Origin: Salinisphaera sp. | Lineage (GTDB): Bacteria; Pseudomonadota; Gammaproteobacteria; Nevskiales; Salinisphaeraceae | Direction: 5' to 3' | DNA length: 34,748 bases | Assembly: GCA_027858915.1 (NCBI GenBank) | Contig: JAQIBT010000060.1 | Coordinates: 1-34,748, forward strand | Shown: piece after piece, positions 1 to 34,748 of the stretch | Numbering within the stretch: the first letter of the stretch is position 1 | How the letters are laid out: each line of letters starts with the position of its first letter | Made by a program: the position numbers and the translations under genes | Notes under the pieces: generated by a model | The model's database searches: none | Told to the model about the DNA's origin: nothing | The model's input: only the letters and a program-made list of their open reading frames with translations

Positions 1-156
1 TCCAGAAACGCCAACTATCTGATTTATTTGCAGAATAAAGCAGATATGAAATAGAAAACTCCGGCGAATTGTGCTCTAATGTAATTCAAGCCATTGATTT
101 GCAAAAGAAACACCAAACACCGGAGTCAGACAATGCGCGCAAAAAGAAGTACGCGA

Positions 157-200
157 GGGTCAGGTCTATTTCGGTAGCGTGAGCCGGGCTCAGGTCTTGC
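157..200 (+). repeat. Tandem CAGGTCT-type short repeats (REP-like)
   Basis: CAGGTCT occurs at 161-167 and again at 191-197, 30 bases apart. The first copy sits inside GGGTCAGGTCTAT (157-169), which recurs inverted at 985-997. GGTCTATTTCGGTAGC (163-178) recurs at 2218-2233 with one mismatch, and GTCAGGTCTAT recurs at 29874-29884. Motifs of the type GGTCAGGTCTTGC are known around REP-associated tyrosine transposases, and such elements are inferred here from resemblance only. Confidence 0.45.
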
Positions 201-378
201 AATCATGCATCTCGTCCACCGTTTATATCCGCGTATTGGACGACCCGACGCACGAGCCGAGGTCGTGTGCGCACGAAACAAGACCTGCTGCTTGTGCCGC
301 TGCCTTGTTGGTTCTCTCCGCGGCCTTCGGTCGCTCTGGCGACCATGTATGAGCGGCGGCGGCGTCCGACTCCTAAAG

Positions 379-396
379 TATGGCGAAATAGCCATA
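379..396. promoter_or_regulatory. Candidate operator of the brnTA module
   Basis: A perfect inverted repeat, TATGGC (379-384), six bases, GCCATA (391-396), ends 19 bases before the brnT start codon. Ribbon-helix-helix antitoxins such as BrnA repress their own promoter by binding short inverted repeats, so this is the natural operator candidate. Assignment rests on position and symmetry only. Confidence 0.45.
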
Positions 397-415
397 TTCG
401 TGCTAGCTTTGATCT

Positions 416-706
416 ATGAAAGTGCCGAGCTTTGAATGGGATGAAGCGAAAAATACTTTAAATAAGCGGAAGCACAGGGTTTCGTTCTATGAGGCCCAGC
501 ATGCTTTCGTGGATTCTAAACGTGTCATTGCGGAAGACCGTGCTCATAGTCAGAAAGAGCAACGATACTATTGCTTCGGCTCCAATGAAGAAGGCACAGG
601 AGTTCTGACGGTTCGATTCACCTACCGTTCTGGCTATATGCGAATCATTGGCGCAGATTATTGGCGCAAAGGTAAGAGGATTTATGAACAAGCTAATTCA
701 ATATAG
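416..706 (+). CDS. brnT: BrnT family toxin (type II toxin-antitoxin, ribonuclease)
   Basis: 96 aa. The N-terminus FEWDEAKNTLNKRKHRVSF followed by EAQHAF is the hallmark of the BrnT family (DUF497), small RelE-fold ribonucleases that cut RNA and arrest growth until bound by their antitoxin. The strand VLTVRFTYRSGYMRIIGADYW matches the usual C-terminal core in which the family shows a conserved R and an IRIISAR-like segment. The length is normal. The ATG at 416 has a weak ribosome binding site. The gene overlaps the downstream antitoxin by 23 bases, giving the toxin-first order usual for brnTA, and an inverted repeat at 379-396 is a likely autoregulatory site. The pair sits between inverted GGGTCAGGTCTAT repeats and next to a truncated gene, so it looks like an acquired module. 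Confidence 0.87.
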   Translation: MKVPSFEWDEAKNTLNKRKHRVSFYEAQHAFVDSKRVIAEDRAHSQKEQRYYCFGSNEEGTGVLTVRFTYRSGYMRIIGADYWRKGKRIYEQANSI

Positions 707-920
707 CGAAGAAGAGCTTGGTGAAATCAGGCTGGTAGCCGACTTTCTGCCGTCCCCGGAAGACTTGGCGTTCAAGAATAAGCAAACAAAGATAACCATT
801 TCGCTAAGCTCCGAGAGTGTCGACTTTTTCAAGGACGCGGCACGTGAGCATCATATGCAGTATCAGACAATGATCAGGAAACTGCTTGATGAGTATGTCG
901 CGCGACAAAAAGATCGCTAA
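684..920 (+). CDS. brnA: BrnA-like ribbon-helix-helix antitoxin
   Basis: 78 aa from the ATG at 684, preceded by AAGAGGA at a good distance. An in-frame TTG at 648 would add 12 residues but lies deep inside brnT and has no ribosome binding site. The C-terminal half (KITISLSSES then VDFFKDAARE and YQTMIRKLLDEYVARQ) is a ribbon-helix-helix DNA-binding domain of the kind seen in BrnA/CopG antitoxins; the N-terminal half, rich in acidic residues, would wrap the toxin. It is expected to neutralise BrnT and repress the shared promoter. Translational coupling with brnT through the 23-base overlap is likely. Confidence is high for an antitoxin, slightly lower for the BrnA name. Confidence 0.82.
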   Translation: MNKLIQYSEEELGEIRLVADFLPSPEDLAFKNKQTKITISLSSESVDFFKDAAREHHMQYQTMIRKLLDEYVARQKDR

Positions 921-1361
921 AAAATCGTATATGGCCGCCTCCCGCAACCGATAGGTTCCGGAGCGGCAATGGAGAGGTACGATGATAGACCTGACCCCGC
1001 AGCCTGATATGAACATGCCATAGGTGCCGACGGCGCCTGCGGCCAGCGCCCAGAGGTCGCGCGGGCCGCTCCATGTGGGCACGGCGACGATGAACGTAGC
1101 GGCCAGCATGAACCACATGATCTTGGCGTTGCCCTTGTGACGGCGTACAAGATGAATGCGCAGCACGATCAATATCGCGATCGCAGCCGCCACCCAGCTT
1201 TGGAACATGATGAACTGCAGCGCGAAGGCCACGTTCGCGGCCAGCAACCGTACGAACAGCCTGTCGTCGCGCTTGTTGGCAAAGCCAATCACGCAAAGGA
1301 TGAGCGCGACCAGGCCGAACAGCTGGCCGACAATCCAGCGGGTGGTGGCGATATCGTGCAT
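804..1361 (-). pseudogene. YgjV-family inner membrane protein, 3' truncated
   Basis: The frame starts at ATG 1361 (AGGA upstream). Residues 1-121 look like the YgjV (Imp-YgjV) family of small multi-spanning inner membrane proteins: hydrophobic helices at about 7-27, 37-65, 80-95 and 103-118. Similarity stops near residue 121, at base 998. From there the frame runs through one GGGTCAGGTCTAT copy and then antisense to brnA, giving about 64 non-family residues rich in charged and cysteine residues. The family usually has 165-185 aa, so about the last third of the original protein is missing. The missing end is not found in the 156 bases left of the other repeat copy. The remaining product, if made, is probably non-functional. 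The function of YgjV is unknown. Confidence 0.65.
985..998 (-). repeat. Inverted copy of GGGTCAGGTCTAT at the ygjV break point
   Basis: ATAGACCTGACCC at 985-997 is the exact reverse complement of 157-169. It lies precisely where the ygjV reading loses family similarity. The two copies enclose brnTA (841 bases outer edge to outer edge). Confidence 0.6.
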
Positions 1362-1535
1362 GGGCTGTTCCTGGCCTCGATCTACGTCAGCGCGTCAATC
1401 TGTCGTAGCCAGGTCTTTTGATCAAGTGGATTGTCGACCTGTCGGAACACAGCCTGGCCTGGCGACAAGGTTGGCGCACCACGCCGAATGCTTGCGATAT
1501 TATCTTTCAGCGCGGCGATTTGCAGCCGCCGGCGA

Positions 1536-1549
1536 GACCCTGCAGGGTC
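1536..1549. promoter_or_regulatory. 14-base perfect palindrome before the GST gene
   Basis: GACCCTGCAGGGTC reads the same on both strands and ends 19 bases before the GST start codon, just ahead of its GAGGAG ribosome binding site. It could be an operator or an RNA hairpin in the leader. The rest of the 1362-1568 spacer between ygjV and the GST gene shows no gene; the promoters of both divergent genes must lie there. Confidence 0.3.
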
Positions 1550-1568
1550 AAGATTGAGGAGAACACAT

Positions 1569-2192
1569 ATGTTCGAGATCTGGGGCCGGAACAATTCGGT
1601 GAACGTCCAGAAGGTGCTCTGGTGTTGCGAAGAACTGGGGCTGGAATATCAGCGTATCGACGCGGGCGGGGCATTCGGCCGCACCGGTGATTCCGATTAT
1701 CTGGCATTGAATCCTGGCGGGCTTGTGCCGACATTGGTCGATGACGGGTTTGCGCTCTGGGAATCCAACGCGATAACGCGCTATATCGCACGTCGATACG
1801 GCGAGGGGCGCTTGCTGCCAGACGGCTTTCAGGCAGAGGCGCTAATCGATCAGTGGATGGACTGGCAGACGATCTCGGTATGGCCGCGATTTCGGCCTAC
1901 TTTCATGGGCCTAGTCCGCACGCCCGAGGCCGAGCGCAACCACGAAGCCATCGCCGACGGCATCGCCGGGACCGGACAACTTCTGCACCTGCTGGATGCA
2001 CATCTGGCGGACCGCGACTATCTGCTCGGAGCGCACTTCACGCTGGCCGATATCCCACTCGGCGCAACAGCCTATCGCTGGTTTGGGCTCGATATTGAAC
2101 GCCCGACTCTGCCGAATCTTGAGGCCTGGTACGAGCGGCTGTGTCAACGTGACGCTTATGCTCGCACCATCACATCGATACCGCTGACGTGA
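1569..2192 (+). CDS. Glutathione S-transferase family protein
   Basis: 207 aa. The ATG at 1569 has GAGGAG eight bases upstream; an in-frame start at 1431 would add 46 poorly conserved residues and is not needed. Residues 1-80 form the thioredoxin-like glutathione-binding domain: an N-terminal strand FEIWGRNNSVNVQKV with S10/N12 near the usual active-site position, the cis-proline segment LVPTL (P54), and the glutathione-binding W-E-S-NAI motif (E65, S66). Residues 90-200 form the helical domain, with the conserved FTLADIPLGA N-capping box. These enzymes conjugate or reduce electrophiles with glutathione in the cytoplasm. The gene stands alone; the substrate cannot be predicted. Confidence 0.9.
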   Translation: MFEIWGRNNSVNVQKVLWCCEELGLEYQRIDAGGAFGRTGDSDYLALNPGGLVPTLVDDGFALWESNAITRYIARRYGEGRLLPDGFQAEALIDQWMDWQTISVWPRFRPTFMGLVRTPEAERNHEAIADGIAGTGQLLHLLDAHLADRDYLLGAHFTLADIPLGATAYRWFGLDIERPTLPNLEAWYERLCQRDAYARTITSIPLT

Positions 2193-2718
2193 CGCCGCGC
2201 CAACCGGGGAGCGTTGGGGTCTATTTCGGCAGCATTTCCAAAGCCCCCCTGCAATCCATCGATGCATTGGGCTGCCCGACGCCTAGTTGTTTTTTTGGGA
2301 CACTACCGCAACTGGCATCGCTGAAACAACCGTTGGCTTAATTTCTGCAGCCGGAAACGCGGCGCGCTACGCCCAAGGGGATGGAATACAGACAAATCAA
2401 TCGAGGCGACGCGAGGCTTTTGCTCACTTTTGTTTGGACAAGCAAACGAAAGCGAGTCGCGCTGCAGCGTGAAACAATAGTTTCGCTAGACTCGTGAGTG
2501 CTGAAAGACACGGCGTGGTGTTTGGCATGCGATATTATCGCTGTGCCGGCCGCCGACGACCACGCCATGAGCGCTGAACAGCCTTAACTTGGCGCCATTC
2601 CGCTCTGTCCGCGATGCCGTCAAAAAAGCCTCGACTCGATCCACCGCAACGATAAGCAAGAAATGATCAGAACCGGTTACACCGGACGGTCTCTCAAATC
2701 CTTCAAGCTGGCGGAAGA
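2193..2718. other. 526-base spacer without a recognisable gene
   Basis: Short open frames exist on both strands but none has a recognisable domain or ribosome binding site. GGTCTATTTCGGCAGC at 2218-2233 repeats 163-178 with one mismatch. The stretch becomes AT-richer toward the methyltransferase remnant that follows, in line with a patch of acquired DNA. Confidence 0.5.
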
Positions 2719-3547
2719 ATGAATTACATTAAATCGCTTTTTAACCGAAAGAAAACGGAAACTCAAGCGAACGGTGCAAGACGAGAAATGTCCACGAGCT
2801 TGTCAGACAACCAGGAATATCCCCAAGTATGCATTGACGCGAGTCGGAATTATAGATTGTTCAATAATTTCAGACGAAATTCAGTCTACAATTCTATTCT
2901 GGAGCATGTCTCTAAAGAGCAAGGCGCCGAGTATCTAGAAATAATATCCGATGATTTAAGTATTATCTCATCAATGTAAAGAATTCAAGAAAAATGATCG
3001 GTGGGGAAACCCGAGAACTTACGAATACCCCGGCATTGGCAGCGTCTCTCCGTCCACATTGCGCTACGTCAAAATCCTGTCAGATATAAAACAACATTTT
3101 GGAACGGTCGACAACTTTGACATTTGTGAAATAGGCGTCGGGTATGGCGGACAATGCCGAATAATCAACGCCTACTCCAAGCCTGCCACCTATTGTCTGG
3201 TCGACATTCACCCTGCTCTAGGACTCGCGCGGCGGTTCCTGGATAACTACGTTCTGAATTCGGTACTTTCCTATAAAACAATGAATGAACTCGCCGGACG
3301 GTGCTATGATTTAGTCATAAGCAACTACGCCTTCAGCGAACTGCCGCGCGATGTGCAAAATAAATATCTAGATAAAGTTATTTTGAATTCCGCGCCGGGT
3401 TATATCACCTATAACGATATAAATCCTAAAGAGTTCAACTCCCATACGGCGGCGGAATTAATCCAACTGATCCCCGGGGCACGAATTTTTAAAGAGCGAC
3501 CTCTTACGCATCCCGGGAACTGCATAATTGTGTGGGCCAATGCCTAG
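2719..3547 (+). pseudogene. Putative sugar O-methyltransferase (NanM type), frameshifted
   Basis: Two consecutive frames together encode about 276 aa of one protein. The first (2719-2979) carries the typical N-terminal region DASRNYRLFNNFRRN, then ILEHVSKEQGAEYLEII. The second frame is open from 2960 and reads KEFKKNDRWGNPRTYEYPGI, then the SAM-binding strand DICEIGVGYGGQCRII, VISNYAFSEL and the end LTHPGNCIIVW. These are marks of the putative sugar O-methyltransferase family found in surface-polysaccharide loci. The frame changes by +1 between about 2957 and 2979, where both frames hold nearby stops (TAA at 2957 and 2977). One inserted or two lost bases, or a sequencing error, would explain it. 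Base composition is clearly AT-richer than the flanks and no polysaccharide genes are adjacent, so this is probably a decayed transferred gene. Confidence 0.75.
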
Positions 3548-3585
3548 AACGAGCGCTGGCGCCTTGGAACGAACAGGTAGCATCG

Positions 3586-3650
3586 GGGTCTTGTGTGGTG
3601 CGTCAAGAAACGAGCGCTATGTTTTGTATTGTGCGCACGGAACAAGACCC
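3586..3650. repeat. Long-range inverted repeat, REP-like
   Basis: GGGTCTTGT (3586-3594) pairs perfectly with ACAAGACCC (3642-3650) across 47 bases. GCTGGCGCC (3555-3563) and CTGGCGCC (3650-3657) are direct copies flanking it, and ACGAGCGCT occurs at 3549-3557 and 3610-3618. A related 20-base string, TGTGCGCACGAAACAAGACC near 265-284, matches 3630-3649 with one mismatch. The arrangement recalls REP-type or other small palindromic elements. No U-run follows, so it is not a standard terminator for the convergent genes on either side. Confidence 0.4.
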
Positions 3651-3677
3651 TGGCGCCTCCTCGCGCGGCCTATTCGG

Positions 3678-4625
3678 CTAGCTGCGTATCGCGGGCCCCG
3701 TTATACCCGACGGAAAAAAGCATTCCTTAACCAGCCCTGTCGAATAGCCGCGTGTGATGTGGGCTCGCTCGCGATATAGATCGTCGGCAAGGAGCATACG
3801 GTGCAGCTTCGTCAGGTTATAAAAAGGGACCGCCGGACAGAGATGATGCTCGAGGTGATAGTTGACGTTGTGTGGGGCGAAGAACCAGCGTTCCCAGAAA
3901 TAGGGTTTGACGGTGCGCGTGCTTGAAAGCTCATGATCGTAGTCCATGCTTCCGAAATGCTCGGCGACGCTGCGAACGTGCTGGAACATGAATAGGAAGG
4001 TCATAAAAGGCACAACCCAGTACAGCAGCAGCCCAATCCAGCTGCCCGTTACAGCGACGATTGAGAGGATGGCCAGATAAAATACAATCCGTAAGCCTGT
4101 ATACGCTTTGGTGGGTTTTGTGGTTTCTGATAATTGCCGCAGAATTCGGCGCAAATCGCGTACCGTGTTGATCGCGAAGATATAGCCAAGCAGGTTTACG
4201 ATCCCGAACGACAACCTCTGCGGGAAGGAAAACTGTGCGGTGCCTTTTTTGACCATCCAGTCGGGATCGCTGTCCGTGTTGGTGTGCCGATGGTGGGCGA
4301 GATGATTATGCCGATAGCCGTCGACGGTAGCCATGATAGGCCACGCGACGAAAATGTCGCCAAGCAATTCGGCTAGAAACCGATGTCGCTTCAGGAACCG
4401 GTAATGCGCCACCTCGTGCATCAGCACGCCAAGAGCGTGCATGCGCCCGGCGATGATCATGATGGCCCCAAGATAAACCAGGGGATGCGATAGATGACTG
4501 CTTACGGCGATTGCAGCGGCGATGACGCCCCAATCCATCAGGCAGGCGGCCACCGTTCGCCACGGCGTCAATATAGAAAGCTGCTTGAGATATTTCGGAT
4601 CTATCGCATGGATTTTGGTCTTCAT
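3678..4625 (-). CDS. Membrane fatty acid desaturase
   Basis: 315 aa from the ATG at 4625, with GGGAG nine bases upstream; a longer frame to 4715 adds an unlikely basic segment. The three histidine boxes of the membrane desaturase/hydroxylase family are present: HEVAH at 70-74, HLAHH at 108-112 (within HNHLAHHRHTN) and HLEHH at 257-261 (within HNVNYHLEHH). They bind the di-iron centre that inserts a double bond, or a hydroxyl, into an acyl chain using oxygen. Hydrophobic segments at about 25-70, 85-105, 135-155 and 175-215 fit the four-helix membrane topology. The gene is monocistronic. Substrate and regioselectivity are unknown; some relatives act on sphingolipid or carotenoid-like substrates. 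Confidence 0.88.
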   Translation of the reverse strand: MKTKIHAIDPKYLKQLSILTPWRTVAACLMDWGVIAAAIAVSSHLSHPLVYLGAIMIIAGRMHALGVLMHEVAHYRFLKRHRFLAELLGDIFVAWPIMATVDGYRHNHLAHHRHTNTDSDPDWMVKKGTAQFSFPQRLSFGIVNLLGYIFAINTVRDLRRILRQLSETTKPTKAYTGLRIVFYLAILSIVAVTGSWIGLLLYWVVPFMTFLFMFQHVRSVAEHFGSMDYDHELSSTRTVKPYFWERWFFAPHNVNYHLEHHLCPAVPFYNLTKLHRMLLADDLYRERAHITRGYSTGLVKECFFPSGITGPAIRS

Positions 4626-4806
4626 GACTCGTGCTCCCGTATTCTTGAACAACACGAAGAGCGCAGATGCCCTGGAATAAGGCAAGGCCGCGAACGCGCG
4701 CCGCTGGGCGGACAACGCGGATATCGGCCATATCTAGAGAATATTTAGCTGTTTGACGCCGACCGACTGCCCAAGCCGCTCGAATGGGCTGCGTGGCCCT
4801 CGCCGT

Positions 4807-5322
4807 CTAGCGTTTGCGGCGCGAGGCGACGCGGGCGAGGCCTTCGATCCATTCCTGGTGCTTATTGAGCATAGGGTTGGGCGTCGCAGTGGCCATGTTG
4901 CGCGCCGGGGCGCCGTTCTGGGTTTCCTGGGTCAGCAGACGAACGCGGTTGTCGGGCAAGGCTTCGAATAGCCAGGCGTGGTAAACATCCAGCTGTTCTT
5001 CGGGCTCGCCGTCGACCCAGCCGTGCCAGGCAATGCGGGCCGGGGTGTTGCCATCAGCGCGTTCCAGTTCGGTCACTTCGGCCTGGACGGGCAAATCGAA
5101 GGTGACGAACTGAAAACGCAGGTCGACGTTGAGAAAGGGCGGCTCACCGTTATGGAATTGAATATCCGTCGCATTGTCATATTGCTCGGCCCAGGTTCGG
5201 GTATCGATAAGCGTATCGAGCACGGTGTTGGGGTCGAGATCAGTGATGACGATTTCGTTGGACACGAAGTTATCGGCGAAACCGGGTACAAGGTCGTCGG
5301 GCCAGTGGATACTGTGCTGCAT
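4807..5322 (-). CDS. SRPBCC (START-like) domain protein
   Basis: 171 aa from the ATG at 5322 (GGAG ten bases upstream); an ATG at 5340 would add six residues. The order of strands and helices (NEIVITDLDPNTVLDTLID, the WAEQYDNA segment, DLRFQFVTFDLPVQAEVTEL, ARIAWHGW, AWLFEALPDNRVRLLTQETQNG and a long C-terminal helix) fits the SRPBCC/polyketide-cyclase-like fold, with a hydrophobic cavity for a lipid or small ligand. Members of this type are cytosolic and mostly uncharacterised. It lies 134 bases downstream of the TRAP genes on the same strand, so it may be read through from them. The fold is fairly sure; the function is unknown. Confidence 0.75.
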   Translation of the reverse strand: MQHSIHWPDDLVPGFADNFVSNEIVITDLDPNTVLDTLIDTRTWAEQYDNATDIQFHNGEPPFLNVDLRFQFVTFDLPVQAEVTELERADGNTPARIAWHGWVDGEPEEQLDVYHAWLFEALPDNRVRLLTQETQNGAPARNMATATPNPMLNKHQEWIEGLARVASRRKR

Positions 5323-5455
5323 GAGGTGCTTGCTCCGCATTGGGTCTGGTGACGCTGGCTCGATTGATCAACGCGCCTCGAACGAGGCTATCGTTGTCGC
5401 GCCGCCGTTGGGTAATCTGCCGGCGCCTTACGTCAAGAATCGTACAGGCGCTGTT

Positions 5456-6760
5456 TCAGGCGTGGCTCATCATCCGCGGCAGCCAGGTTGCAATCATCGG
5501 GAACACGGTGATGATGGCAGCCGCGGCCAGCAGGATCAGAAAGAAAGGGATCGCGGCTCGGGCAATCGTCAAGCTATCGCGCCCGGTCAGGCCTTGCAAT
5601 ACGAACAGGTTGAAACCGACCGGCGGCGTGATCTGTGCCATTTCGACGGCGATGACCAGAAATATGCCAAACCACAACAGATCGATACCGGCGGCTTGAA
5701 CCATGGGCAGGACAACGGAAGTCGTCAGTACCACGACCGAGATGCCGTCGAGAAAGCAGCCCAGGACCAGAAACAGAAGCATCAAGGCGGCCAGCAGCCC
5801 ATACATCGGCAGGTGCAGGCTCACGATCGCCTGTGCCAGAGCACTGGGCAAACCGGTATAACCCATGGCGGCTGTGAGCACCGACGCGCCGGCGAGGATG
5901 AATCCGATCATGCACGACGTGCGCGTGGCCGAGGTCAGGCTGTCGCGAAACGAGGTCCAGGTGAGCGCGCGGGTCAGAGCAGAAAGCACGAGCGCGCCGG
6001 CCACACCGAAGGCCGCTGACTCGGTCGGCGTAGCAAGACCGGCGTAGATCGAACCGATCACCAGAATAATGAGCGCGAACACCGACAACAGCCGCGTGCT
6101 GCCGCGCAATTTCTCGCCCAGCGATGTGGCAGGCTCGGCTGCCGGCGCGTGGCTAGGGTTGAGCAGCGACCAGATAATCACGTAGCTCATGAACATCAGG
6201 ATCAGCAGCACGCCGGGCAGTATCCCGGCCATGAACAGCCGCGCGATGGAAACCTGAGCGGAAATACCGTAGACGATGAGCATGATTGACGGCGGAATCA
6301 GCAGCCCGAGCGTGCCCGAACCCGCTAGCGTGCCGATGATCATGCGGTCGTAATAACCGCGCTCGGTCAATTCCGGATAGGACATGCGTCCGATCGTGGC
6401 GCAGGTCGCCGCGGAAGAGCCCGAAACGGCGGCAAACAGTCCGCTGCCCACGACGTTCACGTGCAGCAGCCGGCCGGGCAGACGCCCGAGCCACGGCGCC
6501 AGACCGGCGAACATGTCTTCTGACAGGCGGGAATGGAACAAAATCTCGCCCATCCAGATGAACAGCGGCAACGGGGCCAGCGACCAGGTCGAGATCGAGC
6601 CCCAGACCGAACTGCCCAGAACCAGTTGCGGCGGCGTTGAAGTAAAAACAGCGAGTGCGACATAGCCGGTCGCCAACAGCGAAATCGCCACCCACAGACC
6701 GCTGCCCAACAACACGAAAAGCACGATTATCAGCACGGCCCCGATCTGCAGTAGGCTCAT
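5456..6760 (-). CDS. dctM: TRAP transporter large permease subunit (DctM family)
   Basis: 434 aa, the normal size for DctM. It is almost entirely membrane-spanning (about 12 helices) and has family landmarks such as SGSSAATCATIGRMSYPEL, ERGYYDRMIIGTLAGSGTLG, LLIPPSIMLIVYG, and near the end ITPPVGFNLFVLQGLTGRD. With DctQ it forms the sodium-driven inner-membrane part of a tripartite ATP-independent periplasmic transporter; DctM is the ion-coupled channel. Its ATG overlaps the dctQ stop codon by four bases (ATGA), so translation is coupled. No frameshift or missing segment is seen. Confidence 0.95.
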   Translation of the reverse strand: MSLLQIGAVLIIVLFVLLGSGLWVAISLLATGYVALAVFTSTPPQLVLGSSVWGSISTWSLAPLPLFIWMGEILFHSRLSEDMFAGLAPWLGRLPGRLLHVNVVGSGLFAAVSGSSAATCATIGRMSYPELTERGYYDRMIIGTLAGSGTLGLLIPPSIMLIVYGISAQVSIARLFMAGILPGVLLILMFMSYVIIWSLLNPSHAPAAEPATSLGEKLRGSTRLLSVFALIILVIGSIYAGLATPTESAAFGVAGALVLSALTRALTWTSFRDSLTSATRTSCMIGFILAGASVLTAAMGYTGLPSALAQAIVSLHLPMYGLLAALMLLFLVLGCFLDGISVVVLTTSVVLPMVQAAGIDLLWFGIFLVIAVEMAQITPPVGFNLFVLQGLTGRDSLTIARAAIPFFLILLAAAAIITVFPMIATWLPRMMSHA

Positions 6761-7299
6761 GCCGGACCTGCGTCGTCGGAAGCCGTCGCCAGGGCGTCCC
6801 CATCACGATACGCCGGCACCTGCCCACACAGCGTGGCGATCAACAGCTCCACCAGCGCCAGCGTCATCACGGCCAGCCCGAACGCCATGCTGGACTGCGG
6901 TATCCACATGGGAATCGCCAACAGCCCCGACGATACACTGTCGAACTTATAGGAGTTCATGACCTGTCCGAGGCTTGACCAGGCCAGATAAGCGACCAGC
7001 ACCGTTGCCCATACCAGACACCACAGCTCCAGGATATGCCGCGTCCGAGGCCCCAACCGCGATGCGAACAGCTCAACCCGGATATGGCCCCCGGAACGCA
7101 GCGTAGGCGCCAGCGCCAGAAAAGTGGACGCCGCGACCAGATAGCCCGCGATGGCATTCGCCGAGGGCACCACTATTCCCAGAAAACGCCCGATTGCGCC
7201 CGCCAGAATCACGATCGCAATCGAAGCCAGACAAGCGGCCGACAGCACGGCGCACAGGCCGTAAAGTCCCTTCAGAATTCGTTGCAATATCCTGATCAC
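6757..7299 (-). CDS. dctQ: TRAP transporter small permease subunit (DctQ family)
   Basis: 180 aa with four predicted membrane helices (about 15-38, 50-72, 90-112 and 135-160), the DctQ layout. Landmarks are the GGHIRVELFASRLGPRTRHILEL region after helix 2 and WIPQSSMAFGLAVMTLALVELLI near the end. The start codon is GTG at 7299, 20 bases after the dctP stop, with only a weak ribosome binding site. The subunit scaffolds the large permease in the inner membrane. It stands in the usual P-Q-M order. Confidence 0.93.
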   Translation of the reverse strand: MIRILQRILKGLYGLCAVLSAACLASIAIVILAGAIGRFLGIVVPSANAIAGYLVAASTFLALAPTLRSGGHIRVELFASRLGPRTRHILELWCLVWATVLVAYLAWSSLGQVMNSYKFDSVSSGLLAIPMWIPQSSMAFGLAVMTLALVELLIATLCGQVPAYRDGDALATASDDAGPA

Positions 7300-7319
7300 G
7301 ACGTTCTACAAGCGCTCGG

Positions 7320-8300
7320 CTACTGCAATTTCTTGTAGGCGGCGACGATGTCCTGGCCCTGCTGGCCCGCGCGATTCAGCCAGTCCTGAGTCAACTGCTT
7401 GCCGACATTGCGAAATCCGCTCATCAATTTGTCGCTCGGCTTCTCCACGTCGATGCCGTGTTGCTTGAGCGTGACGATCTTGCTCTTGGCCACCTTCTGA
7501 CTGACTTTCCAGCCACGCGCCTGGGCTTTCTTCGCCCATTTCAAAACGGCTTTGCGCTGGCTTTCTGGCAGCGCGGCCAGCGCCTGCTTGTTGACGAACA
7601 CCATGTTCTTTGGAATCCACGCGTTGATCGTGTAGAAGTGTTTGACGTAATCCCAGGCCTGAGTATTTACACCGGTGGACGGCGACGTGATCATCGCCTG
7701 CACGATGCCCGTTGAAAAAGCCTGTGGTACGTCCGGGACTTCCACCTGGGTCGAGGTTGCGCCAATGAGTCGGGCTAGCTTCGACTCCTCGGTATTGTTG
7801 GCACGCAATTTGATGCCCTTGAGATCAGCCAGGCTGTCGACCGGCTTCTCGGTATAGAGCCCCTGTGGCGGCCACGGCACCGAGTACAGCAGCTGCGCGC
7901 CCTGTTCCGCCAAAAGCTTCTTGACCAGAGGCTCCTGCACCTGCCAGAGCTTGCGGGCCTGGGCGTAATTGGTCGCGAGAAACGGCACGGAGTCGGCAGC
8001 GAACACCGCGTTCTGGTTGCTCAGAATCGACATGAAAATTTCGCCGATCTGCACCTGTCCGGTCTGCACCGCCTGCTTGATCTGCGAGTGCTTGATCAGC
8101 GACCCATTGCTGTGTACCCGAATGATCAGCTGGCCGTTCGTAGCCTCCTTGACGTGCTTGGCAAACCAAAGATCATTTTGAGTATGAAAATTCGCATCCG
8201 GATATGGCGTGGCCATGTTCCAGGTTGTGGCCGCACTCGCCGTGGCGGCGGCCAGTGTGACCATGATCGATAACAGAATTTTTGCTGTAGAAAACCTCAT
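7320..8300 (-). CDS. dctP: TRAP transporter substrate-binding protein (DctP family)
   Basis: 326 aa. The ATG at 8300 follows GGGGA at a good distance. Residues 1-23 form a Sec signal peptide, probably cut after ASA. The mature part is a DctP periplasmic binding protein: NFHTQNDLWFAKHVKEATNG, RVHSNGSLIKH, and GIKLRANNTEES, whose R166 is at the place of the arginine that clamps the carboxylate of most TRAP ligands. W-A-Y-type segments (QAWDYVKHFYTINAW) line the other lobe. It delivers an organic acid to DctQM. The exact ligand cannot be read from sequence. The gene leads the operon; an 11-base palindrome lies 130 bases upstream. Confidence 0.93.
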   Translation of the reverse strand: MRFSTAKILLSIMVTLAAATASAATTWNMATPYPDANFHTQNDLWFAKHVKEATNGQLIIRVHSNGSLIKHSQIKQAVQTGQVQIGEIFMSILSNQNAVFAADSVPFLATNYAQARKLWQVQEPLVKKLLAEQGAQLLYSVPWPPQGLYTEKPVDSLADLKGIKLRANNTEESKLARLIGATSTQVEVPDVPQAFSTGIVQAMITSPSTGVNTQAWDYVKHFYTINAWIPKNMVFVNKQALAALPESQRKAVLKWAKKAQARGWKVSQKVAKSKIVTLKQHGIDVEKPSDKLMSGFRNVGKQLTQDWLNRAGQQGQDIVAAYKKLQ

Positions 8301-8429
8301 CGAGAGTCCCCTTTGTCCGCGGCCGAAATAGGACGACTGCGTTGATTGTCATGGCTCATCACAGAGCCGGAAGTCTGTCGTCAGCCTGGATGTGCGACTC
8401 ACAGCCACCCTAGCAGCTGCCGAGTAATA

Positions 8430-8440
8430 TTGTTCAACAA
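8430..8440. promoter_or_regulatory. Palindrome in the dctP upstream region
   Basis: TTGTTCAACAA is a perfect palindrome around a central C. On the minus strand it reads into AATATTAC, which may be a -10 element, so the site could overlap the dctPQM promoter. Short palindromes of this kind are typical of GntR/FadR-type operators, which often govern TRAP operons. No regulator gene is adjacent. The remainder of the 8301-8584 spacer holds no gene. Confidence 0.35.
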
Positions 8441-8584
8441 CTTTTGTCGTAGATCGCCCACCTGCCGGTCGCGCGACGGCGACAATGCTTCTGTCATCTC
8501 ACGCCGGTAGGAGACAGCCCGAATGCGGTTCACTTTTAAGTCTGAGTTATTTGGAAAATGTCAGCATTAATGCAGATAGTTCCG

Positions 8585-9526
8585 TCATCTATCGTCTGGA
8601 ACGTTCGATCCTCGTACCACCCCCAGGGCGGGAGTCGGACCGAGGCTGAGCACTACGATATTGCCGAGAAACGGGGCGTTGCCAAAGAGTCCGTTGGCGA
8701 AATTCGCGAAGAAGTCGGGCTTTTCAACCAGAGTCGAAACCGTCTGTGAGCCAAAGATGATGTGGCCCAGCCTGAGTTGGTCTTTGGCGGGCGCGCTGGC
8801 CATCGTCACCCGTTTTCCCCAGTGCAGGCCTTCGCGCAGCCGCTCGGCTTTTTCCGGGTTGTCGATGCCGGTGAGATGGGTCCAGTCGCTGCGATCGACC
8901 CATAAAACGATATTACTCGACCCGGTATCGAAAAGGATGTTTTTGAGCACGCGATCGCCCGCGTTGAGATCAAAGAACAAGTGGCCGTCGCGAAGCGCGC
9001 CTTTGGCCCACTGCGTTCCACGCGCCATGTCTTTCGAGGGCGTGGCGTCCCGGTCCATGCAAAACCGATCATCCTTGAAGTCAAGGATGACCAGATGGCC
9101 CACCAGAAGATCAAGGCCCAACGTGCCGTTGATATTTACGCCAGGCCCGTTACTTTCTGGCACGCGCAGCGACCGGCCGCCCAGGTCAAGGCCCGCCAGG
9201 CGCACATCCCCAATCTCGACATGGCTCTGCGTGCCAGGTTTGAATCCGTAGTGCATCGCATTCTGCTTGCCGTATAGCGCCGTATACGGCGTCCCCGTAT
9301 CCAGCTGGAACCATTCCCGCTGGCCGTCCAGCAGGATAGGCACGGTCACCGCGGCCTTTGCCTGGTCCTTATAACGCACCCATTTCATGGGTACGCAGCT
9401 CGACTGGTGATCGATAGTCGGCCCCGGCGTATTTTTGCCGAGGCTGCTGATATGAGCACAGCCTCCGCAGACGAGTGCGATACACGCCATGACTACGGCA
9501 CGGGCACGAATGGAACAGTCGCCCAT
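8585..9526 (-). CDS. Putative lipoprotein with two retropepsin/pepsin-like aspartic protease motifs
   Basis: 313 aa. The ATG at 9526 has AAGGGGG six bases upstream. The N-terminus is a lipoprotein-type signal ending near C23 (ALVCGGC; the lipobox is not ideal). Two repeated lobes follow. Lobe 1 has FQLDTGTPYTAL (D76-T-G) and later NGTLGLDLLVGHLVILDF; lobe 2 has ILFDTGSSNIVLWV (D200-T-G) and NGLFGNAPFLGNIVVLSL. Each set matches the D-T/S-G active-site loop and the hydrophobic-G turn of aspartic proteases, in which two such lobes form one active site. Retropepsin-like bacterial proteins usually have one lobe and dimerise, so a single-chain bilobal layout in a surface lipoprotein is unusual. Whether it is catalytic is unproven. 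The gene is monocistronic and divergent from the following cyclase. Confidence 0.72.
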   Translation of the reverse strand: MGDCSIRARAVVMACIALVCGGCAHISSLGKNTPGPTIDHQSSCVPMKWVRYKDQAKAAVTVPILLDGQREWFQLDTGTPYTALYGKQNAMHYGFKPGTQSHVEIGDVRLAGLDLGGRSLRVPESNGPGVNINGTLGLDLLVGHLVILDFKDDRFCMDRDATPSKDMARGTQWAKGALRDGHLFFDLNAGDRVLKNILFDTGSSNIVLWVDRSDWTHLTGIDNPEKAERLREGLHWGKRVTMASAPAKDQLRLGHIIFGSQTVSTLVEKPDFFANFANGLFGNAPFLGNIVVLSLGPTPALGVVRGSNVPDDR

Positions 9527-9740
9527 GGATCCCCCTTCTTTTGTTCGAGAGCTGGTTACCGCGTGAATAATCAGCCGCGCGGGCCCAGGTATTGTGCGGC
9601 GCTTCTGGCTGAGGCCTGATCGACGCCGCCGGCAGCGATACCAGAGTGATGATATGTCGCAAACAAGCCTGAGCGCACCAAAAAAATGGTTAAAATGCCG
9701 TCAGGTACACTTTTCTCATCGCCTCACAGGTCGCCTCCAG

Positions 9741-10883
9741 ATGCCAATGCAGGATCCCACTGAGCGCTATCTCCATAGCGCGGTCATGATCATGCTTTCG
9801 TTGGCAATGTTTGCCGCCGGCTCGGCCACGGTGATCCACTGGCTCAGCCCTGTTCACCGCCCGCTGGACATGATCGTTCCTCCCTCCATGTGCGCGGTAT
9901 TCGCCAGCCTGCTTATCGCGTTGATGCGGCGGCCCCACTGGGTATTTGGCATCGCCCGGACATCGCTGCTGGCCTCCGGGTTGGCCCTCGCCGCTCCGAG
10001 TTGGTTTTACAGCGTGCAGGCGGCCCTGACACCGGGCCTGCAACTGATCCGGATATTCCCGCCGATATCTTCGCTGTTGGTGGTGCTGATGGTCATGGTG
10101 ATGCTCTTTCTGCCAGCGCGATACGCTTTTCGGGTGGCCGTGGTTGGCTGGGTCCTGATTGCGCTGCCGGTGCTGGTCTACCTGTTTGCACACCCGTTGG
10201 AGATGTGGACTCCCAGGGGAAGGGACCTGCTGATGGCTTACGGCCCGGCGATTATCATGGTCGTCGTGTTGTTGCCGGTGCAGCGGGGACTGACTGGCCA
10301 GATCGCGCGGCTGGTGTTGGAACGCGGCCGGATGGAAACCATGATCAACCGGGATCCACTGACGCGTCTGTATAACCGACGCGTCAGCGAGCATGTGCTG
10401 CAGACGCTGTTAGCCGGACAGGCTACTGCGGGGGTGCTTATGTTTGACATGGATCGATTCAAGGCGATTAACGACACCCACGGTCATCTGGTTGGTGACC
10501 AGGTGCTGCAGGCGGTGGCGAAGCGTTGCAAAGTGCTGCTGCGCAGGGACGAGTGTGTCTCCCGCTGGGGTGGCGAGGAGTTTCTGGTAATCGTGCCGAA
10601 CGTGGACGCCTCCGATCTGCAGCAGATGGCAGAACGCCTGCGCCTGGCGATCGCCGGTGTGCCAGTCGAGCCGGTAGGACAGATCGCCGCGTCTTTTGGC
10701 GCCACGATGACCCAGGACGGCGATAGTCTCGCCAGCGTAATGCAACGAGTTGACAAGGCTCTGTACCAAGCCAAAAAGCGGGGGGGCAATTGTGTGGTGT
10801 CGGCGCAGGTTGTATTCGATGAGGTGTTGGCATCCGATCAGCCGGGTTTAAACGACAGCTGCCCAGAAGAATTGCGGGTTTGA
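9741..10883 (+). CDS. Membrane-anchored diguanylate cyclase (GGDEF), degenerate I-site
   Basis: 380 aa from ATG 9741. The start is uncertain: upstream in-frame starts at 9594 (GTG) and 9654 (ATG) exist, none with a strong ribosome binding site. Residues 10-185 hold about six membrane helices with no known sensor signature. The C-terminal GGDEF domain starts at DPLTRLYNRR and has FDMDRFKAINDTHGH (metal and GTP binding), RWGGEEF (277-281) and the end ALYQAKKRGGN. It should make c-di-GMP from two GTP at the membrane. The allosteric inhibition site, RxxD five residues before GGEEF, reads RRDE, so product inhibition may be weak. The other cyclase near 22 kb has a similar layout. Confidence 0.9.
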   Translation: MPMQDPTERYLHSAVMIMLSLAMFAAGSATVIHWLSPVHRPLDMIVPPSMCAVFASLLIALMRRPHWVFGIARTSLLASGLALAAPSWFYSVQAALTPGLQLIRIFPPISSLLVVLMVMVMLFLPARYAFRVAVVGWVLIALPVLVYLFAHPLEMWTPRGRDLLMAYGPAIIMVVVLLPVQRGLTGQIARLVLERGRMETMINRDPLTRLYNRRVSEHVLQTLLAGQATAGVLMFDMDRFKAINDTHGHLVGDQVLQAVAKRCKVLLRRDECVSRWGGEEFLVIVPNVDASDLQQMAERLRLAIAGVPVEPVGQIAASFGATMTQDGDSLASVMQRVDKALYQAKKRGGNCVVSAQVVFDEVLASDQPGLNDSCPEELRV

Positions 10884-11116
10884 GTATCGGGTCGGCGGAA
10901 AGTCGGTGGGGGCAATGGATAGCTGCGTCAAGCCGGCCAGTCCAGGGGCCGCATGAGGTCTTGGACGCAGCGGTCCGGAAGCGAGTAGACCGAGCCAAAT
11001 CAAGGTCGAGATCATCTCTCGTGTTGTCATGACTGCGCAGCCAGACATGCAGTCCGCACGCGAGAATTCTTGTAATATGGCGGATTCCGTCATTCTTCAA
11101 AGCAGGAGCGTCAGCC

Positions 11117-11395
11117 ATGGCCAAGGCCAGTGCCCGTCATATTCTCGTCGATAGCGAGCAGAAGTGCGTCGAACTCAAGGATCAGATTGAAAACGGCAGT
11201 GACTTTGCCGCTGTCGCGCGTGAGCATTCCACGTGTCCGTCCGGCCAGAAGGGCGGAGACCTCGGATCATTCGGCCCTGGCCAGATGGTGCGTGAGTTCG
11301 ACGAGGTGGTGTTCAGCGCCCCACTGAATGAGGTGCAGGGCCCGGTCAAGACGCAGTTTGGCTATCATCTGCTGGAAGTGACTGAGCGCGGCTGA
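11117..11395 (+). CDS. ppiC: Peptidyl-prolyl cis-trans isomerase C (parvulin)
   Basis: 92 aa, a stand-alone parvulin domain almost the size of E. coli PpiC (93 aa). It starts at ATG 11117 with AGGAG upstream. Conserved features are ARHILV at the first strand, HSTCPSGQKGGDLGSFGPGQMV (including the C-P-S-G-GGDLG loop), EFDEVVFSAPL and the C-terminal TQFGYHLLEV. It catalyses rotation about X-Pro bonds; without a signal peptide it acts in the cytoplasm. A bidirectional terminator lies about 190 bases downstream. The upstream spacer 10884-11116 contains a possible -10 (TAATAT at 11073-11078) but no gene. Confidence 0.95.
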   Translation: MAKASARHILVDSEQKCVELKDQIENGSDFAAVAREHSTCPSGQKGGDLGSFGPGQMVREFDEVVFSAPLNEVQGPVKTQFGYHLLEVTERG

Positions 11396-11580
11396 CGTTA
11401 TCGAGGTCCGTGCGTCGATCAGCGGTCGGCGTCTGCGTTTGGAAGCCGTCTTGGCGATGTGCACGGCGCAGTGCTGATGATCCACAGGCGTATCGGCGAT
11501 TTCGGCACCCGTTTGGTCGGACTGATGGTTTCGCTCAGCAGCGCGAAACCTCAGTGTTATCCGATGCCATCTCGACCCAT

Positions 11581-11610
11581 AAAAAAGCCCTGCGTGAAGC
11601 AGGGCTTTTT
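11581..11610. terminator. Bidirectional rho-independent terminator
   Basis: GCCCTGC (11587-11593), loop GTGAA, GCAGGGC (11599-11605), with six A before and five T after. It serves ppiC on the plus strand and the convergent lipoprotein gene on the minus strand. Confidence 0.93.
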
Positions 11611-11646
11611 CTTGAGCCGCTGCGGCAGCCCAGCAGGCGTGGTCGC

Positions 11647-11901
11647 TTACTTCTGCTGTGAAGTCTTGAACATGCGCTCCATGCGCTGCGAGTTGGCCTG
11701 CGACATCGATTTGGCTTCGTTTGCCGTCTGAAGCGCCTGGTTGGCAGTCTGCTGCGCTTCGTTGGCTGTGGACTGAGCGGACTCAGCCTTGCGCATGGCC
11801 TGATCGACCTGCGACTGCATGGGTCCATTCGAGGTGGCGCAACCGGCCGCAGAGGCGACAATGCCGGCAACGAATGCGGTCTTTAGAACAGTTTTAATCA
11901 T
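11647..11901 (-). CDS. Lpp/OprI-type alanine-zipper murein lipoprotein
   Basis: 84 aa. ATG 11901 is preceded by AGGAG. A lipoprotein signal ends at SAAGC (C21), followed by a short linker and a long helix with repeating alanines (QAMRKAESAQ, then TANEAQQTANQALQTANEAK) typical of the alanine-zipper trimer of OprI/Lpp. The last residue is lysine (SQQK), the residue that in Lpp is joined to peptidoglycan by L,D-transpeptidases. It should tie the outer membrane to the cell wall and is usually very abundant. It is monocistronic with its own strong terminator (11581-11610). The spacer 11902-12134 carries no other gene. Confidence 0.88.
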   Translation of the reverse strand: MIKTVLKTAFVAGIVASAAGCATSNGPMQSQVDQAMRKAESAQSTANEAQQTANQALQTANEAKSMSQANSQRMERMFKTSQQK

Positions 11902-12134
11902 TTTAGCAACTCCTAAGATTACTGCTTTGCTTTAACCGGTACCCCCGGTCATGCGACCTAAATCTAGCACAATGACGTGTAACGAATGTAACCACGGATC
12001 AGCCGGTCGGATTGCAAGCGACGGGCTGCAAACCGCCGAAGCATTCCACCGCCATGCCTGGGCGCGTTGCCGTTTCGTGCGAATACACTGTCAGGCACAG
12101 ACCAGCCCAATAAGCAGCGAAGATCGAGGTCCCG

Positions 12135-13646
12135 TCAGGCCGAGCAGCTGAGCACCAGGCCGCGGGCCCAGTCGGGCGGCAGCCGTGCATAGTCGGCCTG
12201 TTCCGGCTGCTCGTCGAACGGTCGCTGGAGCAGCGTGTAAAGACGCTCGATCTCGCTGTAATCGCCGTCCTGCGCGCGATCGATGGCGTTCTGGGCGAGA
12301 TAGTTGCGCAGGACGTATTTCGGGTTGGTACAGCGCATGCGCTCACCGCGTGGATCGTCGCGTGCCTCGTCATGCCCAAGCCGCGCACGCCAGTCGGCCA
12401 GCCACCGACCGGCTGCTTGCCGATCTGCGAACTCGTCGACGAACGGTGCGCCGCTGGCGTCTCTTGCCGCTGAGACATGTCCGAGCATACGAAAGCTGCG
12501 GGTGAAGTCTGCATGACTGGCTGCCATGATGCGCAACAGCGCCTCGATCAGCGCGCGATCGTCGTCGCGTTCATCGACCAGGCCCAGCTTGGCGCGCATC
12601 CGTCGCATCCAGGCGCGGTCATAGCTGTGCCGATAGTGCTCGATCAGATCCTGGCCGATCTTCACGGCGCCATCCGGATCGTCATCAAGCAGCGGCAGAA
12701 TGGCCTGTACGAAACGTCCCATGTTCCACAGCCCGACGGCTGGTTGCTGGTCATAGACGTAGCGTCCTGCGCTGTCGCTGTGATTGCAGATCCAGTCCGG
12801 TTCGAAGGCGTCCATGAACCCGTACGGTCCATAGTCGAGCGTGAGGCCCAGCACCGACATGTTGTCGGTGTTCATCACGCCGTGGCAGAAACCGACCGCC
12901 TGCCAGTCGGCAATCAGCGCGGCTGTAAGATCGCCCACCCGCTCGGCCCATGCTCGATAACGAGCCGGGCCCGAGCCAATAGCAGCGATATCGGGATGAT
13001 GGCCGTCGATGACGTGGTCAGCCAGCGGTGCGAGCTGATCGAAGCGACGGTTGTAGAACAGCATCTCGAAACTACCGAAGCGCACCAGGCTTGGCGCGAC
13101 CCGGGTCATGATGGCAGCGGTTTCAACGGTTTCGCGATAGATCGGCAGGTTGCTACCAACGATCGCCAGTGCGCGCGTCGTGGCAATACCCAGGCCGGCC
13201 AATGCTTCACTGCCCAGATACTCGCGAATGGTCGAACGCAGGACCGCTCGACCATCGGCGAATCGGGAATACGGGGTCTGTCCGGCCCCCTTGAGCTGGA
13301 TATCGTAGCGCGCTCCGTTGGCCGTTTGGATGTCGCCGAGCGTGATCGCTCGGCCGTCACCCAGCTGGCCGGCCCAGATACCGAACTGATGCCCGGCATA
13401 GCGGTGGGCCACAGGGTGACAGCCGTCCGGCAGCCGGTTGCCGGACAGCGTCTCGGCGTAGCCCTGCGCGCGCGCCGCGGCGGCATCAATACCCAGCAGC
13501 CGTGCCACTTCGTCATTAAAGATGATTGGATAGGGCGCATCGATCGGGGTCGGCAATTGAGGGCTGTACCAAGGCTCTCCCATTGCTGCCTGTCGATTGC
13601 GCCAGTCCAGCGCGAACGGGTCTGAAGACTTGGTGTTTTTACTCAT
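12135..13646 (-). CDS. selO: Protein adenylyltransferase SelO (YdiU), cysteine form
   Basis: 503 aa from ATG 13646; a frame running 60 residues further upstream is basic and unlike the family. It matches the SelO pseudokinase family, which transfers AMP from ATP to Ser/Thr/Tyr of target proteins and helps redox homeostasis. Visible landmarks: RYAGHQFGIWAGQLGDGRA, QLKGAGQTPYSR (K119), RSTIREYLGSEAL, FCHGVMNTDNMS (255-264) followed by LDYGPYGFMDAF (D271 region), which hold the nucleotide and metal ligands. The C-terminus ends SCSA; eukaryotic SelO has selenocysteine there, E. coli has cysteine, as here. Downstream of a small lipoprotein gene on the same strand, 109 bases apart. Confidence 0.95.
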   Translation of the reverse strand: MSKNTKSSDPFALDWRNRQAAMGEPWYSPQLPTPIDAPYPIIFNDEVARLLGIDAAAARAQGYAETLSGNRLPDGCHPVAHRYAGHQFGIWAGQLGDGRAITLGDIQTANGARYDIQLKGAGQTPYSRFADGRAVLRSTIREYLGSEALAGLGIATTRALAIVGSNLPIYRETVETAAIMTRVAPSLVRFGSFEMLFYNRRFDQLAPLADHVIDGHHPDIAAIGSGPARYRAWAERVGDLTAALIADWQAVGFCHGVMNTDNMSVLGLTLDYGPYGFMDAFEPDWICNHSDSAGRYVYDQQPAVGLWNMGRFVQAILPLLDDDPDGAVKIGQDLIEHYRHSYDRAWMRRMRAKLGLVDERDDDRALIEALLRIMAASHADFTRSFRMLGHVSAARDASGAPFVDEFADRQAAGRWLADWRARLGHDEARDDPRGERMRCTNPKYVLRNYLAQNAIDRAQDGDYSEIERLYTLLQRPFDEQPEQADYARLPPDWARGLVLSCSA

Positions 13647-13755
13647 CCCCCGACCATGGCGACTTAGCGGCTGCAGAACAAGGACTCGCCGCCAGGAGAA
13701 TCCGCCTCGCGAGCGGCGCGCTGTCTGTTGCGGGTGTGGCCACCCTGCGGTGAAT

Positions 13756-14148
13756 CTAATTATTGCTTTGGCAATACACGGCGTCTGGATCGTTTGTGCC
13801 ATCCTGAATCGGCACGGTCTTGGCATTTGGCTTGGCGCGGCATGTGGCCTGTTGGCGCCTTAGTGCCGCTGCCTGACGCGCCTGATCCTTGTTATAGGCT
13901 TCGCGCGCGCTGTGCAATCGCTGTAGATCGCCACCCAGCTGGTCATTGTTGGGGCCCGCGCTCGAACGCGTGGGGTCATCCGGCACTTCGGTGGCATTGA
14001 AGGCGTCAACCGGCTCGTTGTACGGGCCCGGATGACGTGGCGGGTGCGGTTCGACAAACGCGCATCCGCTGACCGTCAACAGCGCCAGCAGCAAGGCTGG
14101 CGCCAATCCGCCCGTGCCGGCGGTTCTTGTCTTCAGGGCTTTGTTCAT
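13756..14148 (-). CDS. Small putative lipoprotein of unknown function
   Basis: 130 aa. ATG 14148 has GGAGG upstream. Residues 1-29 are a lipoprotein signal with lipobox TVSGC. The mature part is short, polar and proline-rich at first (EPHPPRHPGPYNEPV), then a charged helix (LQRLHSAREAYNKDQARQAAALRRQQA) and two further cysteines (TCRAKP and VYCQS) near the end, which could form a disulfide in the periplasm. I recognise no family. It precedes selO on the same strand. Confidence 0.7.
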   Translation of the reverse strand: MNKALKTRTAGTGGLAPALLLALLTVSGCAFVEPHPPRHPGPYNEPVDAFNATEVPDDPTRSSAGPNNDQLGGDLQRLHSAREAYNKDQARQAAALRRQQATCRAKPNAKTVPIQDGTNDPDAVYCQSNN

Positions 14149-14390
14149 GCGACCTCCCCAAACGTCGTTAGCATTGCCGCTGGCCGGAACCTGTCTTGGA
14201 CGACGACTCGCATCGGGCCCGGTACAGAATTGATTCTAGCTCGGATATATCATGGGTTATACCGTTGCCGAAAGTCCTCGGTGAAATATTCGTGCCGGGC
14301 GCGGGTATCGGCGTCAGTCGCGCCGCCGACCAGCGACAGGCTTATGCCAAACACGATAGGATGCGCGGCTATTTCATTTCCGAGCCAGTC

Positions 14391-14837
14391 ATGCAGACAC
14401 TACACGTTGCACGTGATTTCGAGGTCGATGCCGCGACGGTTTTCGACGTGATTGCCGATCACGCCGGTTATGCGAGCCTGCCGGGTGTGCTAAGCGCGTG
14501 GGTGCGCAAGCCCGGCGACCATGAACCCAACGGCGTAGGCGCCGAGCGCGTGTTGAAACTACCGGCGATGACGCTGGTCGAGCGTATTACCGAGTACGAG
14601 CCTGGCGCATCGCTGGGTTATCAAATCATCGAATCGCCGCTACCGATGCATCACCTGGGTGGCCGTATCCTCTTGCAACCGCTGGGTACCAAGGGTGTTC
14701 GTACGCGCGTGCACTGGACCTCGCGCCTGCGCGGCACCACACCGATTGCCGCTGAACTGGCGGCAACCGTTATTGGCAAGCAGATGAGTCTGGCCTATCG
14801 GCTGGCGTTGGCCACCTGGGCACGCCGCCTGCGCTGA
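14391..14837 (+). CDS. SRPBCC family protein, possible lipid/small-ligand binder
   Basis: 148 aa from ATG 14391; ATG 14361 and an upstream frame to 14196 are possible but add residues outside the fold. It starts QTLHVARDFEVDAATVFDVI, the first strand and helix of SRPBCC proteins, and continues with the LPGVLSAWVRKPGD, GAERVLKLPAMTLVERITEY, LGYQIIESPLPMHHLGGRI and TRVHWTSRLRG strands and a long C-terminal helix. This resembles the polyketide cyclase/dehydrase group with a deep hydrophobic cavity. It is not close to the SRPBCC protein at 4.8 kb. It converges with mscL, 15 bases apart. Function unknown. Confidence 0.75.
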   Translation: MQTLHVARDFEVDAATVFDVIADHAGYASLPGVLSAWVRKPGDHEPNGVGAERVLKLPAMTLVERITEYEPGASLGYQIIESPLPMHHLGGRILLQPLGTKGVRTRVHWTSRLRGTTPIAAELAATVIGKQMSLAYRLALATWARRLR

Positions 14838-14852
14838 GCGCGCCGTACGGAT

Positions 14853-15278
14853 TTATTCGCCGCGTTCGGTCGAGTCGTTGCGCTCACGCAATAGATCGCG
14901 AATTTCGGTCAGCAACACTTCCTGCGGACTTGGCGCCGGCGGCGCGCTGGGCGCTGCGGCTTCCTTGCGCTTGAGCCGGTTGAGCAGACGTACCCCGACG
15001 AAGATCGCAAACGCCACGATCACGAAGTTGATGACGGTCTGAACGAAATTGCCATAGTTCAGCGTGACGGCTGGACTGTTGCCCACCGCATGACGCAATA
15101 CGATCTTGAGATTGCTGAAATCCACGCCGCCGATCAGCATGCCCAGTGGGGGGGTAATCAGATCGTTGACCAGCGAGGTCACAATCTTGCCGAATGCGGC
15201 ACCGATCACGACTGCAACTGCCAGATCCACCACATTGCCGCGTACGGCAAATGCCTTGAACTCGCCCAGAAAACTCAA
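14853..15278 (-). CDS. mscL: Large-conductance mechanosensitive channel MscL
   Basis: 141 aa. The start is TTG at 15278, with GGGAG upstream, giving the conserved [21 protein letters not shown]-terminus. The first transmembrane helix [19 protein letters not shown], the [15 protein letters not shown] turn, the second helix [20 protein letters not shown] and the RLKRKE cluster are all classical. The C-terminal cytoplasmic helix ([14 protein letters not shown]) is present after a proline-alanine linker. The pentameric channel opens under membrane tension to save cells from osmotic downshock. It is monocistronic. Confidence 0.97.
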
Positions 15279-15428
15279 GAGCTGTCTCCCTGATTACGGC
15301 GACGGCGAGAGCGCTTTATCTACGGCCTCCGTCGGCGCCACCGGCTTGATAATAGCTCGATTCATCGCAAAAGGCGCGCCTTGTCGGCGGGCCTATCGAT
15401 AGCCGCAAAGGCCCGTCGGGTGCAGGCG

Positions 15429-15839
15429 TCAGTTCCAGGCAATCGGGTCGAATCCCCGGTCACGCAGGCAACGGTTGACGTAGGCCTTGTAGGCGGGTGA
15501 CGGCCCGCTGTCGTGGTGGAACAGGCTACGCACCAGCCCGGCTGCCACGCCGCCGGCGGCACCTGCGGCCGCACCACGCGCCGCGCTGCCATAGATAGCG
15601 CCGGCAACCGCGCCGCCGGCACCGCCGACCGCGCCGTTCTCGACGGCGTTGCGCCCTACGTTGCTGCCGCGCGCGTATCCCACGCCTGCGGACCTGGCGC
15701 GCGCCGTACAGGCATCGATTGCCTGATTCCCGGCTGTGTTCTGGTCGCTGGATGAATACAGCACCGGCTTCTGGTGCGCACAGCCGGCGATCATCAGTAC
15801 GGCCAAGGCGAGTGCCATCGTTTGGATGAATCTTTTCAT
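15429..15839 (-). CDS. Glycine-zipper lipoprotein
   Basis: 136 aa from ATG 15839. Residues 1-20 are a lipoprotein signal with lipobox MIAGC. The mid part (about 70-105) is a glycine-zipper region of repeated G-x3-G and GG (GAVGGAGGAVAGAIYGSA, then GAAAGAAGGVAAGL), as in small outer-membrane-associated lipoproteins. Two cysteines (CTARARS and NRCLRDRGFDPIAW) flank it and could pair. Only one base separates it from the upstream yaiI stop codon, so the two are probably co-translated. The function is unknown; similar genes often respond to envelope stress. Confidence 0.8.
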   Translation of the reverse strand: MKRFIQTMALALAVLMIAGCAHQKPVLYSSSDQNTAGNQAIDACTARARSAGVGYARGSNVGRNAVENGAVGGAGGAVAGAIYGSAARGAAAGAAGGVAAGLVRSLFHHDSGPSPAYKAYVNRCLRDRGFDPIAWN

Positions 15840-15840
15840 T

Positions 15841-16290
15841 TCAAAGTACCGCCTTGGCCAGCCAGCGGTCCAGCGCGTTGGCGAATGCCTGACGTTCGCG
15901 CTCGCCGAGCGCCGATGGCCCGCCTGAATGGATGCCGCTGGTGCGCATCGTGTCCATGAAATCGCGCATGGTGTGGCGGGCGGCAATATCGTCAGGGGAG
16001 AACACTTCGCCGCGCGGGCTGACGGCCTGCGCGCCTTTGTCGATCACCTCGGCGGCCAACGGAATATCCGACGTAATCACCAGGTCCCCCTTCGCAACAC
16101 GGCGCACAATTTCATTATCGGCGACATCGAAACCGCTGGCCACCTGGATCGCCTGAATGTTGGGAGAACGCGGCACGCGCAGCGGTTGATTGGCCACCAA
16201 CGTCAACGATGCGCCGGTGCGCGCCGCTGCGCGGAACAGGATCTGCTTGATCGTGGTCGGGCAAGCATCGGCATCCACCCATATCTGCAC
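15841..16290 (-). CDS. yaiI: YaiI/YqxD family protein (UPF0178, DUF188)
   Basis: 149 aa, the usual size. It begins [20 protein letters not shown], the diagnostic DADACP motif, and has [38 protein letters not shown] and the C-terminal helix [15 protein letters not shown]. The fold is related to PIN/NYN nucleases, with conserved acidic residues D6 and D8, but no activity is established. It is the first gene of a two-gene unit with the glycine-zipper lipoprotein. Confidence 0.93.
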
Positions 16291-16419
16291 GCGCGCTCCT
16301 CATAACGTTGCGGGGGAGGCTCCCGCCGGCAACGGCGTTTATTATGACAGGCTGCCACCCTGCTCGCGCAGCCCCTCGTCGGTACGCGGCCTAACGGATA
16401 CAGAAGGGATCAAGCCGAT

Positions 16420-17100
16420 ATGACTAACGCAACGGACCACAAGACCTGTGACATCCCGATAGACCAGGCGGTGATCGACGCCGCGCAGGCACTCGGTCGC
16501 GGACCGACGTGTCGGCTGTTGGGCATTGTTGGCGCGCCGGCGGCTGGCAAATCCACGCTCACCGATTTCCTGGTCGATACGCTGGGCGAGCGGGCGCGGA
16601 GCGTACCGATGGACGGCTTTCATCTATCGCAACGCCAACTCGAGCGGCTCGGTCGAAGCCAGCGCAAGGGGGCGCCCGATACGTTCGACGGCGCGGGATA
16701 TCGGGCACTTCTGGCACGCGTCCGCGGCGCGCGCGAGCACTCTGAAACGGTCTACGCGCCGGGATTCTATCGCGATATTGAGGAGCCGATTGCCGCCAGC
16801 CTGGCGATTGGTCCCGATACGACGCTGGTTGTGACCGAGGGCAATTATCTGTTGCTGCCTGAATCCCCGTGGCCGGATATTGCCGCGATGCTAGATGAGG
16901 TGTGGTTTCTGCATGTGGATGACGGTTTACGCGAGGATTGGTTGCTCGCGCGACACATGCGTTTCGGCCGCAGCGAGGCCGAGGCACGTGCCTGGATCGC
17001 CGCGACCGACCGGCCCAATGCCGAACGCATCATCGCCTGCGCCGAGCGCGCCGACCGTCGTCTGCGCTGGAACGGCGAGCGGATTGGTTTTGTCGAGTAG
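16420..17100 (+). CDS. Nucleoside/nucleotide kinase family P-loop protein
   Basis: 226 aa, ATG 16420 with AGGGA upstream. Walker A is GAPAAGKST (38-46), followed by the MDGFHLS segment (D65, H68) typical of the uridine kinase/pantothenate kinase-like group that includes YggC and the fructose/sugar kinase FrcK. DTFDGAGYRALLARVR, the YAPGFYRDIEEPIAAS region and VVTEGNYLLLPES then VWFLHVDDGLREDWLLARH continue the pattern. It probably phosphorylates a small metabolite such as a nucleoside or sugar in the cytoplasm. The substrate cannot be read from sequence, and no pathway neighbours help. Confidence 0.85.
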   Translation: MTNATDHKTCDIPIDQAVIDAAQALGRGPTCRLLGIVGAPAAGKSTLTDFLVDTLGERARSVPMDGFHLSQRQLERLGRSQRKGAPDTFDGAGYRALLARVRGAREHSETVYAPGFYRDIEEPIAASLAIGPDTTLVVTEGNYLLLPESPWPDIAAMLDEVWFLHVDDGLREDWLLARHMRFGRSEAEARAWIAATDRPNAERIIACAERADRRLRWNGERIGFVE

Positions 17101-17198
17101 GTGGCCGGGCACCATAGCCTGTCCAGCCCCGGTTTCGGATATTTGTGTGCATGCCAGACAAACTGGCAATCGATCCGTCGCCGTGTTTTCCTGACCTG

Positions 17199-17687
17199 AT
17201 GAAAATAAAAGTCGCTCAAGCTCTGAATATCTCAGGCCGGCAGGCTGGCCGACAGCCGGCATACCGGACAGCGGGCCCCTATCCAGCAGTGCTGCTGGCC
17301 GCCGTGGGGCTCCTGCTCGTTCTGGCAGTCTGCGGCGACAGCCAAGCTGCAGACGCAGGCCATTGGAAGACGATGGAAGTCACTGCCACATCGTTCACCC
17401 TAGCGCCGGATGAAACCAAGGCCCACGATGTCGGTGTGTCTGCCTCCGGACACGTGCTCAAGCCCAGGTCCAAAGCGATTGCGGTGTCGCGGGATCTGCT
17501 CAAGAAAGGCTTGTCGTTTGGCACGAAGGTAAAAATCGAAAACCTGCCAGGGACCTATACCGTGCGCGACAAGATGCATCGCCGCTGGCGGAAGAAGATC
17601 GATATCCTGTTCGCAAAGAAAAAACGCGCGCTTGAATTCGGCCGAAAGACGGTGACCATCCGTTATCGCGTCGCTGACGCGAACTGA
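17199..17687 (+). CDS. 3D domain-containing exported protein
   Basis: 162 aa from ATG 17199; a start at 17145 is also possible, and neither has a strong ribosome binding site. Residues about 29-50 form a hydrophobic export segment, probably cut after SQA. Residues 59-157 are a 3D (three-aspartate) domain, the double-psi beta-barrel seen in MltA-like lytic transglycosylases and Rpf/YabE-type proteins. The three aspartates are present: SRDLL (D99), VRDKM (D124), KKIDI (D135), with the closing FGRKTVTIRY strand. The usual GG-I turn after the second Asp is replaced by a basic stretch (HRRWRKK). It may act on peptidoglycan, but many 3D proteins are untested. Confidence 0.8.
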   Translation: MKIKVAQALNISGRQAGRQPAYRTAGPYPAVLLAAVGLLLVLAVCGDSQAADAGHWKTMEVTATSFTLAPDETKAHDVGVSASGHVLKPRSKAIAVSRDLLKKGLSFGTKVKIENLPGTYTVRDKMHRRWRKKIDILFAKKKRALEFGRKTVTIRYRVADAN

Positions 17688-17696
17688 GCCATCACC

Positions 17697-17714
17697 GGCG
17701 GCCGGTCGGCCGCC
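17697..17714. terminator. GC-rich hairpin after the 3D gene (no U-run)
   Basis: GGCGGCCG (17697-17704), GT, CGGCCGCC (17707-17714) form a perfect 8-base-pair stem ten bases after the stop codon. No T-run follows, so it is at best a weak or rho-assisted terminator. Confidence 0.35.
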
Positions 17715-17719
17715 ACTAG

Positions 17720-17895
17720 ACCGCATGGATCGCATCGCAATCTATTCGCTTGTTGATGTGGGAAGCTGCTAAAGATAAGGGTTTGTCGCCTCGATTGATC
17801 AGCTTCAGGGCAGCCTGCAGGCGCTGCGCCGATTGCGCTCAAACCCTCGGCAACCGGACCAGACCAAGGCCGCACTGCTGCAATCGGTCGGCTAG
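17720..17895 (+). pseudogene. Degraded C-terminal fragment of an IS4-type DDE transposase
   Basis: The frame over 17735-17800 reads SIRLLMWEAAKDKGLSPRLI then SF, close to the conserved YNLIR..MW.AA...G..PRRLSFKG..Q.L stretch of IS4-family transposases. After one lost base near 17800 the next frame continues QGSLQALRRLRSNPRQPDQ until a stop at 17893. No terminal inverted repeats, upstream catalytic DDE region or full frame are visible. This is a relic of an old insertion, and most of the 17688-18016 spacer is explained by it. The remaining bases up to 18016 must hold the promoter of the antiporter gene. Confidence 0.6.
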
Positions 17896-18016
17896 GCAAA
17901 ACTGGCCCAACGTACCCCGCCCCGCGCTAGCCGCGACTCACGTTATGATCGACTGAGCCATGCCTTCGGCTCTCGCCGTGCGGCGCCACTAAGTATTCAT
18001 CTCTGGGGAGTCGATC

Positions 18017-19804
18017 TTGGAAGCATCGCTGACGGAAATCACCATCTTCCTCGCCGCGGCGGTTGTCGCCGTGCCCATCGCACAGCGGTTGAAGCTCGGC
18101 TCTGTACTGGGTTATCTGTTGGCCGGCGTGGTCATCGGTCCGTGGGGTCTGGGGCTGATCGGACGGGTGGACGAAGTCCTGCACATCGCTGAGTTCGGCG
18201 TTGTATTTCTGCTGTTCATCATTGGCCTGGAGATGCAGCCGCGGCGTTTATGGGCGTTACGCAAGACGATTCTCGGCCTCGGTGGGCTACAGGTGTTGCT
18301 GACCGGCATGGCATTGTCGGTCGCCGCGAGCTGGCTGATGCAACTACCGCCGGCGCCGGCGGCCGTTGCCGGGTTCTCGCTGGCCTTGTCGTCCACGGCG
18401 TTTGCCATTCAGATGCTCTCGGAGCGCGGAGAGCTGACGTCTCGCCACGGGCGCGGCGCGTTCGGGATCCTGTTGTTTCAGGATCTGGCGGTCATCCCGA
18501 TCCTGGCGTTGCTGCCCCTTCTGTCGGTCGGCCACGCCGAGATCACGCTGCTGGGTGGGTTGGAGAAGACGCTCAAGGTCGCGGCAATCATGGCCGGCCT
18601 TGTGGTTGGCGGCCACTATGTGCTCAAGCCGGTGCTTCGCCTGGTCGCTGCAACGCGCATGCAGGAAATCTTCATCGCCATGACGTTGCTGATTGTGGTC
18701 GGCACGTCCGCGATTATGAACGCCGCGGGTATCTCGCTTGCGCTCGGTGCGTTCGTGGCGGGCGTATTGCTGGCCGATTCAGAATACCGCCACGAGCTCG
18801 AAGCCAACGTTGATCCTTTCAAGGATCTGCTGCTGGGTCTGTTCTTCATTGCCGTCGGCATGTCGATCAACCTGGGGCTTTTTGCCGCGCGACCCCTCTA
18901 CCTGTTGGAGCTCACGGCCGGTCTGATGCTGATCAAGGCGCTGGTTCTGCTCGGCCTGGCGCGGCGTAACGGCTTCGACTGGAACGCGTCGCGCAACCTC
19001 ATGGCGTATCTGTCGCAGGGCGGCGAATTCGCCTTCGTGATTCTGTCGACCGCAGTGGCCGGGCATCTGTTCGTGCAGACTGAGGCTGATCTACTGGTGG
19101 CAACGGTCACCTTGTCGATGGTGTTGACGCCGTTTGCCGTGCAGGGCGCGGCCGCTTTCAATCGCTGGCGTAGCAAGGAGTCCGGCGACCCGAACTATGA
19201 GACACCGCCCGAGTCCGAGCATCCAGTGATCATAGCCGGCTTCGGGCGTGTTGGCGGTATTGTTGCGCGCATGCTGCGAGCCAAGCGTATCGGCTTCGTG
19301 GCGCTGGAGATCAATCCGGACCAGGTGGATTTTGTCCGGCGTTTCGGTTCGCAGGTGTATTACGGCGACGCCTCGCGTATCGACATGCTGCGGGCGGCCC
19401 GCGCCGATGAGGCCAAGGTGTTCGTGCTGGCCATCGCCAACGTCGAAGCCTCAATGCGTACGGTGCACATGGTGCAGATGCATTTCCCGCATCTGAAGAT
19501 TGTGGCCCGCGCCCACGACCGGCGCCATGCCTACCGGCTCATGGATCTCGGCGTCACGGTCTTTCAGCGCGATACGTTTCTTTCCAGCATTGCGCTTGCC
19601 GGCGATACCATGCGCGCGATTGGTATGAGACGCGAGGAGGTCGAACAGGCACAGAAAACCTTTCGCACACACGACGAAGCCCGGCTGGCCGAGCACTACG
19701 AGGGAGCCAACGACGAAGAACGGCTGCAGAAACTGGCGCGTGAGGCGGCTTCTGAGTTGGAAGAGCAGTTCGAACGAGACCTGCTTGAACAGAACGCCAG
19801 TTGA
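18017..19804 (+). CDS. KefB-like monovalent cation:proton antiporter (CPA2) with RCK domain
   Basis: 595 aa; TTG start at 18017 preceded by GGGGAG. Residues 1-385 are a Na+/H+-exchanger-type membrane domain of about 12 helices. The segment ISLALGAFVAGVLLADSEYR then HELEANVDPFKDLLLG (about 238-275) matches the KefB/KefC regulatory loop. Residues 400-520 are a KTN/RCK (TrkA-N) nucleotide-binding domain with GFGRVGG near 407 and YYGDASRIDMLRAA. Kef systems release potassium and acidify the cell in response to glutathione adducts. No kefF/kefG ancillary oxidoreductase is adjacent, so glutathione regulation is inferred, not shown. It converges with the DUF1206 gene six bases apart. Confidence 0.92.
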   Translation: MEASLTEITIFLAAAVVAVPIAQRLKLGSVLGYLLAGVVIGPWGLGLIGRVDEVLHIAEFGVVFLLFIIGLEMQPRRLWALRKTILGLGGLQVLLTGMALSVAASWLMQLPPAPAAVAGFSLALSSTAFAIQMLSERGELTSRHGRGAFGILLFQDLAVIPILALLPLLSVGHAEITLLGGLEKTLKVAAIMAGLVVGGHYVLKPVLRLVAATRMQEIFIAMTLLIVVGTSAIMNAAGISLALGAFVAGVLLADSEYRHELEANVDPFKDLLLGLFFIAVGMSINLGLFAARPLYLLELTAGLMLIKALVLLGLARRNGFDWNASRNLMAYLSQGGEFAFVILSTAVAGHLFVQTEADLLVATVTLSMVLTPFAVQGAAAFNRWRSKESGDPNYETPPESEHPVIIAGFGRVGGIVARMLRAKRIGFVALEINPDQVDFVRRFGSQVYYGDASRIDMLRAARADEAKVFVLAIANVEASMRTVHMVQMHFPHLKIVARAHDRRHAYRLMDLGVTVFQRDTFLSSIALAGDTMRAIGMRREEVEQAQKTFRTHDEARLAEHYEGANDEERLQKLAREAASELEEQFERDLLEQNAS

Positions 19805-19810
19805 CGTCCA

Positions 19811-20629
19811 TCAGGGGTCGATCTGTCGATAGACGGCATTAATGAAACAGAACAGTCCGTAACAGATCAGCCCCAGTGCCATGACGCCCAGCAGCCATTG
19901 GCCGTAGCTCTGGCGTGCCAGGGTATCAAGCGCGCCGTCCAGTCCGGTCGCCTTGTTCGGGTTGGTCTGCCAGGCGGCAATCACCAGAAAACCACCCGTG
20001 ATCAAGAACACCACGCCACGCGCGCCAAGGCCGAACCGGGCAATACGCGTGGCCCAGGTGAGCTCGAATGGACGCATATGTGACGTGCTCCAGGCTTTCT
20101 GGAATTTTTTCTTGTAGGCGCGCATGAATTGGGAAATGCCGACGCCAATAATAATGATGCCTATCGCTGCTACAGCCCATACGCCGCCGGGGTGTGACAT
20201 CAGCTTCGCGGTCATACTGTCCTTGGACGAACCGCCGCCGCCTGATCCGACAAGCAAACTGACCGCGTAGACGGCCAGCGTTGCGTAGATGACGGCGCTG
20301 ATCAAGAATGCCCCGCGTTTGATCAACGCGCCGCCGCCGTGACCCATATGCTCAGGGTCCTTGATTGCCTGGACGAGCTGCCACGCCACATAGCCTGCCA
20401 GGCCGATCGCCATGATCACCAGCAGGACCTGCCCAAACGGTTCGCTGCCTATCTTGGCAACCGCGCCCTTCGTTCCTGTGGTCTGGCCACCACCGCCACC
20501 GAGGGCAGCCATCGTGGCAAGTCCGCCGACGACCACATATACCAAGCCTTTCGCGCTGTAACCCATCCGCGCGAGCCACTCCACGCCCTTACTGGCGTTT
20601 TGTGCTTGTTGTGACGAGATCTGGCTCAT
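19811..20629 (-). CDS. DUF1206 membrane protein (three-repeat)
   Basis: 272 aa from ATG 20629 (GGATC upstream). It holds six membrane helices in three pairs, each opened by an arginine/glycine-rich entry: WLARMGYSAKGLVYVVVGGL, LIKRGAFLISAVIYATLAVY and ARFGLGARGVVFLITGGFL, the threefold repeat of DUF1206. After the first repeat, GGGGGQTTGTKGAVAKIGSEPFG is typical. The family is in the inner membrane and its function is unknown. Upstream, the 20630-20753 spacer contains an AT-rich stretch that could be its promoter. Confidence 0.88.
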   Translation of the reverse strand: MSQISSQQAQNASKGVEWLARMGYSAKGLVYVVVGGLATMAALGGGGGQTTGTKGAVAKIGSEPFGQVLLVIMAIGLAGYVAWQLVQAIKDPEHMGHGGGALIKRGAFLISAVIYATLAVYAVSLLVGSGGGGSSKDSMTAKLMSHPGGVWAVAAIGIIIIGVGISQFMRAYKKKFQKAWSTSHMRPFELTWATRIARFGLGARGVVFLITGGFLVIAAWQTNPNKATGLDGALDTLARQSYGQWLLGVMALGLICYGLFCFINAVYRQIDP

Positions 20630-20753
20630 TGTCGATCCAGGATATTATTTATGACACTTTATAATAGCGGTGCGGACGCCGGCATGAATCCGTAGCAGTT
20701 CGGATGTGCAGCCCGGTACTGTTGCGTCGGGGCGTATGAAGCGGCAACAGGCC

Positions 20754-21509
20754 CTACGGCTGGATCCGTTTCCCGGCCCAGTCGAACAGTTGCCCACTGT
20801 CGTCCGGGCTGAGCTGGGCAATGACTCCCAGCAGATGTTTTGCGGCCTGCTCGGGCGTCTGCAGCTGCTTTGCCGGCACGCGTTTCTGAAACGGTTCGGA
20901 CAGCCCGGTGTTTACCGTACCCGGATGCAGCCCGACGCAGATCAGCGCCTGGGATTTTCGTTTGAGTTCGATCGACGCCGTCTTCGTGAACTGGTTTTGT
21001 GCGGCCTTGGAAGCACGATAGGCATACCAGCCGCCGAAGCCGTTGTCCGAAATAGAGCCGACGCGCGCCGACAGACTGGCGATCACGGCTCGCTCGCCGT
21101 GGGTGAGCAGATCGTGAAAATGCTTGATCATCAGTACCGGGCCGGTTGCATTGATGACAAAACTCTTGGCAAGGTTCTCGGGCTTGATGTCGGCCAGCTG
21201 TTTTTCTGGCCAAAGTCCTTGATCATCGTGCAACAGACCGGCACAGGTGATCATGAGATCGAGCCGATCGTACTGCGCGCCAACCGCCCGGCGTGCCTCT
21301 GCAATGCTGTCTTCTTCGGCGAGATCCAGTGGCAGCAGCATCAGGCGGTCCTCGCCATACTCCGACTGTAGTTCCATCAGCCCGTCCGCAGCCCGTGGAT
21401 CGCGTGCGGTGGCGCAAACACAGGCCACGTTGTCCTGCAGAACCTGGTGTACAAGAGCCAGTCCCAGGCCGCGTCCTGCGCCCTGGACAAGAATTAATTT
21501 TTTATCCAT
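20754..21509 (-). CDS. Short-chain dehydrogenase/reductase, C-factor-like
   Basis: 251 aa, a single Rossmann domain. The cofactor loop is QGAGRGLG (9-16), in place of TGxxxGxG; later come DLAEEDS (acidic residue binding adenine), ITCAGLL (instead of NNAG), and the catalytic YxxxK as Y164-x3-K168, with serine at 147 or 152. The sequence around VINATGPVLMIKHF and GGWYAYRASKAAQNQ resembles the C-factor/CsgA-type SDRs. It oxidises or reduces an unknown small substrate with NAD(P)H. It is preceded by a weak ribosome binding site and stands alone, divergent from the cyclase. Confidence 0.88.
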   Translation of the reverse strand: MDKKLILVQGAGRGLGLALVHQVLQDNVACVCATARDPRAADGLMELQSEYGEDRLMLLPLDLAEEDSIAEARRAVGAQYDRLDLMITCAGLLHDDQGLWPEKQLADIKPENLAKSFVINATGPVLMIKHFHDLLTHGERAVIASLSARVGSISDNGFGGWYAYRASKAAQNQFTKTASIELKRKSQALICVGLHPGTVNTGLSEPFQKRVPAKQLQTPEQAAKHLLGVIAQLSPDDSGQLFDWAGKRIQP

Positions 21510-21598
21510 ATGGCCGATAAAGCAATCAGTAGTGAGGATTACAAGAGTTTACGGCGACATCTGGTATGCCGATGCGCGGCGAGATGAGGGGAGGCAAC

Positions 21599-22999
21599 TT
21601 GTCGGTCGATTTTCCACACGCTGAATGTAGGTCACGTGTCCTGCGCTCTGGTAGCCAGACAGATTCTACAATTGCTGACGCTGACGATAACGCGATCTCG
21701 ACGAGCGCGCTGCACGATCAGATGCGTGCGGGCATGGTCGGACTGCGTTTCCGTCCGGTTCTCGAGCGCCAGTTTCGCGATTATCTGCGGGCTTCTGCCA
21801 AGCACAGTCGGATTACGGTCATGCTGCTTGGCATTATCGGAACACTACTGAGTCTTCTCATCGATCAGGCGTTGCTCGGGGCACCGGCGGCCACGGCAGT
21901 CGCTACCTTCTCGCTGCGGATCGGAGTACAAATACCTTTTCTCACGCTTGCCTTGATCGCAGTGATGAGGCGGCCCCGATGGATCGTCACGGAGTGGCTG
22001 CTGATGCTGGCCATGTTCGCGATGATCTGCGGGCTGATGGCACAGCGCATCATCAACTCTCATCATGGCTTCGACGTGCCGCTGGAACTCACGGTAGCGT
22101 CGATACTCGCTATGTGCACGCTCGCTCGGGTGCCATTCTGGCGCATGACCGTGGCTTCGTTCGTGGGTCTTGCAGTGATCCTGGCGGCTGAGCTGATGTA
22201 TATCGGGCCGTATGCCGAGAGAAGCTACGACCTGTTCTGTTCTGCCCTGATTTTTGGCATCGCGATCGCCTCGGCGTATTTCCTCGAATATTTCATTCGT
22301 TCGGCGTGGCTGAACAGTGCGCTGCTTCGGCGGCTGGCGACCGTCGACGGGCTGACCGGGTTGCTGAATCGGGCGGCGCTGGACGATGCGATGAGCAGGG
22401 TTCGTGCCTTGGCCGCACGAGAGCAGAGACCGTACGCGGTGGCATTGATCGATATTGACGCTTTTGGCGACTACAACGAACACTTTGGTCATCAGACCGG
22501 GGATACCGCGTTGAGTCGAGTTGCCGGTGTGATCGCGGCGAACGCCCGGCGCCCCAACGATGTGGTGGGTCGCTACGGCGGCGAGGAATTTGTATTGGTC
22601 TGGACCGATGCCGTGGGCGCCGATGCGCTCGCCCAGGCGGAATCGCTCCGGTCGGCGATTGAGGCGCTCCAGATTCCGGCGGCGCCGACCAGCGGCCGGT
22701 CCTGGGTAACGGTCAGCATTGGCTTGGGAATCGTGCCAGAGACTGCTGGCGATACGCCGCCCGAGACGGTCATCAGGGCGGCCGACCAGATGCTGTATGC
22801 CGCCAAGTCGGCCGGTCGTAATTGTGTTCGACAGGCTACGCTGGATTCCGCCTGTGCACGCGTGGCCGGATTCGCTGGCTCGATCAGTGAATCATCCAAC
22901 TCAGCAACAGAACGCCAAAAAAGGCCTGGATCAGCGCCGATACCAGATGACGTCGAGTCAGAGCCCGCAAGCCAGACACGAGAAGCAGCACACCGATGA
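21599..22999 (+). CDS. Membrane-anchored diguanylate cyclase (GGDEF) with intact I-site
   Basis: 466 aa if it starts at TTG 21599, which has GAGGGGAGG four bases ahead; ATGs at 21566 and 21584 are alternatives with weaker sites. A polar N-terminus is followed by about six membrane helices (roughly residues 70-235) without a known sensor domain. The GGDEF domain begins DGLTGLLNRAALDDAM and has the variant substrate loop IDIDAFGDYNEHFGHQTGD, RYGGEEF and the end MLYAAKSAGRN. An RPND motif stands exactly five residues before GGEEF, matching the RxxD inhibitory c-di-GMP site. It should synthesise c-di-GMP under product control. The last 39 residues (from about 22884) overlap a convergent gene. Confidence 0.9.
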   Translation: MSVDFPHAECRSRVLRSGSQTDSTIADADDNAISTSALHDQMRAGMVGLRFRPVLERQFRDYLRASAKHSRITVMLLGIIGTLLSLLIDQALLGAPAATAVATFSLRIGVQIPFLTLALIAVMRRPRWIVTEWLLMLAMFAMICGLMAQRIINSHHGFDVPLELTVASILAMCTLARVPFWRMTVASFVGLAVILAAELMYIGPYAERSYDLFCSALIFGIAIASAYFLEYFIRSAWLNSALLRRLATVDGLTGLLNRAALDDAMSRVRALAAREQRPYAVALIDIDAFGDYNEHFGHQTGDTALSRVAGVIAANARRPNDVVGRYGGEEFVLVWTDAVGADALAQAESLRSAIEALQIPAAPTSGRSWVTVSIGLGIVPETAGDTPPETVIRAADQMLYAAKSAGRNCVRQATLDSACARVAGFAGSISESSNSATERQKRPGSAPIPDDVESEPASQTREAAHR

Positions 23000-23177
23000 C
23001 CAGTATCAACAGGCTGAACAACGAGCCGCTGATGCCCAGCTCGCCGCTCAGGCCGGTATAGAACGCGTCAATCGCTACGAATATATGGCCAAAGAACCCA
23101 GATAGGCCGTCGACTATAATACGAAGCAGACGCCCGATCTGCGCGCCGGCCCAGTGAAACGAATTGTCTGACTGCAT
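22884..23177 (-). CDS. Small two-helix membrane protein of unknown function
   Basis: 97 aa from ATG 23177 (TTG three bases upstream is also in frame). There are two hydrophobic stretches, about residues 52-70 (SLFSLLILVIGVLLLVSGL) and 78-96 (HLVSALIQAFFGVLLLSWM), with an amphipathic N-terminal half. It overlaps the end of the cyclase gene by 116 bases on the opposite strand. The hydrophobic character is far from random, which supports a real gene, but no family is recognised and the ribosome binding site is weak. Confidence 0.55.
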   Translation of the reverse strand: MQSDNSFHWAGAQIGRLLRIIVDGLSGFFGHIFVAIDAFYTGLSGELGISGSLFSLLILVIGVLLLVSGLRALTRRHLVSALIQAFFGVLLLSWMIH

Positions 23178-23205
23178 CAAGAGTTGGTGCGGTTGGCTTT
23201 GACGA

Positions 23206-24534
23206 CTAGTCTAGCTGGCTTGCCGGCGACAATCGTAGCCGATGCTTGGCGAAACGGTCTCCAGCGGCGCCAGTTGCCCCCACTCGGTTGCTGCGTGGGA
23301 CCACATCGTGAATCGACGGTGTCGCCGAGAGCTGACTGGTATGAGACGACGTTGAGCGCGACGAGACTTCATCGTGTGACGTGTGAGCCGGCTTTTTTTG
23401 CTGGCGTTTTCCGGCTTTGCCATTGCTGGTGATATCGATATCCACCTCAACCATCATCCCCGGCGCCAGCAGCGGTTTCGGGCCGTGGTCGATGGCGATA
23501 CGTACGGGGATCCGCTGCGTGATCTTGGTGAAATTGCCCGACGGGTTGGGATCGGGCAGCAAGGCGAACTGATTGGTGGCCGCGTCGCCAATTACCTGCA
23601 CATGGCCGCTGTAATGGGTATCGGGGCGGGCATCCACGCTGATCTGCACCGGCTGGCCGACGAGCAGATCGTGGACCTTGGTCTCCTTCATCTTGGCCGC
23701 GATCCAGACATCGTCTGGATCGTGCATCATCACGATCGGCTGGCCGGCCGAGACATATTCGTCCTGCTCGATAAAGGTCTTGTCGACCACGCCCTTGATC
23801 GGGCTGCGTACTGCCAGGTCATCGATCATGTTCTGCTGGTGTGCCAGTTCGGCGTGGGCCACCTTGAGCTGGCTTTTCAGAACATTCGGATTGGTAATCT
23901 GTCCGCCTGGCAACAGCCCTGTGTGCGCGTTGGCAATCGCTATCTTGTCGGTGTCGACCTGCGTCTGTGCCCGCTGGTAGTCGGCCTGGGCCGATTGATA
24001 GTCGAAGCGATAGATATCGCGCTGCTTCTGGGTGCCGCCGTGTGCCTTGTACAGATTCTCGGCGCGTCGATAGTTGTCCTGTGCCTTGTCCATGCGTGCC
24101 TTGGCCGCGTGCATGCCTGCCATATCGGCCGCCAGCATCGACTGGGTCTGGCGCACGCCGCCGCCGATCTGCTTTTGTGCCAGGTCCAGTCGGGTCTGGA
24201 TGTCCGCGATACGCGCCTTGAGTTGATCGAGCTTCAATCTGTCGGGTTGGCTGTAGAGCTGTGCGATCAGCTGGTGATTCTTCAGCTGGTCGCCCTCGAT
24301 CAGATTAAACCCGGTCACGCGGCCGTCCAGTCGGCTGCTGATCGTGATCACGTGGCTGGCCACCTGTGCATCCTTGCCGCTGACGTGGGTCATCCGGTGA
24401 TACAGCCAGAACGCCAGCCAGACAACCACCAGCAGCGAGACCACGACGATCGCGGTCAGCTTGAAGGGATGCCGGCGTGGTTTTGCCCGCTGATGCGTTT
24501 TTTTAGAAGTGTCTTCTTGTGTATGTTCGGCCAT
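23206..24534 (-). CDS. EmrA/HlyD-type membrane fusion protein
   Basis: 442 aa. A basic cytoplasmic N-terminus leads into one membrane anchor (residues 26-46). Then come the first lipoyl half (ISSRLDGRVTGFNLIEGDQL), a long alpha-helical hairpin with many Q, A and K (about 95-235), the second half (LAVRSPIKGVVDKTFIEQDE), and the barrel domain ending PLLAPGMMVEVDIDI. This is the EmrA periplasmic adaptor layout. The C-terminal 70 residues after ITSNGKAGK are a serine/histidine-rich tail absent from EmrA. It lies 24 bases behind the MFS gene on the same strand. It probably links that pump to a TolC-type outer membrane channel. No tolC-like gene is here. Confidence 0.9.
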   Translation of the reverse strand: MAEHTQEDTSKKTHQRAKPRRHPFKLTAIVVVSLLVVVWLAFWLYHRMTHVSGKDAQVASHVITISSRLDGRVTGFNLIEGDQLKNHQLIAQLYSQPDRLKLDQLKARIADIQTRLDLAQKQIGGGVRQTQSMLAADMAGMHAAKARMDKAQDNYRRAENLYKAHGGTQKQRDIYRFDYQSAQADYQRAQTQVDTDKIAIANAHTGLLPGGQITNPNVLKSQLKVAHAELAHQQNMIDDLAVRSPIKGVVDKTFIEQDEYVSAGQPIVMMHDPDDVWIAAKMKETKVHDLLVGQPVQISVDARPDTHYSGHVQVIGDAATNQFALLPDPNPSGNFTKITQRIPVRIAIDHGPKPLLAPGMMVEVDIDITSNGKAGKRQQKKPAHTSHDEVSSRSTSSHTSQLSATPSIHDVVPRSNRVGATGAAGDRFAKHRLRLSPASQLD

Positions 24535-24558
24535 GACAGATATTTGATGGAGAATGGA

Positions 24559-26154
24559 TCAGCTGGTCGATTCGGCGCTGCGGCTCGGAGCACGAGCCTT
24601 GCCCGCGTCTGCCTTCTGGCCCCAGTAGCTGAGCAGATAGGACGGAATACAGACCAGCGCAAGCCCGCCGGCAACCATCAGGAAGCAATCCTGATAGGCA
24701 TAAATAGTGGCCCAGGTGGCATCGATTCGGGACAGCAGGTCGACTGCGGCGGCATGCTGATTGACCGCGCTCGTGCCGGTGCGCGCCACCACGGTCTCGA
24801 GGTGGCGCATCGTCTCCCGCGCCATGGGATTGCCCGAGTTCAGGCCCTGGGTCAGTTGATGGCTGTGCACCATGGTGCGGCGGTCGATCATCGCGACCAG
24901 GATGACCGTGCCGAACGCACCGCCCAGCTGCAGCGCAAAGTTGATTGCACCAGAGCCATAGCCGATCAGGCGCGGCGGCAGCGAGGCGATCGAGCGCGCC
25001 AGCGTCGGCGGGGGCACCGAGGCCATGGCGGTCGCCAGCAGTGACATCGACAGTGCCAATGAGAAGAACGAGGTATTCCAGTCAGCCTGGCCGAAGCGCC
25101 AGGTCGCATAGGTGGCAATGCACAACGCTGGTACGCTGATCCAGTGCGGCGGTATCCGATCGCCGAACTTGCCGACCAGCGGCACCAGCACCGCCAGCAC
25201 CACGGTCGACGGCGTGAACAGAACGCCTGAGGTGATCGGGCTGTAATCCAGAATCGCGTCCATGAACTGCGGCAGCAGATACATCACGCCGTAGAACGCG
25301 CCGCCGAACAGGAACAGCACGATCGACCCGGCCAGAAACTCCTTGGCCTTGAAGATATCCAGATCCAGCAGCGGGCGCGGCTGACGACGCTCCCAGAAGA
25401 TGAAAAACACCGTGCCGACAATCGAGACCGCCTCCAGAATCAGGATAGTGCTGTTGTTCCAGCCCCAGCGCTGGCCGTTGGCAATAGCGGCCAGCAGGGC
25501 AAAGATCGCCACAAACAGCACCACGGCGCCGATCCAGTCGAGCTTTGGGCGTGGGCCGGTTTCCTCGCGTTCGGGCAGAAACATAGAGCCCATCACGATC
25601 GCGATCACGCAGACCGGTAATACGACATAGAACACATAGCGCCAATCGAAATGATCTACCAGATAACCGCCCACCACCGACGCCAGGGTCAACGGCAAGC
25701 CCAGACTCATTCCATAGATCGCCGTGGCTAGGCCGCGTTTTTCTGGCGGATAGACAGAGAACAGGGCTTCCAGGGCTACCGGCCGGATCACCCCCGTCAT
25801 CGCCCCCTGAATCACCCGCGCCGCGACGATCATGCTCATGCCGGAAGCGACGCCGCCAAGCAGGGACGCGCCGATGAACACCACCAGCAAGCCGATATAT
25901 GTGCGTCGCTGGCCGAACGCCGAGATCAGCCATGGCGCGATCAGCAGGCTGACCGTGGTCGCCGCCAGAAAGCCGGTCGAAAGCCACTGCACCTGATCTG
26001 CGCTCATGCCGAACGCGCCTTTGATATAAGGCGTAGCGACGTTGACGATGGTAATCGACATGCCAAGCGCTACCAGGCCGAGCAGTACCGTGACCGTAAC
26101 CAGCCATCGATACTTCGGCCCATAGCGCTCGAACATGGCCTCGACCTGAGTCAT
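24559..26154 (-). CDS. DHA2-family MFS multidrug transporter (EmrB-like)
   Basis: 531 aa from ATG 26154; TTG 26205 would add 17 polar residues. Fourteen membrane helices are visible, with the DHA2/EmrB signatures SITIVNVATPYIKGAFG in helix 1, WLSTGFLAATTVSLLIAPWL, FGQRRTYIGLLVVFIGASLL (motif A), ARVIQGAMTGVIRPVALEAL (motif C region) and GMSLGLPLTLASVVGGYLVD. Such pumps expel lipophilic toxic compounds with proton antiport and usually partner an EmrA adaptor. Here the pump gene comes first and the adaptor second, the reverse of E. coli emrAB. No regulator gene is adjacent; the promoter would be in 26155-26503, back-to-back with cyoA. Confidence 0.93.
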   Translation of the reverse strand: MTQVEAMFERYGPKYRWLVTVTVLLGLVALGMSITIVNVATPYIKGAFGMSADQVQWLSTGFLAATTVSLLIAPWLISAFGQRRTYIGLLVVFIGASLLGGVASGMSMIVAARVIQGAMTGVIRPVALEALFSVYPPEKRGLATAIYGMSLGLPLTLASVVGGYLVDHFDWRYVFYVVLPVCVIAIVMGSMFLPEREETGPRPKLDWIGAVVLFVAIFALLAAIANGQRWGWNNSTILILEAVSIVGTVFFIFWERRQPRPLLDLDIFKAKEFLAGSIVLFLFGGAFYGVMYLLPQFMDAILDYSPITSGVLFTPSTVVLAVLVPLVGKFGDRIPPHWISVPALCIATYATWRFGQADWNTSFFSLALSMSLLATAMASVPPPTLARSIASLPPRLIGYGSGAINFALQLGGAFGTVILVAMIDRRTMVHSHQLTQGLNSGNPMARETMRHLETVVARTGTSAVNQHAAAVDLLSRIDATWATIYAYQDCFLMVAGGLALVCIPSYLLSYWGQKADAGKARAPSRSAESTS

Positions 26155-26433
26155 TGGGCTCACCGGAGCGACGGATTCTGCAGATTTGCGTGCACCATAC
26201 AGCAAGATATCGCTGCGCGCCCCCCCCGCGGTTATAGGAAGCCGTCGGGATCAAGCGATCGCAGCGAGCCAGGCGAGAGTTGGCCTTGAGTCCGACAGCC
26301 CGTGTGGTGAGTCAGGCGTTGGACAGGCGGGGCCCCAAGTGAAATTTATACTACCAAATCATATTCTTCTGTTCTCTCAGAGACGTGCCGCACCGTTCCG
26401 TAGATACGCCATAGGTAGGCCGTACACCACTGC

Positions 26434-26447
26434 TTGATATAAATCAA
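26434..26447. promoter_or_regulatory. FNR/ANR box upstream of cyoA
   Basis: TTGATATAAATCAA matches the FNR consensus TTGAT-N4-ATCAA in every specified position and is nearly fully symmetric. Its centre (26440.5) lies about 41.5 bases before the start expected from the -10 at 26470-26475, the class II activator position. FNR/ANR is the oxygen-sensing regulator of gammaproteobacteria; activation at low oxygen is inferred. Confidence 0.75.
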
Positions 26448-26469
26448 TTGATATGCCGAGCGGCTGGGC

Positions 26470-26475
26470 TATATT
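26470..26475 (+). promoter_or_regulatory. Candidate -10 element of the cyoA promoter
   Basis: TATATT followed by AAAAGC; no good -35 hexamer precedes it, as expected at class II FNR-activated promoters. The rest of 26155-26433 has no gene. Confidence 0.5.
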
Positions 26476-26503
26476 AAAAGCAAGTCAGTCAAAGGAGGTC
26501 GCC

Positions 26504-27457
26504 ATGAAATGCCGCAGTGCGGTGGACCGGGGCCTTGGCATACGAAGCCGTCGCCGCGGACTTTTGCCCGTAGGCTTTGTGCTGCTGCTGGGCGGTTGCA
26601 GCCTGGATAGCGTAACCGCATTTTTTCCGGCTGGCGTGGTGGGTGACCATCAACGGAACCTGATGATCCTCACATTCGTGCTGATGCTGTTTGTGTTTAT
26701 CCCAGTCGTCACGCTGACGCTGTTCTTTGCCTGGCGCTATCGACTGTCGAATTCCAACGCCCGTTACACGCCGCGTTGGTCGGAATCGATGCTAGTGGAG
26801 ATTTTCCTGTGGGGCGGCCCGGTCGTGATTGTCGCGATTCTGGCCGTTGTGACCTGGGTCTCCACTCACCAACTGGACCCCTACAGAACGATTACGGTCA
26901 AGGACAGGCAACCGATCGAGGTGGATGCGATCGCCTTGGATTGGAAGTGGCTGTTCGTTTATCCGCAGTACAACGTGGCTGCCGTTAATGAAATGGCGAT
27001 GCCGGTCAATACGCCGGTGAGCATCCATCTGACGTCGGATACGGTGATGACCTCCTTCATGATCCCGCGTCTGGGCAGCCAGATATTTGCCATGTCGGGC
27101 ATGCAGACGCGTTTGCATCTGCTGCCCACAAAAACCGGCACGTTCTTCGGCAAGAACTATCAGTACAGCGGTGAGGGTTTTTCGCATATGACGTTCAATG
27201 CGATTTCCACCACCGAGCAGGGCTTCAAGGCGTGGGTTGCGCGGGCCAGGGTCTCTGGAAGTGCACTGGATGTCCCGCGCTACACAGAACTGGAAAAGCC
27301 CAGTGAAAATGCCGCCGTGCGCTACTACTCGCCGGTCAAGCCGAATCTGTTCGCTCATGTGATCCAGCAATACCACAGTGGAAAGCCGCACAACCCTGTT
27401 ACCCCTGCACAAAAGCACGATGGCCCGCATGAAATCGCAGTGAGTGAGAGCCGCTGA
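26504..27457 (+). CDS. cyoA: Ubiquinol oxidase (bo3-type) subunit II
   Basis: 317 aa. ATG 26504 has AAAGGAGGT at ideal spacing; an upstream in-frame ATG (26453) lies in the promoter and is rejected. Residues 1-32 are a lipoprotein signal (LLLGGC, C32). Two membrane helices follow (about 48-72 and 93-117), then a cupredoxin-like periplasmic domain. CyoA-type features are DWKWLFVYP, SFMIPRLGSQIFAMSGMQ, LHLLP and YQYSGEGFSHM. The two cysteines that hold CuA in cytochrome c oxidases are absent, so this is a quinol oxidase subunit. It is 41 bases upstream of cyoB and behind an FNR box. Confidence 0.94.
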   Translation: MKCRSAVDRGLGIRSRRRGLLPVGFVLLLGGCSLDSVTAFFPAGVVGDHQRNLMILTFVLMLFVFIPVVTLTLFFAWRYRLSNSNARYTPRWSESMLVEIFLWGGPVVIVAILAVVTWVSTHQLDPYRTITVKDRQPIEVDAIALDWKWLFVYPQYNVAAVNEMAMPVNTPVSIHLTSDTVMTSFMIPRLGSQIFAMSGMQTRLHLLPTKTGTFFGKNYQYSGEGFSHMTFNAISTTEQGFKAWVARARVSGSALDVPRYTELEKPSENAAVRYYSPVKPNLFAHVIQQYHSGKPHNPVTPAQKHDGPHEIAVSESR

Positions 27458-27498
27458 AGGCGCAGGCGCGTGATTCGGTAGATTGATCGGAGGACGCC

Positions 27499-29568
27499 AT
27501 GTTCGGGAAATTAACACTGCAGTCCGTGCCCTACGACAACCCGATCATCATGTTTGCCGTGGGTCTGATGATCGTCACAGGCGCGGTTGTTGTTGGCGCC
27601 ACGACTTATTATGGCCTGTGGGGCTATCTCTATCGCGAGTGGTTGACCAGCGTTGATCACAAGAAGATAGGCGTGATGTATATCATCCTCGCGTTCGTGT
27701 TCCTGCTCAGGGGATTCGTGGACGCCTTGATGATGCGTGCGCAGCAGGCCTCGGCCGGGCCAGGTCACAGCGGCTACCTGCCCCCCGATCACTTCGCCGA
27801 GCTGTTTTCAGGCCACGGTACGATGATGATCATCTTCGTTGCCATGCCGTTCCTGATCGGCTTGATCAACGTGGCGGTACCGCTTCAAATCGGCGCCCGG
27901 GATGTCGCGTTTCCGTTCCTGAACTCGATCAGCCTTTGGCTGACGTACGCGGCCGGGATGCTGGTCATGGCGTCGCTCGCCGTCGGGCAGTTTTCGACCG
28001 CCGGCTGGAGCGGCTACACTCCGTATTCGGGCATTGCGGCCAATCCGAATACTGGCGTGGACTACTGGATCTGGGCCATGCAGATTTCGGGTATTGGCAC
28101 CACGCTGACCGGCATCAATTTCTTTGTGACCATCATCAAGGAGAGAGCGCCCGGCATGACGTGGATGCGCCTGCCCATATTCACCTGGACCGCGTTCGTC
28201 ACGACTATTCTGATCATTCTGGCTTTTCCTGCGTTAACGGTTGCGCTGGGCCTGTTGACCCTGGATCGCTATGCCGACATGCATTTCTTCACGGCCGACA
28301 TGGGCGGCAACCAGATGATGTTCATCAATATGTTCTGGATCTGGGGCCATCCGGAAGTCTATATCGTCATTTTGCCGGCATTTGGAATATTTTCCGAGGT
28401 CACGGCTACCTATTGCAACAAGCGCCTGTTCGGCTACAAGACCATGGTGTACGCCACGATCGTGATTGCGCTGCTGTCCTTCACGGTCTGGGTCCATCAT
28501 TTCTTCACGATGGGGCAGGGCCCGGACCGCAATGCCATATTCGGGATCGCGTCGATGCTGATCGGCATTCCCACCGGCGTGAAGATATATAACTGGATGG
28601 CGACCATGTTCCGGGGACGGATCGAATTCAAGGTGCCGATGATCTGGACTATCGGCTTCATCATCCTGTTCACGATCGGCGGGATGTCCGGTGTGCTGCT
28701 GGCCATCCCCGGTATCGACTACAAGGTGCACAACAGCGAATTTCTGGTGGCGCATTTCCATAATGTGCTGATACCGGGCACGATTTTCGGTGTGTTTGCC
28801 GGCTACCAGTACTGGTTTCCCAAGGCATTCGGTTTTCGGCTGGATGAGAAATGGGGCCGTCGTGCGTTCTGGGGCTGGGCCGTCGGTTTTGTGGTCGCGT
28901 TCATGCCGCTGTACGTCCTGGGGCTGATGGGTATGCCGCGGCGTATGGTCAGCTACTCCAATCCGGCCTGGCAGCCGCTGCTGATCGTCGCTGCCGTTGG
29001 CGCGTTGATCATCCTGTTCGGGGTGATCAGCCAGATCACCCAGCTGCTGGTCAGCATCCGCGATCGCGAACGGCTAGCGGATATGACCGGCGATCCCTGG
29101 GGCGGCCGTACGCTCGAATGGTCTACTTCCTCGCCACCGCCTTCCTACAACTTCGCGGTGATTCCCACGGTTGCGGCCCTGGATGCGTTTCGGGATATGA
29201 AGGATAGAGGCATCGCTTACGACCGACCGGAGGAATACCACGACATTGAGATGCCCAGGAGCACGCCGGCGGGCCTGGTGATCGGCATCGCTGCGTTTGT
29301 CTTTGGTTTTGCCTTCATATGGCATATCTGGTGGCTCGTCGCCGTCGCTGCGCTTGCCATGCTCGTCACGGTGATCTGGCGCGGCTGCAACGAGGATACC
29401 GAGTTCACGATACCGGCTGCCGAGGTCAAGAGAACGGAGGACGCGCGTTTCCGCCGCCTGGCGGATGCACGTTTGCGAACCGATCTGATGGATACAGGAT
29501 CTTGGGGACGGGTTGATCCGCCACAATCAGTCGCTCTACCGGAACGCAAGGCTCGCATAGTTTCATAA
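27499..29568 (+). CDS. cyoB: Ubiquinol oxidase (bo3-type) subunit I
   Basis: 689 aa, ATG 27499 with GGAGG upstream. It is the haem-copper core that oxidises quinol, reduces oxygen to water and pumps protons across the inner membrane. Landmarks fall at the same numbers as in E. coli CyoB: H106 (low-spin haem, in SGHG), D135 (D-channel entry), E286 and H284-Y288 in WGHPEVY (CuB, cross-linked Tyr), H333-H334 in WVHHFF (CuB), K362 in PTGVKIYNW (K-channel), H419 and H421 in VAHFHNV. Quinone-site residues R71, D75 and H98 are kept, but position 101 is Glu, not Gln. The gene is intact. No cyoC, cyoD or cyoE follows. Confidence 0.96.
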
Positions 29569-29942
29569 GCCGTTGAAGCTTGAGGAAAGGGCGTTGTTCT
29601 GTGCGCAAGCTGACCCAGCATCTTTCCTTGTTTCGTGCTTGGGGCTCGATTACGCGGTTCCGTTTGCGATGGCCGTCACTGTGAATCATCTTCGACGCCA
29701 GCGCAGTGGACGGCACGTCGCACCGGTACATCTCGATCAATCAGACATCGACAAAGTCGTTTACCCACGGACCAATGTGCAGTGATGCGACTAACGGAGA
29801 GTAACCGCGCCCCGGTGCGCTAATCTAGACTCTGGCCGGACGGTGATTGATCCGACGGATCAATAACAAGACCGTCAGGTCTATGAGATGCAACACATAG
29901 CCATCTGGGGCAAGCCGAGAGCGATAGGGGGCAATGGTTGCG
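29569..29942. other. 374-base spacer between cyoB and the ABC operon
   Basis: No gene is evident. The stretch carries the palindrome at 29846-29864 and, at 29874-29884, another copy of GTCAGGTCTAT seen near the left end of the window. There is no clear terminator after cyoB (GGAAAG and CTTTCC at 29583-29628 could pair across about 35 bases, without a U-run). Confidence 0.5.
29846..29864. promoter_or_regulatory. Perfect 19-base palindrome before the ABC transporter operon
   Basis: ATTGATCCG, A, CGGATCAAT reads identically on both strands. It is nested in a second, outer inverted repeat, GACGGT (29839-29844) and ACCGTC (29871-29876). It ends about 80 bases before the livG-type start codon. This is a likely operator for the operon's regulator; the T-N11-A spacing would suit a LysR type but other dimeric regulators fit as well. 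No regulator gene is adjacent. Confidence 0.55.
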
Positions 29943-30698
29943 ATGAGTGAGGCTATCCTGCAGGCGAGGGGGCTGCGAAAGACGTTCGCGGGCTTCACTG
30001 CGGTCAGCGATATCGATCTGGATGTCGCCCGTGGCAGCATCCATGCACTGATTGGCCCGAACGGCGCCGGTAAAACCACGGTGTTCAATCTGTTGACGCG
30101 GTTCATCTCGCCGTCGGCGGGTCGTATCGTCTATGACGGTATCGATATCACCCGAGACAAGCCCACCGTCATTGCCCGGCGGGGCATGGTGCGGTCGTTT
30201 CAGATCTCCGCAATATTTCCGCATCTGAGCGTACTGGACAACGTGCAGGTTGCGCTCCAACGCCATCTGGGCCTGTCGTATCACTTCTGGCGATCGGCGC
30301 GCGTGCTGGGTTCGCTGAATGAGCAGGCGATGACGTTGCTCGACGAGGTGGGTCTGGCCGATTTTGCGGATACGCTGAGCGTCGAACTGGCCTATGGGCG
30401 CAAACGCGCGCTGGAGATCGCCACTACTTTGGCGCTGGCACCGCGCCTGATGCTGCTCGACGAGCCGACCCAGGGCATGGGCGCCGAGGACGTCGGCCGG
30501 GTGACCGATCTGATTCGAAAAGTAGCGGCCGATCGCACCATCCTGATGGTCGAGCACAACCTGAACGTGGTCGCGTCGCTGGCCGACACCATCACGGTGC
30601 TTAATCGCGGCGAGATTCTGGCGGCGGGCTCTTACGACGTGGTCTCGCAGGATCCGGCGGTCATGGAAGCCTATATGGGTACAACGGCCGATGCCTGA
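29943..30698 (+). CDS. Branched-chain amino acid-type ABC transporter ATPase (LivG-like)
   Basis: 251 aa from ATG 29943; ATG 29934 is only two bases from the G-run ribosome binding site. Walker A is GPNGAGKT (38-45), Q-loop GMVRSFQIS, signature LAYGRKRALEIA (a C-loop of LivG form), Walker B LMLLDEPTQGMG and the switch histidine MVEHNL. The HAAT family imports branched-chain or other amino acids, urea or aromatic/dicarboxylic acids, with paired LivG and LivF ATPases. Here the ATPase gene leads and the operon runs G-F-K-H-M. It overlaps the next gene by eight bases. Confidence 0.9.
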   Translation: MSEAILQARGLRKTFAGFTAVSDIDLDVARGSIHALIGPNGAGKTTVFNLLTRFISPSAGRIVYDGIDITRDKPTVIARRGMVRSFQISAIFPHLSVLDNVQVALQRHLGLSYHFWRSARVLGSLNEQAMTLLDEVGLADFADTLSVELAYGRKRALEIATTLALAPRLMLLDEPTQGMGAEDVGRVTDLIRKVAADRTILMVEHNLNVVASLADTITVLNRGEILAAGSYDVVSQDPAVMEAYMGTTADA

Positions 30699-31395
30699 AC
30701 TGCTGCGCATCCGTGATTTGAACGCCTGGTACGGCGAATCGCATGTCCTGCACGGCGTCGACATGGCGGTCAATGAGGGCGAGGTAGTGACGTTGCTCGG
30801 GCGCAACGGCGCCGGCCGCACGACCACGCTCAAATCCATTCTGGGGCTGGTCGACAAGCGCCGTGGGTCGATCCAGCTCGACGGCAGCGAAGTGATCAAC
30901 CGGCCCACGCACCGTATCGCAAGGCAGGGCCTGCTTGGCTACTGCCCAGAAGAACGGGGCATCTTCTCGCGGCTGAACGTAGATGAAAACCTCAATCTGC
31001 CGCCGCGCTTGAGTCGCCACGGCATGCCTGTCGAGGAAATCTACGCCATGTTTCCGAACCTGGCCGAACGGCGGCGCAGCCTGGGCACGCAACTATCGGG
31101 CGGTGAACAACAGATGCTGGCGATGGCGCGGATACTGCGGACCGGCGCACGGCTGCTGCTGCTCGATGAAATTACCGAGGGACTGGCCCCTGTGATCGTA
31201 AAGACCCTGGGCGAGACCATTCAGCAGATCAAGCAGCGCGGCCTGACCATTGTGCTGGTCGAGCAGAATTTCCATTTTGCCGCCCCGTTGGCCGATCGGC
31301 ACTACATCATGGAACACGGCCGAGTCGCCGAAGTGGTTGAAGCGGCCGACGTCGAGGCCAAAGAGGCGCATATCAAACGTCTTTTGAGTGTCTGA
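30691..31395 (+). CDS. ABC transporter ATPase (LivF-like) with Walker A Lys to Arg
   Basis: 234 aa. It starts inside the livG-like stop (overlap ATGCCTGA). Walker A reads GRNGAGRT (37-44), so the conserved lysine is Arg43. The signature is LSGGEQQMLAMAR, Walker B LLLLDEITEGLAP (I instead of P after DE) and the switch histidine is replaced by Q-N-F-H in LVEQNFHF. The rest is normal. Other LivF proteins with GRNGAGRT exist, as I recall it, so it may still work with the fully conserved LivG partner. It completes the ATPase pair; downstream is the binding protein, 33 bases away. Confidence 0.88.
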   Translation: MPELLRIRDLNAWYGESHVLHGVDMAVNEGEVVTLLGRNGAGRTTTLKSILGLVDKRRGSIQLDGSEVINRPTHRIARQGLLGYCPEERGIFSRLNVDENLNLPPRLSRHGMPVEEIYAMFPNLAERRRSLGTQLSGGEQQMLAMARILRTGARLLLLDEITEGLAPVIVKTLGETIQQIKQRGLTIVLVEQNFHFAAPLADRHYIMEHGRVAEVVEAADVEAKEAHIKRLLSV

Positions 31396-31428
31396 AATAA
31401 GAATCATCCTGGGAGGCAGGGGAAAACG

Positions 31429-32643
31429 ATGAAAAAAACATTACTTACCGCCGTATGTGCGGCCAGCGTGCTGGCGTTTTCGAGCGCAAACGCCGCACAG
31501 GATTTATCCAACGGTGACGTCAAGATTGGCGTATTGACAGATATGTCCGGCGTCTACAAGGCGCTCGAAGGACCGGGAGCGGTCACCGCCGCGCGCATGG
31601 CGATTGACGATTTCGGCGGCAGCGTATTGGGTAAGAAGATCGAGCTGATCTCGGCCGATCACCAGGAAAAGCCGGACGTCGCGTCGTCGATCGCCCGCAA
31701 GTGGATCGATCAGGAGCACGTCGACATGCTGGTTGGCATGGACAATTCGGCGGTGGGGCTGGCGGTGCAGGGTCTGGCCTCGGCCAAGCACACCATCACC
31801 ATCAATACCGGCGCGGGTTCCACCGCACTCACTGAGGATCAGTGCAGCAAGTACGGTATTCATTATGTCTACGACACCCATGCCCTGCCGGTCGGAACAG
31901 CGACTGCGATCGTCAAGAACGGTGGCAAGAGCTGGTTCTTCATCACCGCTGATTATGCCTTCGGCCATTCGCTGCGGGACAACACATCGGCGATCGTGAA
32001 ATCGCTGGGCGGCACGGTGGTCGGCGATGTCGAAGCGCCCCTGGGCACGTCGGATTTCTCGTCTTACCTGCTGCAGGCCAGCAGCTCCGGCGCAGACGTG
32101 ATTGCCCTGGCCAACGCCGGCGGAGACACGGTTAACGCAGTCAAGCAGGCCCATTCGTTCGGGATTGTGTCGCGCGGACAGGAGCTCGCCGGCATGCTGG
32201 TGTTTCTGACCGACGTCAAGGCGCTCGGACTGAAAACCGCAAAAGGCCTCGAATTTACGACCGCGTTTTACTGGGACCGGGACAAGGCATCACGCGAATG
32301 GTCCAAGCGCTTCTTCAAGCAACACGGCGCCATGCCAACCATGGTTCAGGCGGGTGTCTATTCCGCGGTCACGCATTACCTGCAGGCCGTCAAGGCTGCG
32401 GGCACCGACAATTCGGATGCGGTCAGGGCACAGCTGGGCAAGATGACGCTCAACGATTTCTTTGTGCACGACGGGCATATCGAGGCGAATGGACTGATGG
32501 CTCACGATATGTATCTGGTGAAGGTCAAGTCGCCCGAGCAATCGCACGGTGACTGGGATCTGCTGAAAGTCGTTAGTACGATTCCCGCCAAAAAAGCCTA
32601 TATTCCGATATCCCAGAGCGCCTGCCCGCTGCTCAAGCATTAA
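31429..32643 (+). CDS. ABC transporter periplasmic substrate-binding protein (LivK-like)
   Basis: 404 aa; ATG 31429 with GGAGG upstream. Signal peptide 1-22 ends ANA. The mature part is a two-lobe periplasmic binding protein (Peripla_BP_6): DVKIGVLTDMSGVYKALEGP, ARMAIDDFGGSVLGKKIELI, ADHQEKPDVASSIARKWID, VDMLVGMDNSAVGLAVQGLA and the hinge TADYAFGHSLRDNTSAIVK. The pattern NKPD/EKPD..S..ARKW.D belongs to a subgroup often found with aromatic or other organic-acid degradation genes, not only with amino acids. The ligand is uncertain. It binds the substrate in the periplasm and docks on the permeases encoded next. Confidence 0.9.
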   Translation: MKKTLLTAVCAASVLAFSSANAAQDLSNGDVKIGVLTDMSGVYKALEGPGAVTAARMAIDDFGGSVLGKKIELISADHQEKPDVASSIARKWIDQEHVDMLVGMDNSAVGLAVQGLASAKHTITINTGAGSTALTEDQCSKYGIHYVYDTHALPVGTATAIVKNGGKSWFFITADYAFGHSLRDNTSAIVKSLGGTVVGDVEAPLGTSDFSSYLLQASSSGADVIALANAGGDTVNAVKQAHSFGIVSRGQELAGMLVFLTDVKALGLKTAKGLEFTTAFYWDRDKASREWSKRFFKQHGAMPTMVQAGVYSAVTHYLQAVKAAGTDNSDAVRAQLGKMTLNDFFVHDGHIEANGLMAHDMYLVKVKSPEQSHGDWDLLKVVSTIPAKKAYIPISQSACPLLKH

Positions 32644-32649
32644 CGCCTT

Positions 32650-33555
32650 ATGCATCTCAACGTCATTCTGGCGCAGACCATGCTCGGGCTGAGCGCAGGC
32701 GTGTTCTACGCCATGCTCAGCCTGGGGCTGGCGATCATCTTCGGTCTGCTCAACGTGATCAACTTTGCCCACGGCGCGCTCTACATGCTGGGCGCATTCG
32801 TGGCGTTGATTGGCTATTCCTATATTGGGCCCTGGCTCGGCTACGACGATTTTCATCTGGGGTTCTGGTGGGCACTGATCGTTGCCCCGGTCGTGGTGGG
32901 CTGTTTCGGCATGCTCATCGAGCGCTTCATGCTGCGACGGCTCTATCAGTTCGATCATATCTACGGGCTGTTGCTGACGTTTGGCATCGCCCTGATCCTG
33001 CAAGGGCTGATGTCGCGTTACTTCAATGTGTCCGGCACGGCATACGGGGGGCAGCCGGATAGTCTGAGCGGAATCGTGAATCTCGGCTTCATGTATTTCC
33101 CCACCTACCGGCTGTTCGCAATCGTGGTCTCGATCATCGTGTGCGTTGTCACCTGGTTTGTGATCGAACGGACTTCGCTGGGCGCGGTATTGCGGGCGGG
33201 TGTCGAAAACCCCAGGCTGGTGGAGGCGTTCGGTATCAACGTGCCGCGCCTGATCACGCTGACGTTCGGCTTTGGCGTCGGCCTTGCCGCACTCGCCGGC
33301 GTGCTGGCCGCGCCTATCTACTCGGTCAGCCCGCTGATGGGGGCGAATCTGATCATTACCGTCTTTGCCGTGGTGGTAATCGGCGGCATGGGCTCGATTG
33401 GGGGCGCCATCGTCACAGGCCTGGCGCTGGGCCTGGTCCAGGGCCTCACCCAGGCGCTGTATCCGCCGGCCTCCGAGACCGTGATCTTCTTCATCATGGT
33501 GATCGTATTGCTGATTCGCCCGGCCGGTCTATTCGGCAAGGACACCGCATCATGA
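32650..33555 (+). CDS. ABC transporter permease, LivH family
   Basis: 301 aa, eight or so membrane helices. Family features are GLSAGVFYAMLSLGLAIIFG, NVINFAHGALYMLGAF, LRRLYQFDHIYGLLLTFGIA and the cytoplasmic loop with RAGVENPRLVEAFGINVPRL (the EAA-like coupling loop), then VVVIGGMGSIGGAIVTGL. It forms half of the membrane channel. The start codon is six bases after the livK stop with no clear ribosome binding site, so translation is coupled; it overlaps livM by four bases. Confidence 0.93.
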   Translation: MHLNVILAQTMLGLSAGVFYAMLSLGLAIIFGLLNVINFAHGALYMLGAFVALIGYSYIGPWLGYDDFHLGFWWALIVAPVVVGCFGMLIERFMLRRLYQFDHIYGLLLTFGIALILQGLMSRYFNVSGTAYGGQPDSLSGIVNLGFMYFPTYRLFAIVVSIIVCVVTWFVIERTSLGAVLRAGVENPRLVEAFGINVPRLITLTFGFGVGLAALAGVLAAPIYSVSPLMGANLIITVFAVVVIGGMGSIGGAIVTGLALGLVQGLTQALYPPASETVIFFIMVIVLLIRPAGLFGKDTAS

Positions 33556-34469
33556 ACCGCGTTTTCTGGGTGTTGTTGCTGGGCCTGGGCCTGGCGGCGC
33601 CGTATCTGGTGTATCCGGTGTTTGCGATGAAGCTGTTGTGCTTCGCGCTGTTCGCCTGTGCGTTCAATCTGCTGCTCGGCTATGCCGGGCTGCTGTCCTT
33701 TGGCCATGCGGCTTTTTTCGGCGGTGCGGCTTATATCACCGGCTACGTGGTCAAGGCATTTGGTTTTTCGCCGCTGCTCGGCATACTTGTCGGCACGTTG
33801 TTCGCCATGGTGCTGGGCGCAATTTTCGGCGTGCTGGCTATTCGTCGCCAGGGCATCTATTTTGCGATGATCACGCTGGCGCTGGCCCAGATCGTGTTGT
33901 TCTTTGCGCTGAAGCTGCCGTTTACCGGCGGCGAGAACGGCCTGCAGGGGATTCCGCGCGGCCATTTGCTGGGCGTGTTCGATCTCAATCAGCCGCTGGT
34001 GATGTATTACACGGTATTTGCGATCTTCATGGTCGGATTTCTGATCATCTATCGCACCATCCACTCGCCTTTTGGCCAGATATTGACGGCAATCCGTGAA
34101 AACGAGCCGCGCGCCCGTTCGCTGGGCTACGACGTCGAACGCTTCAAGCTGCTCGCCTTCGTCATTTCCGCCACTCTGGCCGGCACAGCCGGCTCCACCA
34201 AGGCCATCGTGTTCCAGTTTGCCTCGTTGACCGACGTGCATTGGCAGACCTCCGGCGAAGTGGTGCTGATGACGCTGCTAGGCGGTATGGGAACGCTGTT
34301 CGGCCCGATCACCGGCGCCTTGGTCGTGGTAACGATGGAGGAGGAACTGGCCGCCTTCGGATCCTGGGTGGAGGTGGCCATCGGCGCGATTTTCGTGGTC
34401 TGCGTATTGCTGTTCCGGCGCGGCTTCGTCGGCGAACTCGCGCGTTGGCTGCGTGCGGATGCTTCGTAA
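33552..34469 (+). CDS. ABC transporter permease, LivM family
   Basis: 305 aa from ATG 33552, overlapping the livH stop (ATGA). An in-frame region reaching back to 33141 is antisense-free but lies in another frame of livH and is not used. The membrane helices begin VFWVLLLGLGLAAPYLVYPV; then NLLLGYAGLLSFGHAAFFGG, RRQGIYFAMITLALAQIV, FTGGENGLQGIPRG, IRENEPRARSLGYDVERFKL (coupling loop) and LLGGMGTLFGPITGALVVV are LivM marks. It pairs with LivH as the channel. No terminator is obvious after it. Confidence 0.93.
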   Translation: MNRVFWVLLLGLGLAAPYLVYPVFAMKLLCFALFACAFNLLLGYAGLLSFGHAAFFGGAAYITGYVVKAFGFSPLLGILVGTLFAMVLGAIFGVLAIRRQGIYFAMITLALAQIVLFFALKLPFTGGENGLQGIPRGHLLGVFDLNQPLVMYYTVFAIFMVGFLIIYRTIHSPFGQILTAIRENEPRARSLGYDVERFKLLAFVISATLAGTAGSTKAIVFQFASLTDVHWQTSGEVVLMTLLGGMGTLFGPITGALVVVTMEEELAAFGSWVEVAIGAIFVVCVLLFRRGFVGELARWLRADAS

Positions 34470-34748
34470 CGGCCAAATCCTGGCTCTGGAAGCACTGCCT
34501 CGATGCGAACGCGCTCGACGGAAAACGTATTGGTCCAATCGGGTGGTAGGCTCCCATAGGGGCTTTGAAAACTGCCGCTCAGCCGGGACACCAATTTTGA
34601 GTTCCCTGCAGCAGAACGATCCAGCCAACTAAAGTGGACCCAAGTGTCAAGACAGAATCACTTTTAATTTAAGCTGTAATTCTCTCGCTGCATGCAGCTG
34701 GACGGCGCTGCCCCGTTTCGACTGTCGTCTGTGTCTTTGTTGTCTTCT
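34470..34748. other. Right end without a recognisable gene
   Basis: 279 bases. Short minus-strand frames here have no domain. AAGTGGACCCAAGTGTCAAG (34632-34651) looks like the end of some insertion sequences, but I cannot confirm this. GCTGCATGCAGC (34687-34698) is a perfect 12-base palindrome. The AT-rich stretch near 34660-34680 may hold a promoter. Confidence 0.35.

Follow-up and report, generated by a model that had tools for sequence, protein, structure and literature searches.

The bo3 quinol oxidase of Escherichia coli (CyoABCD; PDB 1fft, 7n9z) serves here as the point of comparison for a locus that encodes only its two core subunits. An earlier note on this DNA held that bo3 oxidases elsewhere are usually the high-oxygen enzyme and are repressed by FNR/ANR, but this contrast proves too sharp against the available portions of two papers. 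Rhizobium etli raises its Cyo expression when oxygen is low and depends on the enzyme there (PMC4274787), and in Sphingopyxis granuli most of the cyoABCD-surF1-regBA operon is anaerobically induced and the operon is named among those lowered in an fnr mutant (PMC7713065). In Burkholderia cenocepacia, the accessible text reports that the cyo genes are hardly expressed in the conditions tested and that deletion of anr has no effect (PMC11742914). Because a low-oxygen Cyo already has precedents in Rhizobium etli and Sphingopyxis, what is new at the present locus is its two-gene form and the geometry of its promoter. The Rhizobium etli system is like the role that we propose in being a Cyo-type quinol oxidase of low oxygen, but it is a full cyoABCD and the part of the paper at hand describes no FNR-box promoter of such a kind (PMC4274787). 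The Sphingopyxis operon also differs in being full and, as far as the available text goes, in having its predicted Fnr sites inside the operon (PMC7713065). Among the matches listed (titles, beginnings of abstracts and open PMC papers), no paper dealt with a cyoAB pair lacking the other cyo genes, and none described a cyo promoter with a class II FNR site.

The window, that is, the whole stretch of 34,748 nucleotides that was analysed (contig C88), carries on its forward strand cyoA (26504..27457; quinol oxidase subunit II, 317 aa, with COX2 and aromatic-rich COX_ARM domains) and cyoB (27499..29568; quinol oxidase subunit I, 689 aa). Both reading frames are intact, as had been read from the sequence before, and each is preceded by a ribosome-binding site. 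The proteins score above the cut-offs of their NCBIfam families, CyoA with 298 bits against 266 (TIGR01433) and CyoB narrowly, with 1025.6 bits against 1020.35 (TIGR02843). CyoA thus has the COX2 fold and the aromatic-rich C-terminus of a bo3-type subunit II, and its lipobox reads LLGGC by eye. The likely start of cyoA is the ATG at 26504, just downstream of a Shine-Dalgarno-like AAGGAGG read from the sequence (26492..26498, forward strand). Position 26453, which lies upstream of the putative transcription start, is not the likely start of cyoA.

CyoB aligns with E. coli CyoB (1fft_A) without a gap over residues 1-660. In a 24-row alignment that sets the window copy beside its relatives, R71, D75, H98, H106, N124, D135, N142, H284, E286, Y288, H333, H334, K362, H411, H419, H421, R481 and R482 (E. 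coli numbering) are identical in all 24. From their roles in E. coli, we take these positions to be the haem and CuB ligands, Tyr288, Glu286 and the D- and K-channel residues, together with R71, D75 and H98; the haem/CuB histidines, Tyr288, Glu286 and channel residues of a bo3-type CyoB are all in place. Position 101, presumably a quinol-site residue, is E in the window copy and Q in E. coli, and since E is found in 15 of the 24 rows it is not special to the window protein. The earlier statement that all catalytic residues of CyoB match E. coli therefore holds for the ligand, channel and R71/D75/H98 positions but fails at position 101. Taken as a whole, the locus is like E. coli bo3 in its gapless CyoB, its COX_ARM-bearing CyoA and the retained ligand and channel residues, and unlike it in lacking cyoC, cyoD and cyoE, in E101 (common to the relatives) and in having an FNR box at an activator position. 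An AlphaFold2 model of CyoB made without an alignment had a mean pLDDT of 44 and was set aside.

The absence of cyoC, cyoD and cyoE downstream, claimed before, is confirmed. The 365 bases 3' of cyoB (29569..29933, forward strand), where cyoC and cyoD would be expected, lead directly to an ABC transporter cluster whose first frame reads by eye as an ABC transporter ATPase. A tblastn search found no cyoC or cyoD remnant in the window, the lone match of low E-value being an artefact of a query whose reading frame had mistakenly been run on across cyoB, and cyoE is absent from the vicinity of cyoAB. The bo3-type operon with cyoC and cyoD is thus not found at this locus; both genes are present elsewhere in the genome. 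As cyoAB lies inside the 34.7-kb contig, 5.2 kb from the nearer end, truncation of the contig does not explain the missing genes. An assembly break was rejected because the emrB-emrA block of the same contig matches nine genomes of the genus, and a contaminant contig was rejected on the strength of the same block and of a third-position GC content (GC3) like that of another cyo copy in the genome, on contig C167.

To place the two-gene form, CyoB and CyoC were searched in samples of 369 genomes of the class and 398 of the phylum, with matches listed at or above about 820 bits, up to three candidates scored per genome and the matches paired by position. Among the matches listed, cyoC lies within 1.5 kb downstream in 196 of 197 CyoB-type genes (159 genomes), the window being the sole exception, and the cyoB-cyoC gaps of the 196 paired loci measure 72-458 b. 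In all 13 other genomes of the genus, and in genome G014 of a related genus (g2), the best CyoB match belongs to an operon that also contains cyoC and cyoD. Both genes also follow cyoB in each of the 80 loci kept from 130 relatives (named genomes, mostly Pseudomonas). The earlier note had suggested that a CyoB tree might reveal a clade of two-gene loci; no such clade was seen in our sample, where the window is a single case beside G014, whose CyoB is the nearest (76% identical) and belongs to a full cyoABCD operon. In a search of plasmids, the best CyoB was about 61% identical, among 919 records with a match. In the class survey, the cyoC match that follows an open cyoB in genome G377 is split into two parts (G377:C1, about 371609-372149), and one of them has an in-frame stop, possibly through loss of cyoC or through sequencing error.

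A search of the genome for cyo genes, proposed in the earlier note, found complete cyoABCD sets on C167 and C33 and a haem O synthase on C94. The COX1 family has five genes, on C88 (the window), C167, C33, C119 and C19. The CyoB and CyoA encoded on C167 are 74% and 50% identical to the window copies, and the low value for CyoA indicates that the two enzymes have diverged. The C33 operon is more distant from the window copy than that of C167. A further cyoAB on C119 (L123) is cut inside cyoB by the contig end, and the COX1 search found the rest of this cyoB on no other contig. The gene on C19 (L004) reads by eye as a cbb3-type ccoN with an adjoining ccoO; this contig measures 3.3 kb and has a transposase-like frame directly upstream of ccoN. 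Cytochrome bd subunit I is represented by two partial matches at contig ends, probably parts of one gene. Genes of the COX3 family are found on C33 and C167 only.

Three UbiA-family genes were found, on C94, C160 and C70, and the first two were scanned. The C94 gene is a haem O synthase (CyoE/CtaB; 319.5 bits, cut-off 210.3) and the C160 gene is UbiA. Next to the haem O synthase (L119) is a frame reading by eye as CtaA, although no CtaD-type cytochrome c oxidase turned up when the genome was searched for COX1. Given the CtaA-like frame, one of the quinol oxidases of this genome may use haem A, and the accessible part of one paper describes acidophiles with Cyo-like operons whose products may be haem A enzymes (PMC8239418). 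The window enzyme itself would have haem O, through the CyoE/CtaB on C94, or possibly haem A.

The window core appears to be constrained as a working gene and does not look like a dying one. CyoB has two changes at columns that are invariant across the 23 other aligned relatives. At columns invariant in 14 canonical copies of the genus and sister genus, the window has 8 changes, G014 18, C167 6, G001 2 and G003 0, and the window counts of 2 and 8 give no sign of relaxed CyoB positions. Between the window and C167, CyoB has a dN of 0.18 and a dS of 1.46, the latter near saturation, with a ratio of about 0.12, and CyoA has a dN/dS of about 0.19, with dS near or beyond saturation. These data bear on whether CyoAB works alone at low oxygen as a true two-subunit quinol oxidase, where slow turnover would perhaps make the loss of subunit III tolerable. 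Such an enzyme would fit the lack of adjoining cyoC and cyoD, seen in this one case among the 197 listed CyoB-type genes, and the available part of one paper describes subunits I and II of cytochrome c oxidases as the minimum functional unit, with every cofactor bound in them (PMC8361435). The same text records that many cytochrome c oxidases without subunit III lose activity during turnover. Matching cyoC and cyoD genes are moreover at hand in the C167 operon, and CyoB lacks the relaxed positions that release from subunits III and IV might leave. We regard an oxidase of two subunits as unlikely. In its fuller version, the core would be a stand-alone A-family quinol oxidase that FNR/ANR activates directly and that the cell produces at low oxygen alone; gene loss would have uncoupled it from subunits III and IV, and its place would have shifted from aerobic to oxygen-limited respiration. 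This version seems to us slightly less likely still.

Upstream of cyoA is a perfect FNR/ANR box, TTGATATAAATCAA (26434..26447, forward strand), an exact match to the pattern TTGATN4ATCAA. It abuts a -35-like TTGATA (26448..26453, forward strand), which is followed after a 16-bp spacer by a -10-like TATATT (26470..26475, forward strand) that starts 22 bp after the box and has one mismatch to TATAAT. We infer a transcription start at about 26482, seven bases after the -10 element, which puts the centre of the box (26440.5) at -41.5, so that the class II placement given in the earlier note stands, with this start. In E. coli, the activator of a class II promoter binds a site that runs partly into the -35 region, and fnr1 of Herbaspirillum offers a class II example centred at -42 (PMC5934665, available part). 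Because TTGATA-N16-TATATT is a good -35/-10 match, the promoter could fire without an activator. A strong basal sigma-70 promoter repressed by FNR, which is the usual aerobic regulation of bo3 oxidases, would account for the quality of these elements. The box, however, is placed as are the activator sites of class II promoters in the accessible text of the same paper (PMC5934665), and we hold repression to be hardly credible.

The genome has 19 exact FNR/ANR boxes against none for a reversed control pattern and about 1.2 expected from simple base composition. Several of the 19 lie inside reading frames, which means that an exact site is not always a promoter site. Of the others, one is next to an anr gene, one is next to a gene of the Crp family that we read as dnr-like, and one adjoins a gene resembling those for universal stress proteins (55.9 of 166 bits). 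On C21, a perfect box (L153, about 6415) stands between a long frame without a family match and an Iro-like gene (iron oxidase; weak, 63.6 of 100 bits), and a second box is found by ccmC. Twenty other cyo operons were scanned from 600 b upstream to 150 b inside cyoA (in G005 the scan covered about 130 b upstream), and not one has an exact or one-mismatch box. The G014 operon, which is like the window in having the nearest CyoA (60% identical) as well as the nearest CyoB, is unlike it in being complete and in having no box. The C167 operon differs from the window in carrying cyoC and cyoD and in lacking any exact or one-mismatch box in the 600 b before it; one site with a single mismatch is found farther off, about 1.3 kb upstream. 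In the stretches scanned, such boxes are also missing near the starts of the cbb3 gene (on C19, where the scan reached back about 830 b) and of cydA (C97).

Candidate regulators for such a box are encoded in the genome. Two FNR-type proteins, L141 (C78) and L142 (C31), have by eye the CX2C...C pattern plus an internal C, the four cysteines of an FNR-type regulator. Their best NCBIfam family is Fnr, with 142 and 124 bits, which is below the cut-off of 228 bits. The two are similar to each other, and each has a perfect FNR box nearby, at 54 b upstream for L141 (anr) and about 130 b past the end for L142. DNR-type NO-sensing regulators share the box consensus of ANR. The site upstream of cyoA might accordingly serve a DNR-type regulator that responds to nitric oxide, and cyoAB would then belong to a nitric-oxide or denitrification response and not to low oxygen as such. 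The Crp-family gene on C41 that we read as DNR-like has a perfect box beside it, which is in keeping with this possibility, although the gene falls below all NCBIfam cut-offs (best FtrB, 90.3 of 211 bits). With two FNR-type proteins of the four-cysteine pattern also in the genome, we consider control by a DNR-type protein improbable.

In the CyoB tree, the window copy is sister to that of G014 (100/100), which was flagged as a long branch, and stands apart from the C167 copy of its own genome. The fork joining the window and G014 to the C167 group has a support of 84/75. As the window CyoB groups with G014 and not with C167, a recent duplication of the C167 copy is an improbable origin; these relationships suggest that cyoAB is probably an old paralogue or a lateral gain from a relative, a matter that the CyoA tree does not decide.

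Beside cyoAB lies an emrB-type MFS exporter (24559..26205, reverse strand) with an emrA-like gene (23206-24534), the edge of a block conserved in nine genomes of the genus. A close emrB (71-79%) is found in 9 of the 13 other genus genomes searched; emrA follows it in all nine and an SDR gene in eight, the ninth stretch ending first. cyoAB lies just outside this block and is absent upstream of emrB in all eight genus genomes read over at least 7.6 kb (G001 was readable for 455 b only). A branched-chain-type ABC cluster (29934-34469) is, like cyoAB, not seen upstream of emrB in those eight genomes, which marks an insertion or rearrangement edge. With the emrB-emrA block syntenic and both cyoAB and the ABC cluster absent there, the two look inserted at the block edge.

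The single occurrence of the pair and its absence upstream of emrB in the eight readable genomes would suit a relic, a copy without cyoCD on its way out, whose box is a chance or hitch-hiking site. Against this stand the open frames and ribosome-binding sites, the low dN/dS, a GC3 like that of the C167 copy, the short end branch of CyoB (0.12, against 0.32 for its sister G014) and the correct spacing of a perfect box, and we judge a relic very improbable.

The reading that we favour as the simplest mechanism, and consider somewhat more probable than all others together, is that the window cyoAB is an FNR/ANR-activated core, a paralogue of the C167 cyoABCD that shares the CyoC and CyoD of that operon at low oxygen. 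On gene content and promoter layout, cyoA and cyoB would encode subunits II and I of an A-family quinol oxidase, which together make up a functional catalytic core. As oxygen falls, a regulator of the FNR/ANR type would bind the box at -41.5 and activate transcription in the class II manner. The core would assemble with the CyoC and CyoD subunits that the C167 operon supplies and receive its haem through CyoE/CtaB encoded on C94, and the outcome would be an oxidase that can be made as oxygen falls. Much of the earlier proposal, a second, low-oxygen variant that borrows subunits III and IV, is carried forward in this model. The full cyoABCD in the genome, the conserved CyoB, the FNR-type regulators and a box at the activator position that is not found at the other scanned cyo operons all speak for it, and activation and sharing are its predicted parts.

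With subunit III encoded beside subunit I in 196 of the 197 CyoB-type genes among the matches listed, the core-only paralogue of the window stands out. Being under heavy constraint and having a promoter of its own, of an oxygen-sensing type, it raises the questions of what purpose subunits III and IV serve and whether paralogous oxidases can share helper subunits. It also offers a case for how one operator may re-wire a nominally high-oxygen enzyme for low oxygen.
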